Shown: positions 1 to 64,000 of the stretch, piece by piece
Position numbering within the stretch: the stretch's first letter is position 1
How the letters are laid out: the number at the start of each line of letters is the position of its first letter
Assembly: GCF_016722765.1 (NCBI RefSeq)
Contig: NZ_JAEQND010000008.1
Span: 1-64,000, forward strand
Reading direction: 5' to 3'
DNA length: 64,000 bases
Source of the DNA: Ramlibacter alkalitolerans
GTDB taxonomy: Bacteria > Pseudomonadota > Gammaproteobacteria > Burkholderiales > Burkholderiaceae_C
The notes under the pieces: model-generated
Seen by the model: only the letters and a program-made list of their open reading frames with translations
What the model was told of the DNA's origin: nothing
Database searches by the model: none
Program-made: the position numbers and the translations under genes

Positions 1-152
1 ACGAGCGACCAGCGCGCATATCCGGCGCAGCACACCACTGGACGCCCCCGCCAGGGCAAGCACGCGCGACCAGGCACGCCGCCTCCCAGAAGGTTCGCGC
101 CGAGATTTCACACAGCCTCGGCCGGGAGCAGTCCTCCCGAGTCAGCCGCCAA
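1..152. other. Window edge, no gene recognised
   Basis: This stretch lies downstream of the stop codon of the minus-strand LysR gene. I see no convincing reading frame, hairpin or RNA gene in it. It may contain the edge of a neighbouring gene that lies mostly outside the window. Confidence 0.4.
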
Positions 153-1151
153 TCAGGCGCCGGGCTCCTGGTCAGCCGAATTGCGTCTGGCAAGTAACGG
201 CACCGCGATCTGTGAAGCCAGCGCCGCCACCGCCTTGCTTGCGAGGGTAAACGGCCGTTGGGTGCTGGTGGCCAATACGACATGCTGTCGGAAAATGCGC
301 TCGGCCAAAGCCACGGCTCCCAAGGTGCCGTGGCGTAGTTCCTCACTGATGGCATGGCGAGGCAGCGTGGTGACGCAGTCATGCTGCTCCAGCATGCTCT
401 TGAGAATGACGGACGAACTGCCCTCCAGGATGACGTTCAGGTGCAAACCATGACGCCGCGCCTGTTCGTCGAGCAAAGTTCGAGTGGCATTTGGCGGAAC
501 TGGCAGCACCAGAGGGAGTGGGGCGAGGACGGCCAACGTGATGCTCGCCGGCAGATGGGAGCGCGCCACGCCTGACCCTGATTCCGACAGCGCGCGCTGC
601 AGTATCCGGCGCCGACCGACGACGCAGATCTGCGCATCGAGCAGCTTGCGGTAGCTGTTGGTGCCTTGGGCGCGGTATCGATTCAGTAGGGCCATGTCGA
701 TCCTGCCCTGGCTCAATGCGACTTCCATGTCCCCGCTGTACCCCTCTATGACCCGCAGCCGGATCTCGGGGTGGAGGCGCGCGACTTCGCCATAAAGCGC
801 CGCGGCCATGAAGCCCGCCACGCCAGGCACCATGCCAATGGTGACTGTGCCGCTGGGGATGCCTGTGTGTTCCTTTCCAAGCTTGACGAGTTCGTCCGCC
901 CCGGACAGGAGCGCCTCCACCCGCGGCAGCAGCTGCTGTGCCAGGGCCGTCGGCTTCACACCTCGCCCGGTACGATGAAAGAGCGCTCCGCCTAACGCAT
1001 GCTCCAGTTCGACGATCTGTCGGCTGACCGCTGATTGAGCCAAGCCAATTTCCACTGCGGCACGAGTCAGGCTGCCGCTGCGAGCAGCGGCCAGCAGCGT
1101 CCGCAACGACTTCAGCGTGAGCTGCTCCAGGGAGTCGGATGAGGTGGTCAT
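153..1151 (-). CDS. LysR-family transcriptional regulator
   Basis: This 332-residue protein has the normal LysR length. A winged helix-turn-helix fills roughly residues 8-70 (LAQSAVSRQIVELEHALGG, then LFHRTGRGVKPT), and a periplasmic-binding-protein-like effector domain follows from about residue 90. The reading frame extends upstream to 1301, but the ATG at 1151 gives the standard domain start and is preferred. It is transcribed divergently from the acyl-CoA dehydrogenase at 1316, so it probably controls that gene and the CoA-transferase and receptor behind it. A 15-bp palindrome with LysR T-N11-A form lies at 1164-1178, just in front of the start codon. The effector is not predictable. Confidence 0.9.
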   Translation of the reverse strand: MTTSSDSLEQLTLKSLRTLLAAARSGSLTRAAVEIGLAQSAVSRQIVELEHALGGALFHRTGRGVKPTALAQQLLPRVEALLSGADELVKLGKEHTGIPSGTVTIGMVPGVAGFMAAALYGEVARLHPEIRLRVIEGYSGDMEVALSQGRIDMALLNRYRAQGTNSYRKLLDAQICVVGRRRILQRALSESGSGVARSHLPASITLAVLAPLPLVLPVPPNATRTLLDEQARRHGLHLNVILEGSSSVILKSMLEQHDCVTTLPRHAISEELRHGTLGAVALAERIFRQHVVLATSTQRPFTLASKAVAALASQIAVPLLARRNSADQEPGA

Positions 1152-1163
1152 GGGGCGGGAGCC

Positions 1164-1178
1164 ATCTCGATCGGAGAT
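1164..1178. promoter_or_regulatory. Putative LysR operator (T-N11-A palindrome)
   Basis: ATCTCGATCGGAGAT has 5-bp inverted arms (ATCTC/GAGAT) and places T and A eleven bases apart, as in typical LysR recognition sites. It lies in the divergent gap, 13 bp from the LysR start codon, where bound regulator could repress its own gene and reach the acyl-CoA dehydrogenase promoter. Binding is inferred. Confidence 0.5.
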
Positions 1179-1315
1179 AACTGATTCTCGCACTTGCAGT
1201 TGGCCCAAGCCGGCCAGGTTCCTACAGTGGTACGTGACAGGAGCGCTCTCGGCCGAGACGCACTCGCGACGCAGATCACGAGACCCCTGGCTGGGTCGCA
1301 AAAGGAGACCAATTC

Positions 1316-2548
1316 ATGCCCCCCGTACAAGCCCCACCGCGCCTCTTCGGTGATCACTTCCTGCGCCAGCTGCTGCCCGATGAACTTGGGATGCTTGAGA
1401 AGGTGCGAATGCTCGTACGCGATGTCATCGGCCCCAAAGCTGCGGAGGTGGGGCGCAGCGACACCTTCGCGTGGGGCAACTTCCACCTTCTCGCCCGCGA
1501 AGGCGTTGTCGCCACGGCATTTCCCCGCCAATACGGGGGAACCGATGCGAGGCAGGCACTACGCATCCGCATCATCGAGGAGCTCGGCCGCGTCTGCAGT
1601 GCATCGGCATCGATCGTGACGGGTACGGACCTGTCGAGTCGTGCGATCGTTTCCGGCGGATCCGAGGAGATGAAGCAGCGGCTCGTTCCGCAGCTTTGCA
1701 CCGGCGAGGTTCAAGTTGCGTTTGCACTGACCGAGCCTGAAGCAGGCTCGGACGTCCGAGGCTTGCGAACGACCGTGCGTCGGGACGGCGACAGCTATGT
1801 CGTGAGTGGCCGGAAGAAATTCATCACCCGGGGCACCACGGCGGATTCCTTCATCGTGGTGGCGCGAGGGGCCGACGATCCCGCCGTGTTCATCGCCGTT
1901 CTGGTACCGAGGGATGCTCCGGGCTTCTCGATCAGCTCCGAGGTGGGGAAGCTCGGCTGGTTCGGGGTTCCGATCTCCTCGCTGGAGTTCAATGACGTCG
2001 CCGTGCCAGTCAGCCAGCGGCTAGGCGCAGAGGGGGACGGCTTCAACCTCGCCCAGGACGCACTCCTTCGAGCCCGTATCGGCCATGCGGCAATGGCGCT
2101 GGGACGCGCCATCGGAGCCGTCGAAATTGCCGCGACCTACATGAGTGACCGCTCTCTCTTCGGGAAGGCACTGGGCGAGCACCAGGGTGCGCAGTGGATG
2201 CTCGCCGAGATGATCACTCAGATCGAGGGGGCCAGAGCCCTGGTTGCCGTCGCTGCCGAGAAGTACGACCGCGGTGATGCCGACGTGGCGATCTTCGCAT
2301 CCATGGCGAAGCTCCAGGCAACCGATCTGTGCATGAAGGTAGTGGTCGACGCCCTGCAGCTGACGGGCGGACGCGGCTACCTGCAAGACTTCCCCCTTGA
2401 GCGATTCTTCCGCGACGCAAAGCTCAACCAGATCGGCGAAGGATCCAGCGAGGTGCACAAGACGGTCATCGGGCGGGATGCGGTCCGGCGTACGCGTCTG
2501 GCGGAGCGCAATCCTTGCCTTCGCCCCGGCTCCCTCGTCGACTACTGA
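1316..2548 (+). CDS. Acyl-CoA dehydrogenase
   Basis: This 410-residue FAD enzyme would oxidise an acyl-CoA thioester to its 2-enoyl-CoA. The middle domain carries the substrate/FAD motif ALTEPEAGSDVRGL (about residue 138), and the C-terminal helical domain carries QLTGGRGYLQDFPLERFF. The catalytic glutamate region reads IGEGSSEVHKTVIG, so the base is present. An AAAAGGAGA ribosome binding site lies in front of the ATG. Downstream are a Bug-type receptor and a family III CoA-transferase in the same direction, which suggests uptake, CoA activation and oxidation of one organic acid. The substrate cannot be named from sequence. The divergent LysR gene is the likely regulator. Confidence 0.93.
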   Translation: MPPVQAPPRLFGDHFLRQLLPDELGMLEKVRMLVRDVIGPKAAEVGRSDTFAWGNFHLLAREGVVATAFPRQYGGTDARQALRIRIIEELGRVCSASASIVTGTDLSSRAIVSGGSEEMKQRLVPQLCTGEVQVAFALTEPEAGSDVRGLRTTVRRDGDSYVVSGRKKFITRGTTADSFIVVARGADDPAVFIAVLVPRDAPGFSISSEVGKLGWFGVPISSLEFNDVAVPVSQRLGAEGDGFNLAQDALLRARIGHAAMALGRAIGAVEIAATYMSDRSLFGKALGEHQGAQWMLAEMITQIEGARALVAVAAEKYDRGDADVAIFASMAKLQATDLCMKVVVDALQLTGGRGYLQDFPLERFFRDAKLNQIGEGSSEVHKTVIGRDAVRRTRLAERNPCLRPGSLVDY

Positions 2549-2683
2549 CCGCAGAACCGCTTGGGCAGCGGCACGCCAACTGCAACTCCAGAGTAACCGC
2601 AGCATGGATTGCCCAAGCCATCAACCAACACTCGAGGGGCTCCGGGTACCGGGCTCCTGACTCGAATTCCACGAGAGGCTCCC

Positions 2684-3664
2684 ATGAAAGCAATGCGTCA
2701 TCTCCTCGCAACCCTGATTGGCGTCCTGCCGCTGGTTACCGGCGTTCCGGCAGCCGCGCAGGGGGAATTTCCCAACAAACCTTTGCGCGTCATTGTTCCG
2801 TTCCCGGCCGGCGGGGTCGTGGACGCGCTCGCGCGCGTGGTAGGCGACAAGTTGTCCGCGCGCTACGGACAGCCCGTCATCGTCGAGAGCAAGGCCGGCG
2901 CGGGCGGGGCAATCGGGACCGAATTCGTGGCCAAAGCTCCTGCGGATGGGTATACGTTGCTGATGGTCTCGCCCAGCCACGCGGTTGCACCCGCAGTCCA
3001 GAAGGGGCTGAACTGGGATCCCGTGCGCGACTTCCGGGGCATCGCTGGCTTCGGAATCATTCCGAATGTCATCGTGGTCCACCCCAGCGTTCCGGCCCAC
3101 TCGATGGTGGAGTTCATCGAGCTTGCGAGGAAAGCGCGAGACCCGCTCACTTACGCGACCTCCGGAGTTGGCACCTCCTCGCACCTCGCTGGAGAGCTTC
3201 TGGCCCAGTCCGCGAACATCAAACTGACGGCTGTGCCCTACAAAGGACAACCCGACGCGGTCAGCGACCTCCTGTCCGGGCGCGTGAACATGATGCCGAT
3301 GTCCGTGAGTCTGGCGCTGCCGCATATCAAGGCAGGCAAGCTGCGCGCACTGGCGGTGACGACGAGCGAGCGGTCGTCTGCGATGCCAGAAGTGCCAACC
3401 GTGGCCGATGCTGCGAAGCTGCAGGGTTTCGGAGTCGGAACCTGGCTCGCGTTGCTTGCCCCTGCGAAGGTGCCAGACGCGGTTGCAGCAAAGCTGTCGG
3501 TGGACGTTGCGGCGATCCTGGCAATGCCGGACGTCCAGTCCAGGATCCAGACGATGGGCTTCGATCTCCATCCCCAGAGTGGTGTGCAATTCGATGCATT
3601 CCTCAAGACGGAAGTGACGAAGTGGGCGCGTGTCGTCAAACAGGCCGGTATCCAGCCGAACTGA
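2684..3664 (+). CDS. Bug-family tripartite tricarboxylate receptor (solute-binding protein)
   Basis: This 326-residue periplasmic protein is a TctC/Bug family receptor. A signal peptide covers about residues 1-24 (MKAMRHLLATLIGVLPLVTG, ending near AAAQG). The mature protein begins with the family pattern FPNKPLRVIVPFPAGGVVDALAR, followed by GKAGAGG-like and AKAPADGYTLLM blocks. The frame opens at 2609, but ATG 2684 follows a GAGAGG site and starts the signal peptide, so it is preferred. No TctA or TctB membrane genes are nearby, so this is an orphan receptor of the kind abundant in Burkholderiales. Ligands of such proteins are usually carboxylates, which fits the flanking CoA enzymes. Confidence 0.93.
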   Translation: MKAMRHLLATLIGVLPLVTGVPAAAQGEFPNKPLRVIVPFPAGGVVDALARVVGDKLSARYGQPVIVESKAGAGGAIGTEFVAKAPADGYTLLMVSPSHAVAPAVQKGLNWDPVRDFRGIAGFGIIPNVIVVHPSVPAHSMVEFIELARKARDPLTYATSGVGTSSHLAGELLAQSANIKLTAVPYKGQPDAVSDLLSGRVNMMPMSVSLALPHIKAGKLRALAVTTSERSSAMPEVPTVADAAKLQGFGVGTWLALLAPAKVPDAVAAKLSVDVAAILAMPDVQSRIQTMGFDLHPQSGVQFDAFLKTEVTKWARVVKQAGIQPN

Positions 3665-3679
3665 GCGGGGTCACTTCCA

Positions 3680-4885
3680 ATGCATGCGATGAATGAAGGT
3701 GCCCTCGCCGGGGTCCGCATCCTGGACATGGCCACGGTGCTGGCCGCGCCTGCAGGTGCTACACACTGCGCCGATCACGGGGCCGACGTGGTGAAGCTGG
3801 AACTGCCTGACGGTTCCGACGCCTTGCGAGGCCTCGCCCCGGTCAAGGACGGTGTACCGCTCTGGTGGAAGATCGCCAACCGCGGCAAGCGCGGCATCAC
3901 GCTGGACGTGCGCAAGTCGCGCGGCCGCGACATCTTCCTTTCAATGCTGCCGCGCTTCGACGTTCTGGTGGAGAACTTCCGCACCGGAACCATGGACCGT
4001 TGGGGCTTGGATCTGGCTACGCTCCATCGGGCGAATCCGAAGCTGATCGTGATTCGCCTCACGGGATTCGGCCAGACAGGTCCGTACGCGACCCGTCCCG
4101 GGTTCGCGCGAGTGTTCGAGGCCATGAGCGGGTTCACGAACCTGACGGGAGAGGCGGGGGGCGCACCTCTGCATGCCAACTTCCCGGTGGGCGACGCGGT
4201 AGCGGGCCTGTATTGTGCCTTTGCCATCGCCATGGAAGTCGCGCGTCAGCGCGGTGACGCTACCGCGAAGGGTGTGGAAGTCGATCTGTCGGCAACGGAA
4301 GCGCTGTTCCGGCTGTTGGACCCGTTGCCGGTGGAGCACGAGCAACTCGGCCAGGTCCGTCATGCCGAAGGGAACTGTGCCAGCTACACGGCTCCTTCGA
4401 ACATGTACCGCACCCGGGACGGTATGCACTTGTCGGTGGTTGCTTCCTCCCACGCCATCTTCTCGCGGCTGTGCGAAGCGATGGGTCAGCCGGATTGGCC
4501 GAAGGACCCCCGGTTCGCCACCAACCCCGCCCGCGTCCGAAATCTCGCTGAACTCGATTCAGCCATCTCGGAGTGGTTCGCTGCGCGCGACTACACCGAG
4601 ATCGTGGCGTTGCTGGAACCTGCGGGAATTCCATTCTCGAAGGTCTACACGATCGCGGACATCGAGCAGGACCCGCACTATCGTTCCCGGGAAGCCATCA
4701 TCCGGCTGCCCGATCCCGACTACGGCACGCTGCCCGCCCCCTGCGTGGTCCCACGCGTCACCGGCCGCCGTCAAGCCGTGCCACGTACCGGGCCTTCCGT
4801 GGGCGAACACAACGCGGAGATCTACGGCGAATTCGGCATCAGCGCCAATGAGTTGGACGCCCTGCGTTCCGAAGGTGTCGTGTGA
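3680..4885 (+). CDS. CaiB/BaiF family III CoA-transferase
   Basis: This 401-residue protein matches family III CoA-transferases, which move CoA between carboxylic acids through an aspartyl intermediate. It starts with the typical LAGVRILDMATVLAAP segment, has the NRGKRGITLD block near residue 68, and places a candidate catalytic aspartate at Asp172 (FPVGDAVAGLY). The C-terminal part keeps the family's FSKVYTIADIEQDPHY segment. It follows the Bug receptor by 15 bp and probably shares its transcript with the acyl-CoA dehydrogenase. It would activate the imported acid before dehydrogenation. ATG 3689 is an alternative start only three codons later. Confidence 0.92.
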   Translation: MHAMNEGALAGVRILDMATVLAAPAGATHCADHGADVVKLELPDGSDALRGLAPVKDGVPLWWKIANRGKRGITLDVRKSRGRDIFLSMLPRFDVLVENFRTGTMDRWGLDLATLHRANPKLIVIRLTGFGQTGPYATRPGFARVFEAMSGFTNLTGEAGGAPLHANFPVGDAVAGLYCAFAIAMEVARQRGDATAKGVEVDLSATEALFRLLDPLPVEHEQLGQVRHAEGNCASYTAPSNMYRTRDGMHLSVVASSHAIFSRLCEAMGQPDWPKDPRFATNPARVRNLAELDSAISEWFAARDYTEIVALLEPAGIPFSKVYTIADIEQDPHYRSREAIIRLPDPDYGTLPAPCVVPRVTGRRQAVPRTGPSVGEHNAEIYGEFGISANELDALRSEGVV

Positions 4886-5172
4886 GGTCGGCACGGGTCG
4901 CGTTCGCTTTCGACGAAACAACCGTGGAGTGTCGCGGCTGCTGAACGTGGGACTGAGGCGGTGGGAGCGATTCCCAACGGACGGAAGGCTAGTCCGCACG
5001 AACCTGGCAATCGTGCGGAATGCGCCTCGGTGTTGCTCCCGTGTCTCACCCGTTTGGCTTAGAGCTCCCGTTTGCAGGTCTGGGAGCTTGCGGCGTGCGC
5101 CACCGGGCGCAATGATGAAGGCGATTGAAGGTGGCGGCCGCGCCCGCCGCCAGCACGGGAAGGAACAAGTCA
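4886..5172. other. Intergenic region with two hairpins
   Basis: No gene is supported here. There are two inverted repeats: TCCGCACGA (4993-5001) with TCGTGCGGA (5011-5019), and AGCTCCC (5063-5069) with GGGAGCT (5082-5088). Neither is followed by a T tract, so they are not clear intrinsic terminators. They could still end the upstream transcript or be regulatory. Confidence 0.4.
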
Positions 5173-6165
5173 GTGACAACGAGCAGCTCCCGCTTGGGCG
5201 CGGATTTGGCCGCAGCCAAGGCGGCATGGATGGCCAGCGAGTGGCGCGCCGCATACGCCGGCGCAAAAGGCGCTCTTACAGAAGCCTTGGCGGTGCGCCA
5301 TCCTCAATTTCAGGCCGAGGCCAGTTCGCTGCTCGCGCAAGTGCTGACTCTCCAGTCCCAGTTCCGCCTCGCCGCGCAGCTCGCCAACCGAGCACGCGCC
5401 GCTTTCGCGGAACTGCAGGACCCCGCCGGTGCCGCGGACGCCATGCTCACATTGAGCTACGTCGAGAGCGCGCTCGGGCACGCCGAATCCGCCGCTGCCG
5501 CTGCAGCACAAGTCAGCGCGGGCAACTGCACGGTTCAGCGGCGCGAGGCGAGTGGACTGACGTACCGTGGGATTGCCGCTATCTGGCGAGGTGATTACGG
5601 TACCGCCCGCGGCGTTCTCGATAGCGCTTGCGAGCTCTCACCGCAAGAAGTCGGGTCGGGCGCGGCGGCCTTTCAGCCTTTGGTTAACGCGATATTCGCG
5701 GAGGTGCTCCGAAGCGCGGAACTTCGCATGAAGGGGAACCGCTCTGAACTTACGCAACTTGAAGCCCTGCTTGCCGAGGCATGGAAGCTGGCCAAGACAG
5801 GCTCGACGAAATGTCTCGTGAGCATTTCGGCGCTCCCAGGCATGTTTCTCCTGTGCTTCTCCACTTGCTTTTACGCGAGCAGATCCGGACAGAGCGCGCG
5901 TGCGGACAAGTACTACCTGAAGTGCCTGGAGCACGCGTCCAGGCTTCCTGAGACCAGCTGGATGCAGGCCTTGGTGTTGTGGGCCAGGCTGGAGCGCAGC
6001 ATCGCCGCGCGGGAGGTTCACGAGGCTGTCGTTTCCGCCGGTCGCATGCTGGTCGTGGCCGGAGCGGGCGAGCATGAACCAATGAAGGCACTGGCCAGGC
6101 GCCTCGGCTCCGAGGCGCAGAACTATCTCGGAAGCGCTGCCTCGCCCTACGCGACTTACATGTAG
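5173..6165 (+). CDS. TPR-like helical-repeat protein of unknown function
   Basis: The 330-residue product is rich in alanine and short paired helices, for example residues 40-110 (AEASSLLAQVLTLQSQF, then AADAMLTLSYVESALGHAES), which resembles MalT-type tetratricopeptide repeats. The GTG at 5173 follows a GGAAGGAA ribosome binding site and is preferred to the ATG at 5125. I see no signal peptide, kinase, cyclase or DNA-binding domain. In many proteobacteria similar N-terminal repeats precede a GGDEF output domain, so this could be a truncated sensor, but that is inference. It stands alone between the CoA-transferase group and the catabolic operon on the other strand. Confidence 0.6.
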   Translation: MTTSSSRLGADLAAAKAAWMASEWRAAYAGAKGALTEALAVRHPQFQAEASSLLAQVLTLQSQFRLAAQLANRARAAFAELQDPAGAADAMLTLSYVESALGHAESAAAAAAQVSAGNCTVQRREASGLTYRGIAAIWRGDYGTARGVLDSACELSPQEVGSGAAAFQPLVNAIFAEVLRSAELRMKGNRSELTQLEALLAEAWKLAKTGSTKCLVSISALPGMFLLCFSTCFYASRSGQSARADKYYLKCLEHASRLPETSWMQALVLWARLERSIAAREVHEAVVSAGRMLVVAGAGEHEPMKALARRLGSEAQNYLGSAASPYATYM

Positions 6166-6498
6166 GGCGTCTCAGCCCGACGGCGCCGCGAAGAGGCTAG
6201 CAGTCCACGTAGAAGCGCCAATCCAGGAGATCAGCAGGAGCTCATCTCCGCTGCTCCGCCGGAGCAGGAAACCTTCGAAGTCGCTACTGAGGAGGATGCC
6301 GCTACGCGGACAGATGATGCCGGCAGCAGCAGTTACGACCATTCCGAACGGGACGCAGGAAGCTTCACGTGCTTGCCTGCATCGCGGCCGCAAAACGTTC
6401 TCCGAACTCCCGACGAAGCACCTTGCGCAGTTTCGCTGCCTCGTGCCTCCTCTTCTCCTCGGGTGAACGGCCGCAAGGACGGGACTTACCGACCGGGT
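6166..6498. other. Intergenic region, possible coding remnants
   Basis: This 333-bp gap separates two convergent transcription units. On the minus strand a short frame near 6370-6490 encodes a basic helical stretch containing EEKRRHEAAKLRKVLRREFG, which looks more protein-like than random, and another short minus frame runs to 6172. I recognise neither, and no ribosome binding site is clear. I see no strong terminator. Confidence 0.35.
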
Positions 6499-7704
6499 CT
6501 ACACCCGTTCCAGCACCACAGCGATCCCCTGTCCGACGCCGATGCACATCGTGCAGAGCGCATAGCGGCCGCCGGTGCGGTGCAACTGGTTCACTGCCGT
6601 CGTCGCCAGCCGTGCGCCCGACGCACCGAGCGGATGACCCAGCGCGATCGCACCGCCGTTGGGATTCACGCGGGCGTCATCGTCGGCGAGCCCGAGATCG
6701 CGCAGCACCGCGAGCCCTTGCGCCGCGAACGCTTCGTTCAACTCGATCACGTCCATGTCGGCCAGCGTCAGCCCCGCCAGCGCCAGCACCTTGCGCGTCG
6801 CGGGGGCCGGACCCATGCCCATGATGCGCGGCGCAACGCCGGCCGTCGCCATCGCCACGATGCGCGCGCGCGGCGTGAGACCGTACCTGGCGGCTGCGGC
6901 TTCGCCGGCGAGCAGGAGCGCGCAGGCGCCGTCGTTCACGCCCGACGCATTGCCGGCGGTCACCGTCCCGTCGGGCCGCACGACGCCCTTGAGCTTCGCC
7001 AGCGCTTCCAGCGATGTCTCGCGCGGATGCTCGTCCCGATCGACCCGCAGCGGCTCGCTCTTCTTCTGCGGGATGCTGACCGGAACGATCTCGGCATCGA
7101 ACACCCCGCTGCGCTGTGCGGTCAGTGCCTTCTGCTGCGAGCGCAGCGCCATGCGGTCCTGCGCCTCGCGCTCGATGCGGAATTCCGTGGCGACGTTCTC
7201 GGCCGTCTCCGGCATGGAATCCACGCCGTAGCGTTCCTTCATCAGCCGGTTGACGAAGCGCCAGCCGATCGTCGTGTCCTGCACGCTGTTGGCACGCGAG
7301 AAGGCGCTCTCTGCCTTGGGCAGGACGAACGGAGCGCGCGTCATGCTTTCCACGCCGCCTGCGATCATCAGGTCGGCTTCGCCGGACTTGATCGCGCGCG
7401 CGGCGGTGCCGAGGGCGTCGAGGCCGGAGCCGCACAGGCGGTTGACGGTCGCTCCGGGCACCTCCGCCGGCAGCCCGGCCAGCAGCGCACTCATGCGCGC
7501 GACGTTGCGATTGTCCTCGCCGGCCTGGTTGGCGCAGCCGTAGATCACGTCGGTGACGGCCTGCCAGTCGACGCGGGGGTTGCGCTGCATCAGCGCGGAA
7601 AGCGGGATCGCACCGAGGTCGTCGGCCCGCACGGAGGCGAGCGCGCCGCCGTAGCGACCGAAGGGCGTGCGGATCGCGTCGCAGATGAAGGCTTGTCGGC
7701 TCAT
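6499..7704 (-). CDS. pcaF: Acetyl-CoA acyltransferase, 3-oxoadipyl-CoA thiolase type
   Basis: This 401-residue thiolase would split a 3-oxoacyl-CoA with CoA to give acetyl-CoA and a shortened acyl-CoA. The nucleophile is Cys91 in VNRLCGSGLDA, with His357 in GGAIALGHPLGASGAR and Cys387 in CTMCIGVGQG completing the active site. Length and the start MSRQAFICDAIRTPFGRYGGAL resemble PcaF/PaaJ more than FadA, so 3-oxoadipyl-CoA is a candidate substrate; the rest of the beta-ketoadipate pathway is not in the window. Its ATG overlaps the stop of the upstream hydratase/dehydrogenase gene by 4 bp, so it is the last gene of the operon. The symbol reflects similarity, not proven substrate. Confidence 0.9.
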   Translation of the reverse strand: MSRQAFICDAIRTPFGRYGGALASVRADDLGAIPLSALMQRNPRVDWQAVTDVIYGCANQAGEDNRNVARMSALLAGLPAEVPGATVNRLCGSGLDALGTAARAIKSGEADLMIAGGVESMTRAPFVLPKAESAFSRANSVQDTTIGWRFVNRLMKERYGVDSMPETAENVATEFRIEREAQDRMALRSQQKALTAQRSGVFDAEIVPVSIPQKKSEPLRVDRDEHPRETSLEALAKLKGVVRPDGTVTAGNASGVNDGACALLLAGEAAAARYGLTPRARIVAMATAGVAPRIMGMGPAPATRKVLALAGLTLADMDVIELNEAFAAQGLAVLRDLGLADDDARVNPNGGAIALGHPLGASGARLATTAVNQLHRTGGRYALCTMCIGVGQGIAVVLERV

Positions 7705-9777
7705 GCAGGTTCCTTGCTTGCCGGGGTGAGGAGAACGCGGCCCGGGTCCCCGGGGCGAAAGCCCGGTCCGCTCACTTGGGCGAGCCAGCGAAGATCGGTG
7801 GCCAGTGCGTCGGCGCCACGTTCGCGCGCCCAGAACACGGGGCCGCCGCGGTGGCGCGGAAATCCGTAGCCGTTGACCAGGGCGACGTCGACGTCGCTGG
7901 GGCGCGCAGCCACGCCTTCGGCCAGCAGGAGGGCCGCTTCGTTGACCATGGCGAGCAGCGCGCGGCGCTGGATCTCCTCGGCACCGAACCTCCGCCGCGC
8001 AATGCCCTTGCGCTGGCTCTCGGCCTCGATCAGCTCTTGCACCTGCGGGTCGGGTGCTCCGCGCGACTTGCCGCCGGCTCCTTCATGCGCGTAGTAGCCG
8101 GCCCCCGTCTTGCGACCGAGCCGGCCCGCTTCGCAGAGCAGGTCCGGAATGCGCACGTAGCGATCCTGCGGGTCGCGCGTGGCGGCCTGGCTCTGGCGCA
8201 TGCGCCACGCGACGTCCAGCCCCGAAAGGTCCGCGACCGCAAATGGCCCCATGGCGAAGCCGAACGCCTCCAGCGCGGCATCCACTTGCTCGGGCAGCAC
8301 GCCCTCCTCGAGCATGAACTCGCATTGCCGCCGGTACGCCGAGAAGACGCGGTTGCCGACGAAGCCGAAAGCGTTGCCGGTCACGATGGGCAGCTTGCGC
8401 AACCTCTTCGCCAAAGCGAGCGCCGTGGCGAGCACGTCGGGCGCCGTATGTTCGCCGCGGACGACCTCCACCAGTCGCATCACGTTGGCGGGGCTGAAGA
8501 AGTGCAGGCCGACGACGTCCGGCGGCCGACCGGTCGCGCCGGCGATCGCATCGACGTCCAGGTACGACGTGTTGGTGGCAAGCACGGCGCCTGCGCGCGC
8601 CGCCGCATCGACGCGCCGGAACACCTGCTGCTTCACCGCCAGGTCTTCGAAGACGGCTTCGATCACCAGGTCGGCCTCCCCCAGGAGCGCCCAGTCCAGG
8701 CTCGCTTTCAACCGCGCCCTCGCAAGCGTCGGCCGTCGCCTGCGCCACCTTTCCGGCCCCGACACGCCCGCGGTAGTGGTCCCGGATGCGCTGCACGCCG
8801 CGCTGGAGGGCCACTTCGTCCTGTTCCAGCACGCTCACGAAGAGTCCGGCATCGAGCGCTGCGATGGCGATCCCGCAACCCATGGTTCCGGCACCGATGA
8901 TGGCGACGCGGTCCACCCGGCGCGCGTGCACACCCTCGAGCGCCGGATGCCGGGCGGCGTCGCGCTCGGCGAAGAATTGATGCCGAAGCGCACGCGCCTC
9001 GCGCGACAGGCGCATCTCCTGGAAGACCGCCCGCTCCCACCGCAGGGCCTCCTCGAAGGGCAGCGTCGCGGCTTCCTTCACGGCCTGGATCGCCGCCAGG
9101 ACCGCCGGTCGGCTCTTGCCGGCCTTGCGTGCGTCCGCCGCCGCCTTCTCCACTTCGGCTTCGCCGCAGGGCGGCACGCTGCGCGAGCGCAGCAGCGCTT
9201 TCGCACCCCGCAGCGCGCGGGCGTAGTCCACGGCGCCGGCCTTCAGGTCGCCGTCGGTCACGGCGTCCACGAGGTGCAAGGCCAGCGCTTCTTCGGCGGG
9301 CACCCGTTCGCCCGTGCACACCATGCGGATGGCGCGCGGCAGCCCGACCACGCGCGGCAGGCGCTGCGTCCCGCCCGCACCCGGAATGAATCCCAGCGTG
9401 ACTTCGGGAAGTCCGACGACGGTGCCGGCGCTGGCGATGCGGGCATCGCAACCCAGCGCGAGTTCGAAGCCGCCGCCCAGTGCGGCGCCGTGCAGCGCAG
9501 CGACGACCGGCTTGCCGCAGTCTTCCACCGCGGCGATGACGGCAGGCAGTTGCGGCTCCTCCAGCGGCTGGCCGAATTCCCGCAGGTCCGAACCCGCGAT
9601 GAAGGTGCGCCCCGCGCCGATGATCACGCCGGCCTGCAGCGCAGGATCGGATGCCAGTGCATGGATGGCGTCCAGCAAGCCGCGGCGCACGGCGAGCGAG
9701 CCGGCATTGATGGGCGGGTTGTCGACGACGATGACCAGCACGTCACCCTCGCGTTCCGTTCGGATGCTATCGTTCAT
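7701..9777 (-). pseudogene. Frameshifted enoyl-CoA hydratase/3-hydroxyacyl-CoA dehydrogenase (FadB-like)
   Basis: Two frames together make one bifunctional beta-oxidation enzyme of about 691 residues. The first frame, from ATG 9777, holds the crotonase domain (HGAALGGGFELALGCDARI, then FIPGAGGTQRLPRVVG) and the start of the NAD-binding fold (VAIIGAGTMGCGIAIAALDAG). The second frame continues at LKASLDWALLGEADLVIEAV and runs through the C-terminal dehydrogenase domain (NAFGFVGNRVFSAY) to 7701. The switch lies near 8715-8740 and behaves as one extra base. The second piece lacks the dinucleotide-binding loop, so it is not a separate gene. The ATG overlaps the hydrolase stop by 1 bp. This is either a real frameshift or a sequencing error; I see no recoding signal. 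Confidence 0.85.
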
Positions 9778-10625
9778 CAGGATTGCTCGTGATCGGTTGA
9801 GAGGAGCCAGGAGAGCACGAGCTCGTTCACGCGCTCCGCGGATTCGTATTGCACCCAATGGCCGGCGTTCGGCACGATGCACGCGCGGGCATGGCGCCTC
9901 CCCTCCATGAGCGGGGCTGCTGCCAGCGAAGGATGCGCCGTCACGTCATGCTCTCCCCACGCAAGCAGCAGCGGCCCCGTGTAGCCCTGCAGGCACCGCC
10001 CCAGGCCGCCCGCGCGCGAAAGCGGCTTGCTGTTGAACCGGGCCCGCTCGCACGCCTGCGAATGGATCGCGAGCGCCTGCACGTCGACGTTCGCCGGGTC
10101 ATGGAACATGTGCATGGCGAGGTTGTGGCGCATCGCTTCTGTCCACGCCGCCCCGCCCTTGGGCAGCTCGCGCCAGGAGCGCAGCTCACCGCGCGGCCGG
10201 CGCGCGCCGCCGTGCCCCGCTGGCCCGAGCAGGACCATCTGGTGAATCGCTCCCCGCCGCAGCGCCAGGTGCGCCGCCACCAGGGCTCCGAAGGAGAAGC
10301 CGGCCAGCCGCAGCGGCATTCCGCGAGGAACCACGGCGTCCAGGGTCTCCAGCGTCGCGGTCACCAGCGCGTCCATCGACGGCTCCAAAGGCTTGTCCGA
10401 ATCGCCGTAGCCGGGAAGGTCCGGGATCCACAGCGTGAAGTGCGCCGCCCACGCCCGGATGTTGCGCGCCCAGTGGGTCCACCGGCCATGGCCGCCGTGC
10501 AGCAGCACCATGGAGGGGCCCGAACCGAAGCGCCGCCAGGAGACCTGGCCGTCTGCAAAGGCAATGCGGCGCCGCTGCGCTTCGCGCTCGAGCCCCTCGA
10601 GCGCGGTCTGATCGAAGCTGGACAT
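9777..10625 (-). CDS. Alpha/beta-fold hydrolase
   Basis: This 282-residue protein has the full alpha/beta hydrolase signature: oxyanion region LLHGGHGRWTHWARN (about residues 41-55), nucleophile elbow GFSFGAL with Ser111, acid in WGEHDVTAH and catalytic histidine in VPNAGHWVQYES. The frame is open upstream to 10844, but ATG 10625 gives the usual domain start. It sits inside a CoA-thioester catabolic operon, so ring-fission product, ester or lactone hydrolysis is plausible. The sequence alone does not identify the substrate. Its stop codon overlaps the start of the hydratase/dehydrogenase gene. Confidence 0.88.
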   Translation of the reverse strand: MSSFDQTALEGLEREAQRRRIAFADGQVSWRRFGSGPSMVLLHGGHGRWTHWARNIRAWAAHFTLWIPDLPGYGDSDKPLEPSMDALVTATLETLDAVVPRGMPLRLAGFSFGALVAAHLALRRGAIHQMVLLGPAGHGGARRPRGELRSWRELPKGGAAWTEAMRHNLAMHMFHDPANVDVQALAIHSQACERARFNSKPLSRAGGLGRCLQGYTGPLLLAWGEHDVTAHPSLAAAPLMEGRRHARACIVPNAGHWVQYESAERVNELVLSWLLSTDHEQS

Positions 10626-10633
10626 CGCGACCT

Positions 10634-10975
10634 TCAGGCAGGCAGGGTGGAAGGGAGTGGACGCCACTGCGTCCGGATCCCTGCGGCAGGCAGGGACGGC
10701 GCCTCCGTCGGCGGCGCGCACAAGGCGCGGACCCAGGCGATGCCATTCGGGCGCATGGGCGAACACATGCCGGCCCAGCGCGCGGCGTCGACCTGCATGC
10801 GCCGGATCTCCCGCTCGGAGCAGCGCAGCAAGAGGCGTTCGCACGCGATGCGCACATCACGTGGCATTTCGATGCGGCGCGCATCCAGCATCAGGTAGCG
10901 TCGGCAGGCCACACGCCAGTGCCCCCGCGAGAGGCTCTCCTGAACCAGAGCCAGCAGGGGTTCACCGGCGCTCAC
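10634..10975 (-). CDS. Small hypothetical protein in the catabolic operon
   Basis: A GTG at 10975 opens a 113-residue frame that overlaps the end of the MmgE/PrpD gene by 14 bp and stops 8 bp before the hydrolase start. This is exactly the spacing of an operon gene, and without it the gap would be an unusually long 336 bp. The product is basic and partly helical (RRIEMPRDVRIACERLLLRC), with several cysteines and no signal peptide or known domain. I do not recognise it. It could be a lineage-specific protein or a chance frame in GC-rich DNA. Confidence 0.5.
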   Translation of the reverse strand: MSAGEPLLALVQESLSRGHWRVACRRYLMLDARRIEMPRDVRIACERLLLRCSEREIRRMQVDAARWAGMCSPMRPNGIAWVRALCAPPTEAPSLPAAGIRTQWRPLPSTLPA

Positions 10976-12320
10976 GCACGACCCCGAGCTCCAGCAGCTC
11001 GGCGGAGGACAGCGCATCGAGCCGGTGGATCTGCTGCAAGGTGTCCTTCGCGGCCTGTTCGCCGATCACCGGCGTCGACAGTTCCATGAACTTGTCGTGC
11101 AGCTCCGCGTCGGTGAGCGGCTCTTCCGGGTCGCCGCGACGATGCAGTTGAAGATGTTCCAGCCGTTCGCTCTTGCGCGTGGTGATGATGGCCCGCGCCG
11201 AGCGTTGGCGCGGAAAGCGCCCGGTCAGCTCGGGATCCTCCACCAGCTCGATGCGCTCCATCAGCGATGCGATCTCCGGCTTCGTCACCCATTCGGGCTG
11301 GAACGCCTGCGTGCGAACGCGCCCGTAGAGAACGGCGTTGGCCACCCCGTAGCGCAGGCAGAACTTCGCCTCGAAGGGCGTGGCGGCGGTCTTGCGGCCG
11401 GTGACGTCGAGCGACACGCGATAGCCCTCGATGCGGATGCGATCGATGTCGTTCGCCCTGAGCCCGTGCGCGCGGCACAGTGCCAGGGTGGCATCGATGG
11501 CGGCGAAGGTGTGCCCGCAGCCGCCGTGGTTCTTGAAGGTGATGTGCATCACGTTGTGATGCGAGCCGAGATCGGAGAAGGCCTTCTCCCAGTCGGGATC
11601 ACCTGACATGGCGGCCCCGAAGCCGGCCTCTCCTTCGAGGATGTCGAGGGCACCGGTCACGCCTTGCCGCGCCATCATCGCCGCGGTGAGTCCGCCCTCC
11701 GCCGCACGCCCGGCGTGCAGCGGCTTGCTCATGGCGTCCGAGCGGAAGGCCTGCTGCAGGGCCGCGGCAAAGGTCGCCGAGGTCGCGATGGCATGCGCCG
11801 TCTGTTCCGCGTCGAGACGCAGGGCAACGCTGCACGCCGCGGCGGCACCCAGCGTCCCGACCGTGCCGGTGGGATGCCAGAAGCGGTAGTGCGCGGGCGC
11901 CATCGCCGCCCCGACGCGGGTGGAGACCTCGTAGCCGGCCAGCACGGCGCGCACCAGCAGTTCGCCGTCACCGCCGACCGCCTGCACCGCCGCCAGCGCA
12001 GAGGCGATCACGGGGCACCCGGGGTGGTAGATCGCGTCGCGAAAGATGTCGTCGAACTCCGCGATGTGCGATGCCGTGCCGTTGATGAAGGCCGCCAGCC
12101 GTGCCGGGGCGCGCTGGCCGTCGAAGTGGAGGACGGCGGGACCGCGACCGAGTTCGTCCGCGAAGGCCGCTCGCATCAGGGTGGCGGGGGGCTGTTGCGC
12201 GCCGGCGAGGAGCGCCGCTGTCCAGTCGAGGACAGCGCGGCGCACGTGGTGGCGGACTTCGTCCGCGATGGGCGCGGTGCGCTGGGCCGCCACGTAGGCA
12301 GCGATCTTGTGCATCAGCAT
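10962..12320 (-). CDS. MmgE/PrpD family protein
   Basis: The 452-residue product belongs to the MmgE/PrpD fold, which includes 2-methylcitrate dehydratase, cis-aconitate decarboxylase and many uncharacterised dehydratases or epimerases. The helical N-terminal domain includes RRAVLDWTAALLAGAQQPPA, and the middle segment HNVMHITFKNHGGCGHTFAAIDA resembles the family's active-site region. No prpB, prpC or acnD genes are near, so methylcitrate cycle activity is not supported, and a role on the operon's own substrate is more likely. It lies 10 bp after the synthetase gene. ATG 12314 is an alternative start. Confidence 0.88.
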   Translation of the reverse strand: MLMHKIAAYVAAQRTAPIADEVRHHVRRAVLDWTAALLAGAQQPPATLMRAAFADELGRGPAVLHFDGQRAPARLAAFINGTASHIAEFDDIFRDAIYHPGCPVIASALAAVQAVGGDGELLVRAVLAGYEVSTRVGAAMAPAHYRFWHPTGTVGTLGAAAACSVALRLDAEQTAHAIATSATFAAALQQAFRSDAMSKPLHAGRAAEGGLTAAMMARQGVTGALDILEGEAGFGAAMSGDPDWEKAFSDLGSHHNVMHITFKNHGGCGHTFAAIDATLALCRAHGLRANDIDRIRIEGYRVSLDVTGRKTAATPFEAKFCLRYGVANAVLYGRVRTQAFQPEWVTKPEIASLMERIELVEDPELTGRFPRQRSARAIITTRKSERLEHLQLHRRGDPEEPLTDAELHDKFMELSTPVIGEQAAKDTLQQIHRLDALSSAELLELGVVRERR

Positions 12321-12330
12321 GGCGCGCCCC

Positions 12331-14424
12331 TCATTTGACGGATTCCAGGATCAGCGCGTCGACCGCGAGGACCCCTTCGCCCTCGGCGAGCACCATCATC
12401 GGGTTCACCTCCGCTTCGCGGATGCGCAGGTCCGGCCGCACCGCGAGCTGGGAAAGGGCTGACACCGCCTTCGCGAGCGCTTGCAGGTCGCCCTTGCGCT
12501 TGCCGCGCAGGCCGGTGAGCGGCTTGAGCGATTGCACCTCGGCGATCATCTCGCGCGCGGTACCTACGTCCACCGGGGCGAGCCGGATGCTGCGGTCGCG
12601 CGCCACCTCGGCCCAGATCCCGCCGGCCGCCAGCATGATGATCGGGCCGGCCTGCGGGTCGATGCGCTAACCCACCAGCACCTCGCCGAGCGAGCGCTGC
12701 ATGGGCTGCACCAGGACCTGGTCGCAGGGCGCGCCCGGCGCCCGCTCGTGCAGGTTGCCGCGCAAGGTCGCAAGCGCCTGCTCCAGCTCGCCGCGGCTGG
12801 CGATGTTCAGCACGACGCCGCCGACTTCCGTCTTGTGCGGAATGTGCTCGGAGCACACCTTGGCAACCACCGGGAATGGGAACGGCAGCTCCGGCGCGGG
12901 GCCGGCCAGGGGAACCAGCACCGCGGGGGCATGCGGCACACCGAGTTGTTCGAGGACGCCATAGGCCTGCGCCTCGCTGAGCGTGCGCGTCGCGCCGTCC
13001 GCCGGCGCGGCGGGCAAGGCAAGCTGCCTGGGCGCGCGGCGCGCGAACACGGAAGCGATCGCATCGGCGCAGGCTTCGGGCGAACGGAAGCAGGGCACGC
13101 CGGCTTCGGTCAACTGGCGCAGCGCCTCGGGGGCTTCGGGCACCAGCATCGCGGCCAGCGGCTTGTCGGCGCCCGCACTGTCGATGATCGGCTTGACCGC
13201 CAGCTGCGGATACAGGCGCGCCGACGATCCGACGACAGCGAGCACCAGGTCGAATTCCGGCGCTTCGAGCAGGATCTCCAGCGTCTTCTTCATCACCTCG
13301 TACCTGGTGCCCGCGAGCGTGAGGTCGACCACGCGTCCGGCCGTGCCGGGAATGCCGGCAGCGTTCAGCTTCGCCACCGTTTCCGGGGAAGCCGGCTGCA
13401 CGGCGATGCCGCGGATGCCCAGTTGGTCCACCGCCATGGCGGCACCACCGCCGGTGGTGGTCACGACGCCGACGCGGCGGTGCCCCGGGCCGGTTTTGCC
13501 CAGCTCCACGCGGCGTGCCAGCGGGAAGGTCTCGAGCAGCGCATCGAGCACGCCCACGCGGGCGATGCCCATGTCCTTGAAGAAGGCGTCGGCGACGTCG
13601 TCCTCGCCGGCGAGCGCACCGGTGTGCGTGGCCGCCATTTCCGCTGCGGCTTCGGAGCGACCCAGCTTGTACGCGATCACCGGCTTGCCACGCCGGGCGG
13701 CTTCGGCCGCGAACGCGCGCAGTTCCTCGCCGTCGCCCAGGCTTTCCAGGAACAGCAGGTAACCCTCGATCGCCGGGTCGTCCAGCGTGGCGGCGCAGAT
13801 CTCGCCCACGCTCAGGTCCACTTCGCCGCCGACCGACACCAGACCGGCGAAACCGATGCCGCGCGCCTTGCCGCGCGACACCAGCGCGCCGATCATGCTG
13901 CCGCTTTGCGAAGCGACGAACACCTTGCCCGAGGGCAGGTCGGGCTCGGCGAAGGCAGCATTGGCGGTGAGCACGAGCCGGGTGTGCGTGTTGACCACGC
14001 CGAGGCTGCTGGGCCCCAGGATGCGGATGCCCGTCGTACGGGCCAGTTCGCGCAACACCTCTTCGCGCTGCGCACCTTCCGCACCCGACTCGGAGAAGCC
14101 GCTGGCCAGCACGGTCGCAACCTTGACACCGAGGGCGGCGCCCTCCCGCAGCGTGTCCAGCACGCTTCCGGTCGGCGTCAGCACGAAGACGTGTTCCGGC
14201 ACTTCCGGCAAGGCAGAGAGGCCGGGCCAGGCCTGCTCGCCCTGCACGATGGCGCGGTTCGGGTTGATCGGGTAGACCTTGCCCTGGAAGCCTGCTTCGC
14301 GCAGGAACTTGAGAGGCCGCCCGGCCGTCTTGCCCGCGTCGTCGGAGGCACCGACCAGGGCGATGCTGCGAGGGGCCAGCAGGGCGTGCGCCAGCGCGGC
14401 AGATGCGTGAGAGGAGTCCATCAT
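12331..14424 (-). pseudogene. ADP-forming acyl-CoA synthetase interrupted by an in-frame TAG
   Basis: The full reading spans 697 codons of an NDP-forming acetate-CoA ligase-type enzyme, which joins an acid to CoA with ATP. The N-terminal CoA-binding domain reads LLAPRSIALVGASDDAG, the central domains contain GVVTTTGGGAAMAVDQLG, and the ATP-grasp part begins at FPFPVVAKVCSEHIPHKTEV. After GEVLVG the codon at 12669-12667 is TAG; the same frame then continues with RIDPQAGPIIMLAAGGIWAE to the natural end at 12331. Homologues I recall have Tyr at this point, so a single TAC or TAT to TAG change would explain it. Residues beyond 585 complete the ATP-grasp fold, so the truncated protein is probably inactive. 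A sequencing error is possible. Confidence 0.88.
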
Positions 14425-15402
14425 TCAGTCCAGTTTGATGTGCATCGTCTTGAGCAGCTTGTCCCAGTGGCTGACTTCGTCGCGGATGTAGGTCTTGAAT
14501 TCGGCGGGCTTGTTGCCCACGACGACGGCGCCCTGCGCCTCGAGCTTCTCCCGGACGTCGGGAGCCGCCATGGCCTTGGCCACCCCGGCGTGCAGCCTGG
14601 CGATGATGGCTGGCGGCGTGCCCTTCGGCGCGAGCAAGCCGTTCCAGGAGTCGACCACGAAGCCGGGCACGCCGGCTTCGGCCAGGGTGGGAACCTGCGG
14701 AAGTTGCGCCAGGCGCTTCTCGGCAGCCACCGCGAGCGGACGCACCTTGTTTTCCTTCAGCAAGGGCAGCGCCGACACCGACGTCATGAACGCCATCGTC
14801 ACCTGGCCCGCGAGCAGGTCCTGCATCGCCCCGGCCGCGCCCTTGTAGGGAACGTGGATGATGTCGATGCCCGTGCGGCTCTTGAGCATCTCTCCGGCGA
14901 GATGCTGCGTGCCGCCGTTGCCGGTGGACCCGAAGGAGAGCGTTCCCGGCTGCTTCTTCGCCAGCGCGACCAGTTCGGGCAGCGTCCTGGCCGGCACGTT
15001 GTCGGCCACCGCCAGCACGGCAGGCGCGGACATCAGCAGCGAGACCGGCTCGAAGCTGTCCTGCACGTTCCACTTGAGGTTCTTGTACATGAACCCTGCC
15101 ATCGTGATCGGCGCCGCCGCGACCAGCAGGGTGTAGCCGTCCGGCGCTGCGTTGGCGACGAACTCGGAGGCGATGTTCGAGCCTGCGCCCGGCTTGTTCT
15201 CCACGATGACGGGCTGGCCCAGCGCCTGCCCCAGCTTGGTGGCCAGCAGGCGCGCCGTGAGGTCCGTCGGACCGCCGGCCTGGTAGCCGACGATCAGTCG
15301 CACCGGCTTCGACGGATAGCTGGTGACGGGCTCCTGCGCGGATGCGGGCATCCCGGCACCAAGGCACGCTGCGATCGTGAACGCGGCAAAGATCTTCTGC
15401 AT
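14425..15402 (-). CDS. Bug-family tripartite tricarboxylate receptor (solute-binding protein)
   Basis: This second Bug receptor has 325 residues. Its signal peptide MQKIFAAFTIAACLGAG ends near PASAQ, and the mature protein starts YPSKPVRLIVGYQAGGPTDLTARLL, with the family blocks VENKPGAGSNIASEFVA and AAPDGYTLLVAAAP. The frame is open far upstream, but ATG 15402 starts the signal peptide. The stop abuts the synthetase start directly. Together with the acyl-CoA dehydrogenase and the synthetase it suggests that a carboxylate is bound in the periplasm and then activated to a CoA ester. No transporter membrane subunits are encoded nearby. Confidence 0.93.
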   Translation of the reverse strand: MQKIFAAFTIAACLGAGMPASAQEPVTSYPSKPVRLIVGYQAGGPTDLTARLLATKLGQALGQPVIVENKPGAGSNIASEFVANAAPDGYTLLVAAAPITMAGFMYKNLKWNVQDSFEPVSLLMSAPAVLAVADNVPARTLPELVALAKKQPGTLSFGSTGNGGTQHLAGEMLKSRTGIDIIHVPYKGAAGAMQDLLAGQVTMAFMTSVSALPLLKENKVRPLAVAAEKRLAQLPQVPTLAEAGVPGFVVDSWNGLLAPKGTPPAIIARLHAGVAKAMAAPDVREKLEAQGAVVVGNKPAEFKTYIRDEVSHWDKLLKTMHIKLD

Positions 15403-15431
15403 CACTGGTCTCCTGGTCTTCGGATGGGGGC

Positions 15432-16589
15432 TCAGGCCGCTTTGGGAGGCCGTTGCGGGAACTGGCGGTCGAAGACGCCTTCGGCGATGCGGTTCTTGAG
15501 CATCTCGATGGAGCCGCCGGCGATCATCCAGCCGCGCGTACGGCGCACGCAGTATTCGACGATGGACTCCTGGCTGTAGCCCATGCCTCCCATGACCTGG
15601 AGGGCTTCGTTCGCGACGTCCCAGCCGGCCTGGTTGCAGGCCAGCTTGGCGAGTGCCGTGCTCTGGGCCGACGGGAGGCCATGCTCGCCCTCCATCGCAG
15701 CCTTGTAGAGAAGCAGCTGGGCGGACTCCAGCTTCAGCTTCATTTCGGCGAACTTCCACTGGATGCCCTGGAACTCGCACAGTGCGCGGCCGAACTGCTT
15801 GCGGTCCTGCGCGTGCGCGCGGGCGGTGTTGAAGCAGAGCCGGCCCAGCGCCAGCGAGCGCGCCGAGTTGCCGAGCCGCTCAACGTTGAAGCCGGAAATC
15901 TGCTTCTTGAAGCCGCCCTCGCCCAGCAGGATGTTCTTCTTCGGAATGCGGCATTCCTCGAAGTACAGCTGGCTCCAGGTCTCGCCGCTCATGAAGGCCG
16001 ACGGGGAGCCGACCTGGAAACCGCGCGCTCCGCGTTCGACGAGGACCGAACCGATGCCGCTCACGCCAGGCGCGAAGCGCACGTAGATCAGGAACAGCCC
16101 CGCCTCCGGGCTGTGGGTGGAGAACACCTTGCTGCCGTTGATCACGACTTCGTCGCCCTCGATGCGGGCGGAGGTTTTCAGCTCCGTCACCGCCGAGCCC
16201 GCGTCCGGTTCGCTCATGCCCAGGGCGATCAGTTTCTTGCCGGCCAGCAGGTCCGGCAGGAAGCGTTGCTTCTGTTCCGGGGTGGCGTACTCGACGAAGG
16301 TCCGCACCGGGCCGAAATTGCCCGCCTGCACGATGTCGGCGCTCTTGGGGCAGGCCAGCGCGACCTCCTGGATCGCCAGCACGGCGTGCATGAGCGAGCC
16401 ACCCTGCCCGCCGTCCTCCTCCGGGAATGCAATGCCCAGCAGCCCCTGCTCGGCGATGAGACGCGCGGTGTCCCAGGGGAAGTGCGGCGAATGGGCACGC
16501 TCCAGTGCGCCGGGGGCGAGCTTGTCCTGCGCGAACCGGCGGACGGATTCGGCGAACGCCTCGTGTTCTTCACTCAGTTGAAAGTCCAT
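15432..16589 (-). CDS. Acyl-CoA dehydrogenase, first gene of the catabolic operon
   Basis: This 385-residue flavoprotein starts MDFQLSEEHEAFAESVRRFA and has the middle-domain motif ALGMSEPDAGSAVTELKT and the C-terminal QVMGGMGYSQESIVEYCVR. At the position where many family members have the catalytic glutamate (EG-T/S), this protein reads MIAGGSIEMLKNRIAE, so glycine replaces Glu. Some family members use a glutamate on another helix, so activity is not excluded. The start ATG 16589 faces the LysR gene at 16688. It is the promoter-proximal gene of the operon running down to 6499. Confidence 0.92.
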   Translation of the reverse strand: MDFQLSEEHEAFAESVRRFAQDKLAPGALERAHSPHFPWDTARLIAEQGLLGIAFPEEDGGQGGSLMHAVLAIQEVALACPKSADIVQAGNFGPVRTFVEYATPEQKQRFLPDLLAGKKLIALGMSEPDAGSAVTELKTSARIEGDEVVINGSKVFSTHSPEAGLFLIYVRFAPGVSGIGSVLVERGARGFQVGSPSAFMSGETWSQLYFEECRIPKKNILLGEGGFKKQISGFNVERLGNSARSLALGRLCFNTARAHAQDRKQFGRALCEFQGIQWKFAEMKLKLESAQLLLYKAAMEGEHGLPSAQSTALAKLACNQAGWDVANEALQVMGGMGYSQESIVEYCVRRTRGWMIAGGSIEMLKNRIAEGVFDRQFPQRPPKAA

Positions 16590-16667
16590 GGGAACGGGTC
16601 TCCAGATCGATGCCCGGATCATGGGCCGCGTCGCCGCTGACGAAAACTGCCAATTCGGTGCCCAGGA

Positions 16668-16682
16668 ATGACCTAAAGTCAT
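16668..16682. promoter_or_regulatory. Putative LysR operator (T-N11-A palindrome)
   Basis: ATGACCTAAAGTCAT has perfect 5-bp arms (ATGAC/GTCAT) with T and A eleven bases apart. It ends 5 bp before the LysR ATG at 16688, in the place a ribosome binding site would occupy, and about 80 bp from the divergent acyl-CoA dehydrogenase start. That arrangement fits autorepression with activation of the catabolic operon. Binding is inferred. Confidence 0.5.
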
Positions 16683-16687
16683 GCCTC

Positions 16688-17593
16688 ATGGCACGCCGCA
16701 TCCCTCCGCTCAATCCGCTGCGCGTGTTCGAGGTCGTCGCCCGGACCGAAAACCTGACGGCCGCCTCGCGCGAACTGCACGTGAGCCAGTCGGCGGTGAG
16801 CCGGCAGATCGCGGTGCTGGAGAAGTACGTGGGCGTCGAGCTGTTCCGGCGCGAGCGGCATGGCGTCGTGCTGACGCGCGCGGGCAAGGACTACGCAGAG
16901 GAGATCGTGCCGGCCTTCGAGGCCATCGCGGCGGCCACCGGGAAGCTGACCAAGGCGAGTGCGCAGGGCAGCCTGCGCGTGCGGACCTACACCACGTTCG
17001 CGGCCAAATGGCTCATCCCGCACCTGCCGGATTTCAAGCGCAGGCATCCGGACATCGACGTGCGGATCTTCAATGCCGTGCCGGATGTCGACTTCGACCG
17101 GGACGCGGTGGACCTCGCGATCCAGTTCGGTGACGGGCACTGGCCGCGCAGCAAGACCGACCTGCTGTTCCACGACGAGATCGAACCCGTGTGCTCGCCG
17201 GCGTACCTGAAGCGGGAGGCCGGGCGCAAGGGACCGGAGGAACTGCTGCGCAAGCGCCTGCTCGTCTCGCAGTACCGGCGCTCGGACTGGGACGACTGGC
17301 TGGCCGCGCATCGACTGCAGGCGCAAGCCGCCCAGGCCGAGCGGATGTCGTTCAGCAGTTCGATCCTGACCTGGCAGGCGGCGCTCGATGGCCTCGGGGT
17401 GGCCATCGGGCAGCCCGCGCTCCTGCGGGCGGAGCTCGATGCCGGCCAGCTCGTTCGCCCCTTCGGCAAACCCTTGAAGCGCGAGAAAGCGCACTACCTC
17501 GTGCGCCCCGAGGTGCAGCGGGAGTCTCGAAAGGTCATGGCTTTCCGGGACTGGTTGCTGGAAAGCGTCGGGCAGGATCGCAATCACATCTGA
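16688..17593 (+). CDS. LysR-family regulator, GcvA-like
   Basis: This 301-residue regulator has the GcvA-type N-terminus RIPPLNPLRVFEVVARTENL and the recognition helix segment LHVSQSAVSRQIAVLE (about residues 30-45). The effector domain contains YTTFAAKWLIPHLPDFKRRHP, also typical of GcvA-like proteins, which in catabolic settings often control adjacent operons. ATG 16688 is chosen over upstream in-frame starts because it begins the domain exactly. It is divergent from the 10-kb catabolic operon and is its probable regulator. The inducer is unknown. Confidence 0.92.
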   Translation: MARRIPPLNPLRVFEVVARTENLTAASRELHVSQSAVSRQIAVLEKYVGVELFRRERHGVVLTRAGKDYAEEIVPAFEAIAAATGKLTKASAQGSLRVRTYTTFAAKWLIPHLPDFKRRHPDIDVRIFNAVPDVDFDRDAVDLAIQFGDGHWPRSKTDLLFHDEIEPVCSPAYLKREAGRKGPEELLRKRLLVSQYRRSDWDDWLAAHRLQAQAAQAERMSFSSSILTWQAALDGLGVAIGQPALLRAELDAGQLVRPFGKPLKREKAHYLVRPEVQRESRKVMAFRDWLLESVGQDRNHI

Positions 17594-17704
17594 ATGCGGC
17601 CCGAGGTGTGGTGGAGGACGTCGCGGACGGGACGTTCTCCGAGCTTCGCACCCTGGGCAATGAACGCTTCCGGACTCGAAGCGGACGTCCGCGGGCAAGC
17701 CCCG

Positions 17705-17745
17705 TTGACAAGGCGCAGCTCGGCGGTCTACCCTTGGTCATACCA
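17705..17745 (+). promoter_or_regulatory. Candidate promoter with FadR/GntR-type operator
   Basis: TTGACA at 17705-17710 is a consensus -35 box; the best -10, TACCCT at 17729-17734, is weak. Directly after it, TGGTCATACCA (17735-17745) is a perfect palindrome matching the FadR-subfamily consensus TNGTNNNACNA. It would cover the transcription start about 50 bp before the isomerase gene, and a FadR-type regulator is the second gene of that operon. Repression released by a pathway metabolite is the natural inference. Confidence 0.6.
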
Positions 17746-17794
17746 CGGTAAGGCAGCGCCGAAGCCGGCTGCAGCATGTCGCGAGAGGCACCCC

Positions 17795-18325
17795 ATGTCC
17801 AGAGACGAATCACGCTCACCCCACGCAATCGCGGTGCCACGCTGGCCGGCGGTCGGCCTGGCGAACGACCACGCCGGATTCCTGCTGAAGGGATTCGTCA
17901 AGGGCGTCCTGGCGCAGCACTGCGACCAGGTCATCGACGTCGGGGCCAACTCGGAATCGCCGGTGGACTTCCCTGATGTCACGCGCCAGGCGATCAACCT
18001 CATTCGCGAGGGCAAGGTCAAGCGCGTGATCCTCGTCTGCGGCACCGGCGCGGGCGCCTGCATCGCGGCCAACAAGATACCGGGCATCCGCGCCGCGGTC
18101 TGCCACGACACGTTCGTGGCACGCCAGGCCGTCGAACACGACGACGTCAACGTGATGTGCATCGGCGCCTGGATCATCGGGCCGCAGGTCGCCCGTGACG
18201 TCATCGAGACCTTCCTCGCCTCCGAATTCAGCACGGAGGAACATTTCCGCCGTCGCGTCGAGAAGCTCGGCGACCTGGAGAGGGAAGCCGCGCGATCCTT
18301 GATGCAGGGGACCCAGCAGGGGTGA
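17795..18325 (+). CDS. RpiB/LacA/LacB-family sugar-phosphate isomerase
   Basis: The 176-residue protein carries the family signatures LANDHAGFLLK (phosphate and ring-opening histidine region), VCGTGAGACIAANKIPGIRAA (catalytic cysteine in CGTG), a CHD motif and NVMCIGAWIIG. Such enzymes interconvert aldose and ketose phosphates, for example ribose 5-phosphate or four-carbon erythrulose phosphates. ATG 17795 follows a GAGAGG site six bases away and is preferred to earlier in-frame starts. It leads an operon with a kinase of the ribokinase family, so phosphorylation followed by isomerisation is likely. It is not certain that ribose 5-phosphate is the substrate. Confidence 0.88.
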   Translation: MSRDESRSPHAIAVPRWPAVGLANDHAGFLLKGFVKGVLAQHCDQVIDVGANSESPVDFPDVTRQAINLIREGKVKRVILVCGTGAGACIAANKIPGIRAAVCHDTFVARQAVEHDDVNVMCIGAWIIGPQVARDVIETFLASEFSTEEHFRRRVEKLGDLEREAARSLMQGTQQG

Positions 18326-18338
18326 GCCGCTTCCCGCG

Positions 18339-19109
18339 ATGACCAAGCCGATCAAGATCACGCATGGAACCGAGGCCAAGGAGGACGGCTTCGACCGCGT
18401 GCTGTCGTTCCTGCGGGGCGAATTGATGTCGGGCCGCGTGAAGGCCGGCGACCGGCTGCTGCCGGAACGCGACCTCGCCAGCGCGCTCGGCGTCAGCCGG
18501 CCGGTCATCCGCGAAGCCCTGACGGCGCTGTCCACGCTGGGAGCGGTGGAGATCCGGCGCGGCTATGGAACGGTGGTCCGCGAGCCGGACTTCACGGCGC
18601 TGGCGGATTACTTCAGCCTCGTCCTCGCCCAGCAGGCGGGCGCGGTGGACGACGTGATGCAAGCCCGCATCGCCATCGAACGCCAGGCGATCCGGCTGGC
18701 ATGCACGCGCGCCCTCGCGCCGGACCTGGACAGGTTGTCGCAGGCCCTGCAGGCGATCAAGGACACGATCGACGACCCCGCGCAAGGCGGTGCAGCGGAC
18801 TTCCACTTCCACTCGATGATCGTGGAGGCCGCACACTCGCCGGCACTCTCCAGCGTCTATGCGGCCGTCGCCAAGCTGCTCCAGGAATCGCACCTGGAAC
18901 GCCGCAAGGTGATCGCCAGCGTCCCGCAGGTGGACGCCTACCTCATCGACCATCACGAGTCCGTGCTGATGGCGATCCGCCGCCGGAATCCGGGTGAAGC
19001 GGATGCGCTGCTGCTGGAACACTTCGAGATCGGCGCCAACCTGCGCGAGGATGCCGGGGCGGCGCCTGCGCCGAAGCGCGCCGCCAAACGCAGCACCCAG
19101 CGGGCATGA
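18339..19109 (+). CDS. GntR-family regulator, FadR subfamily
   Basis: This 256-residue regulator has an N-terminal winged helix (residues about 15-85; LPERDLASALGVSRPVIREAL) and an all-helical FCD effector domain with acid and histidine ligands in ADFHFHSMIVEAAHSP and DHHESVLMAIRRRN. FCD domains commonly bind a metal and a small carboxylate or sugar acid. It is the second gene of the sugar-type operon, 13 bp after the isomerase, and overlaps the kinase start by 4 bp. The operator candidate at 17735-17745 fits its subfamily. Confidence 0.9.
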   Translation: MTKPIKITHGTEAKEDGFDRVLSFLRGELMSGRVKAGDRLLPERDLASALGVSRPVIREALTALSTLGAVEIRRGYGTVVREPDFTALADYFSLVLAQQAGAVDDVMQARIAIERQAIRLACTRALAPDLDRLSQALQAIKDTIDDPAQGGAADFHFHSMIVEAAHSPALSSVYAAVAKLLQESHLERRKVIASVPQVDAYLIDHHESVLMAIRRRNPGEADALLLEHFEIGANLREDAGAAPAPKRAAKRSTQRA

Positions 19110-20029
19110 CTCCTGAAATCGTCGTCTTCGGCAGCATGAACATGGACCTCGTGGTCCGGGTGCCGCGCGCCCCCATCGGAGGCGAGACGCTCCAGGGGCT
19201 GTCGTTCTTCACCAATCCCGGCGGCAAGGGCGCGAACCAGGCGGTCGCCTGCGCTCGCCAGGGCGCTCGCGTCGCGATGGTGGGTTGCGTCGGCGCGGAT
19301 GACTTCGGCAAGACGCTGCGCAATGCACTGGCCGAAGACGGCATCGCCGTCGCGAACGTCCGGAGCGTCGAAGGAAGCACCGGCGTGGCCGTCGTGATGG
19401 TCGACGAAGCGGGTGAGAACCGCATCACGATCGTGCCCGGCGCCAACGACGCGTTGAAGGCAGATCCCGAATCCCTCGACGGGCAATACCTGCTCCTGCA
19501 GTGCGAGGTGCCGATGGCCGAAGTCGTGGCCGCGGCCAGGATCATGCGCGCCAGGGGAGCGACCGTGGTGATGAACCCGGCGCCCGTGTGCCAGCTTCCC
19601 GACGAACTCTGGTCCCTCATCGACCTCCTCGTGATGAACGAGATCGAGGCCGCGGAGCTTTCCGGCCGTCCGGTGCACGACCCTGCCAGTGCGGCGGCGG
19701 CTGCGTACTCGCTTCGCCGGCGGGGGCCATCGACGGCCATCGTGACGCTCGGCAGCCAGGGCGTGGTCGTCGCGGATGATGCCGGCTGCCGCCACTTTCC
19801 CGCGCTGGCGGTGAAGGTGGTCGACACCACGGCCGCGGGCGACACCTTCATCGGCGCAATGTGCGCCGCGCGGGTGGCCGGGCAATCGACCGACGCCGCC
19901 GTGATGCATGGGATCCAGGCGGCCACGCTGTGCGTCACCCGCGCCGGCGCCCAGGCATCGATCCCCCGCCTCCACGAGCTGGGGGATGTGCAGCAGGCGG
20001 CAAGCCCTTCCGCCCTGGCCTGCCCATGA
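19106..20029 (+). CDS. Ribokinase-family carbohydrate kinase
   Basis: This 307-residue PfkB-fold kinase has both family signatures: the N-terminal GG region NPGGKGANQAVACARQGARV (about residues 37-56) and the C-terminal DTTAAGDTFIGAM with the catalytic base Asp246. The start resembles RbsK (VVFGSMNMDLVVRVPRAP). It would phosphorylate a sugar or related polyol with ATP. Being next to an RpiB-like isomerase and a high-affinity importer, it probably acts on the imported substrate. True ribokinase activity is possible, but other pentose or aldonate kinases share these motifs. The ATG overlaps the regulator's stop. Confidence 0.88.
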   Translation: MTPEIVVFGSMNMDLVVRVPRAPIGGETLQGLSFFTNPGGKGANQAVACARQGARVAMVGCVGADDFGKTLRNALAEDGIAVANVRSVEGSTGVAVVMVDEAGENRITIVPGANDALKADPESLDGQYLLLQCEVPMAEVVAAARIMRARGATVVMNPAPVCQLPDELWSLIDLLVMNEIEAAELSGRPVHDPASAAAAAYSLRRRGPSTAIVTLGSQGVVVADDAGCRHFPALAVKVVDTTAAGDTFIGAMCAARVAGQSTDAAVMHGIQAATLCVTRAGAQASIPRLHELGDVQQAASPSALACP

Positions 20030-20709
20030 CCTACAAGTTCGATTTCAGCAGCGTGCTGGCGCAATGGCCGCTGTTCCTGCACGGCGCCTGGCTCACCGTC
20101 AGGTTGTCGGTGGCCGCCACGCTGCTCGGCCTGCTGATCGGAACGCTGTGCGCCATCGGCCGCGGCAGCCAGAACCGGGCCGTGGCGCGCTCCTGCGGGA
20201 TCTACGTCGAGGCGATCCGCAACACGCCCCTGCTGGTGCAGATCTTCCTGGTGTATTTCGGGTTTGCCAGCATCGGCCTGAAGGTTCCCGCCTTCGTCGC
20301 CGCCGTGCTGGCGATGGTCATCAACATCGGCGCCTACACCACCGAGATCATGCGCGCGGGCATCGAGTCGATCCACCGCAGCCAGATCGAGGCCGCCGAG
20401 TGCCTGGCGCTCTCGCGCGCGCAGATCTACTGGCACGTGATCCTGCGGCCGGCGATGGAACGCGTGTATCCCGCGCTCACCAGCCAGTTCGTGCTGCTCA
20501 TGCTGGCCACTTCCATCACCTCGCAGATCTCGGCCGAGGAGCTGACGGCCATCGCCAACCGCGTGCAGTCGGACACCTTCCGCTCCTTCGAAACCTATGG
20601 CGTGGTGGCGGTGTTCTACCTGCTGCTGTCGCTCCTGATGCGCGGCGCCTTCTGGGCCGCCGGCCAGGCGCTGTTCACGCGCCGCCGCAAGCTGGGCACG
20701 CCGCTGTGA
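20026..20709 (+). CDS. ABC importer permease, polar amino acid type
   Basis: The 227-residue membrane protein has about five hydrophobic segments and the HisM/GlnP-type EAA loop EAAECLALSRAQIYWHVILRPA (shown in part). The segment YVEAIRNTPLLVQIFLVYFG is diagnostic of the polar amino acid/opine permease family. It starts at an ATG overlapping the ribokinase stop and ends in a GTGA overlap with the second permease. With that permease, an ATPase and a binding protein it makes a complete importer. The substrate may be a sugar derivative rather than an amino acid, given the operon. Confidence 0.92.
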   Translation: MTYKFDFSSVLAQWPLFLHGAWLTVRLSVAATLLGLLIGTLCAIGRGSQNRAVARSCGIYVEAIRNTPLLVQIFLVYFGFASIGLKVPAFVAAVLAMVINIGAYTTEIMRAGIESIHRSQIEAAECLALSRAQIYWHVILRPAMERVYPALTSQFVLLMLATSITSQISAEELTAIANRVQSDTFRSFETYGVVAVFYLLLSLLMRGAFWAAGQALFTRRRKLGTPL

Positions 20710-21377
20710 ACAACGCCTTCAACGCGAACCACTTCGTGTTCCTGTTGCAGGGGGCCGGCTGGACCCTGGTGCTTTCGCTCATGGCGTTCGTCGGCGGGGG
20801 AGTGGGCGGTTTCCTCGTGGCCCTGTGCCGCATCTCGCCGATGCGCTCACTGCGCTGGCTGTCCACCGGCTACGTGCAGCTGGTGCAAGGCACGCCCCTG
20901 CTGATCCTGATGTTCCTCGCCTACTTCGGCCTGAGCATCGTCGGCCTGAGCCTGCCCGCCCTGGTGGCGGCGGGCCTGGCAATGACGATCTACGTCAGCG
21001 CGTACATCGGGGAGATCTGGCGCGGCTGCATCCAGGCCGTGCCGCGCACGCAGTGGGAAGCCGCCGAGTGCCTCGCGCTGTCTCGCGCGCAGCGCATGCG
21101 GCTCGTCGTGCTGCCGCAGGCCTTGCGGATCGCCACGCCGCCCACCGTCGGCTTCATGGTGCAGATCGTCAAGAACACTTCGCTCGCCTCGGTGGTCGGC
21201 TTCGTCGAACTGGCCCGCGCCGGCCAGGTGGTGAACAACTCCCTTTTCGAACCCTTCCTGGTCTACATGCTCGTCGCCGGTCTGTATTTCCTTCTTTGCT
21301 TCCCGCTGTCGTGGTGGAGCCGGCAGCTCGAACGCCGCCTGCTGGTGGCGCATCGCGTGGAGGTTGCGACGGCATGA
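20706..21377 (+). CDS. ABC importer permease, polar amino acid type
   Basis: This 223-residue partner permease uses a GTG start inside the previous gene's stop codon. It has the family segment YVQLVQGTPLLILMFLAYFG near residue 56 and the EAA loop EAAECLALSRAQRMRLVVLP near residue 118. Four to five membrane spans are visible, ending in VYMLVAGLYFLLCFPLSWW. It overlaps the ATPase gene by 4 bp. A heterodimer with the first permease is expected. Confidence 0.92.
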   Translation: MNNAFNANHFVFLLQGAGWTLVLSLMAFVGGGVGGFLVALCRISPMRSLRWLSTGYVQLVQGTPLLILMFLAYFGLSIVGLSLPALVAAGLAMTIYVSAYIGEIWRGCIQAVPRTQWEAAECLALSRAQRMRLVVLPQALRIATPPTVGFMVQIVKNTSLASVVGFVELARAGQVVNNSLFEPFLVYMLVAGLYFLLCFPLSWWSRQLERRLLVAHRVEVATA

Positions 21378-22099
21378 GCGTGATCACCCTGGAGAACGTG
21401 CACAAGAGTTTCGGTGCGCTGAAGGTGCTCGATGGCGTGAGCTTCAGCGTGAACAAGGGCGAGGTGTTCGCCATCATCGGCCGCAGCGGCTCCGGCAAGA
21501 GCACGGCGCTGCGCTGCATCGACCGGCTGGAGCGCATCGACCAGGGCCGCATCCGGGTCTGCGGCCACGAGGTGAGCGATCCCGGGCTGGACTTGCGCCA
21601 GCTGCGCCTGGACGTCGGCATCGTGTTCCAGAGCTACAACCTGTTCCCGCACCTCACGGCCGCCGAGAACATCGCGCTGGCGCCGCGGCACAGCAAGGGC
21701 AAGACGCGCGCCGAGGCGAAGGAGCTGACCGAGCGCGTGCTGGCGCAGGTGGGCCTGTCCGACAAGGCCGGCAGCTACCCGGAACAGCTTTCGGGCGGGC
21801 AGCAACAGCGCGTGGCCATCGCCCGCTCGCTCGCGATGGAGCCGCAGGTCATGCTGTTCGACGAAGTGACATCGGCCCTGGACCCGCAGCTCACCGGCGA
21901 GGTCCTCAAGGTGATGGCCGACCTGGCCGCCGGCGGGATGACCATGGTGCTGGTGACGCACGAGATGTCCTTCGCCCGCAATGTCGCCACCACCACCCTG
22001 TTCATGCACAAGGGCCGCGTGTGGGAACAAGGCGGCCCCGGCATGTTCGACCGGCCGGAGACGGCGGAACTGCAGCAGTTCCTCGGCTCCGGCCTCTGA
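21374..22099 (+). CDS. ABC importer ATP-binding protein, polar amino acid type
   Basis: The 241-residue ATPase has Walker A GRSGSGKST (about residues 36-44), a Q-loop at FQSYNLFPH, the signature LSGGQQQRVAIARSL, Walker B VMLFDEVTSALDP and the H-loop VTHEMSFAR. Sequence and size match GlnQ/HisP-type subunits. It powers the two permeases that precede it with overlapping reading frames. The binding-protein gene follows after 32 bp. Confidence 0.95.
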   Translation: MSVITLENVHKSFGALKVLDGVSFSVNKGEVFAIIGRSGSGKSTALRCIDRLERIDQGRIRVCGHEVSDPGLDLRQLRLDVGIVFQSYNLFPHLTAAENIALAPRHSKGKTRAEAKELTERVLAQVGLSDKAGSYPEQLSGGQQQRVAIARSLAMEPQVMLFDEVTSALDPQLTGEVLKVMADLAAGGMTMVLVTHEMSFARNVATTTLFMHKGRVWEQGGPGMFDRPETAELQQFLGSGL

Positions 22100-22131
22100 G
22101 AGTTCCCTTCCCGCCAACCACTGGAGACATC

Positions 22132-22938
22132 ATGAGCCCCGAGAGCCTGTTCCGCCGCGCATTGCTGCTGGCCACCCTGTCCACTGCGTTCTTCAGCGCC
22201 CACGCCGACACGCTCGACAACATCCGCGCGGCCAGGAAGATCCGCGTGTCGATCGACCTGGCGGTGCCGCCTTCGGGCATGACCGACGCGAACATGAAGC
22301 CGACGGGCTCGGACTACGACGTGGCCGTGCTGCTGGCCAAGGACCTCGGCGTTGCGCTCGAAGTGGTGCCCACCGTGGGCGCCACCCGCATCCCGAACCT
22401 GCAGACCGGCAAGGCCGACCTCATCATCTCCACGCTGGCCTGGACCCCCGAACGCGCCAAGGTCGTCGACTACTCGATTCCGTACGCGCCGCAGATCTCC
22501 CTGGTGGGCGGCGTGAAGAGCCTCAACGTGAAGAGCATGGCGGACCTGGCAGGCAAGAGCGTCGCAGTCAACCGCAGCACGACGCAGGACAAGGACCTGA
22601 CGGAGAACGCGAAGGGCGCCAACGTGGTCCGCTACGACGATGACGCAGGCGTGATCACGGCGGTGGTGACCGGCCAGGCCGACCTGGTCGGCACGTCCAG
22701 CGCGCTGTTCAAGACCATGCAGGAGAAAGCGCCGCAGCGCCAGCTGGAACAGAAGTTCGTGCTGCGCCTCAACGACCTCGGCATCGGCGTGCGCAAGGAC
22801 GACCCGAAGCTGCTGGCCTGGGTGAACGACTGGGTCAAGAAGAACCATGCCAACGGCAAGCTGAACGAGATCTTCAAGAAGTACCACGGAACCGACATTC
22901 CGAAGGACGTCGTCGAGAAGTGGGTCGCCGCCAAGTAA
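22132..22938 (+). CDS. ABC importer periplasmic binding protein
   Basis: This 268-residue protein has a signal peptide (LFRRALLLATLSTAFFSAHA, cleavage near AHA-D) and the family 3 solute-binding fold: IRAARKIRVSIDLAVPPSGM at the N-terminus and TGKADLIISTLAWTPERAKVVDYS (shown as one continuous motif area around residue 90). ATG 22132 follows GGAGA. It supplies the ABC permeases in the same operon. The ligand pocket cannot be read reliably; the family binds amino acids, opines and some sugar acids. Confidence 0.92.
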   Translation: MSPESLFRRALLLATLSTAFFSAHADTLDNIRAARKIRVSIDLAVPPSGMTDANMKPTGSDYDVAVLLAKDLGVALEVVPTVGATRIPNLQTGKADLIISTLAWTPERAKVVDYSIPYAPQISLVGGVKSLNVKSMADLAGKSVAVNRSTTQDKDLTENAKGANVVRYDDDAGVITAVVTGQADLVGTSSALFKTMQEKAPQRQLEQKFVLRLNDLGIGVRKDDPKLLAWVNDWVKKNHANGKLNEIFKKYHGTDIPKDVVEKWVAAK

Positions 22939-22942
22939 GGCC

Positions 22943-23854
22943 ATGCTGGCCCTGATCGACACCCACCACCACTTCTACGACCCGCAGGCGCACTACTACC
23001 CGTGGCTGAACGATGCGGGCTTTCCCCCGCATCGCTACGGTGACCACGCGGCACTGAAACGGCCGTACCTGCCGGCGGACTACGCGCGCGACACGGCGGG
23101 CGTGAACCTCCTCGGCAGCGTGCACGTGGAGGCCGACTGGGACCCGAAGGATCCGGTGGGCGAGATGCGCTTCATCGCTTCGCTGCGGCAACAGTGCGAC
23201 CTGCCCTCCGTCGCCATCGGGCAGGCCTGGCTGCACCAGCCGGATGCGGCCAGCACGCTGGAGCAGCTCGCCGCCTTCGCCTTCGTGCGCGGCATTCGCC
23301 AGAAGCCGCGCGCCAACGCGGCTCCAGGCGGTCCCCCGGGCGGCATGACGGACGCCGCGTGGCTGCAAGGCTACGCGCGGCTGCAGCCCCTGGGCCTGCA
23401 CTATGAACTGCAGACACCGTTCTGGCACCTGCACGAAGCGGTGCGCGTGGCCACGGACTTCCCGGACACTCGCATCGTCATCAACCATGCCGGCATGCCG
23501 TCCGACCGCAGCGAGGAAGGCTTGCGTGCCTGGCGCACGGCACTGGCCGCAGTGGCCGCGCAGCCCAATGTCGCGATCAAGATCAGCGGCATCGGCGAGG
23601 CGGGCTACCGCTGGCGACCGGACGCCAACCGCCGCATCGTGTGCGAGGTGATCGAGCTGTTCGGCGTGGACCGCTGCATGTTCGGCAGCAACTACCCGGT
23701 CGACAGCCTGTGCGCGCCGTTCCAGAGCATCTTCGAGAACTTCGCCACGTACGTCGCCGATTTCAGTGCGCAGGAACGAGCGCAGCTGTTCGTGGAGAAT
23801 GCGCGGCGCATCTATCGGATCCCGGCGCAGCGCATCGAACAACAACAAGGATAA
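22943..23854 (+). CDS. Amidohydrolase family protein (COG3618 lactonase-like)
   Basis: The 303-residue protein starts MLALIDTHHHFYDPQAHYYPW, where DTHHHFYDP is the metal-binding HxH strand of the TIM-barrel amidohydrolases. Further barrel motifs are VINHAGMPSDRSEEGLRAW and MFGSNYPVDSL, which supplies the last catalytic aspartate region. The layout matches the group of L-fucono-lactonases and 2-pyrone-4,6-dicarboxylate hydrolases. Its position after a sugar importer and before a sugar dehydrogenase suggests lactone hydrolysis. I see no signal peptide, so it is probably cytoplasmic. Confidence 0.85.
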   Translation: MLALIDTHHHFYDPQAHYYPWLNDAGFPPHRYGDHAALKRPYLPADYARDTAGVNLLGSVHVEADWDPKDPVGEMRFIASLRQQCDLPSVAIGQAWLHQPDAASTLEQLAAFAFVRGIRQKPRANAAPGGPPGGMTDAAWLQGYARLQPLGLHYELQTPFWHLHEAVRVATDFPDTRIVINHAGMPSDRSEEGLRAWRTALAAVAAQPNVAIKISGIGEAGYRWRPDANRRIVCEVIELFGVDRCMFGSNYPVDSLCAPFQSIFENFATYVADFSAQERAQLFVENARRIYRIPAQRIEQQQG

Positions 23855-23858
23855 AACG

Positions 23859-25178
23859 ATGAGTGGACGCACGAGCCTCTTCGCCCGCGGCGTGGCCCTG
23901 GTCGGCGAAGCAGCCCTGGTGTGGCGGCGCCGGACGCAAGGCGCCCTGCCGCCGCCGGCGGTGGGCGGCGCTCCGCACATACCGCCGGGGCGGCCCCAGG
24001 GCGCGGTGCCGACGCTGAAGATGCCGACCGCGCGCGGCTGGGCGGCAGGGCAGACGCCTGTCGCGGCGCCTGGACTGGCGGTGAACGCGTTCGCGGCGGG
24101 ACTGAAGCATCCGCGCTGGATCCACGTACTGCCGAATGGCGACGTCACCGTCGCGGAGGCCCTCCTGGAACCCGGCGCCCCGCGGACGGTGTTCGACTGG
24201 GCGAGGATCGAAACGATGCGGCGTGCCGCCGCCATCGGCACCAGCCCGAACCGGATCACCCTGCTGCGCGACGCCGACGGCGACGGCGTCGCGGAAACCC
24301 GCGACACGCTGCTGCAAGGCTTGCGTCAACCCTTCGGCATGGCGCTGGTCGACAGAACGTTCTACGTCGGCAACACGGATGGCGTGCTTGCATTCCCGTA
24401 CACGCCGGGCACGACGCGCATCGAAGCTCCCAGTCGCCCGCTCGCGAAGTTCAAGTCCGGTGGGCACTGGACGCGCAGCCTGCTGGCCGCACCCGACGGG
24501 AGCCGCCTCTACGTCGGCGTGGGATCGCTCACCAACATCGGCGACCTCGGCTTCGAGGTCGAGGAAGGTCGCGCCTGCATCGTCGAACTGGACCTGGCGA
24601 GCGGCGGCCAGCGCACCTTTGCCCACGGCCTGCGCAACCCGGTGGGCATGGCCTGGCACCCGGACACTGGCGAGCTGTGGACCGTGGTGAACGAACGCGA
24701 CGGCCTGGGCGACGAAACGCCTCCCGACTACCTGACTTCCGTGCGCGAAGGCGGCTTCTACGGCTGGCCGTATTGCTACTGGGGCCGCACCGTGGACGAT
24801 CGCGTGCAGCCGCAGGACACCGCGCGCGTGGCGCAGGCGATCACGCCGGACTATGCGCTGGGCGGGCATACCGCCTCGCTCGGCCTGTGCTGGATGCCGC
24901 GCGGGACGCTGCCCGGCTTCGACCAGGACGGGATGGTCATCGGCCAGCACGGCTCGTGGAACCGCAGCGTCCTCAGCGGCTACCGCGTGGTGTTCGTCCC
25001 CTTCGCCAATGGCCGCCCCAGCGGCGAAGCTCCACGCGACATCCTGACCGGCTTCCTCGCGCCCGACGAAACCGAATCCTACGGCCGTCCCGTGGGTGTG
25101 GCGATCGGGCCGGACGGGAAGTCGCTGCTGGTGGCTGACGATGTGGGAGACGTGATCTGGCGGATCGGGAGGGGATAG
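23859..25178 (+). CDS. PQQ-dependent sugar dehydrogenase (glucose/sorbosone dehydrogenase family)
   Basis: The 439-residue protein is a six-bladed propeller of the glucose/sorbosone dehydrogenase family. Typical blade motifs include ITLLRDADGDGVAETRDTLL, FAHGLRNPVGMAWHPDTGEL, SVREGGFYGWPYCYWG and IGQHGSWNRSVLSGYRVVF. Such enzymes oxidise aldoses to lactones with PQQ, usually in the periplasm. The N-terminus is proline-rich with only a short hydrophobic stretch, so export is unclear. No PQQ synthesis genes are in the window. It closes the operon, so lactone formation and hydrolysis by the preceding gene may be linked. It faces glmS convergently. Confidence 0.85.
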   Translation: MSGRTSLFARGVALVGEAALVWRRRTQGALPPPAVGGAPHIPPGRPQGAVPTLKMPTARGWAAGQTPVAAPGLAVNAFAAGLKHPRWIHVLPNGDVTVAEALLEPGAPRTVFDWARIETMRRAAAIGTSPNRITLLRDADGDGVAETRDTLLQGLRQPFGMALVDRTFYVGNTDGVLAFPYTPGTTRIEAPSRPLAKFKSGGHWTRSLLAAPDGSRLYVGVGSLTNIGDLGFEVEEGRACIVELDLASGGQRTFAHGLRNPVGMAWHPDTGELWTVVNERDGLGDETPPDYLTSVREGGFYGWPYCYWGRTVDDRVQPQDTARVAQAITPDYALGGHTASLGLCWMPRGTLPGFDQDGMVIGQHGSWNRSVLSGYRVVFVPFANGRPSGEAPRDILTGFLAPDETESYGRPVGVAIGPDGKSLLVADDVGDVIWRIGRG

Positions 25179-25235
25179 AAAGTCCGTCGCGGCGACGGAA
25201 CACGCCGTCAAATGAATGATCCCAGACCCCGCCCA

Positions 25236-27080
<1,845 letters not shown>

Positions 27081-27157
27081 GGGACCACCTTCTTGGATTC
27101 GATTGGGCGACTTTAGGCGGAGCTGCGTGCAATATGCGTGCTATCTCTCGTTCATCC

Positions 27158-27172
27158 TGCAATACAATTGCA
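27158..27172. promoter_or_regulatory. Palindrome in the glmS/asnC divergent gap
   Basis: TGCAATACAATTGCA has perfect 6-bp arms around ACA. A weaker copy, TGCAATATGCG, starts at 27128, 30 bp or about three helical turns away. AsnC/Lrp proteins bind about 15-bp palindromes in phased arrays, so this is a candidate site for the regulator encoded at 27204 and perhaps for glmS control. Confidence 0.5.
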
Positions 27173-27203
27173 TTTACTTCCCACATAGAAATAACATTTC
27201 ATC

Positions 27204-27707
27204 TTGGCCGCCGCTCTGGAATCATTCGACGCCGATGCCATCGATTTGGCCCTGCTCGAGCAGCTTCAAAGCGACAGCTCCCTGAGCAACCAGGACCTCG
27301 CCGCCAAGGTCCACATCTCCCCGGCCACCTGCCTGCGGCGGGTGAAGCGCCTGCGCGAAGCCGGGCTGATCGAGCGCGAGATGGCGATCCTGAACCCGGA
27401 GCGCCTTGCCGCCACCCTGGGGCACGGGCTGGAAGCGGTGGTGGAGGTCTCGCTCGATCGCCAGGGCAGCGCCGAACAGGAGGCCTTCGAACAGCGCGTG
27501 ATCGCCGACGAGGCCGTGCAGCAGTGCTACCGCGTCTCCCCGGGCCCGGATTTCATCCTGATCGTGCACGCGCGCGACATGCCGGACTACCTGGCGCTGG
27601 CCCAGCGGCTGTTCACCAGCGACGCCAACGTGCGCAACGTGAAGGCCTTCTTCTCGGTCAAGCGGGCGAAATTCCGGCCTCGGATCCCGGTGCCGCGCCG
27701 GGCCTAG
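27204..27707 (+). CDS. Lrp/AsnC-family transcriptional regulator
   Basis: This 167-residue regulator has an N-terminal helix-turn-helix (residues about 10-60: DLALLEQLQSDSSLSNQDLA, then ISPATCLRRVKRLREAGLI) and a RAM ligand-binding domain with CYRVSPGPDFILIVHARDM and a C-terminal FFSVKRAKFRP. No ATG is available upstream of the domain, and TTG 27204 is the only sensible start; no strong ribosome binding site is seen. It is divergent from glmS across an AT-rich gap. Members of the family usually regulate themselves and amino acid metabolism genes. Confidence 0.88.
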   Translation: MAAALESFDADAIDLALLEQLQSDSSLSNQDLAAKVHISPATCLRRVKRLREAGLIEREMAILNPERLAATLGHGLEAVVEVSLDRQGSAEQEAFEQRVIADEAVQQCYRVSPGPDFILIVHARDMPDYLALAQRLFTSDANVRNVKAFFSVKRAKFRPRIPVPRRA

Positions 27708-27799
27708 GGGCCGAGGTCGCGGCGGAGTTTCCCGTGCCCCGCGTCGGACTTCGGCCTTGGGAGGTGCATCCATCCGCCGGCCCGGGCACAATCGGGCAA

Positions 27800-28015
27800 A
27801 TGCCAGTGCACAACAAGGCCGCCCTCGCCGAGGAGCTTGCCGCGATCCAGGTCAGTCCCGAGGACGCCGAAGTCCTCAGCCCCAAGGAACAGGAAAAAGA
27901 GCGCCTCGCGCTGCTCGAGGAGCAGAAGAAGCGAAGCTGGATGGAGCAGACCGCCCACCAACTCGCCGGGCGCATCCCCATTTCCGTGTTCGCGCTCGGG
28001 CAGCTCGTCGGCTGA
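27800..28015 (+). CDS. Small coiled-coil protein of unknown function
   Basis: The 71-residue product is highly charged. Residues 20-50 (AEVLSPKEQEKERLALLEEQ) form a probable coiled coil, and a hydrophobic C-terminus follows (IPISVFALGQLVG). There is no signal peptide or known domain. It starts at ATG 27800 and lies 16 bp before the M23 peptidase gene in the same direction, so the two may be co-transcribed. I do not recognise it. Confidence 0.55.
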   Translation: MPVHNKAALAEELAAIQVSPEDAEVLSPKEQEKERLALLEEQKKRSWMEQTAHQLAGRIPISVFALGQLVG

Positions 28016-28031
28016 GCGAAAGAAGCAGCCG

Positions 28032-29012
28032 ATGCGCTGGCCGGCGGCCGTCCTGCGGGGCCTGCTGCTGGTCTTCCTGCCCGTCCCGGCGCTGCCGCAA
28101 GCCCTGAGCCTGGCGCTGCCGATCCAGTGCCGGCCGGGTGTCGACTGCGAGATCCAGAACTACGTGGACCGCGATCCGGGCCCCGGCGCGCGGGACTACC
28201 AGTGCGGCTCGCGCAGCTACCAGGGCCACGACGGCGTCGATTTCCGCCTGCCGGATCTCGCCCGCCAGCGTGAAGGCGTCGCCGTGCTGGCGGCGGCCGA
28301 CGGCGAAGTCGCGCGCCTGCGCGACGGCGTCGCGGATGTCTCCGTCCGCGCCACCGGGACGTCCGCCGTCGAAGGTCGCGAATGCGGCAACGGCGTGGTC
28401 CTGCGCCACGAGGCCGGCTTCGAGACGCAGTACTGCCACCTGGCCCGGGGCAGCATCGCCGTGCGCGTCGGCCAGCGGGTGAGCGCGGGCCATGTCCTCG
28501 GCCGCGTCGGCCTCTCCGGCCGCACGGAATACCCGCACCTGCACTTCACGGTACGACGAGGCCGGTCGCTCGTCGACCCCTTCGCCCATGGCGCGCCGCC
28601 GGGCACCTGCCAGCCGGGCCAGAGCCTCTGGCAGCCCGCGTTGCGCGAGGCGCTCGCGTACAAGGCGCGCTCGGTGCTGAACACCGGCTTCTCCGCCCGA
28701 GCGCTCGCCATCGAGGCCATCGATGAAGGGCCGGAGCTGCCCACCCCGCAATCCGCGGCCCTCCTGGCCTACGCGCGGGCCATCGGCCTGAAGGCCGGGG
28801 ACGTGCAGACCATCACCCTGAAGGCACCGGACGGGGCCGTGCTTGCCTCCAGCACGGCGCAGCCGCTGCCGCGCGACCAGGCCCAGAGCATGGTGTTCGC
28901 CGGCGTGCGCCGGCCCGCCACCGGCTGGCCCAGGGGCCAGTACCGCGGCGAGTACGTCGTGCGCCGCGACGGCCAGGAGGTGCTGGCCCGGAACTTCGCC
29001 TTCTCGCTCTAG
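28032..29012 (+). CDS. M23-family metallopeptidase (LytM domain), exported
   Basis: The 326-residue protein has a signal peptide (LRGLLLVFLPVPALPQA) and a LytM/M23 domain with zinc ligands His66 and Asp70 in GHDGVDFRLPD, His136 in YCHL and His169/His171 in YPHLHFTVR. All the expected metal ligands are present, so peptidoglycan cross-link hydrolysis is likely rather than an activator role. The C-terminal 130 residues form a separate beta-rich domain (GDVQTITLKAPDGAVLASST) that I do not recognise. It sits between glmS and glmU, two wall-precursor genes. Confidence 0.88.
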   Translation: MRWPAAVLRGLLLVFLPVPALPQALSLALPIQCRPGVDCEIQNYVDRDPGPGARDYQCGSRSYQGHDGVDFRLPDLARQREGVAVLAAADGEVARLRDGVADVSVRATGTSAVEGRECGNGVVLRHEAGFETQYCHLARGSIAVRVGQRVSAGHVLGRVGLSGRTEYPHLHFTVRRGRSLVDPFAHGAPPGTCQPGQSLWQPALREALAYKARSVLNTGFSARALAIEAIDEGPELPTPQSAALLAYARAIGLKAGDVQTITLKAPDGAVLASSTAQPLPRDQAQSMVFAGVRRPATGWPRGQYRGEYVVRRDGQEVLARNFAFSL

Positions 29013-29288
29013 CTCAGTGCTAGCGATCGGCGCTGGTGCGGTGTGTGCCGCGCTGCGCTGATGGCCCCCGGTCCGGCACAGGACGGATTTGTCCGCCACA
29101 CTCCATGTCCCCCGGCGCGGTTGAGAGCACGGGCCTTGGCTGATGCCGCGCCCGCGCCTCCTCCTTGACTTCCGGAGGCGGACAAACCCGTCCTGCGCCT
29201 GCGCGGCGGGATGGTCCGGCGATCGACCTCCGAGAAGGCCGTGACGCAGCGCTGCGCCGTGCGGCGGGCCCAGCGGCGTACCCGGCGC
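29013..29288. repeat. Intergenic inverted repeat between M23 peptidase and glmU
   Basis: The sequence at 29079-29097, CAGGACGGATTTGTCCGCC, returns as its complement at 29177-29195, with a single mismatch and a 79-bp loop. The genes on both sides point toward it. It may act as a bidirectional terminator or be a mobile-repeat remnant. I see no gene in the rest of the gap. Confidence 0.6.
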
Positions 29289-30689
29289 CTACTTCGGCGC
29301 CTTCTTCGGCCGCGACCAGTTCGTGATGCTCACCTGCCGCGCCCGTGCGACCGTGAGCACACCGGCCTCCGTGTTCCGGTTCACCACCGATCCGGCACCG
29401 ACGGTGCCGCCGGCCGCGATGGTCACCGGCGCGACCAGCACGCAGTTGCTGCCCACGTGCACGTCCGCCTCGATCACGGTGCGGTGCTTGTTGGCGCCGT
29501 CGTAGTTGGCCGTGATGCTGCCGGCGCCGTAGTTCACCCGCTCGCCGACGACCGAGTCGCCCAGATAGGCCAGGTGGTTCGCCTTGGCGCCGCGCGCCAG
29601 GGTCGAATTCTTCACCTCGACGAAGTTGCCGATGTGCACCTCCGGGCCGAGCCTGGCGCCGGGCCGCAGCCGCGCGAACGGCCCGATCAGGGCGCCCTCG
29701 CCGATCTCCACCCCGGCGCTTTCGCCGTCGATGTGCGTGTAGGCCTGCAGCACCGCGCCGGCCGCGATGCGGGCGTTGGCGATCACGCAGTTGGGGCCGA
29801 TGCGCACGTTGTCGCCCAGGACCACGTCGCCTTCGAACACGCAGTTGACGTCGATCTCCACGTCCTGCCCGCAGGTGAGCCGGCCACGCACGTCGAAGCG
29901 CGCCGGGTCCGCGAGCCGCACGCCCTGCTCCATCAGGGCCCGCGCCTGGCGCAGCTGGTAGGCCCGTTCGAGTTGCGCGAGCTGCAGCGGGCTGTTGACG
30001 CCCTCGACCTCCACGGGCTCCGCGGCGTGCGCCGCCACCACCGGGCAGCCATCCTGCACCGCCAGCTGCACGACGTCGGTCAGGTAGTACTCGCCCTGGG
30101 CGTTGTCGTTGGTCAGGCGCGCCAGCCAGTCCTTGAGGCGCTGCGAAGGCACGGCCATGAAGCCGGTGTAGACCTCGCGGATGGCGCGCTGCGCGTGGCT
30201 CGCGTCCTTGTGTTCCACGATCGCCTGCACGGCGTCGCCGGAGCGCACGATGCGGCCGTAGCCGATGGGATCCGCCATCTCGATCGTCAGCAGCGCGAGC
30301 CGCTCGCCGCCGCACTTGTCCACCAGCGCCTGCAGCGTTTCCGGCCGCACCAGCGGCACGTCGCCATTGAGGATCAGCGCGATGCCGTCATCGGGCAGCA
30401 CCGGCACCACCTGCTGCACGGCGTGGCCGGTGCCCAGTTGCGGCTCCTGGCGCACGAAGTCGGGCACCGGCCGACCGGCGGCGGTGGCGGACTCGCGCAG
30501 CCAGGCTTCGACGCCCTCGGCGCCGTGGCCCGTGATCACGATCGTGCGGCGCGCGTCGAGCGCCTGCGCGGTCTCGATCACGTGCGCGATGAGGGGGCGG
30601 CCCCCCAGCTTGTGCAATACCTTGGGCGTGCGGCTTTTCATCCGCGTCCCCTTGCCGGCGGCCATGACCACCACGTCGACTGCTTTCAT
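29289..30689 (-). CDS. glmU: Bifunctional GlcNAc-1-P uridyltransferase / GlcN-1-P acetyltransferase
   Basis: GlmU acetylates glucosamine 1-phosphate and couples it to UTP to give UDP-GlcNAc. The 466-residue protein starts MKAVDVVVMAAGKGTRMKS, the nucleotidyltransferase signature, and has LNGDVPLVRPET as the metal-binding segment. From about residue 240 it shows left-handed hexapeptide repeats (IGPNCVIANARIAAGAVL) and the acetyltransferase motif NFVEVKNSTLARGAKANHLAY. It is divergent from a lipoprotein gene across only 18 bp. With glmS nearby, only glmM is missing from the pathway in this window. Confidence 0.97.
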   Translation of the reverse strand: MKAVDVVVMAAGKGTRMKSRTPKVLHKLGGRPLIAHVIETAQALDARRTIVITGHGAEGVEAWLRESATAAGRPVPDFVRQEPQLGTGHAVQQVVPVLPDDGIALILNGDVPLVRPETLQALVDKCGGERLALLTIEMADPIGYGRIVRSGDAVQAIVEHKDASHAQRAIREVYTGFMAVPSQRLKDWLARLTNDNAQGEYYLTDVVQLAVQDGCPVVAAHAAEPVEVEGVNSPLQLAQLERAYQLRQARALMEQGVRLADPARFDVRGRLTCGQDVEIDVNCVFEGDVVLGDNVRIGPNCVIANARIAAGAVLQAYTHIDGESAGVEIGEGALIGPFARLRPGARLGPEVHIGNFVEVKNSTLARGAKANHLAYLGDSVVGERVNYGAGSITANYDGANKHRTVIEADVHVGSNCVLVAPVTIAAGGTVGAGSVVNRNTEAGVLTVARARQVSITNWSRPKKAPK

Positions 30690-30707
30690 TCGGTACCCTT
30701 CGTGTCC

Positions 30708-31586
30708 ATGAACTGGCTGGTTCCCACCCGCATCGGCGGAATTATCCTTGCGCTCGGCCTCGCGCTGGCGCTGTCCGCCTGCAGCACCATCAAGCTGGGC
30801 TACATGAACGTGCCGCACCTGGCGTGGTGGTGGCTCGACGGTTATGCGGACTTCAGCGACGACCAGGAACCGCGCGTACGCGACGCCATCGCCGCCCTGC
30901 ACGCCTGGCATCGGCGCAACGAGCTGCCCCGCCTGGCCGAGCTGCTGGCGCGCATGGAGCAGATGGCCGGCAGCGACATCACGCCGCAGCAGGCCTGCAG
31001 CGTGGTGCAGGAGGTGCAGGCGCGGCTGCAGGCCGTCGCGCGGCAGATGGAGCCCTCGGCGGTGGCGCTGGCCGCCACGCTCAGGCAGCCCCAGCTGCGC
31101 CACGTCGCGCGCAAGTTCCGCAGCAACAACGAGCGCTTCCGCAAGGAATGGATCGCGCTGCCGCCCGAGGAGCAGCTCGCCAGGCGCTACGAGCAGACGC
31201 TGGACCGCATGGAGTCCATCTACGGCACGCTCGAGGCGCCGCAGCGCCAGGTGCTGCGGCAGCGCCTCGCCGCCACCAGCTGGGACCCGAACCGCATGCT
31301 GGCCCGCTGGCAGGCGCGCCAGCAGGACCTGCTGCAGATCATGACGCGCGTGTCGCAGGGCCTGCCGGCCGCGGAGGGCGGCGCGCAGCTGCGTGGCTGG
31401 TTCGACCGGCTGGAGCGACCCGCGGACCCGGCCTACCGCGCCTACCAGGAGGCGCTGCTGCAGGAAGGCTGCGCCACCTTCGCGGCGGTGCACCAGGTCA
31501 CCACGCCGGCGCAGCGCGAGCAGGCCGTGCGGCGGCTGCGCGCCTGGCAACGCGACCTGCGCGACCTGTCCGAGCAGCAGCCGTGA
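30708..31586 (+). CDS. DUF6279 family lipoprotein
   Basis: The 292-residue protein has a lipoprotein signal ending at ALSAC (lipobox Cys25), followed by TIKLGYMNVPHLAWWWLDGY, a conserved start of DUF6279. The rest is almost wholly helical and charged. Such proteins are predicted to sit in the outer or inner membrane periplasmic face; their function is unknown. It is 18 bp from the divergent glmU and overlaps the MFS transporter gene by 4 bp. Confidence 0.85.
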   Translation: MNWLVPTRIGGIILALGLALALSACSTIKLGYMNVPHLAWWWLDGYADFSDDQEPRVRDAIAALHAWHRRNELPRLAELLARMEQMAGSDITPQQACSVVQEVQARLQAVARQMEPSAVALAATLRQPQLRHVARKFRSNNERFRKEWIALPPEEQLARRYEQTLDRMESIYGTLEAPQRQVLRQRLAATSWDPNRMLARWQARQQDLLQIMTRVSQGLPAAEGGAQLRGWFDRLERPADPAYRAYQEALLQEGCATFAAVHQVTTPAQREQAVRRLRAWQRDLRDLSEQQP

Positions 31587-32728
31587 CGGCCGCCGCCTCG
31601 CGCCTGGCGCTGCTGTGGCGGCTGGGCGCGGCGACCACGCTGATCGTCACCGCATCCGCCATGGTGGGGCCCGTGCTGGCCGTGCTGCTGCAGCAGGCAG
31701 GGCACGGCACGGCCTTCATCGGCACCTTCTCGATGCTGCCCTTCCTGATGGTCGGCCTGCTGATCCCGCTGATGCCGCGCGTCCTGCTGCGCTGGGGCAC
31801 GATCGCCTGCTACCGCGCCGGCGCGGTGCTGCAGCTCGCGGGGATCGTCGGATATGCGCTCTCGGACAGCCTCGCGGTGTGGGCGCTGTCGTCGGTCGTG
31901 ATCGGCATCGGCGCGGCGGCGCTGTGGAACACCACCGAGGCGCTGCTCGCCGAGGAAGCGCCGCCCGAGATGCGCGGCCGCGTGATGGGGCTGTACCAGA
32001 CCTCGCTCGGCGCCGCGCTGGCGGTCGGGCCCTTCCTGCCGGGCGTGCTGCGGCTGCAGGCGCCCACGGTCTTGTGGCTGGCCGTGGCGATGGTGGCGGG
32101 CTGCCTGCTGCTCGCCGTCACGGCGCCGGCCCACGAGCCGCACGCCGTGGCCCGGCCGCACACCGGGACGCTGCACGCTTTCCGCACCGTGCCCTGGCTG
32201 GCGCTGCTCGCGTTCTGCGGCGGGGTGTTCGAGGCGGGCCTGGGCGCCGTGGGCGCGGCGCATGCATCGGCCTCGGGCCTGAGCCTGCGCAGTGCCACCA
32301 CGGTGGCGGGCGCCATCGGCTTCGGCAGCTTCCTGTTCCAGTACCCCGCCGGCTGGGCGGCGGACCGCTTCGCGCTGCGGCGCGTGTTCACGGGGGCGGC
32401 GCTGCTGCTGCTGCTGGCGAGCATCGCGATGGGATTCGCGGACCAGGCGCCCTGGCTGCTGTGGGCCTGCGGCCTGGTGTGGGGCGGCGTGGGGGGTGCG
32501 CTGTACACGCTCACCATGGTGCAGGTGGCGCACGCCTTCGCCGGCCGCGCCACCGCCGGCGGCGCCGCCGCGATGATCAGCGGCTACACGTGGGGAGGAA
32601 CGCTGGGGCCCGTGGCCAGCGGCTCGGCCCTGCAGGGTGGCGGCGCTCCGGGCCTCGCCCTCGTGCTGGCATTGCTGGCGCTGGCGGCGCTTGCGGCCGC
32701 CCGGCGGGCGGTCAGCGCCGAGGCCTGA
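31583..32728 (+). CDS. Major facilitator superfamily transporter
   Basis: The 381-residue protein has about twelve hydrophobic segments in two halves, separated by a hydrophilic loop near residues 180-200 (APAHEPHAVARPHTGTLHAF). The first half contains LAEEAPPEMRGRVMGLYQ, an MFS A-like loop with the charged RGRVMG turn, and the second half has YPAGWAADRFALRRVF. It starts at a GTG that overlaps the lipoprotein stop. The substrate is not identifiable. It could export a drug or metabolite. Confidence 0.85.
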   Translation: MTAAASRLALLWRLGAATTLIVTASAMVGPVLAVLLQQAGHGTAFIGTFSMLPFLMVGLLIPLMPRVLLRWGTIACYRAGAVLQLAGIVGYALSDSLAVWALSSVVIGIGAAALWNTTEALLAEEAPPEMRGRVMGLYQTSLGAALAVGPFLPGVLRLQAPTVLWLAVAMVAGCLLLAVTAPAHEPHAVARPHTGTLHAFRTVPWLALLAFCGGVFEAGLGAVGAAHASASGLSLRSATTVAGAIGFGSFLFQYPAGWAADRFALRRVFTGAALLLLLASIAMGFADQAPWLLWACGLVWGGVGGALYTLTMVQVAHAFAGRATAGGAAAMISGYTWGGTLGPVASGSALQGGGAPGLALVLALLALAALAAARRAVSAEA

Positions 32729-32764
32729 CGCCCGCCACCCGCATGAAGGCCTGCGGCGCCTGCG

Positions 32765-33070
32765 TCAGTGCTCGCCCTTGGAGTGCGACTTGCCCTCGCG
32801 CTCGGCCTGTTCCAGCTCGCGCGCTTCGGATTCCGAGCGCGGCTTGGCCGCTTCGGCGTCGGCCTGCACGTCGGCCTTGTCCAGGTAGCCCTTGATGTTC
32901 TTCTGGTAGTCGCGGGAAGCGCTGTAGCTGCCCTCGCCCTCGACCTGGCCACCCTGCTGGGCCTGGCCGCGGGACTGGAAATCGGTGTCGCCGGCGCGCT
33001 GCTGCTGCGGGTCGCTGTCGCGTTGGGGTTGCTGCTGCAGGCTGCGGGGGGCGGACTTGTCGTTCGGCAT
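32765..33070 (-). CDS. Small hydrophilic hypothetical protein
   Basis: The 101-residue product is disordered in its first half, rich in Gln, Asp and Arg (PRSLQQQPQRDSDPQQQRAG), then has a conserved-looking core GEGSYSASRDYQKNIKGYLD and a charged helical tail (ESEARELEQAEREGKSHSKG). ATG 33070 follows an AGGAGC site. It has no signal peptide or membrane span. I have the impression that similar small proteins occur widely in Comamonadaceae, but I know no function. It converges on the MFS gene. Confidence 0.7.
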   Translation of the reverse strand: MPNDKSAPRSLQQQPQRDSDPQQQRAGDTDFQSRGQAQQGGQVEGEGSYSASRDYQKNIKGYLDKADVQADAEAAKPRSESEARELEQAEREGKSHSKGEH

Positions 33071-33318
33071 GGACGGTGCTCCTCTTGGACGCGGCATGGA
33101 TGCTTGCCGCCTGTCCAGCTTAGGAAGGCACCGGGAGCGGGGGTGTGGGTGGGGAGAGGGGGGTGGTGTAGTCGCGGGACTACAGGCGGCTCGATCGCTG
33201 GGGTTCGCGCGCTACGCGGCTCACCGCCAGCCTACAAGGATGCGCGCCACGCGTAGGCTGGCGGTGAGCCGCGCCAGCGCGAACCCCAGCAATGCAGGCG
33301 CAGCGCACCCCAGCGCAC
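33071..33318. repeat. REP-like inverted repeat pair
   Basis: Two inverted copies of the window's recurrent element lie here: 33197-33235 (starting GCTGGGGTTCGCGCGCTACG) and 33253-33290 (starting GTAGGCTGGCGGTGAGCCGC), separated by 17 bp. Together they can form a long hairpin between two minus-strand genes. No gene is seen in the rest of the gap. Confidence 0.8.
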
Positions 33319-34317
33319 TCACGCCTGCAGCGACGCCCACATCTCCTTGTCCCGCTCCGCCGTCCACACCCGCGGATTCTTCAAACCGCGCGCCTCGTCG
33401 TACGCCCGGCTCACGTCGAAGGGCAGGCAATGCTCGTAGATGAACACGTTGCCGAACACCGGGTCCATCGCCTTGCGCGTGTGCGCCATCGTGGCCTTCA
33501 GGTCCATGTTGGCGGCCGCCGCTTCCTTCGCGCAGCGATAGAGCGTCTCGACCCACTGCCTGGTGTAGTCCAGGCCGCGCGTCACGCCCTCCGCGCCCTT
33601 GAGCGCCTCGCCGCGACCGGGCACCAGCGCCTCGGCGCCCAGCGCCCGCAGCGCCTCCAGCGTCGCCGGCCACTCCTCCAGGTGGGCGTCGCCGGTGTAG
33701 ACGCCGGCGTTGTATTCGACCAGGTCACCCGAGAACAGCACCTTCTCGGACTCGACCCAGGCGATCGTGTCGCCGCGCGTATGGCCCCAGCCCGGCGACC
33801 AGATCTGCACCTTCACGCCACCCAGGTCGAGCGTGAGCTTGCCCGGCTTCTCCCCGCGGGTCGGGTCGCCCCCGCCGATCACCATCGTCGGCCAAGTCAG
33901 GCCCGGCACCGACTCGGCGTTGCGGAACAGGCGCGGGAAGCGGTCCATCTCCGACTGCATGTCTTCCTTGCCGCGCTCCACGATCAGCTCGTAGGTGCCC
34001 TGGCTGGCGATGATCTCCGTCGCGCCCTCGTCGAAATAGGCGCTGGCGCCGAGCACCCGCACCGCGTGGTAGTGCGTGAGCAGCACGTACTTGATCGGCT
34101 TGTCGCTCACGCTGCGGATGTGCGCGATCAGGTCGCGCGCCATGGCCGGCGTGGCGGTGGCGTCGCTGACCAGGATGAACTGGTCGCCGATGATCACGCC
34201 GGAATTCGGGTCGCCTTCGGCGGTGTAGGCCCAGCAGTGCGGCGACAGTTGCTCGAAGGTGATCTTCTTGTCCGCCAGGTCGGCCTGGCTCGCGAATGCC
34301 TTGGTCATGGCGGGCAT
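33319..34317 (-). CDS. MBL-fold metallo-hydrolase relative with altered metal motif
   Basis: The 332-residue protein has the metallo-beta-lactamase fold: VIIGDQFILVSDATAT near the N-terminus, GHTRGDTIAWVES (His179) and KVLFSGDLVEY (Asp198). The usual HxHxDH motif is replaced by THYHAVRVLG (His82 and His84 kept, the Asp and His changed to Val and Arg). It may bind one metal, or have another activity than hydrolysis. ATG 34308 is an alternative start. It precedes the repeat pair and lies 18 bp after gluconokinase on the same strand. Confidence 0.8.
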   Translation of the reverse strand: MPAMTKAFASQADLADKKITFEQLSPHCWAYTAEGDPNSGVIIGDQFILVSDATATPAMARDLIAHIRSVSDKPIKYVLLTHYHAVRVLGASAYFDEGATEIIASQGTYELIVERGKEDMQSEMDRFPRLFRNAESVPGLTWPTMVIGGGDPTRGEKPGKLTLDLGGVKVQIWSPGWGHTRGDTIAWVESEKVLFSGDLVEYNAGVYTGDAHLEEWPATLEALRALGAEALVPGRGEALKGAEGVTRGLDYTRQWVETLYRCAKEAAAANMDLKATMAHTRKAMDPVFGNVFIYEHCLPFDVSRAYDEARGLKNPRVWTAERDKEMWASLQA

Positions 34318-34335
34318 TCTAGGGCGCGCGCTGCG

Positions 34336-34881
34336 TCATGCGCCGCTCGGCGCCAGGGCCGGAGACTCCAGCCAGCGCAGCGCCGCCTCGACGATGCGGT
34401 CGACGTGCAGCGTCGCATCCGCCACGTGCACGAGCGGCTCGCGCGCAGGATCTTCCAGCGCCTCGAAGTCCCCCGCCACCAGGCTGGGCGGATAGAAATG
34501 ATCGGTGCGCGCGGACACGCGCTCCAGCGCCTGGTGCGGCGTGAGCGCCAGTTGCAGGAAGTGCAGCCGGCGGGCACCGGCACGCAGCAGTTCGCGATCG
34601 CCCCGCCGCAGCGCGGAGCAGGACAGCACCGCGCCGCGGGGGCGCGCCTGCAGTTCCTGCGCGAGCTGCCGCAGCCAGGCGGCGCGGTCTTCGGCGGTGA
34701 GGCGCTCGCCCGCGCGCATCTTGTCGATGTCGCTGGCGGGATGGAAGTCGTCGCCCTCGACCAGCGGCAGCGCCAGCCGTTCGGAAAGCTGCTGCGCGAC
34801 GACCGACTTGCCGCAGCCGGCGACCCCCATCACCACGAGGTGCAGCGGGGATGCGGCAACGGGAGAGGAAGCGTCGGGCAT
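34336..34881 (-). CDS. gntK: Gluconokinase
   Basis: The 181-residue protein is a P-loop gluconokinase, which phosphorylates gluconate to 6-phosphogluconate. Walker A is VVMGVAGCGKSVVAQQL, followed by VEGDDFHPASDIDKMRAGE and SCSALRRGDRELLR, all diagnostic of GntK. Length fits the family. It lies between the metallo-hydrolase relative and a DUF2917 gene on the same strand. It could serve the sugar-acid chemistry suggested by the 17-25 kb operon, though the two are not linked. Confidence 0.92.
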   Translation of the reverse strand: MPDASSPVAASPLHLVVMGVAGCGKSVVAQQLSERLALPLVEGDDFHPASDIDKMRAGERLTAEDRAAWLRQLAQELQARPRGAVLSCSALRRGDRELLRAGARRLHFLQLALTPHQALERVSARTDHFYPPSLVAGDFEALEDPAREPLVHVADATLHVDRIVEAALRWLESPALAPSGA

Positions 34882-34921
34882 GGCGGCGATGATAGACACC
34901 GCCGCCGGGTTGCGGGTGCGC

Positions 34922-35416
34922 TCAGACGGTCGCGCCGCGCCGCGGCAGGTGCCCGCTGCCGCGAACGTGCACGGCCTGCGACGCCACCTGCACCAGCCCC
35001 GTGCCCAGGCTGGCCAGCGCCCGCAGCAGCATCGCCGAGGCGAGCCGCAGGTCCGCCAGTGGTTGCCGCACGGCCGAGAAGTTGATCCGCCGGCGGCGCA
35101 CGGCCACCGTCGCCGTCTCGACCAGCGGATCCCAGGCAAAGTAGGAAGCGCCGGCCGGCATCCAGGCCTCGATCACGACGCGCTCGCCGGCGCGCACGAC
35201 CATGGAGCGGCCGACCTCCAGCACGTGGTCGCCGGCATCGAAGGGCGTGCCGCCGTGGGGGCCGTCCTTGGTGGCCCAGAGGCGCCCGTGGGCGACGCGC
35301 AGGATGCCGTCGGACGCCGGCCGCAAGGTGACCGCGCGGCCGCGGGGCAGCTTCCAGGTGCCCGGCAGCGTGGGGGCGGTCGCGGCGGAGAGCGTGGTGG
35401 CGGTGCGGTCGGTCAT
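34922..35416 (-). CDS. DUF2917 domain protein
   Basis: The 164-residue product has a beta-rich core with GTWKLPRGRAVTLRPASDGI, RLWATKDGP and DAGDHVLEVGRSMVVRAGE, which matches DUF2917, a small cupin-like domain. The C-terminus is a helical hydrophobic stretch. ATG 35416 is preferred to the ATG at 35470 because the core begins soon after it. Function is unknown. It is divergent from a LysR gene 136 bp away. Confidence 0.75.
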   Translation of the reverse strand: MTDRTATTLSAATAPTLPGTWKLPRGRAVTLRPASDGILRVAHGRLWATKDGPHGGTPFDAGDHVLEVGRSMVVRAGERVVIEAWMPAGASYFAWDPLVETATVAVRRRRINFSAVRQPLADLRLASAMLLRALASLGTGLVQVASQAVHVRGSGHLPRRGATV

Positions 35417-35552
35417 GGTCGGCTCCGGTGGGCGCCGCAGTCGGGCGGCGATGGCTTTTCGGAATGGCATGATCCTGCACGCCCCCTTGGCGGTCCAATG
35501 AAATCCGGCTACGCTTTTGATTCGTTTCCCGCATCAATCCGCCGAAGCCGCC

Positions 35553-36536
35553 ATGCAGCACTCGCAGACCCACCTGCGCACCCGCCCGATTTCCGCCGGC
35601 CACCTGCGCGCCTTCGAGGCCGTGGCCCGGCACCTGAACTTCCGCGCCGCCGCGGAAGAGATGGCGCTCACCCAGTCGGCCGTCAGCCGCCAGATCCAGT
35701 CCCTCGAGCAGGAGGTGGGCGTGAGCCTGTTCCTGCGCCACACGCGTGCCGTGGAACTCACGAGCGCGGGCACGCAGCTGCTGACGGCGGTATCGCAGTC
35801 GCTGCCGCGCATCGACGGCGCCGTGCGGCAGATCCGCCAGAGTGCGGGGCGACGCGCGGTCTCGGTGACCACCTTCGCCTCCTTCGCGTCGATGTGGATG
35901 ATCCCGCGGCTCGAGCAGTTCCAGCGCGACCACCCCGGCATCGACATCCGGATCGACGCCAGCGACAGCAAGGTGGACCTGGAAATCGCCGACGTCGACC
36001 TCGCCCTGCGCTACGGCCCGAAGGCGAACATGCCGCCGGAGGCGATCCGCCTGTTCGGCGAGCAGCTCACGCCGGTGGTGAGCCCGTGGCTGCTCAAGGC
36101 GGGCCCGCCGCTGCTCAAGCCCGCGGACGTGGCGCAGTTCGCGCTGATCGAGGCCGGCGACGCGCACCACACGCACCTGGCGTGGCTGACGTGGCGCCGC
36201 TGGTTCGACGAGCACGGCCTGCACAAGCTGCAGCCGCAGCGCTGGCTCTATTTCAACTACGCCTACCAGATGGTGCAGGCGGCCCTGACCGGCCAGGGCG
36301 TGGTGCTGGCGCGCCTGCCGCTGGTGGCCGAAAGCCTGGCCAACGGCGACCTGGTGGAGCCCTTGCCGAAGATGCGCATGGAGTCCCCGATGGCCTACTG
36401 GCTGATCGTGGGCCCGCGCAGCGCCCAGCGGCCGGAGATCCGCGCCTTCTGCGAATGGCTGATGGTCCAGAGCCGCATCACCCGCCAGACGATCGGCGAG
36501 GTGCCGGACCCGGATACGGTCGATCAGATGGATTGA
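35553..36536 (+). CDS. LysR-family regulator, GcvA-like
   Basis: This 327-residue regulator has the GcvA-type start (RPISAGHLRAFEAVARHLNF), the recognition helix MALTQSAVSRQIQSLEQ and the effector-domain segment TTFASFASMWMIPRLEQFQ. ATG 35553 is preferred to the TTG at 35517. It stands alone, divergent from the DUF2917 gene and convergent with the folate cyclo-ligase gene. The target is unknown; TTGAT and ATCAA half sites 11 bp apart (35517-35537) precede the start. Confidence 0.9.
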   Translation: MQHSQTHLRTRPISAGHLRAFEAVARHLNFRAAAEEMALTQSAVSRQIQSLEQEVGVSLFLRHTRAVELTSAGTQLLTAVSQSLPRIDGAVRQIRQSAGRRAVSVTTFASFASMWMIPRLEQFQRDHPGIDIRIDASDSKVDLEIADVDLALRYGPKANMPPEAIRLFGEQLTPVVSPWLLKAGPPLLKPADVAQFALIEAGDAHHTHLAWLTWRRWFDEHGLHKLQPQRWLYFNYAYQMVQAALTGQGVVLARLPLVAESLANGDLVEPLPKMRMESPMAYWLIVGPRSAQRPEIRAFCEWLMVQSRITRQTIGEVPDPDTVDQMD

Positions 36537-36544
36537 GGAAGGCG

Positions 36545-36655
36545 GACAACCGAACGCAAAGGGCGCAAAGGTTCCGCAAAGGTCGCAAAAGGAACTCCTT
36601 CAAGGTCTTCTTTGCGTTCTTTGCGGAACCTTCGCGTCCTTTGCGTTCGGTTGTC
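36545..36655. repeat. Long near-perfect palindrome between convergent genes
   Basis: Left arm 36545-36593 and right arm 36607-36655 are inverted copies of about 49 bp with few mismatches and a loop of about 13 bp. Both arms contain spaced CGCAAAG units. It lies between the stop codons of the LysR and cyclo-ligase genes, so it could terminate both transcripts. The internal repetition suggests a dispersed repeat family. Confidence 0.8.
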
Positions 36656-36669
36656 GGCTGTCCGGTTTT

Positions 36670-37272
36670 CTAATCCTCGTCCCCCAGTGAAATCGGCCAG
36701 ACCACCCCCAGTTCGTTGAGCATGGCGTCGAGGGCCACGTCGTGGGCTTCGGGTTCCAGGTCCGGGAGGAAGCCGGCGGCGAAGCCCAGGCCCACGGTGA
36801 AGGGGCGGGGCTGCAGCTGAGCCAGGGTGCGGTCGTAGAACCCGCCGCCGTAGCCCAGCCGGTAGCCGCCCACCCCGTAGCCGACGCACGGCACGAACAG
36901 CAGCGTGGGCTGCACGATTTCCGTGTCCTTGGGTTTGGGGATGCCGAACGCATCTTCTTCCATCGGGCAGCCCGGGAACCAGGAGTGGAATTTCAGGGTC
37001 CTAGTGGCCTTGTCCATCACCGGGAGGGCAATGCGGCGCATCTGCGGTTCGTCCAGCAGTTCGCCGTCTTCCTTCCATCGGTGCAGCGCCGGAAGGGGGT
37101 CGAATTCGCCCTTGATCGGCCAGTAAGCCCCGATGATGGCGTCGGGCCGTCCCACGAGCCAGATCCGCATCACGCGCTGGAGAAGTTCCGCGCGGTGTAG
37201 GCGATCCGGCATGTTCAGGCGTTGCTCGATCAACTGCTGTCGCAAGGCCCTTTTTTGTTCCGACCTGTCCAT
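36670..37272 (-). CDS. 5-formyltetrahydrofolate cyclo-ligase
   Basis: The enzyme converts 5-formyl-THF to 5,10-methenyl-THF with ATP. The 200-residue protein has the N-terminal RSEQKRALRQQLIEQRL helix and the signature GYGVGGYRLGYGGGFYDRTL near residue 130, where the glycine loop and tyrosines hold substrate and ATP. It diverges from slt with only 9 bp between start codons. It belongs to one-carbon metabolism, as does folB further on. Confidence 0.93.
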   Translation of the reverse strand: MDRSEQKRALRQQLIEQRLNMPDRLHRAELLQRVMRIWLVGRPDAIIGAYWPIKGEFDPLPALHRWKEDGELLDEPQMRRIALPVMDKATRTLKFHSWFPGCPMEEDAFGIPKPKDTEIVQPTLLFVPCVGYGVGGYRLGYGGGFYDRTLAQLQPRPFTVGLGFAAGFLPDLEPEAHDVALDAMLNELGVVWPISLGDED

Positions 37273-37281
37273 AATTTCCCG

Positions 37282-39288
37282 ATGAAGTTGAAGACGATTC
37301 TGGCATCCCTTGCCATCGTCCTCGTGGCCTGCGTCCAGGCCCAGCCCCAGAACCAGGCCCGCGACGAGGTCCTGCTCGACATGCAGCGGGCCTTCGCCCA
37401 GGGCAACAAGGCCACCCTGGCCCAGTTGCTGCCCCAGGCCCAGGGCCACGTCCTGGAACCCTGGGCGCTGTACTGGGAGCTGCGCAACCGGCTCGATACC
37501 GCCAATCCGGCCGAAATCCAGCAGACGCTCGCCCGCCTGGCCGGCACCTACCAGGAAGACCGCCTGCGCAACGACTGGCTGCTGCTGCTGGGCCAGCGCC
37601 GCCAGTGGGACCTGTTCGCGCAGGAATTCCCCAAGTACCGCATGCGCGACGACCGCGAGGTGCGCTGCTATGCCCTGCTCACCGAAGCCCTGCGCGACGG
37701 CGCCAACACGCCGCCGGCGGTGGCGGAGGAAGTGCGCAAGCTGTGGCTCGCGCAGCGCGACGCCGACGACGGCTGCACCACCGCGGCCGCCCACCTGATC
37801 GAGACAGGTCACGGCGGCCGCAAGCTGACCAGGGCGGACGCCTGGCGCAAGGCCCGCCAGTCCATGGAAGCGAACCGGCCGCGCGCCGTGGCGGCGGCGG
37901 TGGAGATCGCCTCCACCCCCGATACCGTGAAGCTGCTGAACGAGGTCAACGCCGCGCCGTCGAAGTTCCTCCTGAGCAAGGTCACGGCGATCTCCCGCAG
38001 CCGGCGCGAGCTGGTCGGGCTCGCGCTGATCAAGCTGGCCACCAGCGACATCGACCACGCCGCCGCGCAGCTCGAAAACAAGTGGGGCCCGCAGATGAGC
38101 CCGGAGGAACGCGACTGGGTCTGGGGCGTGATCGGCCACCAGGCGGCGTTCCGCCTCGACCCGAACGCCGACGGCTACTACGCGCGCGTGCAACGCGACA
38201 GCCACCTGAGCGACGAACTGCTGCAGTGGAAGGTGCGCGCCGCGCTGCGCGCGCCCAAGGGCATCGCCTGGAAGAACGTGCTGGAAGCCGTCGATGCGAT
38301 GTCGGATGCCAGCAAGGCGGACCCGGCCTGGACGTACTGGCGCGCCCGCGCACTGCTGGCCACCGGCCGCGGCGACAACCACCGCGCCGAAGCGCAGAAG
38401 CTGCTGGCCGGCATCGCCTCCCCCAAGGGCTTCTACGAACAGCTCGCGCTGGAGGAACTGGGGCAGAAGGTGGTGCTGCCGGCCAAGCCGGCGCCCATCA
38501 CCGAGGACGAGAAGAAGGCCGCCCGCAACGATCCGGGCCTGAACCGCGCCCTGTACGCGATCGGCATCGGGCTGCGCCCCGAAGGCACGCGCGAGTGGAA
38601 CTACACCACCAACCTGCACCAGTCCGGCGGCCTGGGCGACCGCGAGCTGCTGGCCGCGGCGCAGTACGCCTGCGACCGCGAGGTATGGGACCGCTGCATC
38701 AACACCAGCGAGCGCACGCGGGGCGAGTTCGACGTCGACCAGCGCTATCCGACGCCCTTCCGCGACGCGGTGGTCAAGCGCAGCCAGGAGATCAACCTCG
38801 ATCCCGCCTACGTCTACGGGCTGATCCGGCAGGAAAGCCGCTTCGTCACCAACGCCCGCTCCGGCGTCGGCGCCTCGGGCCTGATGCAGGTGATGCCGGC
38901 CACCGCCCGCTGGACGGCCAACAAGCTGGGCCTGCGCGGCTTCAACCCCGACCAGCTGCACGACCGCGATACCAACATCGCGATCGGCACCGGCTACCTC
39001 AAGCTGGTGCTCGACGACTTCGGCGGCTCGATGCCCCTGGCCGCGGCCGCCTACAACGCCGGCCCGAGCCGCCCGCGCAACTGGCGCAACGGGCCCTGGC
39101 TGGAAGGCGCGGCCTGGGCCGAGACGGTGCCCTTCACGGAGACGCGGGACTACGTGAAGAAGGTGGTCTCCAACGCCACCTTCTATGCCGCGCTGCTTTC
39201 CGGCCAGCCGCAGTCGCTCAAGGCGCGGCTGGGCACGATCGGTCCGCGCGACACCGCCCAGCCCGAGCCGAACCGGGAACTGCCCTGA
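37282..39288 (+). CDS. slt: Soluble lytic murein transglycosylase
   Basis: This 668-residue periplasmic enzyme cleaves glycan strands of peptidoglycan to anhydro-muropeptides. A signal peptide (MKLKTILASLAIVLVACVQA) precedes a long superhelical domain, then the catalytic SLT domain with Glu518 in YGLIRQESRFVTNARS, followed by GASGLMQVMPATARW and AAAAYNAGPSRPRNW. Length and order match Slt70. It is divergent from the folate cyclo-ligase gene. Confidence 0.95.
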   Translation: MKLKTILASLAIVLVACVQAQPQNQARDEVLLDMQRAFAQGNKATLAQLLPQAQGHVLEPWALYWELRNRLDTANPAEIQQTLARLAGTYQEDRLRNDWLLLLGQRRQWDLFAQEFPKYRMRDDREVRCYALLTEALRDGANTPPAVAEEVRKLWLAQRDADDGCTTAAAHLIETGHGGRKLTRADAWRKARQSMEANRPRAVAAAVEIASTPDTVKLLNEVNAAPSKFLLSKVTAISRSRRELVGLALIKLATSDIDHAAAQLENKWGPQMSPEERDWVWGVIGHQAAFRLDPNADGYYARVQRDSHLSDELLQWKVRAALRAPKGIAWKNVLEAVDAMSDASKADPAWTYWRARALLATGRGDNHRAEAQKLLAGIASPKGFYEQLALEELGQKVVLPAKPAPITEDEKKAARNDPGLNRALYAIGIGLRPEGTREWNYTTNLHQSGGLGDRELLAAAQYACDREVWDRCINTSERTRGEFDVDQRYPTPFRDAVVKRSQEINLDPAYVYGLIRQESRFVTNARSGVGASGLMQVMPATARWTANKLGLRGFNPDQLHDRDTNIAIGTGYLKLVLDDFGGSMPLAAAAYNAGPSRPRNWRNGPWLEGAAWAETVPFTETRDYVKKVVSNATFYAALLSGQPQSLKARLGTIGPRDTAQPEPNRELP

Positions 39289-39346
39289 GGGGTTCCGTCG
39301 GCTGGCGGTCGACAGCGCTGCAACCGTAGGCTGAAATCCAGCCGGT

Positions 39347-40747
39347 TCAAGCCGCCAGCGGCGGCCGGCGCAGGTGCCAGTCGGTCGCCTGCTGCAGCGC
39401 CCAGCCCACCCGCAGCGCCATTGCCTCCTCGTTGGCCCGGCACACGATCTGCAGCGACGTCGGCAGCCCCCGCGCGTCGTTGCCATTGGGCAGCGCCAGC
39501 GCCGTGAGGTCCAGGTAGTTGGCGAAGCGCGTGTAGTGCGCCGGCGCCTTGGACTGGTCCACTTCGTCCACCGGCACCGCCGTCGTCATGGTGGTGGGCG
39601 TCAGCAGCGCATCGATGCCCTCCATCGCGGCGGCGAACTGCTGCTTCATCGTGTCGCGCATGCGCACCGCCTCGATGTACTCGCGGGCACTGAGGCTGCG
39701 GCCGGCGGCGATGCGGGGCCGCACGTGCGGGTCGAGCGGCGCCGCGTCGTCGTCGATCAGGTCGTGGTAGAGCGTGTAGCTCTCCGCCGCCATGATGCGC
39801 AGGTTGTGCGCGGCGACGTCGGCGAACTGGAAGGGCAGTTGCACGGCCACGATCCCGGCACCGAGCTTCTCGAGTTCCGCCAGTGACCGGTCGTACGCAG
39901 CCAGCACCTCGGCCGACGCGTACTGGCGCTCCGCCTCCGGCATGCGCGCCAGGCGCAGCCCGCGCACGCCGCGCTTGAGGCCAGGCAGCGGGTCGGCGTA
40001 GGGCAGCCCGCGCGTGAGCGGATCCAGCGGGTCCGGCCCCTGGATCACGGCGTACAGCAGCGCCGCGTCTTCCACGTTGCGCGCCATCGGGCCAGGCGTA
40101 TCCAGCGTGGGGCTCAGGGGCAGCACGCCATGGGTGCTGACGCGGCCGATGGTGGTCTTCAGGCCCGTGATGCCGCACCACGACGAGGGCAGGCGCACGG
40201 ACCCGCCGGTGTCGGTGCCGATCGCCCACGGCGCCAGCCCGGCGGCCACTGCGACGCCGGAGCCGCTGCTGGACCCACCCGGCGTGCGCGCGCGTTCCGG
40301 ATCCCAGGGATTCCACGGCGTGCCGCGGCGGCTGTTGGTACCCCAGCCGCCCATCGCGAATTCCACGGTGTGCGTCTTGCCCATCACGATCATGCCCTGG
40401 GCGATCAGCTTGCGCGCAAGCGTGGCGGTGCGCGTGGCCTTGCGCTCCTTCCACACCTCGCAGCCGCCGGTGACCACCTTGCCTTCCAGCTCGATCAGAT
40501 CCTTCAGCGCGATCGGGATGCCGTGCAGCGTGCCGACGGCGTGGCCGGCGCGGATCGCGGCGTCCGCCGCTTCGGCCGCCTGGCGTGCGTCGGCGGCGAA
40601 CACCTCCGTGTACGCGTGCAGCTTGGGCTCCTGCGCCTCGATGCGTTCGAGGAAGGCTTCGACGAGTTCCACCGGCGACAGCAGCCGCTGCTGCAGCCCG
40701 CGCGCGAGCTGGTGGACGGGAGCGAAGGTCAGGTCTTGGGGTGCCAT
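39347..40747 (-). CDS. Amidase (amidase signature family)
   Basis: The 466-residue protein belongs to the GatA-like amidase signature family. The Lys-Ser-Ser triad is visible: PIALKDLIELEG supplies the lysine, GGSSSGSGVAVAAGLAPWAI the cis-serine region and GTDTGGSVRLPSSWCGITGLK the nucleophile. It lacks gatB/gatC neighbours, so an amide-hydrolysing enzyme is more likely than a tRNA amidotransferase. It is convergent with slt and divergent from a GST gene. Confidence 0.9.
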   Translation of the reverse strand: MAPQDLTFAPVHQLARGLQQRLLSPVELVEAFLERIEAQEPKLHAYTEVFAADARQAAEAADAAIRAGHAVGTLHGIPIALKDLIELEGKVVTGGCEVWKERKATRTATLARKLIAQGMIVMGKTHTVEFAMGGWGTNSRRGTPWNPWDPERARTPGGSSSGSGVAVAAGLAPWAIGTDTGGSVRLPSSWCGITGLKTTIGRVSTHGVLPLSPTLDTPGPMARNVEDAALLYAVIQGPDPLDPLTRGLPYADPLPGLKRGVRGLRLARMPEAERQYASAEVLAAYDRSLAELEKLGAGIVAVQLPFQFADVAAHNLRIMAAESYTLYHDLIDDDAAPLDPHVRPRIAAGRSLSAREYIEAVRMRDTMKQQFAAAMEGIDALLTPTTMTTAVPVDEVDQSKAPAHYTRFANYLDLTALALPNGNDARGLPTSLQIVCRANEEAMALRVGWALQQATDWHLRRPPLAA

Positions 40748-40768
40748 GGCAAATGCTAAACCGTGCCC

Positions 40769-40800
40769 GCATCAATGGCACAGGCTTTTTGCATCAATGC
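40769..40800. promoter_or_regulatory. Direct repeat in the amidase/GST divergent gap
   Basis: GCATCAATG occurs at 40769-40777 and again at 40791-40799, 22 bp apart, which is about two helical turns and the same face of the helix. The region between has a CTTTTT stretch. It could be an operator for either gene. No regulator is encoded next to it. Confidence 0.35.
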
Positions 40801-40848
40801 CTGGCCCACTCCGGCTAGCATCGCACGCACAGCTGCAAGGAGCCCGCG

Positions 40849-41535
40849 ATGCTGACCCTCGCCATCGGCAACAAGAACTACTCGTCCTGGTCCATGCGCC
40901 CCTGGGTGCTGATGAAGCAGGCCGGCGTGCCCTTCGAGGAACGCAAGGTGCGCTTCGACAACTTCGAGGCGGACGACTCGCAGTTCAAGCAGGCCGTGCT
41001 CAAGATCAACCCGGCGGGCCGCGTGCCGGTGCTGCTGGACGACGACTTCGCCGTCTGGGACTCGCTGGCCATCGCCGAATACGTGGCCGAGAAATTCCCT
41101 GACCGGGCGCTCTGGCCGCGCGAGCAGCGGGCCCGGGCCCGCGCGCGCAGCGTCTGCGCCGAGATGCACTCGGGCTTCACCGCGCTGCGCAGCCACTGCG
41201 GCATGAACATCGAAGGTCCGCTGGCGGAGGTCGGTCGCCGCATCTGGCAGGAGCAGGCGGACGTGCGCAAGGACGTCGAACGCATCGTGCAGATGTGGGC
41301 CGAACTGCTGGCACAGCACCGGGGGCCGATGCTGTTCGGCGAATTCAGCGTCGCCGATGCGTTCTACGCTCCGGTGTGCATGCGCTTTCGCACCTATGCC
41401 CTGCCCCTGCCGGCCGAGGCCGAGGCGTACGTGGAGCGCGTATGCGCGCTGCCGGCCGTGAAGGCGTGGGTCGCCGACGCGCTGCAGGAGCAGGACTTCG
41501 TGCCCTTCGACGAGCCGTACCGCAAGTCGCGCTGA
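40849..41535 (+). CDS. Glutathione S-transferase family protein
   Basis: The 228-residue protein has the thioredoxin-like GST N-domain: a start of LAIGNKNYSSWSMRPWVLMK, in which Ser/Tyr can activate glutathione, and the cis-proline and glutathione-binding segment NPAGRVPVLLDDDFAVWDSLA. A helical C-domain follows. The start is ATG 40849 after an AAGGAG site. It is divergent from the amidase and followed by cca. The substrate is unknown. Confidence 0.9.
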   Translation: MLTLAIGNKNYSSWSMRPWVLMKQAGVPFEERKVRFDNFEADDSQFKQAVLKINPAGRVPVLLDDDFAVWDSLAIAEYVAEKFPDRALWPREQRARARARSVCAEMHSGFTALRSHCGMNIEGPLAEVGRRIWQEQADVRKDVERIVQMWAELLAQHRGPMLFGEFSVADAFYAPVCMRFRTYALPLPAEAEAYVERVCALPAVKAWVADALQEQDFVPFDEPYRKSR

Positions 41536-41559
41536 GTCATCGGAGCTTAAACTGCCCCC

Positions 41560-42804
41560 ATGCGAACTTTCCGCGTGGGCGGCGCGGTGCGCGATGCCCT
41601 GCTCGGGCGGGCGGTGAACGACACCGACTGGGTGGTGGTCGGCGCAACGCCCGAGGACATGATCGCCGCCGGCTACCTGCCGGTCGGCAAGGACTTCCCG
41701 GTCTTCCTGCATCCCGCCACGCGCGAGGAATACGCGCTCGCGCGCACGGAGCGCAAGACCGGCCGCGGCTACCACGGCTTCGCCTTCCACGCCGCGCCCG
41801 ACGTCACGCTGGAACAGGACCTCGCCCGGCGCGACCTCACGGTGAACGCGATAGCGCAGGCCCCGGACGGCACGCTGATCGATCCCTTCGGCGGCCGGCG
41901 CGACCTGCAGGCGCGCGTGCTGCGGCACGTGACCGAGGCCTTCCGCGAGGACCCCGTGCGCATCCTGCGCGTGGCGCGCTTCGCCGCCCGCTTCCACGAC
42001 TTCAGCCTCGCCCCCGAGACCCTGGAGCTGATGCGCGCGATGGTGGCCGAAGGCGAGGCGGACCACCTGGTGCCGGAACGCGTCTGGCAGGAACTCGCCC
42101 GCGGCCTGATGGAGGACCAGCCCTCGCGCATGTTCGAGGTCCTGCGCGGCTGCGGCGCACTCGCCCGCGTGCTGCCCGAAGTGGATCGCCTGTGGGGGGT
42201 GCCGCAGCGCGCGGACTACCACCCCGAGGTGGACACCGGCGTGCACAACATGATGGTGCTGGACATGAGCGCGCGCCTGCAGGCGCCGCTGCCGGTGCGC
42301 TTCGCCTGCCTGACGCACGACCTGGGCAAGGGCACCACGCCGCCCGAAGTGCTGCCCAAGCACATCGGCCACGAACAGCGCAGCGCCGACCTGCTCAAGA
42401 AGGTCTGCAACCGCCTGCGCGTGCCCAACGAATGCCGCGAACTCGCCGACGTGGTCGCTCGCGAGCACGGCAACATCCATCGCAGCGGGGAATGCGGTGC
42501 GCCGGCGCTGGTGCGGCTGCTGGAACGCTGCGATGCCTTCCGCAAGCCGCAGCGCTTCGAGCAGGTGCTGCTGGCCTGCGAATGCGACGCCCGCGGCCGG
42601 CTCGGGCTGGAGGAACAGCCTTATCCGCAGCGGGACCGGCTGCTGTCAGCGCTGGCGGCGGCGCGAACGGTGGACACTGCGGGGGTGGCGGCGCAAGCCC
42701 GCGAGGAGGGCCTGGTCGCGGACCAGATCGGCCAGCGCATCCAGGCCGCGCGCGTGCAGGCGGTGGCGCAGCGGCTTCAGACCAGCAAGGCCAGCGCCGC
42801 GTAG
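41560..42804 (+). CDS. cca: Multifunctional CCA tRNA nucleotidyltransferase
   Basis: The enzyme adds or repairs the 3' CCA of tRNAs. The 414-residue protein has the nucleotidyltransferase motif FRVGGAVRDALLGRAVNDTDW at the N-terminus, the RRDLTVNAIAQ and FREDPVRILRVARFAARF motifs, and a C-terminal HD domain (DTGVHNMMVLDMSAR and CLTHDLGKGTTP), as in proteobacterial CCA enzymes with extra phosphohydrolase activity. Its last 28 bp overlap the 3' end of the convergent ROK kinase gene. Confidence 0.96.
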   Translation: MRTFRVGGAVRDALLGRAVNDTDWVVVGATPEDMIAAGYLPVGKDFPVFLHPATREEYALARTERKTGRGYHGFAFHAAPDVTLEQDLARRDLTVNAIAQAPDGTLIDPFGGRRDLQARVLRHVTEAFREDPVRILRVARFAARFHDFSLAPETLELMRAMVAEGEADHLVPERVWQELARGLMEDQPSRMFEVLRGCGALARVLPEVDRLWGVPQRADYHPEVDTGVHNMMVLDMSARLQAPLPVRFACLTHDLGKGTTPPEVLPKHIGHEQRSADLLKKVCNRLRVPNECRELADVVAREHGNIHRSGECGAPALVRLLERCDAFRKPQRFEQVLLACECDARGRLGLEEQPYPQRDRLLSALAAARTVDTAGVAAQAREEGLVADQIGQRIQAARVQAVAQRLQTSKASAA

Positions 42805-43703
42805 TCGCCCACGCGATCGCCCAGGCCGGCCGGCACCAGTTCGCAGCCGTTGGTGAGGGCCGGCAGCTTGCCCGCCAGCTGCGCCTGCAGCCGCGGCAGC
42901 AGGTATTCCTGGTTGTGGAGGAAGACGCTCCCGCCCAGGCTGATGCGCCGCAGGTCGAGGACCACCGTGATGTTGTACAGCGCCCGGCCCATGATGCGGC
43001 ACAGCTCGTCCACGCGGGCCGTGGCTTCCGCTTCGCCGCCGCGGGCGCGCTGCATCAGCGTCGCCGCGTCGGCGCCGAAGCGGCGCGCCACGGCATTGCC
43101 GGCGACCAGCGCCTCGAGGTCGCCCACGTTGCCGCAGCCGCACAGCGCATCGTCGTTGTCGCTGACGAACATGTGGCCGCCGTGGCCGGCGTTGCCGTTC
43201 TTGCCGCGCAGCACCCGGCCGTCGACGCACAGGCCCATGCCGACGCCGGTGCTCCAGGTGACGTAGGCGCAGTGCTCGTAGCCCTGCAACGCGCCCCAGC
43301 GGCGTTCGGCTTCGAGGGCGGAGACGGCGTCGTTCTCCACCCGCACGCCTTCGGTGAACCGGCGGCGCAAGGGGGCTTCGAGCGCTGCCGTCATCCAGTC
43401 GTTGGGCAGCCCGCGTGCCGGACCGGCGATGCCGCCGCAGATGTTGGGACTGGCGAGTTCGACCAGCCCCGCGTTCAACACGAAGGGGCCGGCGGAAGAA
43501 ACGCCGACGCGCTGCACCGTCGAGGGCTCGACGCCGATCTCGCGGCTGGCTTCGTCCACCATCCGGATCACCTGCTGCGCGAGGGCGTCGTTGGCGCCGG
43601 TCTTGGCGGTGGGCTCGGCGCGCTTGCCCACCAGCTCCAGGCCGGCTCCGGAGTTGAGGCTGACCGCGATCTTGGTGCCGCCGATGTCGACGCAGGCTTT
43701 CAT
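42777..43703 (-). CDS. ROK-family sugar kinase
   Basis: The 308-residue protein starts KACVDIGGTKIAVSLN, the ATP-binding phosphate-1 motif, has the zinc-binding cluster DALCGCGNVGDLEALVAG and the GHGGHMFV histidine, and contains TWSTGVGMGLCVDGRVLRG. These mark it as a ROK kinase (glucokinase, fructokinase or N-acetylhexosamine kinase). There is no DNA-binding domain, so it is not a NagC-type repressor. It ends overlapping cca and is followed upstream by the DUF2905 and MidA-type genes on the same strand. Confidence 0.88.
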   Translation of the reverse strand: MKACVDIGGTKIAVSLNSGAGLELVGKRAEPTAKTGANDALAQQVIRMVDEASREIGVEPSTVQRVGVSSAGPFVLNAGLVELASPNICGGIAGPARGLPNDWMTAALEAPLRRRFTEGVRVENDAVSALEAERRWGALQGYEHCAYVTWSTGVGMGLCVDGRVLRGKNGNAGHGGHMFVSDNDDALCGCGNVGDLEALVAGNAVARRFGADAATLMQRARGGEAEATARVDELCRIMGRALYNITVVLDLRRISLGGSVFLHNQEYLLPRLQAQLAGKLPALTNGCELVPAGLGDRVGDYAALALLV

Positions 43704-43707
43704 GGCT

Positions 43708-43902
43708 TCACAGGTACCGGGAGATGGCCGCGGCCACCATGCTCAGGAGGATGGTGGACGTCAGCGGAACGAAGAACTCGCGCCCGAACAGCTTGAAGCG
43801 CAGGTCGCCCGGCAGCCGGCCGAAGCCCAGCTTCTGCAGGCCCGGGGACAACCAGCTGATCAAGAGCAGCGCGAGGAAGACGACGATGACCCAGCGAATC
43901 AT
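43708..43902 (-). CDS. DUF2905 small membrane protein
   Basis: The 64-residue protein has two hydrophobic segments: RWVIVVFLALLLISWL at the N-terminus and PLTSTILLSMVAAAISRYL at the C-terminus, around the hydrophilic GFGRLPGDLRFKLFGREFFV. The LPGD motif and layout match DUF2905, common near basic metabolism genes in bacteria. Function is unknown. It lies 4 bp from the ROK gene and 22 bp from the methyltransferase gene. Confidence 0.85.
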   Translation of the reverse strand: MIRWVIVVFLALLLISWLSPGLQKLGFGRLPGDLRFKLFGREFFVPLTSTILLSMVAAAISRYL

Positions 43903-43924
43903 GTGAGCCCTAGTTTGCCTGCAT

Positions 43925-45019
43925 TCACAGGGTATGGGTGCGGTCGCCGGAGCGGAAACCGAGCGCGTCCCAGAACGGGCCGCGATGGAAGGCGATGACC
44001 TTGAACAGCTCGCCCATCTCGTGCTCGGCGACCAGGCGCTGGGCGGCGATGCGCTCCTTCTGCAAGGCGGTCTCCAGCAGCTTGGCGAGGCCCGCATTGA
44101 GCAGGAAGCGCCCCTGCGTGGTGTAGCCCAGCGTGAGCATGCCCGCCTCCTGCGCCGCCACCGCGATGCCGGTGAAGTTGACGTGGGCGGTGATGTCCTT
44201 CTCCCCGGGCGCTTCCAGCGGGTCCGGATCGGCCAGGTGGCCGCGGTGGCACATCAGCGTGCCCATGTGGCGTTGCGCGTGGTAGTACTCAGCTTCCGGG
44301 AAGCCGTAGTCGATGAAGAAGGCCGCGCCCGCTTCCAGCCGCTCCGCCAGGCTGCGCACGAACGCCTCGGCCTGCGGGTGGATCTCCGTCAGGTAGTCCT
44401 GAGCGCCTTCCGGCTCGATCGGCGGACGCAGTTCGGTGGCGCGATCTTCCCAGGCGAGCCGGCCGTCGTCGACGCGCAGGCCGCGCTCGTGCCAGTTGCC
44501 ACCTTGGCGCGCCAGCAGCTTCACCGGCATCGCATCGAGCACCTCGTTGCCGACGACCACGCCGCGCACCGTCTGCGGCCACTCGCTGGCCCACTGCACG
44601 CGGTCCGGCCAGGGCTGCAGCGTGGCGCGCTGCCGCTCGCGCAGGCTGGCCGAGAGCTCCACGATGGTGTAGCGGCGGATGCGGTCGCCCAGGCACGCCA
44701 GCAGTTCGCGGGCCAGCGCGCCCGAACCGGCGCCGAACTCCCAGAGTTCGTCGGTGCCCGTGCGGTCCAGCGCTTCGGCCAGCTGCACGGCCAAGGTGCG
44801 GCCGAACAGCGGGCTCATCTCGGGCGCCGTCACGAAGTCGCTGCCGGAAGACGGCAGGCCGCCGAACTTGCGCGAGGTGTTGGCGTAGTAGCCCAGGCCG
44901 GGCGCATAGAGGGCCAGCGCCATGTAGCGGTCGAACGGCAGCCAGCCGCCGGCGCGCGCGACCTGTCCGGCCACCAGCTTGTGCAGCGCGCTCGTTACAC
45001 TCGATCCATGTTGGTTCAC
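43925..45019 (-). CDS. SAM-dependent methyltransferase, MidA/NDUFAF7 family
   Basis: The 364-residue protein belongs to the DUF185 family, whose mitochondrial member NDUFAF7 methylates an arginine of complex I. Family segments visible are GGWLPFDRYMALALYAPGLG, SSGSDFVTAPEMSPLFGRTL, the SAM-binding LWEFGAGSGALARELL and FFIDYGFPEAEYYH. It starts with GTG 45019, 17 bp from the divergent SDR gene. A bacterial target has not been settled, to my knowledge. Confidence 0.88.
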   Translation of the reverse strand: MNQHGSSVTSALHKLVAGQVARAGGWLPFDRYMALALYAPGLGYYANTSRKFGGLPSSGSDFVTAPEMSPLFGRTLAVQLAEALDRTGTDELWEFGAGSGALARELLACLGDRIRRYTIVELSASLRERQRATLQPWPDRVQWASEWPQTVRGVVVGNEVLDAMPVKLLARQGGNWHERGLRVDDGRLAWEDRATELRPPIEPEGAQDYLTEIHPQAEAFVRSLAERLEAGAAFFIDYGFPEAEYYHAQRHMGTLMCHRGHLADPDPLEAPGEKDITAHVNFTGIAVAAQEAGMLTLGYTTQGRFLLNAGLAKLLETALQKERIAAQRLVAEHEMGELFKVIAFHRGPFWDALGFRSGDRTHTL

Positions 45020-45036
45020 CGCCCCATTGTCGACGA

Positions 45037-45795
45037 ATGAGCCCGGGCCGCACCGTTCTCGTCACCGGCGCCGGCCGGCGGCTGGGCCGCGCGATCGCGC
45101 TGGACCTGGCCGCGCAGGGCTGGCGCGTCGCGGTGCACTTCCGCGATTCGGAGCACGGGGCCATGCAGACGGTGGAAGCCTGCCGCCAGCACGCGCCGGC
45201 CGAAGCCTTCCGCGCCGACCTCGAAAACGAAACGCAGACCCGCGAGCTGTTCGACCAGGTGCTGGCCCGCTTCGGCAGCGTCGATGCCGTCGTGAACAAC
45301 GCTTCGCAGTTCCAGCACGACAGCGCCCAGACCTTCGGCTACGCGGCGCTGGCCACGCACCTGGCCGCGAACACCGCCGCGCCCGTGGTGCTGGCCCAGT
45401 GCCTGGCTGCGCACGCGCGGGAACGCGCGGGAGCCGGGGTGGTGGTCAACCTCCTGGACCAGAAGCTGTGGAACCTCAACCCCGACTTCTTCAGTTACAC
45501 GCTGTCGAAGGCGGCGCTGCAGGCGGCCACCACCCTGCTCGCCCAGGCGCTCGCGCCGCAGTTGCGCGTGGTGGGCGTCGCGCCGGGGCTCACGCTCACC
45601 AGCCACATGCTGTCGCAGGAGCGCTTCGAGCAGCTGCACAAGCTGTCGCCCATCGGCCGCTCCTCCACGCCGGAAGACGTGGCGCACGCCGTGCGCTTCG
45701 CGCTGGAGAATCCCGCGCTGACCGGCACCACCCTGCTGGTCGACGGCGGGCAGCACCTCATGAAGTTCGACCGCGATTTCTCGCTGATGCAATGA
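45037..45795 (+). CDS. Short-chain dehydrogenase/reductase, pteridine reductase (FolM)-like
   Basis: The 252-residue SDR has the cofactor loop VTGAGRRLGRAIALDLAAQG, with basic residues favouring NADPH, the NNAS motif and the active-site FFSYTLSKAALQ (Tyr-x3-Lys). The RRLG loop resembles FolM and pteridine reductases, and its gene overlaps folB by 4 bp. Dihydropterin or dihydrofolate reduction is therefore the best guess. The catalytic Ser position reads NLLDQK, which differs from most SDRs. Confidence 0.82.
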   Translation: MSPGRTVLVTGAGRRLGRAIALDLAAQGWRVAVHFRDSEHGAMQTVEACRQHAPAEAFRADLENETQTRELFDQVLARFGSVDAVVNNASQFQHDSAQTFGYAALATHLAANTAAPVVLAQCLAAHARERAGAGVVVNLLDQKLWNLNPDFFSYTLSKAALQAATTLLAQALAPQLRVVGVAPGLTLTSHMLSQERFEQLHKLSPIGRSSTPEDVAHAVRFALENPALTGTTLLVDGGQHLMKFDRDFSLMQ

Positions 45796-46160
45796 GCAAG
45801 GCCGGCACCCAGATCCTGACGCTCGAAGGCCTGCGCTTCGACGCCAACCTCGGCATCCTGGAACACGAGAAGGAAGCGCCGCAGCCGATCCTGGTCGACG
45901 CCGAATTGAACCTCGGCACCCAGCCGCTGCTGCCGCGCGACGACGACATCACCCACGTGCTCGATTACCGCAAGGTGCGCCGCATCATCATCGAGGAATG
46001 CACCGCGGTGCACGTCAACCTGCTCGAGACGCTGATCGGCAAGCTCGCGCACCGCCTGATGCAGCTTCCCGGCGTGCTGGGCGTGCGGGTGCGCATCGTC
46101 AAGCTGCGGATCTTCGAGGATTGCGAAGTGGCGATCCGGGTCGAGACGGGCCTGTGGTGA
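45792..46160 (+). CDS. folB: Dihydroneopterin aldolase
   Basis: The 122-residue protein is a FolB-type T-fold enzyme that makes 6-hydroxymethyl-dihydropterin for folate synthesis. It has LEGLRFDANLGILEHEKEA, the segment THVLDYRKVRRIIIEECTA, and ETLIGKLAHRL near residue 77, which carries the catalytic residues. The ATG overlaps the SDR stop. It is followed by a degenerate copy of the REP-like repeat. Confidence 0.92.
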   Translation: MSKAGTQILTLEGLRFDANLGILEHEKEAPQPILVDAELNLGTQPLLPRDDDITHVLDYRKVRRIIIEECTAVHVNLLETLIGKLAHRLMQLPGVLGVRVRIVKLRIFEDCEVAIRVETGLW

Positions 46161-46170
46161 CGGCCCGCCC

Positions 46171-46210
46171 GTAGCCTGGCGCTGAGTGCGCGCCGGCGCC
46201 GAACCCCCGC
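46171..46210. repeat. Degenerate REP-like repeat copy
   Basis: This stretch begins GTAGCCTGGCGCTGAGTGCG and ends GCCGAACCCCCGC, a diverged single copy of the element found at 33.2, 53.5, 54.7 and 58.0 kb. It lies just after folB and before the SHP operon. Confidence 0.5.
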
Positions 46211-46291
46211 ATGCCCGCGCTCCCGCGACCTTGACGGCGCGCAAGGTTTCCTGCCGGCACGCGACTAGCATGGTCCGAAGCCCGGCCGCCC

Positions 46292-46308
46292 GTTAAGAAA
46301 ACGCTAAG
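46292..46308 (+). promoter_or_regulatory. Direct-repeat site, candidate response-regulator operator
   Basis: GTTAAG (46292-46297) and GCTAAG (46303-46308) are in the same orientation with start points 11 bp apart. This matches the direct-repeat sites bound by PmrA/QseB-type OmpR-family regulators (TTAA repeats about 11 bp apart). It lies 39 bp before the SHP start codon; the operon encodes such a regulator as its fourth gene, so autoregulation is likely. Confidence 0.55.
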
Positions 46309-46347
46309 CGCCCCTGCCCATCATCGGCCCTGCTTCAGGAGTTGCCG

Positions 46348-46752
46348 ATGACACACACGATCACCATGCGCATGTCCCTTTGCGCCCTGCTGTTCGCCGC
46401 GAGCCTGCCCGCCGCGCGCGCAGCCACCCCTTCCGAGCTGGCCGCCGGCTACGCGGCGCAGGCCGGAACGGCGCCCGTCGCCAGCCGCGGCGAGCAGTTC
46501 TTCACCTCCCGCCATGGCCAGGAATGGAGCTGCGCCTCCTGCCACGGCACGCCGCCGACGGGCACCGGCAAGCACGCCGCCACCGGCAAGGCGATCGGCC
46601 CGCTGGCCCCGGCGTTCAACGCGCGCCGCTTCACCGATCCGGCCAAGGCGGACAAATGGTTCCGCCGCAACTGCAACGACGTGGTCGGCCGCGAATGCAC
46701 CGCCGGCGAGAAGGCCGACGTGATCGCGTGGCTGCTGAGCCTCGGGAAGTGA
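46348..46752 (+). CDS. Sphaeroides heme protein (SHP)-type cytochrome c, DUF1924
   Basis: The 134-residue exported protein has a signal peptide ending near ARA and one heme c site, CASCH (Cys62, Cys65, His66). The C-terminal motif RRNCNDVVGRECTAGEKADV matches the oxygen-binding SHP of Rhodobacter sphaeroides, in which an asparagine is the second, displaceable heme ligand; Asn110 is the counterpart here. The flanking cysteines can form the known disulfide. ATG 46348 follows a CAGGAG site. Its role is unknown, but it is encoded with a diheme cytochrome and a cytochrome b561-type protein that may reduce it. Confidence 0.87.
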   Translation: MTHTITMRMSLCALLFAASLPAARAATPSELAAGYAAQAGTAPVASRGEQFFTSRHGQEWSCASCHGTPPTGTGKHAATGKAIGPLAPAFNARRFTDPAKADKWFRRNCNDVVGRECTAGEKADVIAWLLSLGK

Positions 46753-46759
46753 GGACGCG

Positions 46760-47215
46760 ATGCGCACACGCTTGTCCCTCCTCGCGCTCTCGCTGCTCGC
46801 CGCGCCCTTCGCGCAGGCAGACGGCTACCGCGCCGCCCCGGCGCTGCCCCAATACGTGCAGGAATGCTCCACCTGCCACATCGCCTATCCGCTGGGCGCG
46901 CTGCCGAATGCGTCCTGGCAGCGCCTGCTGCGCACGCTGCCACGGCATTTCGGCAGCGACGCATCGGTCGATCCCGCCACGCTGAAGGCGATTTCCACCT
47001 GGGTCGATGCCCATCCGCAGACCTGGAAGCGCGTCGGCGAAGCACCGCCCGAGGACCGCATCACCCGCTCCGCCTGGTTCGAGCGCAAGCACCGCGAGGT
47101 GGCACCCGCCACCTGGAAGCTCGCTGCCGTCCGCAGCCCCTCGAACTGCGCCGCCTGCCATCCGCGCGCCGAAGAAGGAGATTTCGATGAACACCGCGTC
47201 CGCATCCCCCGCTGA
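46760..47215 (+). CDS. Diheme cytochrome c (DHC)
   Basis: The 151-residue protein has a signal peptide (MRTRLSLLALSLLAAPFAQA) and two heme c sites, CSTCH at residues 36-40 and CAACH at residues 130-134. The layout fits the DHC family, the electron donor associated with SHP. It begins 7 bp after SHP and overlaps the cytochrome b gene by 29 bp. It is expected to relay electrons in the periplasm from the membrane cytochrome b to SHP. Confidence 0.9.
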   Translation: MRTRLSLLALSLLAAPFAQADGYRAAPALPQYVQECSTCHIAYPLGALPNASWQRLLRTLPRHFGSDASVDPATLKAISTWVDAHPQTWKRVGEAPPEDRITRSAWFERKHREVAPATWKLAAVRSPSNCAACHPRAEEGDFDEHRVRIPR

Positions 47216-47894
47216 ACGCCCCACGCGCACCCTGGTCTGGGATGCGCCGGTGCGCGTCTTCCACTGGCTGATGGTGGCGAGCTTCGCCGTCGCCTGGCTC
47301 ACTGCGGAGAGCGAGCGCTGGCAGCTGGCCCACGTGACGGCCGGCTACACCATGGCCGGCCTGGTCGCCTTCCGCGTGGTGTGGGGCCTGGTCGGCACCC
47401 GCTACGCGCGCTTCACCGCCTTCGTCCGCAGCCCGTGGACGGCGGTGGACTACCTGATGGTCATGCTCTTGGAGCGGCGGCCGCAGCGCCACACCGGCCA
47501 CAACCCTGCCGGCGGGCTCGCGATCCTGGCCCTGCTGACCCTGGCCGCACTGACCGCTGCCAGCGGGTGGGCGAACTACAACGAGCTCGCGGGCCACTGG
47601 ATGGAGGACGTGCACGAGGTGCTGGCCAACACGATGCTCGGTCTGGTGGCGCTGCACGTCGTCGCCGTCGTGGCCAGCAGCGCGCTGCACCGCGAAAACC
47701 TGGTGGGCGCGATGATCCACGGCCGCAAGCCGGTGCCGCGCGCCCAGGGCATCCGCAGTCCGTGGCGCAGCGTGGCGGCGCTGCTGCTGGCCGCCGTGCT
47801 CGCCTTTTGGTGGCTGCAGTGGGAGTCCGCGCCGCAGCAGCCGCAGCCGCAGCAGGAGCGGGCGGCGCATCGGCACAAGCACCAGGGCCACTGA
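47187..47894 (+). CDS. Cytochrome b561-type membrane protein
   Basis: The 235-residue protein starts with the typical VWDAPVRVFHWLMVASFAVAW, where the histidine before the first span is a heme b ligand, and has three further hydrophobic segments with GHWMEDVHEVLANTMLGLV and ALHVVAVVASSALHREN providing further histidines. The C-terminus is a Gln/Pro/His tail. It would oxidise quinol or exchange electrons with a periplasmic donor. ATG 47187 lies inside the end of DHC. Confidence 0.9.
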   Translation: MNTASASPAERPTRTLVWDAPVRVFHWLMVASFAVAWLTAESERWQLAHVTAGYTMAGLVAFRVVWGLVGTRYARFTAFVRSPWTAVDYLMVMLLERRPQRHTGHNPAGGLAILALLTLAALTAASGWANYNELAGHWMEDVHEVLANTMLGLVALHVVAVVASSALHRENLVGAMIHGRKPVPRAQGIRSPWRSVAALLLAAVLAFWWLQWESAPQQPQPQQERAAHRHKHQGH

Positions 47895-47902
47895 AGGCGT
47901 CC

Positions 47903-48574
47903 ATGCGCATCCTGCTGGCCGAAGACGATCCGCTGCTGGGCGACGGCCTGCAATCGGGCCTGCGCCAGCTCGGTTTCCAGGTCGACTGGGTGCGCAGCGG
48001 CGACGCTGCCGAACGCGAGCTGTGCGCCGGCGTGCATGCGGCGGCGGTGCTGGACCTGGGCCTGCCGCGCAAGGACGGCCTCGCGGTGCTGGCCGCCGCC
48101 CGCGCCCACGGCGTCCACGTGCCCGTGCTGGTGCTGACGGCGCGCGACGCCATCCCGGACCGCATCCGCGGGCTCGATGCCGGCGCCGACGACTACGTGC
48201 TCAAGCCGGTGGACCTGCACGAACTGGCCGCCCGGCTGCGCGCCCTGGTGCGCCGCTCCCACGGCCAGCCGCAGGAAGTGCTGCGCGCGCAGGACGTGGA
48301 GCTGGACCCCGCCGCGCGCACGGTGCGCAAGGCGGGCCACCTGCTGCAGCTGCCCACCCGCGAGTTCGACCTGCTGCACGCGCTGATGCTCAATGCGGGC
48401 CGGGTGCTCACGCGCGAGCAGCTCGAACAGCACCTCTATAGCTGGGGCCGCGAAGTCGAGAGCAATGCGGTGGAGGTGCACATCCATCACCTGCGCCGCA
48501 AGCTGGGCGGCGCCTTGATCCACACCGTGCGGGGCGTCGGCTACACGCTGCTGCGGGAGGCGGCCGCGTGTTGA
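47903..48574 (+). CDS. OmpR-family response regulator (QseB/PmrA-like)
   Basis: The 223-residue regulator has a receiver domain with Asp8/Asp9, phospho-acceptor Asp51 (AVLDLGLPRKDG) and Lys101 (DDYVLKPVDL), and a C-terminal winged helix ending EVHIHHLRRKLGG and TVRGVGYTLLRE. It follows the cytochrome genes by 8 bp and overlaps the kinase start by 7 bp. The direct repeat at 46292-46308 is the candidate site through which it controls the operon. Confidence 0.93.
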   Translation: MRILLAEDDPLLGDGLQSGLRQLGFQVDWVRSGDAAERELCAGVHAAAVLDLGLPRKDGLAVLAAARAHGVHVPVLVLTARDAIPDRIRGLDAGADDYVLKPVDLHELAARLRALVRRSHGQPQEVLRAQDVELDPAARTVRKAGHLLQLPTREFDLLHALMLNAGRVLTREQLEQHLYSWGREVESNAVEVHIHHLRRKLGGALIHTVRGVGYTLLREAAAC

Positions 48575-49932
48575 GGCCCACGTCCCTGCGCGGACGCCTG
48601 CTGCTGATGGTGCTCGGCGCCTCGCTGGCCGTCTGGCTGGCGGCCGCGGCCGCCACCTGGGTCGATGCGCGCCACGAGCTGGATGAACTGCTCGATGGCC
48701 ACCTGGCGCAGGCGGCGGCGCTGCTGGCCGCGCGCCAGGTGCGCAAGTTCAAGGACGACGAGCACGTCGACGCCCCGAGCCTGCACCGCTACGGGCCGCG
48801 CGTCACCTTCCAGGTGTTCCACGAAGGCAAGCTGGCGCTGCGCTCCCCGTCCGCGCCCGACGAACCCCTGGTGGGCGACGGCGAAGCACCGGTCTCGGGC
48901 TTCCATACCGTGGCGATCGGCGACGAGGACTGGCGCGTGTTCGCCACCCGCGGGGCGAAGAACGACGTCCAGGTCTTCGTGGCCGAACAGGTCGCATCGC
49001 GCGACGCCATCCTGTACGCGGTGCTGCGCAGCACCCTGTGGCCCATGCTGCTGGCCGTGCCGGTGCTGCTGCTGGCCGGCTGGTGGGCGGTCGCGCGGGG
49101 CGTGCGTCCGCTGCGCACCGTGGGCGCGGCGCTGGCGCACCGGCCGGCGGAAGACCTGCGCCCCGTGCACGCCCCCGATGCGCCGGACGAGATGCGCCCG
49201 CTGCTCGATGCGCTGAACGGCCTCTTCGGGCGCATCGCGCAGCTGCTGGAACGCGAGCGGCGCTTCACCGGCGACGCCGCGCACGAACTGCGCACGCCGA
49301 TCGCGGCGATCCGGGCGCAGGCGCAGGTGGCGCTGGGCGCCAGCGCGGAGCCGCAGCGGCGCCAGGCGCTGGAACGCACGCTGGCCGGCTGCGACCGCGC
49401 TTCCCGCGTGCTGGAGCAGTTGCTGATGCTGTCGGGGCTGGAAGCGGAAGCACCGCGCAGCCGCGAGCCGGTCGACCTGTCCGCGATCGCGCAGGCTGCC
49501 GTGGCGGACCTGGCCCTGGCCGGCATCGCCCGCCAGCAGAACGTGAGCCTCGCAGCCGGTGCTGGCGCCATCGTCGATGGCAACGAGGCCCTGCTGGCCG
49601 CGCTGTGTCGCAACCTGGTGGACAACGCGATCCGCTACAGCCCGCCGGGTGCGCGCATCGAGGTGCGGGTGCGCCGCAACGCCGACGGCGTCCTGCTGGC
49701 CGTGGAAGACAGCGGCCGCGGGATGAGCGACGAAGACCTGCAGCGGCTGGGCCAGCGCTTCTTCCGCGCCGAGGGCAGCGAGGCGCCGGGCAGCGGGCTG
49801 GGATGGTCCATCGTGCAGCGCATCGCGGCCGCCCACGGCGCCACCGTGCAGGCCCGCCGTTCGCCCCGGCTGGGAGGGCTGTGCGTGGAAGTCTCCTTTC
49901 CCGGCGCGCCGCAACCCGCAATGCGAAAATAG
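48568..49932 (+). CDS. Sensor histidine kinase (QseC-like)
   Basis: The 454-residue kinase has two membrane spans (residues about 9-31 and 155-176) bracketing a periplasmic sensor, a HAMP-like linker ([20 protein letters not shown]), the phospho-acceptor His239 in [16 protein letters not shown] and an ATPase domain with [13 protein letters not shown] and [13 protein letters not shown]. It begins with GTG 48568. Its signal could be the redox or gas state sensed together with the heme proteins of the same operon. Confidence 0.92.
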
Positions 49933-49936
49933 CGGC

Positions 49937-50854
49937 ATGAGTGCCGTCTGGATCGACAACGACCCCTCCCCCGCCCCCGCCGCGAAGATCGAGCGCGAGA
50001 ACCACAAGCTGGAAAAGCGCCTGTGCCGCCTGGTCGGCCAGGCCATAGGCGACTACGCCATGATCGTGCCGGGCGACAAGGTGATGGTCTGCCTGTCGGG
50101 CGGCAAGGACAGCTACGCCCTGCTGGACATCCTGCTGAAGCTGCAGCGGCGCGCGCCGGTCGACTTCGGGATCGTGGCCGTCAACCTGGACCAGAAGCAG
50201 CCCGGATTCCCGGCGCACATCCTGCCGCAGTACCTGGAAAGCCTGGGCGTGCCCTTCCGCATCGAGGAGCAGGACACCTATTCCATCGTCAAGGACAAGA
50301 TTCCCGAGGGCAAGACGATGTGCAGCCTGTGCAGCCGGCTGCGCCGCGGCATCCTGTACCGGGTGGCGGGCGAACTGGGCGCGACGAAGATCGCGCTGGG
50401 CCACCACCGCGACGACCTGCTGCAGACGCTGTTGCTCAACATGTTCTTCGGCGGCAAGCTCAAGGGCATGCCGCCCAAGCTGCAAAGCGACGACGGCCGC
50501 AACGTCGTCATCCGCCCGCTGGCCTACGTGAACGAGAAGGACCTGGTGCGCTGGGCCGAAGTGCGCCAGTTCCCGATCATTCCCTGCACCCTGTGCGGCA
50601 GCCAGGAGAACCTGCAACGCCGGCAGGTGGGCGACATGCTGCGCGACTGGGACCGGCGCTTTCCCGGGCGGCTGGACAACATGCTCCACGCCCTGCAGAA
50701 CGTGGTGCCTTCGCACCTGGCCGACCCGGTCCTGCACGACTTCCGCAACCTGGCGGCCACCGGCGTGCCGAGCGAGGATGGCGACAAGGCCTTCGACCAC
50801 GAGGAACTCCCGGTGGCGGAGGCCCTGCCCGCCCTGCAGGTCATCAAGCTCTGA
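49937..50854 (+). CDS. ttcA: tRNA 2-thiocytidine-32 synthetase
   Basis: TtcA thiolates cytidine 32 of certain tRNAs and needs ATP and an iron-sulfur cluster. The 305-residue protein has the PP-loop SGGKDS at residues 54-59, the first CxxC at Cys129/Cys132 ([12 protein letters not shown]) and Cys217/Cys220 ([10 protein letters not shown]). All cluster-binding cysteines are present. It begins 4 bp after the kinase gene, but its role is unrelated. Confidence 0.96.
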
Positions 50855-50963
50855 CGCCGCGCCGGCGCGGCGCCGTCCTGCATGTAAACGCGCCCCACCG
50901 GCGGGGGCAACTCTCTACCATTTGGCAGAGATGCGGGGCGCCTGCGCCTCCTTCGGAGGTCCC

Positions 50964-51584
50964 ATGTCGAGCTTGAAGAGATTCCTGCATTTCGGCCTGC
51001 TGGCCGCCAGCGCGCTGCTGCTGTCCGGCTGCGCATCCACCTACCTGCTGGACAACCAGGTCCAGTCCTTTTCCCAGCTGGCCGCGATGCCGGCGCCGGC
51101 GACGTACCGGTTCGAGCGCTCGCTCTCGCAGCAGGTCGATCCGGCGCAGCAGGCGCTGGAGGCGCTGGCCGATCCCGCCTTGTACAAGGCCGGCTTCCGT
51201 CGCGACGACGCCGCGCCGCGCTACAGCGTGCAGGTCGGCGCGCGCACCGAGCGCAGGCTCTCGCCCTATGCGGACCCGTACTGGGGCCCCTGGGGCTGGG
51301 GCGGCGGCTGGGGCCTGGGCTTCGGCGGCCGGCACTTCGGCCTGGGCCTGGGCGGCCCGTGGCCGAACACGGACTCCTATTGGTTCCACCGCGAAGTGAC
51401 GGTGCTGGTGCGCGAGCTGGCGAGCAATCGCGTGGTCTACGAGACGCACGCGATCAACGACGGGCCCTGGCTCGACAACCGCTCGGTGCTGCCGGCGATG
51501 TTCGAGGCCGCCTTGCAGGGCTTCCCGAATCCGCCGCAAGGCCCGCGCCGCGTCGACATCCAGGTCGGTGCGGCCGCGAACTGA
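50964..51584 (+). CDS. DUF4136 family lipoprotein
   Basis: The 206-residue protein has a lipoprotein signal ending at LLSGC (Cys23). The mature part has PAPATYRFERSLSQ, a Trp/Gly-rich segment with PYWGPWGWGGGWGLGFGG and a beta-rich C-terminus with RRVDIQVGAA, in line with DUF4136. Function is unknown; outer-membrane anchoring is likely. It is preceded by a 109-bp gap after ttcA. Confidence 0.83.
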   Translation: MSSLKRFLHFGLLAASALLLSGCASTYLLDNQVQSFSQLAAMPAPATYRFERSLSQQVDPAQQALEALADPALYKAGFRRDDAAPRYSVQVGARTERRLSPYADPYWGPWGWGGGWGLGFGGRHFGLGLGGPWPNTDSYWFHREVTVLVRELASNRVVYETHAINDGPWLDNRSVLPAMFEAALQGFPNPPQGPRRVDIQVGAAAN

Positions 51585-51655
51585 CCGGGATGCGATCCAA
51601 CGCGTCTGTAAAGTATTTTCCGCGCTGCGGAATGGGCCTCCATACAATGCGACCG

Positions 51656-52300
51656 ATGGAAGCCACCCGCATCATCGCCGTGCGGCATGGCGAGACGGCC
51701 TGGAATGTGGATGCGCGCATTCAGGGCCAGCTCGACATCCAGCTGAACGACACCGGGCGATGGCAGGCCCGCCGCGTCGGCTACGCCCTGTCCGGGGAGC
51801 AGCTGAGCGCCATCTACTCCAGCGACCTGGGCCGGGCGCACGAGACCGCACGGGCCATCGGCGAAGCCGCGGGCATCCCGGTCATCGCGCATCCGGGCCT
51901 GCGCGAGCGGCGCTTCGGCATGTTCGAGGGACGCACCTTCGACGAGATCCAGCGGAACTGGCCCGAGCACGCGCAGAACTGGCGCAAGCGCATCCCCGAA
52001 TGGCAGCCGCCCGAAGGGGGCGAATCGCTGCTGCAGCTGCGCGAGCGCGTCAACCGCACGGTGCACGACCTCGCCTCGCGCCACAACGGCGAACAGATCG
52101 CGATCGTGGCCCACGGCGGCGTGCTCGACACCCTCTATCGCATCGCGACGGGGCAGGCGGTGAATTCGCCGCGCACCTGGCAGCTCCCCAACGGAGCCAT
52201 CAACCGGCTGCTGTGGACCCCCGAGGGCTTCACGCTCGTGGGCTGGTCGGACACGCAGCACCTGGAACATGCCGCTTTCGACGAAAACACCTCTTTCTGA
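51656..52300 (+). CDS. Histidine phosphatase family protein (phosphoglycerate mutase-like)
   Basis: The 214-residue protein has the active-site RHGE motif (IIAVRHGETAWN), the sequence SDLGRAHETARAI and the second histidine in IAIVAHGGVLDTLYR. It is of the cofactor-dependent mutase/phosphatase superfamily; many such proteins are phosphatases rather than mutases. ATG 51656 is preferred, with ATG 51647 also in frame. It overlaps the next gene by 32 bp. Confidence 0.9.
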   Translation: MEATRIIAVRHGETAWNVDARIQGQLDIQLNDTGRWQARRVGYALSGEQLSAIYSSDLGRAHETARAIGEAAGIPVIAHPGLRERRFGMFEGRTFDEIQRNWPEHAQNWRKRIPEWQPPEGGESLLQLRERVNRTVHDLASRHNGEQIAIVAHGGVLDTLYRIATGQAVNSPRTWQLPNGAINRLLWTPEGFTLVGWSDTQHLEHAAFDENTSF

Positions 52301-53462
52301 AGAACTCAAGCGGCTGGTGGGACAGCCCGCCGCCGCCATCGACACCCCCGCGCTGGTCGTCGACCTCGATGCCATGCAGCGCAACCTGAGCCGCATGGCG
52401 GAGTTCGCGCGCAAGCACGACATCCGCTGGCGCCCGCACGCCAAGATGCACAAGAGCTCCGCGCTGGCGCGCCTGCAGATGCAGGCCGGCGCCGTGGGCG
52501 TGTGCGTGCAGAAGACGGCCGAGGCCGAGGCGATGGCGGCCGGCGGCCTGAACAACATCTACATCAGCAACGAGGTGGTCGCGCCGGCCAAGCTGGCCCG
52601 CGTGGCGCAGCTGGCCCATGCGCTGGCGCTGGAACACGGCCAGCTCGCGATCGCGGTGGACAGCCTGGAAGGCGTGCAGCGCCTCGCCAATGCGATGAAC
52701 GACCGGCGCCAGAGCGGCCCGCCGGCCGTGATCGACGTGTTCGTGGAGATCGATGTCGGGCAGGGCCGCTGCGGCGTGGCGCCGGGGCCGCTGGCGGTGC
52801 AGCTCGCGCTGGAGATCCGCAAGCATCCCGCGCTGCGCTTCGCCGGCCTGCAGGCCTACCACGGCAAGGCGCAGCACCTGCGCACGCCGCAGGCGCGGCG
52901 GGAGGCGATCGCCCAGGTGGTGCGCGACATGCAGGCCACCCGCACGCTGATCGAACGCGAAGGCATCCCGGTGGACCTGGTCACGGGTGCCGGCACGGGC
53001 AGCATGGTGTGCGAGGCGGCGAGCGGCGTCTACGGCGAGTTGCAGGCCGGCTCCTTCCTGTTCATGGACGCCGACTATGGCGCCAACGAGCGCGACCCGG
53101 CGCAGCCGCAGTTCGAGCACGCGCTGTTCGTGAAGTCGCAGGTCATGAGCGCCGGCCCGCAGCATGCGGTCTGCGATGCGGGGCACAAGAGCCACGCGAT
53201 CGACTCGGGCCTGCCCAAGGTGCTCACGCTGCCCGCCACCGGCGAGCTCGATTACCTGAATGGCGGCGACGAGCACGGCGTGCTGAAGCCCGCGCGCGGC
53301 AACACGCGCGTGCCCCGGCTGGACGAGACGATCTGGCTGATCCCGGGCCACTGCGATCCGACGGTGAACCTGCACAACTACCTGATCGGCGTGGTGGGTG
53401 GCCTCGAGCGCGGGCGCGTGGACAAGATCATCCGGGTTGACGCCAGAGGCGCGCTGACGTGA
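52269..53462 (+). CDS. DSD1-family PLP enzyme (D-threonine/3-hydroxyaspartate aldolase-like)
   Basis: The 397-residue protein has an alanine-racemase-type barrel with the PLP lysine Lys59 in RWRPHAKMHKSSALARLQ and a C-terminal metal-binding motif PGHCDPTVNLHNY. This pair defines the DSD1 group of D-threonine aldolases, D-serine dehydratases and 3-hydroxy-D-aspartate aldolases. The segment DLVTGAGTGSMVCEA binds the phosphate. It overlaps the histidine phosphatase gene by 32 bp, a strong sign of co-translation. The precise substrate is not set by sequence. Confidence 0.87.
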   Translation: MPLSTKTPLSEELKRLVGQPAAAIDTPALVVDLDAMQRNLSRMAEFARKHDIRWRPHAKMHKSSALARLQMQAGAVGVCVQKTAEAEAMAAGGLNNIYISNEVVAPAKLARVAQLAHALALEHGQLAIAVDSLEGVQRLANAMNDRRQSGPPAVIDVFVEIDVGQGRCGVAPGPLAVQLALEIRKHPALRFAGLQAYHGKAQHLRTPQARREAIAQVVRDMQATRTLIEREGIPVDLVTGAGTGSMVCEAASGVYGELQAGSFLFMDADYGANERDPAQPQFEHALFVKSQVMSAGPQHAVCDAGHKSHAIDSGLPKVLTLPATGELDYLNGGDEHGVLKPARGNTRVPRLDETIWLIPGHCDPTVNLHNYLIGVVGGLERGRVDKIIRVDARGALT

Positions 53463-53468
53463 TTCCGC

Positions 53469-53500
53469 TAGGCTGGCGGTGAGCCGCGCGAACCCCAGCG
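53469..53500. repeat. Single REP-like copy
   Basis: TAGGCTGGCGGTGAGCCGCG followed by CGAACCCCAGCG is a short single copy of the recurrent element, in the gap between the aldolase and the sterol-desaturase gene. Confidence 0.65.
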
Positions 53501-53542
53501 TTTCCTGATCGGTCGCGCCGGCCGGAGAAAACGGCGCGCCCC

Positions 53543-54685
53543 ATGTCCTTGAGTCCGAGCCAGGTCATCGTCCTCGCGACACCGGTGTTCCTGCTGCTGA
53601 TCGCGCTGGAATACGCCTGGGGCCGGCGGCGCGGCCGCGACACCTACCGGCTCAACGACGCCATCAACAGCATCTCGCTGGGCATGCTGAGCGAGGCGAG
53701 CGGCGCGCTGCTCGCGGTCTTCCGCATCGGCATCTACACGGCGCTGGCCGGCCACATCGCGCTCTGGCGCAACGACGCGTTCTGGCTCTCCCCGGCGGGC
53801 TGGCTGCTGGCGCTGCTGGCCTACGACTTCTGCTACTACTGGCAGCACCGCACCGGCCACCGCGTCGCGCTGTTCTGGGCCGCGCACGTGGTGCATCACC
53901 AGAGCCAGGACTACAACCTCTCCACGGCGCTGCGCCAACCGAGCACCTACCCGTTCCTGAACTGGGTCTTCTACGTCCCGCTCGCGCTGGCGGGCGTGCC
54001 GCCGCTGGTGTTCGCGGTGGTGGCGCTGGTGGACCTGCTGTACCAGTTCTGGGTCCACACCGAGCACGTCGGCAAGCTCGGCTGGTTCGACCGCTGGTTC
54101 TGCTCGCCCTCCAACCACCGGGTACACCATGCCGTGAACGACGGCTACCTCGATCGCAACTACGGCGGCATCCTGATCGTGTGGGACCGATTGTTCGGCA
54201 CCTTCCGCGAGGAAGGCGAGCGCTGCGTCTACGGCACGCGCGCGCCGCTGCAAAGCTGGGACCCCCTGTGGGCCAACCTGGAAGTGTTCGCGGCCCTGGC
54301 GCACGACAGCTGGCACGCGCGCGTCTGGGGCGACAAGCTGCGCGTGTGGATCAAGCCGCCGGGGTGGCGGCCGGCGGATGTGGCCGAGCGCTTCCCGCGG
54401 CCGGCGTTCGCGCTGGAGCGGGTGACGCGCTTCCACCCGCCCATGTCGAAGGGCATGGCCTGGTTCGTCGGCGTGCAGTTCGTGGCGATCCTTGGCGGGG
54501 TCGCGCTGTTCCTGTGGCATGCCGACCAGATGCCGCTGGCGCGCGCCGGCTTGTGGCTCGCGCTGCTCACGGCCGCCCTGTGGGCCGTGGGGGCGGTGAT
54601 GCAGGGGCGCATCACGATCGTGAAGGTGCTGCTGATGGAAGTCGCGGCGCTGGCGGGCAGCGTCGCTTTCGTAGGCTGGCGGTGA
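53543..54685 (+). CDS. Sterol desaturase/fatty acid hydroxylase superfamily protein
   Basis: The 380-residue membrane protein has the diiron histidine boxes: YYWQHRTGHRV, AAHVVHHQSQDYN and SNHRVHHAVNDGYLDRNYGG. Several hydrophobic spans flank them, and two more lie at the C-terminus. The family oxidises lipids, including hydroxylases and ether-lipid cleavage enzymes. The last codons, ending VGWR, lie inside a copy of the REP-like repeat, so the repeat may have supplied the present C-terminus. Confidence 0.88.
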   Translation: MSLSPSQVIVLATPVFLLLIALEYAWGRRRGRDTYRLNDAINSISLGMLSEASGALLAVFRIGIYTALAGHIALWRNDAFWLSPAGWLLALLAYDFCYYWQHRTGHRVALFWAAHVVHHQSQDYNLSTALRQPSTYPFLNWVFYVPLALAGVPPLVFAVVALVDLLYQFWVHTEHVGKLGWFDRWFCSPSNHRVHHAVNDGYLDRNYGGILIVWDRLFGTFREEGERCVYGTRAPLQSWDPLWANLEVFAALAHDSWHARVWGDKLRVWIKPPGWRPADVAERFPRPAFALERVTRFHPPMSKGMAWFVGVQFVAILGGVALFLWHADQMPLARAGLWLALLTAALWAVGAVMQGRITIVKVLLMEVAALAGSVAFVGWR

Positions 54686-54756
54686 CGCGCGCCAGCGCCG
54701 GAACCCCAGCGCTCCGCGCATCGCTGGGGTTTCGCTGCGCTCCACCGCCAGCCTAC
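54671..54756. repeat. REP-like inverted repeat pair
   Basis: One copy begins GTAGGCTGGCGGTGACGCGC at 54671 and ends at 54710, and an inverted partner runs from GCTGGGGTTTCGCTGCGCTC at 54723 to 54756. The pair lies between two convergent genes and overlaps the 3' end of the first by 15 bp. A hairpin with terminator effect is possible. Confidence 0.8.
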
Positions 54757-54770
54757 AGGAACGCTCCCGT

Positions 54771-55828
<1,058 letters not shown>

Positions 55829-55832
<4 letters not shown>

Positions 55833-56404
55833 CGGGCCAGGGCCTTCAGCGCCTGCTTGATGCCGTCGCTCACGCTGGCGTCCTTGGGCAGCGACTTCAG
55901 GGCCGCCCGCGCCTCCTTGTCGCTGTAGCCCAGGGCCACCAGCGCCTGCAGGATGTCGGCCTGGTTGTCGTCGACCACCGCGTGGCCGATGGTCCCGAGG
56001 TCGGCGCCGATCTTGCCCTTGAGTTCCAGCAGCAGGCGCTCCGCCGTCTTCTTGCCGATGCCGGGGATCTTCACCAGCCGGCTCGCATCCTGCTGGGTGA
56101 CGGCCTGGCCGATGTCGCCCACGCTCATGCCGCTCAGGACGGCCAGCGCGGTGCGCGGGCCCACGCCCGAAATCCGGATGAGCTGGCGGAAAGCCTCGCG
56201 CTCGCCGGCGGAACCGAAGCCGAACAGGATCTGCGCGTCCTCGCGCACGACGAAGTGCGTCAGCAGCGAGACCTTCTCGCCCACGCCGGGCAGGTTGTAA
56301 AACGTACTCATGGGGACATCGACTTCGTAGCCGACGCCGTGGCAGTCCACCAGTACCTGCGGCGGGTTCTTCTCGCTCAGCGTCCCCGTCAGTTTGCCTA
56401 TCAT
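55829..56404 (-). CDS. ruvA: Holliday junction DNA helicase RuvA
   Basis: The 191-residue protein begins [20 protein letters not shown], the OB-fold of RuvA, and has two helix-hairpin-helix motifs ([16 protein letters not shown] and [19 protein letters not shown]) and a C-terminal domain III ([16 protein letters not shown]). It binds the junction and recruits RuvB, encoded directly downstream. It is divergent from phoH across 27 bp. Confidence 0.97.
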
Positions 56405-56431
56405 TGCGATCCTTCTGACGGGATTATCACG

Positions 56432-57373
56432 TTGATTCTCCGACACGCCTTCAGCCCCCTGAACAACAGCCGGCTCGCGCACCTGTGCGGCCCCATGGAC
56501 GAACACCTCAGGACCATCGAGGAGGCGCTCACCGTCAGCATCACGCACCGCGGCGAGCATTTCCGCGTCGAAGGACCCAAGGCCAAGGCCGACCGCGCAC
56601 TGAACGTGCTGCAGGCCATGTACGAGATGTCCGGGCGCAGCATCTCCAAGGAAAAGGTGCAGCTGATGCTGGCCGGCGACGTCGCCATGGAGGAGGACGC
56701 CGAAGGCGCGCAGGTGCTGCACACGCGCCGCTCCGACCTGAAGGCGCGCACGCCCAACCAGAGCGTGTACCTGGACAACATCGCCAGCCACGACATCACC
56801 TTCGGCATCGGCCCCGCCGGCACGGGCAAGACTTACCTGGCCGTGGCCTGCGCGGTCGACGCGCTGGAGCGCGCCGCGGTGCAGCGCATCGTGCTCACGC
56901 GGCCGGCGGTGGAGGCGGGCGAGAAGCTCGGCTTCCTGCCCGGGGACCTGACGCAGAAGGTCGATCCCTACCTGCGGCCGCTGTACGACGGCCTGTACGA
57001 CCTCATGGGCTTCGACCGCGTGACCAAGGCCTTCGAGCGCAACGCGCTGGAGATCGCGCCGCTGGCCTTCATGCGCGGGCGCACCCTGAACAACGCCTTC
57101 GTGATCCTCGACGAGGCGCAGAACACGACGCCGGAGCAGATGAAGATGTTCCTCACCCGCATCGGCTTCGGCAGCAAGGCGGTGGTCACGGGCGACATCA
57201 GCCAGATCGACCTGCCCAAGGGCTCGCTGTCCGGGCTGGTCGATGCGGAACGCGTGCTCAAGCGCGTCAACGGCATCGCGCACACGCGCTTCACCAGCGC
57301 CGACGTGGTGCGGCACCCGCTGGTGGCGCGCATCGTGGACGCCTACGACGCGGCGCGCAAGGGCGACAAGTGA
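56432..57373 (+). CDS. phoH: PhoH-like protein
   Basis: The 313-residue cytoplasmic P-loop protein has Walker [16 protein letters not shown] (about residues 125-139), [20 protein letters not shown] and Walker [21 protein letters not shown] at 56432 is the best start, as the N-terminal segment [19 protein letters not shown] matches Burkholderiales homologues from memory. PhoH-type ATPases couple with YbeY in RNA metabolism, and ybeY overlaps its stop codon. Confidence 0.93.
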
Positions 57374-57813
57374 CGCTGCAGCTGTCGCTGCAGTTCGGCC
57401 GCTTCCCGAACGCGGCCGAACATCGCCGGATCGTCACGCCAGCGCGCGCCCGGCGCTGGGTCGGCATGGCCTTGCAGGGGCCGGCGGAGATCGCCGTGCG
57501 CATCGTCGGCGCGGAGGAAGGGCAGGCCCTCAACCGCGAATACCGCGGCAAGGACTATGCGACCAACGTGCTGACCTTCGACTACACGCGCGAGCCGGTG
57601 GTGGCGGCGGACCTGGTGCTGTGCGCGCCGGTGGTGGAGCGCGAGGCGAAGGAACAGGGCAAGGCGCTGGAGGCGCACTACGCGCACCTGCTGGTGCATG
57701 GCGCCTTGCATGCGCAGGGCTACGACCATGAACGCGGCGAGCGCGAGGCGCTGGAGATGGAGGCGCTGGAGGTGCTGCTGATGGGGGCGCTGGGGTATCC
57801 GGATCCGTATTGA
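57370..57813 (+). CDS. ybeY: Endoribonuclease YbeY
   Basis: YbeY is a metal-dependent ribonuclease for 16S rRNA 3' processing and ribosome quality control. The 147-residue protein has the zinc motif [13 protein letters not shown], with His110, His114 and His120 as ligands, and the conserved [19 protein letters not shown]. It starts with GTG 57370 inside the phoH stop. The C-terminus [12 protein letters not shown] is typical for the order. Confidence 0.96.
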
Positions 57814-58103
57814 CGGTTTCGCTCCTGAGGCAAGCTCTTTCGTCATTCCCGCGAAGGCGGGAATCCCGGGCTTCCGGGCCGCGCGCACGCGGTTCTGGAT
57901 CCCCGCCTGCGCGGGGATGACGGGTTTCCCTTGCGTCATTCCCGCGAAGGCGGGAATCCAGGGCTTCCGGTCCGGCGTGCGGTCCCCGACAGCCGCCCGA
58001 ACGCTGGGGTTCGCGCTTCGCGGCTCACCGCCAGCCTACGAAAGCGGAAAGCACACCCCGACCCCGTAGGCTGGGGTGAGCCGCGCCAGCGCGCGAACCC
58101 CAG
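57814..58103. repeat. Cluster of two repeat families between ybeY and dtd
   Basis: A complete palindromic element runs from CGTCATTCCCGCGAAGGCGG at 57841 to GCGGGGATGACG ending at 57922, and a second partial copy starts at 57934. Both carry the widespread CATTCCCGCGAAGGCGGGAATCC motif. Then an inverted pair of the local REP-like element follows at 58003-58039 and 58066-58104, the last copy abutting the dtd stop codon. No gene is seen. Confidence 0.85.
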
Positions 58104-58544
58104 CTAACGCACCGCCAACGGAATCGTCACCGGCCCGTCGTTCACCAGGTGCACCTGCATGTCCGCCGCGAACTCCCCCGTCTGCACCACGGGATGCGCG
58201 GCCCGCGCCTGCTGCACGAAATGCTCGTAAAGCCGCCGCCCCTCCTCCGGCGCCGCCGCGTTGGTGAAACTGGGCCGGTTCCCTCCGCTCGTGTCGGCGG
58301 CCAGCGTGAACTGGCTGACCACCAGCAGCCCACCGCCCACATCCTGCACGCTGCGGTTCATCTTGCCGGCATCGTCGCTGAAGATGCGCAGCTTCAGCAG
58401 CTTGGCGAGCAGCTTGTCGGCCTGCACCTGCGTGTCGCCGCGCTCGGCGCACACCAGCACCAGCAGGCCCGGCCCGATCTCGCCGATCGTGCGATCCGCC
58501 ACCACCACCTTCGCTTCGCGCACCCGTTGAATCAGGGCCAGCAT
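58104..58544 (-). CDS. dtd: D-aminoacyl-tRNA deacylase
   Basis: Dtd removes D-amino acids, such as D-tyrosine, wrongly attached to tRNA. The 146-residue protein starts [20 protein letters not shown] and carries the active-site motifs [21 protein letters not shown] and, at the end, [12 protein letters not shown], the cross-subunit Gly-cisPro type motif. Its start overlaps the transporter stop by 1 bp. tyrS, its functional partner, lies 5 kb away at the window end. Confidence 0.97.
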
Positions 58545-59461
58545 CAGATCAGGTCCTCCTCGTCCTGCGAGTGCGCTTCCACGTCCATGGGCAGCAGCTG
58601 GATCGTGCAGCGCAGCCCCGGCACGGCGCTCATGAGCGCCTGTTCCACCGCGCCGCGCACGGCCGCGGCGCGGCCCAGGGTCCAATGGGCCGGCATGTGC
58701 ATGTGCAGGTCCACGAAGCGGCGGCTGCCCGAGCGCCGCGTCGACACGTGGTCGAAGCGGATGGTGCGGTGCTTGAACTGCAGCAGGGTCTTCTGGATGT
58801 CCTCGATCACGTCCTGCTCCAGCGACTGGTCCATCAAGCCCTGCGCGGAGCGCCAGACGAGATGCACGCCCTCGCGCAGGATGTTCAGCGCGACGCCGAT
58901 CGCGAGCACGGGATCGAGCCACAGCCAGTCGGTGAGCGCCACCAGGCTGATGCCGACGACCACGCCGACCGAGGTCCAGACGTCGGTGAACAGGTGGCGC
59001 GCGTCGCCTTCCAGCGCCATCGAGCGGTGCTGGCGCGAGGACTGCAGCATGGCCCACGCCAGCGCCCCATTGAGCGCGGAACTCAGCACCGACAGGGCGA
59101 GGCCGATCCCGAGCTGCGCCAGCGGCTGCGGATCCAGCAGGCGCAGCACCGCCGCCCAGAGGATGCCGGCGGCCGCCACCATGATCATCAGGCCCTCGAA
59201 GCCGGCGGAGAAGTATTCCGCCTTGTGGTGGCCGTAGGGATGGCCGGCGTCGGCCGGGCGCTGGGCGATCTTCACCATCAGCAGGGCGAACACGGCGCTG
59301 GCCAGGTTGACGAGCGACTCCATCGCGTCGGACAGCAGGCCGACGGAGTCCGTCAGCCACCAGGCGAGCGTCTTCAGGGAGATGGTGAGCACGGCGACGG
59401 CTATCGACCATCGCAGCAGCACCTGCGGCGCCAGGCGGCCGGCGGAACTGGCAAGAGACAT
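58544..59461 (-). CDS. Cation diffusion facilitator family transporter
   Basis: The 305-residue protein has about six membrane spans and the CDF signatures [20 protein letters not shown] and [19 protein letters not shown], which hold the metal-site aspartates, followed by a cytoplasmic C-terminal domain ([20 protein letters not shown] onwards). [17 protein letters not shown] is the conserved loop. It would export a divalent cation such as zinc or iron by proton exchange. The C-terminus ends in an acidic tail QDEEDLI. Confidence 0.92.
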
Positions 59462-59501
59462 GCCGCGATTGTGCCGGCAGCCCGCATGCCAGAATCCGCG
59501 C

Positions 59502-60956
59502 ATGCGCCTGCCCGGCCGCCATCGCGCCGCCCTCGCACTGTGGGTCCTGCTCACCGCGCTCGGTGGCGCGGCGCTGGCGCGCCTGCAACTGGCCCACCTG
59601 CAGGACCTGTTCGAGACCGACGCGCGCATCGCGCACCGCTTGCTGAGCCAGCGCGTGGTGCAGCACGAGGCGGTGCTCGCCACCGTGGCACTGCTGCAGC
59701 CGCCGGCCGGCGCCGAGGCCGCGGAACAGCGCCTGCCCGCCCTCTACCCGCAGATCCTGTCGGTGCAGCGGCGCGAGCGCGATGCGCAATGGAACGACGC
59801 GCTGCTGGCCGCGGCCGAAGCGCGCTCGCGCGTGGCGGGCCGGCCCGCGCTGGCCGACGTGGACTTCGCGCGCGGCCGGTACCGCGTGGTGCTGGCCGCG
59901 GCGCCGGCCAGCTTCGCCGCCACCTTCGACCTGCAGAAGGTCGTGCCCTGGAACGAGTGGCCCATGGACCCGCCGACCAGCCCGGTGCGCGTGACCCTGG
60001 AACACGGCGGCCAGCAGTTCCTGCTGCAGCCCGGGGCCGAACGCGCCGGGCTGTGGAGCCTGTCGTTCCACAAGCACCTGGCCGCCGAGAGCCAGCCCTT
60101 CGACCTGGTGGCCCGACGCGCCGTCGGCTGGGCCGACCTGCCGTGGCGCTGGATCGCCCTGTGGGCGCTCGCCATGGCCGCCGGCGTGGCGGCCTGGCAC
60201 TGGCTGCGGGCGCAGCGCGCGGAGCGTCGCCGGGCAGAGGAGCTGCTGCGCCTCGGGCAGGTCGCACGCCTGAACACGCTGGGCGAACTGGCGGCCGGCA
60301 TGGCGCATGAACTCAATCAGCCCCTGGCCGCGCTGCTGGCGAACACGCAGGCCGCGCGCCGCCTGCTGCAGGACGAGCCGCCCGAGCTGGAGACGGCGCG
60401 CGGCGCCATGCGGCAGGCCGAGGAGCAGGCGCGCCGCGCCGCCGACGTGCTGGGGCGGCTGCGCCGCGGCGTTGAGCGACCCCCCACGGGTGCCGCGCTG
60501 CAGCCGGTGGTGCTGTCGCGGGCGGTGCGCAATGCGCTGTACCTGCTGGAGCCCGAGTTCGCGCGCCGGCAGGTCGCGCCGCGGCTGGAGACGGGCGAGC
60601 AGGAGATCGCCGTGAAGGCCGAGCCGGTGGCCCTGGAGCAGATCATCCACAACCTGCTGACCAACGCGCTGCAGGCGCTGGAGCAGGTGCCGCCGGCCGA
60701 GCGCAGCCTCTCGGTGCGGGTGGAGCAGGAGTCCGGCCAGGGCGCGCTGACCGTGGGCGACAGCGGCCCGGGCATCGCCCCCGAGGTGTTGCCGCGCATC
60801 TTCGAACCCTTCTTCACCACCCGCGAGCACGGCCTCGGGCTGGGCCTGAGCCTGTGCGAGAGCCTCGCCGCCGGCATGGGCGGACGCCTGGGCGTGCAGG
60901 CGCGCAGCCCGCGCGGCGCCGCCTTCACCTTGCGGCTGCCGCTGGCCTCCGCATGA
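59502..60956 (+). CDS. Membrane sensor histidine kinase (FixL/DctB-like)
   Basis: The 484-residue kinase has a first span at residues 9-25, a periplasmic sensor of about 190 residues, a second span near residues 215-234 ([19 protein letters not shown]) and a transmitter with His269 in [18 protein letters not shown]. The ATPase domain shows [34 protein letters not shown] and [16 protein letters not shown]. The ELNQPL H-box is typical of FixL/DctB-type kinases that pair with FixJ-like regulators. Its stop overlaps the regulator start by 4 bp. Confidence 0.92.
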
Positions 60957-61585
60957 ACGCACCGCTGTCTCCCCTTGTGCACCTGGTCGACGACGACGAT
61001 GCCGTGCGCGCCAGCCTGGCGCTGCTGATCTCCACCGTGGGCCTGCGCGTGCAGGGCTGGGGCGACCCGCAGGCCTTCCTGCGCGAGTTCCCGCGCCAGG
61101 ACATCGGCGCCATCGTGCTGGACGTGCGCATGCCGGGCATGAGCGGGCTCACGCTGCTGGAGACGCTGGCCTCGCAGGGCGTGGACCAGCCGGTGATCAT
61201 GCTCACCGGCCACGGCACGGTGGAGATGTGTCGGCGCGCCTTCAAGGGCGGCGCGGCCGAATTCCTGGAGAAGCCCGTCGACGACGAGGCGCTGCTCGAG
61301 GCGCTGCAGCAGGCCGTGCGCCAGCACGTGCGCTCGCGCGAGCGGGTGGCGGCGGACCGTGCGGCGCGCGAGCGCTATGCGCAGCTCTCCGAGCGCGAGC
61401 GCGAAGTGGCGGGCCTGATCGTGGAGGGCCTCACGAACAAGGAGATCGGGCGGGCCCTGGCCCTGTCGCCCCGCACCGTGGAGACGCACCGCGCCAACCT
61501 GTTCGCCAAGCTGCAGGCCGAATCGCTGGCGCAGCTGGTGCGCCGCTATGCCGCGCTGATCGCCGAGGACGGCGGCGCTTCGTAG
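60953..61585 (+). CDS. FixJ/NarL-family response regulator
   Basis: The 210-residue regulator has a FixJ-type receiver with phospho-acceptor Asp57 ([13 protein letters not shown]) and Lys107 ([12 protein letters not shown]), then a LuxR-type helix-turn-helix ([20 protein letters not shown], then [18 protein letters not shown]). It is translated together with the kinase. A perfect 18-bp palindrome lies 11 bp after its stop and upstream of the HbpS-like gene, a likely target. Confidence 0.93.
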
Positions 61586-61595
61586 CCCGGGGCCG

Positions 61596-61613
61596 CTCCG
61601 TAGATCTACGGAG
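61596..61613. promoter_or_regulatory. Perfect 18-bp palindrome, candidate response-regulator operator
   Basis: CTCCGTAGATCTACGGAG is its own reverse complement over all 18 bases. It lies between the FixJ-type regulator and the HbpS/GlcG-type gene, 98 bp before the latter's ATG. It is not followed by a T tract and its two-fold symmetry fits a dimeric activator. Confidence 0.6.
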
Positions 61614-61710
61614 TCCAGCGCGTAGCCGGCCGAATGGTGCAGCCGCGGGGGCCTGCCTACAGTTCTCCCCACGGCCTGCCCCGGGCCGCCAACACGAACC
61701 GGAGAACTCC

Positions 61711-62202
61711 ATGCGCCTCATCGTTTCCACCCTCGCCGCCTCCCTGGCCCTGGCCGCCACCGCCGCTTCCGCCCAGGCGGTGCGCACCGAGCGCAGCATC
61801 ACGGCCCAGCTCGCCCAGCAGATCGCCACCGAGGCCGTGAATGCCTGCGCCGCGAACGGCTACGCGGTGGCGGCCACGGTGGTCGACCGCGCCGGCATCG
61901 TCCGCGCCGTGCTGCGCGCCGACAACGCCGGCCCGCACACGCTGGCCTCCAGCGAGCGCAAGGCCTGGACCTCGGCCTCCGCCCGCAACGCGACGCAGGC
62001 CATGATGCTGGGCGCGCAGTCCAACCCCGCCGGCGCCAACCTGGTGTACCTGCCCGGCTTCCTGCTGCTGGGGGGCGGTGTGCCGATCAAGGCCGGCAAC
62101 GACACGATCGGTGCGGTGGGCGTCGGCGGCGCGCCGGGTGGCCACCTCGACGAGCAGTGCGCCAACGCCGCCATCGACAAGGTCAAGGCGCAACTGCAGT
62201 GA
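61711..62202 (+). CDS. Exported HbpS/GlcG-family heme-binding-like protein
   Basis: The 163-residue protein has a signal peptide (MRLIVSTLAASLALAATAAS, cleaved near AQA) and the HbpS/GlcG fold: AVNACAANGYAVAATVVDRA, SSERKAWTSASARNAT and GGVPIKAGNDTIGAVGVGGA. In Streptomyces HbpS binds heme and signals redox stress to the SenS-SenR two-component system; here too it is next to a sensor kinase pair. Whether heme is bound is untested. ATG 61711 follows GGAGAA. Confidence 0.87.
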   Translation: MRLIVSTLAASLALAATAASAQAVRTERSITAQLAQQIATEAVNACAANGYAVAATVVDRAGIVRAVLRADNAGPHTLASSERKAWTSASARNATQAMMLGAQSNPAGANLVYLPGFLLLGGGVPIKAGNDTIGAVGVGGAPGGHLDEQCANAAIDKVKAQLQ

Positions 62203-62882
62203 AGCTGCATCACCTGCTCATGGCAGCCGCCTTCGCGGCAGGCGCGTGCGCACAGGCGCAGGTCGGCCCCAGCACGGCGGAAGCGGCCCGCTACCAGGGC
62301 CTGCATGCAGCGGCGCATGCGGGCGACGCCGCCCGCGTCGCCAGCCTGGCGGCGGCCCGCGGCGAGCTGAATGCGCGCGACGGCCACGGACGCACGCCGC
62401 TGCACGTCGCCACCTTCGCGAAGCAGCGCGGCGCGATCCAGGCGCTGGCCAAGGCCGGCGCCGACCTGGACCTGCTGGAACACGACCGCTACGACGCCGT
62501 CACGATCGCCTCGGTGGCGAACGACGAGGAAACGCTGCGCCTGCTGCTCTCCCTCGGGGCCAGTGCGAAACAGGTGACCAGCCGCTACGACGGCACGGCG
62601 CTGATCGCGGCGGCCCACCTGGGGCATGCGGGCGTGGTGCGGCAGCTCATTGCCGCCGGCGCCCCGCTGGACCACGTCAACAACCTGCACTGGACGGCCG
62701 CGATCGAGTCCGTCGTGCTGGGCGACGGCGGCCCGCGCCACCAGGACACGCTGCGGGCGCTGATCGCCGCCGGCGCCAACCTGCAGCTCGCCGACCGCGA
62801 AGGCCGCACGCCGCTGCAGCTGGCCAAGGCGCGCGGGTACGCGGAGATGGTGAAGATGCTGGAGGCGGCCGGGGCGCGCTGA
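62199..62882 (+). CDS. Exported ankyrin-repeat protein
   Basis: The 227-residue protein starts with a GTG in the previous stop codon and has a probable signal peptide (KLHHLLMAAAFAAGACAQAQ). Four to five ankyrin repeats follow, for example DGHGRTPLHVATFAKQRGAI and DREGRTPLQLAKARGYAEMV. It probably binds another periplasmic protein. Co-translation with the HbpS-like protein suggests joint function, perhaps with the kinase sensor. Confidence 0.87.
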   Translation: MKLHHLLMAAAFAAGACAQAQVGPSTAEAARYQGLHAAAHAGDAARVASLAAARGELNARDGHGRTPLHVATFAKQRGAIQALAKAGADLDLLEHDRYDAVTIASVANDEETLRLLLSLGASAKQVTSRYDGTALIAAAHLGHAGVVRQLIAAGAPLDHVNNLHWTAAIESVVLGDGGPRHQDTLRALIAAGANLQLADREGRTPLQLAKARGYAEMVKMLEAAGAR

Positions 62883-62883
62883 T

Positions 62884-63294
62884 TCAGTTCGGCCGGCCCG
62901 GATAGATCATCAGGGCCGGCGCGACCTGGGCGAGCGCAACGAAATCGCGGTCGTTGTGCACCAGCAGCGCGCCATGCTCCAGTGCGATGGCGGCGATCAG
63001 GCAGTCGTTCCGCTTTCGGATGGTGAGCCCGGTCGCCCGGGCCGACCTGTGCAACTGCGCCGCAATCTCGTACGTCGAGAGTTCGCGCGGCTCCAGGATG
63101 AGCGTGGACCACAGCACCTGCCGCATGCGCTCGTATTCGGATTCCAGCCGGATGCCTTGCAGGACCTCCTGGAAGATGATGCCCGTGGTGGCGATCTCCT
63201 CGTGATCGTCGCGCATCTGGACGAAGCGCGTTGCCTCGGTGGAACGGCCCCGGTGCGAGTCGATCCAGACGCTGGAATCGAGCAGCAGCATCAC
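62884..63294 (-). CDS. vapC: VapC-type toxin (PIN-domain ribonuclease)
   Basis: The 136-residue protein is a PIN-domain nuclease with the acidic set Asp6 (LLLDSSVWIDSH), Glu43 (GIIFQEVLQG), Asp97 (KRNDCLIAAIAL) and Asp115/Asp117 (HNDRDFVAL). All catalytic positions are kept. VapC toxins cleave tRNA or rRNA when freed from VapB. It overlaps vapB by 4 bp and converges on the ankyrin gene with only 1 bp between stops. Confidence 0.92.
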   Translation of the reverse strand: MMLLLDSSVWIDSHRGRSTEATRFVQMRDDHEEIATTGIIFQEVLQGIRLESEYERMRQVLWSTLILEPRELSTYEIAAQLHRSARATGLTIRKRNDCLIAAIALEHGALLVHNDRDFVALAQVAPALMIYPGRPN

Positions 63295-63590
63295 TTCTTC
63301 TTGCCGCGCGGGGGCCTGGCATCCGGCAGCGGGGGAGCCACCTTGTAGCCGGCCACGCCTTGTTCGACCCGGTACTTGCCTGGTTCTTCCCCGGGATCCG
63401 TCTTCGGGTCGTAGTCGGGCCAGTAGGTGTCTTCCGTGGCGAGGCCCCAGATATCCCGCAGCCGAGGGCGCCTGGCCCGCGCCACCATCTCGCGCAAGGC
63501 GCGGTCGACGACTTCCCGCTTGGTGCGGGCACCGGAAACCTGCATCGCCTGGGCGATCAGGTTCTCGTCGATGTCGATGTTGGTCAGCAC
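63291..63590 (-). CDS. vapB: VapB-type antitoxin
   Basis: The 99-residue antitoxin starts with a ribbon-helix-helix type region (LTNIDIDENLIAQAMQVSGA and TKREVVDRALREMVARA), typical of VapB proteins of the DUF2191 type. The C-terminal half is proline-rich and charged and would wrap round VapC. GTG 63590 is chosen: the GTG at 63599 overlaps the -10 box of the promoter, so the transcript cannot cover it. It is preceded by no ribosome binding site, so a leaderless start is likely. Confidence 0.87.
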   Translation of the reverse strand: MLTNIDIDENLIAQAMQVSGARTKREVVDRALREMVARARRPRLRDIWGLATEDTYWPDYDPKTDPGEEPGKYRVEQGVAGYKVAPPLPDARPPRGKKK

Positions 63591-63597
63591 CCCACGC

Positions 63598-63625
63598 ACT
63601 ATATAAGGCGTGTACAGCTTGTCAA
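63598..63625 (-). promoter_or_regulatory. Sigma70-type promoter of vapBC
   Basis: On the minus strand TTGACA (63625-63620) and TATAGT (63603-63598) are separated by 16 bp. The start of transcription would fall at about 63591, next to the GTG at 63590. It lies in the 41-bp gap before tyrS ends. The AT-rich -10 region contains a TATATA core that may be part of a VapB operator. Confidence 0.65.
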
Positions 63626-63631
63626 CGCTGC

Positions 63632-64000
63632 CTATCCGAGCACGACCCGCGCGAACTTGCGCTTGCCCACCTGCACCACGTAGGTGCCGGCCTCCAGCTT
63701 CAGCCCCTTGTCGCTCACGGGCGACTGGTCGATGCGGACCCCGCCGCCGTCGATCAGCCGGTTGGCCTCCGAAGTGGAGGGGGCCAGCCCCGCCTGCTTC
63801 AGGAGTTGCGCGATTCCCAGCGGCGCGCCGGCGAGTCTCAACTCCGGGATTTCGTCGGGCACCCCGCCCTTGCTCCGGTTGACGAAATCCTGCTCCGCGC
63901 CCTCGGCGGCCGCGGCGTCGTGGAAGCGGGCGGTGATCTCCTTGGCCAGCATCACCTTGGCGTCGCGCGGATTGCGCCCGGCTTCGACTTCCCGCCGCAG
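63632..64000 (-). CDS. tyrS: Tyrosyl-tRNA synthetase, C-terminal part
   Basis: Only the last 123 codons are inside the window; the gene continues beyond 64000. The visible part ends the helical domain ([20 protein letters not shown], then [17 protein letters not shown]) and has the C-terminal S4 RNA-binding domain ([20 protein letters not shown], then [12 protein letters not shown]). These match TyrS of proteobacteria, which attaches tyrosine to its tRNA. The frame is intact to the window edge. Confidence 0.95.

Follow-up and report, generated by a model that had tools for sequence, protein, structure and literature searches.

The sphaeroides haem protein (SHP, DUF1924) is an oxygen-binding c-type cytochrome of unsettled role, and the sensors linked to its gene are the best clue to what it does. 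Its discovery was already more than 24 years old when Meyer et al. 2010 (PMC2909971) reported operons in which SHP is joined by a QseC-type sensor (SK2), and others in which the sensor is SK1. They counted 12 SK2 cases inside SHP operons, and both the gene linkage and the idea of a sensor controlling SHP are already found there, based on gene neighbourhood. The Ramlibacter alkalitolerans locus studied here lies in a window of 64,000 nucleotides (the whole stretch of DNA analysed). It raises the question of which DNA element could connect such a sensor to the electron chain beside it, and to which signal the two would answer.

The five-gene locus and its proteins

Five genes lie on the plus strand, all within positions 46292-49932:

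46338-46341, + strand: likely ribosome binding site GGAG preceding the ATG at 46348, read from the sequence
46348-46752, + strand: SHP (PF09086 E 2.6e-37; 1dw0 E 1.8e-27)
46760-47215, + strand: DHC, dihaem cytochrome c (PF09626 E 2.1e-33; 2fw5 E 2.4e-22)
47187-47894, + strand: membrane cytochrome b561, Ni_hydr_CYTB (PF01292 E 1e-22; conservation)
47903-48574, + strand: OmpR/PhoB-family response regulator, QseB/PmrA-like (Response_reg and Trans_reg_C of Pfam; NCBIfam)
48568-49932, + strand: sensor histidine kinase, QseC-like, GTG start (2CSK_N, HisKA and HATPase_c of Pfam)

A sequence-only reading of this DNA had named SHP, its dihaem partner, a membrane cytochrome b and a regulator/kinase pair, and all five are present by Pfam profiles. 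It had also described one run of overlapping genes. The run is tight, with gaps of 7 nt (SHP-DHC) and 8 nt (cytochrome b-regulator), but true overlaps occur at only two of the four junctions (29 nt for DHC/cytochrome b and 7 nt for regulator/kinase). The same gene order is found in many loci of Burkholderiales, which argues that the arrangement is not due to chance.

SHP scores 127.5 bits against the DUF1924 profile (cut-off 22.5) and has a signal-peptide-like N-terminus. Its haem site is CASCH (Cys62-His66) with Asn108 as sixth ligand, accompanied by Trp104, Cys109 and Cys117. Asn108, the RNCN asparagine that had been proposed as the ligand from the letters, aligns with that of Rb. sphaeroides SHP (1dw0) and is invariant in the 140 SHPs of QseB-type loci, all of which also keep the CxxCH, Trp104 and the following cysteines. 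Cys109 and Cys117 may form a disulfide, judging from the 1dw0 alignment and PMC2909971. DHC carries two CxxCH motifs (36-40 and 130-134) in addition to His63 and His111, and its four cysteines and four histidines are conserved (138/138). The cytochrome b561 (PF01292 score 81.2 bits, cut-off 30.1) contains conserved histidines for two haems b, with His26 and His49 kept in 134/135 and His143 and His157 in 135/135.

The recognition helix of the response regulator is NAVEVHIHHLRRKL, carrying His193 and His195. The kinase has a 2CSK_N sensor (E 2.4e-8) and a profile match to 2kse (E 1.7e-5). The description of the pair as QseB/QseC-like holds in a loose sense: QseB and QseC are the best NCBIfam models and the sensor is of QseC type, but both proteins are below the cut-offs (regulator 251.1 against 345; kinase 285.2 against 475). 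The PmrA (231.5, cut-off 330) and PmrB (185.6, cut-off 314) models are likewise missed.

The whole kinase was modelled with a pLDDT of 83, and the sensor alone with 79. Foldseek with the sensor-only model gave no match at E <= 0.001; the sensor model resembles PAS/Cache-type domains (VIA Z up to 10.1, rmsd 3.2 over 112 residues). As modelled, the fold appears PAS/Cache-like and points to no ligand. Acidic residues right after TM1 are well conserved (Glu37 and Asp43 in 56/56; Asp33 and Glu40 in 51/56). His73 and His85, kept in 52/56 and 45/56 of the sensor clade, are absent from the aligned position in seven paralogues of the same genome. The kinase sensor contains no CxxCH haem motif, and residues 28-150 contain no RExxE, which we take to be the mark of the BqsS sensor.

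A predicted operator and -10 element before SHP

Two promoter elements are predicted upstream of the SHP gene:

46293-46308, + strand: predicted operator TTAAG-N6-CTAAG, head-to-tail half-sites with an 11-bp period (conservation, spacing test, single exact genome copy)
46319-46324, + strand: predicted -10 CATCAT, 10 nt downstream of the operator (conserved A/T positions)

The G at 46292 fits a G/C preference directly before the box, and no -35 consensus accompanies the predicted -10. Two head-to-tail half-sites, a fixed -10 distance and the lack of a -35 make up the layout of an OmpR/PhoB class II activator with a tandem operator. The linked regulator would most likely activate the whole operon, its own gene included. 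A consensus scan of 46100-51200 gave no sigma-70-type promoter, as expected of a promoter without a -35, and this null was counted neither for nor against. The scan of the same interval gave no terminator-like site on the forward strand.

Conservation was followed in 238 SHP loci, six of them duplicates (L041, L042, L057, L086, L111, L225). Locus L036 (genome G012), without an intact CxxCH reading frame, was left out of every count, and L065, at a contig edge, out of the upstream scan. In the class-level set cytochrome b is often the first gene, which makes a scan upstream of SHP alone misleading, so the region upstream of cytochrome b was added. The box matches at 9 or more of its 10 positions in 111 of 124 QseB-type loci (105 of 118 without duplicates), and in 50 of 61 loci made nonredundant at 75% SHP identity. 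The dinucleotide-shuffle expectation is 1.2 of 124, and the real-DNA background, taken from windows elsewhere in the same loci, is 39 of 8008 (0.5%). Spacing is strict: N6 accounts for the 111 loci, and the remaining spacings between 0 and 12 reach at most 10/124 each. The two -10 positions, A at +27 and T at +31 from the box start, are each present in 92% of 50 nonredundant loci, and both are found in 97 of 105 distinct loci. In the 5.7 Mb genome the exact TTAAG-N6-CTAAG is a single copy; with up to three mismatches allowed, it has 4 sites and the reversed control 10, which leaves the exact match as the one that is distinctive.

Among 60 Ramlibacter genomes, SHP is present in all 15 that carry the linked kinase (in one of them, G030, as the last SHP codons at a contig edge), and 13 of the 15 genus sites with at most one mismatch precede SHP. 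In G046 the five genes are gone from the locus, where a promoter scar and a kinase fragment remain.

We interpret the locus as a self-contained, inducible periplasmic electron chain that is regulated through the predicted operator by its own kinase and regulator, with a probability of about three in four. The model that we infer extends to regulator binding, activation, co-transcription of the five genes, signal and substrate. Electrons would flow from quinol through the two-haem membrane cytochrome b and DHC to SHP, and reduced SHP would release its Asn ligand and bind O2, NO or a similar small molecule. This half of the model is drawn from the protein families and Meyer et al. 2010 (PMC2909971), the ligand residues being the part checked in Ramlibacter. 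The kinase would detect a periplasmic signal and phosphorylate the regulator, whose dimer would sit head to tail on TTAAG-N6-CTAAG, where a -35 would be, and recruit RNA polymerase to the -10 ten bases downstream. All five genes would then be transcribed, regulator and kinase included, giving positive autoregulation.

The box and the type of regulator

In SK1-type SHP operons, TTCAG-N6-TTCAG takes the place of the YTAAG box. Ramlibacter itself has this type in two genomes (L029, L034). Regulator type was assigned by a table of residue 195; typing by phmmer score was dropped, with truncated or unlinked regulators mixed in (e.g. L189, L078). His195 regulators go with YTAAG in 116 loci and with TTCAG in none, and non-His195 regulators with TTCAG in 22 and YTAAG in 2; no clear box is seen in 17 His195 and 8 non-His loci, and six are ties. 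The SHP tree (118 columns, 99 rows, 9/96 inner branches starred) is too short for a frequency of regulator swaps. Two independent, well-supported switches are countable, of which 1.6 on average agree with the box (p 0.5), and with so few the covariation may reflect shared ancestry.

We moderately favour a two-letter operator code, in which either of two unrelated sensor/regulator modules would drive the same SHP electron chain. One promoter base per half-site would change along with the module (YTAAG with His195, TTCAG with most non-His195) while the -10 distance stays constant, and the Ramlibacter QseB-type module would be a one-target circuit, kept or lost with SHP as a unit. If the code is true, two or more sensors have been connected to the SHP chain, both of them possibly metal sensors, and direct reporters for signal discovery could be made from the boxes. 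The base-for-residue covariation also offers a naturally occurring switch of specificity among OmpR/PhoB-family regulators, open to single-substitution tests.

The box could also be real and be bound mainly by another OmpR-family regulator, with the linked pair acting elsewhere or only modulating. A paralogous kinase/regulator pair on contig C28 of the same genome (kinase 35% identical; QseB-like regulator, likewise with His195) ends beside a similar box, TTAAGCCTGTTCTAAG, with the -10 CACATT, which makes cross-talk possible. BqsR and PmrA read near-identical operators (PMC4682146, PMC3973317). Of 38 loci whose retrieved stretch shows no QseB-type regulator, 18 still have a box of at least 9/10, so that a linked regulator is not a requirement for the box. 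However, the box letter changes with the regulator beside it (YTAAG for QseB-type, TTCAG for SK1-type), and the linked kinase never occurs without SHP in the 60 genus genomes, both being lost in G046; we judge control by another regulator to be unlikely. A generic promoter feature or AT-rich element, instead of an operator, is scarcely credible as an account of the repeat. AT-rich DNA is generally frequent around promoters, but the enrichment is at N6 alone, the background in real DNA is 0.5%, and the genome holds one exact copy.

Candidate signals and known systems

The sequence-only reading had suggested from the kinase linkage that the chain and its control answer to one signal, such as oxygen, NO or quinol state. 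The pair does look dedicated, with a type-specific predicted operator, its sole exact copy, and a kinase found only with SHP in the genus; nothing ties the sensor to those three signals. For the SHP of Rb. sphaeroides, O2 binding and a reported activity as NO dioxygenase are on record (PMC2909971, citing others), and the cytochrome b appears to be of a quinol-linked type, but the sensor has no haem motif and no sequence feature favours such signals, so that we find them doubtful. A metal cation, Fe(II) for example, is more plausible though still tentative, with the kinase akin to iron-sensing relatives and SHP answering metal or metal-linked redox stress. In Allochromatium vinosum on pyrite, PMC11267869 reports SHP (log2 7.10), the linked regulator (4.15) and the kinase (2.18) up, DHC and cytochrome b561 increasing alongside, together with RND/CzcA efflux and an adjoining FieF iron efflux pump. 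These data lean towards metals as the signal and away from O2, NO or quinol, but the A. vinosum cluster is of SK1 type (PMC2909971), with a different kinase, and pyrite alters sulfur and redox supply besides iron. In several species SHP operons have a linked CzcD (PMC2909971), and BqsRS, whose operator has the same form, responds to ferrous iron (PMC4682146). The conserved acidic residues after TM1 would suit a metal; some of them are shared with paralogues of the same genome, and the Ramlibacter sensor is without RExxE. For the QseC-type sensor, Meyer et al. proposed a host or quorum signal (AI-3, catecholamines) inactivated by SHP (PMC2909971). The 2CSK_N and 2kse matches place the sensor in the QseC family, but the kinase is far under the NCBIfam QseC cut-off and the 80 named carriers include many MAGs or isolates from the environment, which leaves this proposal highly improbable here. 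The predicted conserved operator and -10 provide a concrete promoter for reporter screens of the signal.

The Ramlibacter locus belongs to the SHP operons with SK2 of Meyer et al. 2010 (PMC2909971), in which SHP, DHC, cytochrome b, response regulator and QseC-related kinase are clustered in the same way. Regulation there was deduced from linkage, and no operator is named: the sites that the text mentions are those of haem or substrate, and for SK1 clusters a divergent promoter is raised as a possibility. Searches of the open-licence PMC literature, outside which reports could be missed, pointed to no operator for an SHP operon. The SK1 operon (RSRSLWD motif, PMC2909971) shares the electron chain and also has a linked kinase/regulator, but it differs in its kinase, its TTCAG-N6-TTCAG box and its mostly non-His position 195.

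Outside SHP operons, the closest operator form is that of BqsRS/CarRS of Pseudomonas aeruginosa, TTAAG-N6-TTAAG. According to PMC4682146, BqsR is an activator, one pentamer covers the -35 in the dissected promoter, and hundreds of sites are predicted in its genome. In Ramlibacter there is one exact site, and with a 17-bp spacer the -35 would sit between the half-sites. PmrAB (BasRS) uses half-sites CTTAAT and CCTAAG, 5 bp apart and head to tail with the same 11-bp period (PMC3973317). The Ramlibacter regulator shares with PmrA the conserved His193, His195 and Asn188, whereas the pair is below the PmrA/PmrB cut-offs and the sensor is of QseC type. QseBC gives the best NCBIfam models for both proteins, the 2CSK_N sensor and the 2kse match, but the pair stays under both equivalog cut-offs (251 of 345 and 285 of 475 bits). 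The gene set and its linkage have been known since 2010; what is new is the predicted DNA switch, an operator together with its -10.

The five-gene operon and its relatives

The SHP gene of the window stands at the head of a compact operon, whose promoter region and neighbours are arranged as follows:

up to 46160: end of a folB-like gene (named by eye)
46293-46308: predicted operator TTAAG-N6-CTAAG, upstream of SHP
46319-46324: predicted -10 element CATCAT, followed by GGAG
46348: ATG of SHP
46348-49932, + strand: SHP, DHC, cytochrome b561, regulator and kinase genes
49937: start of a ttcA-like gene (named by eye), 4 bases past the kinase stop

Profile searches identified the five products as DUF1924 (127.5 bits against a cut-off of 22.5), a dihaem cytochrome c, a prokaryotic cytochrome b561, an OmpR/PhoB-type regulator and a 2CSK_N/HisKA/HATPase_c kinase, which bears out the operon proposed by the sequence-only reading. 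Against the NCBIfam models for QseB, QseC, PmrA and PmrB, neither regulatory protein reaches the cut-off. The window DHC aligns with 2fw5. The alignment of the window SHP to the solved Rb. sphaeroides structure 1dw0 covers both the haem site and the asparagine of RNC, the ligand which the same reading had named.

Operons of SHP with DHC and cytochrome b, most of them tied to one of three sensor kinases, were described by Meyer et al. 2010 (PMC2909971), including 15 cases with SK1 (motifs SGVYWQ and RSRSLWD) and 12 with the QseC-related SK2. These authors put forward an electron path from quinol through cytochrome b and DHC to SHP, quoted an NO dioxygenase activity of SHP from others, and suggested regulation by the linked sensors, so the central idea of the sequence-only reading was already published. 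The window operon is of the SK2 type, a kind already described.

We compared 238 SHP loci, comprising the window, 16 from the genus (17 fetched, L036 dropped), 80 named contigs, 84 order-level places of at least 117 bits (window excepted) and 57 class-level places of 61 among the matches listed. The named set is biased to close relatives, as it holds the best 80 of 429 confirmed stretches. In the QseB-type loci, SHP Asn108, Cys109, Cys117 and Trp104 are invariant (140/140), all DHC haem ligands are kept (138/138), and so are the four cytochrome b histidines (134-135/135). The sixth ligand of SHP is Asn in 235 of all 238 loci and His in three, all of them lacking a regulator gene within the stretch retrieved. 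At L036 (G012:C1), the SHP reading frame is split across two frames, with box and kinase intact. Several order-level genomes (G602, G573, G659, G504, G428, G499, G565 and others) give a DUF1924 match broken into two pieces around profile positions 19-43, which may point to a divergent form of SHP carrying an insertion.

A predicted operator and promoter before SHP

In 180 of the 181 loci that make up the window, genus, named and order sets, we scanned the 300 nt preceding the SHP haem codon. Where a QseB-type regulator follows on the same strand, YTAAG-N6-YTAAG matches at 9 or more of 10 positions in 111 of 124 loci, 70 of them perfectly, where shuffles expect 1.2. This holds in 105 of 118 loci (64 perfect) once duplicates are removed, and in 50 of 61 made nonredundant at 75% SHP identity, while 39 of 8008 windows elsewhere in the same loci reach a score of 9. 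The named set by itself, being the best 80 of 429 stretches, has the box in 63 of 64 QseB-type loci. Only the 6-nt spacing is enriched, every other spacing from 0 to 12 occurring in at most 10 of 124. A divergent QseB-type regulator goes with a perfect box in 5/6 loci, a divergent SK1-type regulator in 0/7 (one reaches 9), and all five cut contigs reach 9. A score of 9 is also reached in 18 of 38 loci where the stretch showed no QseB-type regulator, which counts against a strict one-to-one link of box and regulator. Six loci (L058, L087, L118, L196, L209, L260) have a perfect box before SHP and no QseB-type regulator within the fetched stretch; their regulator may lie elsewhere.

Counted from the box start, A at +27 and T at +31 are each present in 92% of 50 nonredundant loci with the box, and both together in 97 of 105 distinct loci. 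The predicted -10 form is [T/C]ANNNT, 10 nt past the box, and a -35 is absent. Such a predicted arrangement is consistent with an activator of the class II OmpR/PhoB type.

Box type, regulator type and specificity

Across all 238 loci, a perfect TTCAG-N6-TTCAG occurs within 5.2 kb in 17 of 38 SK1-type, 1 of 140 QseB-type and 9 of 60 regulator-less loci, and a perfect YTAAG box in 6, 98 and 20 of these, respectively. A -10 is seen at equal distance over 35 such TTCAG sites (T26 74%, A27 71%, T31 74%). Meyer's motif served to check SK1 identity: RSRSLWD-like sequences are found in 20 of the 36 kinase-bearing SK1-type loci versus 0 of 137 QseB-type.

As judged from aligned sequences, box type follows residue 195 of the regulator (PmrA numbering, which also holds for the window protein). 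Among distinct loci with an aligned regulator, those with His195 have 116 YTAAG, 0 TTCAG, 4 ties and 17 without a clear box, and the others 22 TTCAG, 2 YTAAG, 2 ties and 8 without (Fisher 1e-23, ancestry not corrected for); one locus had no usable window. Of two PmrA studies, one gives His193 and His195 as likely specificity determinants (PMC3973317), whereas in the crystal structure Asn188, Asn196 and Arg210 are base-specific with His195 making a hydrophobic contact (PMC4660055). The contrast is not merely clade-based, since it is seen inside the class-level set (11 His195 loci: 6 YTAAG, 0 TTCAG) and the order-level set (6 non-His loci: 3 TTCAG, 0 YTAAG). The two Ramlibacter non-His loci gave one tie and one without a clear box. 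The SHP tree, however, allows no more than two independent, well-supported regulator switches to be counted, and a sign test is not significant.

The regulator/kinase pair looks dedicated to the SHP operon. The exact box is single-copy in the genome, the other three sites having 3 mismatches and being fewer than in the reversed control; YTAAG-N6-YTAAG has 3 copies in 5.7 Mb (control 6). Among 299 drawn family genomes (4 Ramlibacter), only the window's genome holds the exact box. At up to one mismatch, 60 genus genomes hold 15 sites: 13 before SHP, one in a G046 scar and one in G051, preceding a small secreted protein. The kinase (E <= 1e-70) is present in 15 of these genomes, with an SHP match by search in 14; in the fifteenth, G030, a 3312-base contig carries the final SHP codons along with DHC, cytochrome b, regulator and kinase. 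Of 18 SHP genomes in the genus, four lack the kinase, namely two SK1-type (G020, G058) and two contig edges (G024, G035). In G046 (L264, G046:C141 ~6130-6310) the five genes are gone between pgk- and pyk-like genes (named by eye), leaving behind an inverted 106-nt kinase fragment and, at 88% identity to G048, 74 nt that span promoter, RBS and start. L030 (G005:C158), with two internal stops in its kinase match, no box and seemingly other sequence at the SHP 5' end, is apparently a decayed operon.

Cross-talk is possible, to judge by contig C28 of the same genome, which encodes a second QseC-like kinase (35% identical to the window's) and a regulator likewise with His195. Directly 3' of that kinase gene lies TTAAGCCTGTTCTAAG with a -10 match (G000:C28:244250-244265), then the next gene, arguing for an operator form common to the family. 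Elsewhere in Ramlibacter, CTAAG-N6-CTAAG precedes small secreted proteins at L127, L130, L137, L142 and L148, which we take to resemble DUF4148; these sites may mark a further regulon whose box is related. At L126 and L143, TTAAG-N6-TTAAG stands immediately before PAP2-like phosphatase genes (named by eye).

Signal and known systems

The periplasmic sensor has a profile match to the E. coli QseC sensor 2kse (E 1.7e-5) and a predicted structure of the PAS/Cache-like kind (VIA Z as high as 10.1 against PAS/Cache-type domains); Foldseek gave no match to the model at E <= 0.001, and neither CxxCH nor RExxE was found in the sensor.

In the available text on A. vinosum grown on pyrite versus sulfide (PMC11267869), the DUF1924 gene Alvin_0022, not called SHP there, is the second most induced gene (log2 7.10) and lies within Alvin_0013-0026. 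DHC (0023, 5.54), cytochrome b561 (0021, 5.13), regulator (0025, 4.15) and kinase (0026, 2.18) rise with it, as do adjacent CzcA-family, RND and FieF efflux genes (0013-0015 and 0019, 3.0-4.6). The joint rise of chain, regulator and kinase supports joint control for this SK1-type cluster, whose kinase is of another type than the window's. It also hints at a metal signal, but for that other kinase type and with the sulfur supply altered as well.

What is added here is a predicted, regulator-type-specific promoter switch for the SHP operon, which makes "linked genes" a testable regulatory circuit. For comparison, the P. aeruginosa BqsR operator is TTAAG-N6-TTAAG, with one pentamer covering the -35 (PMC4682146), and the PmrA operator is CTTAAT-N5-CCTAAG, with a period equal to that of the SHP box (PMC3973317).
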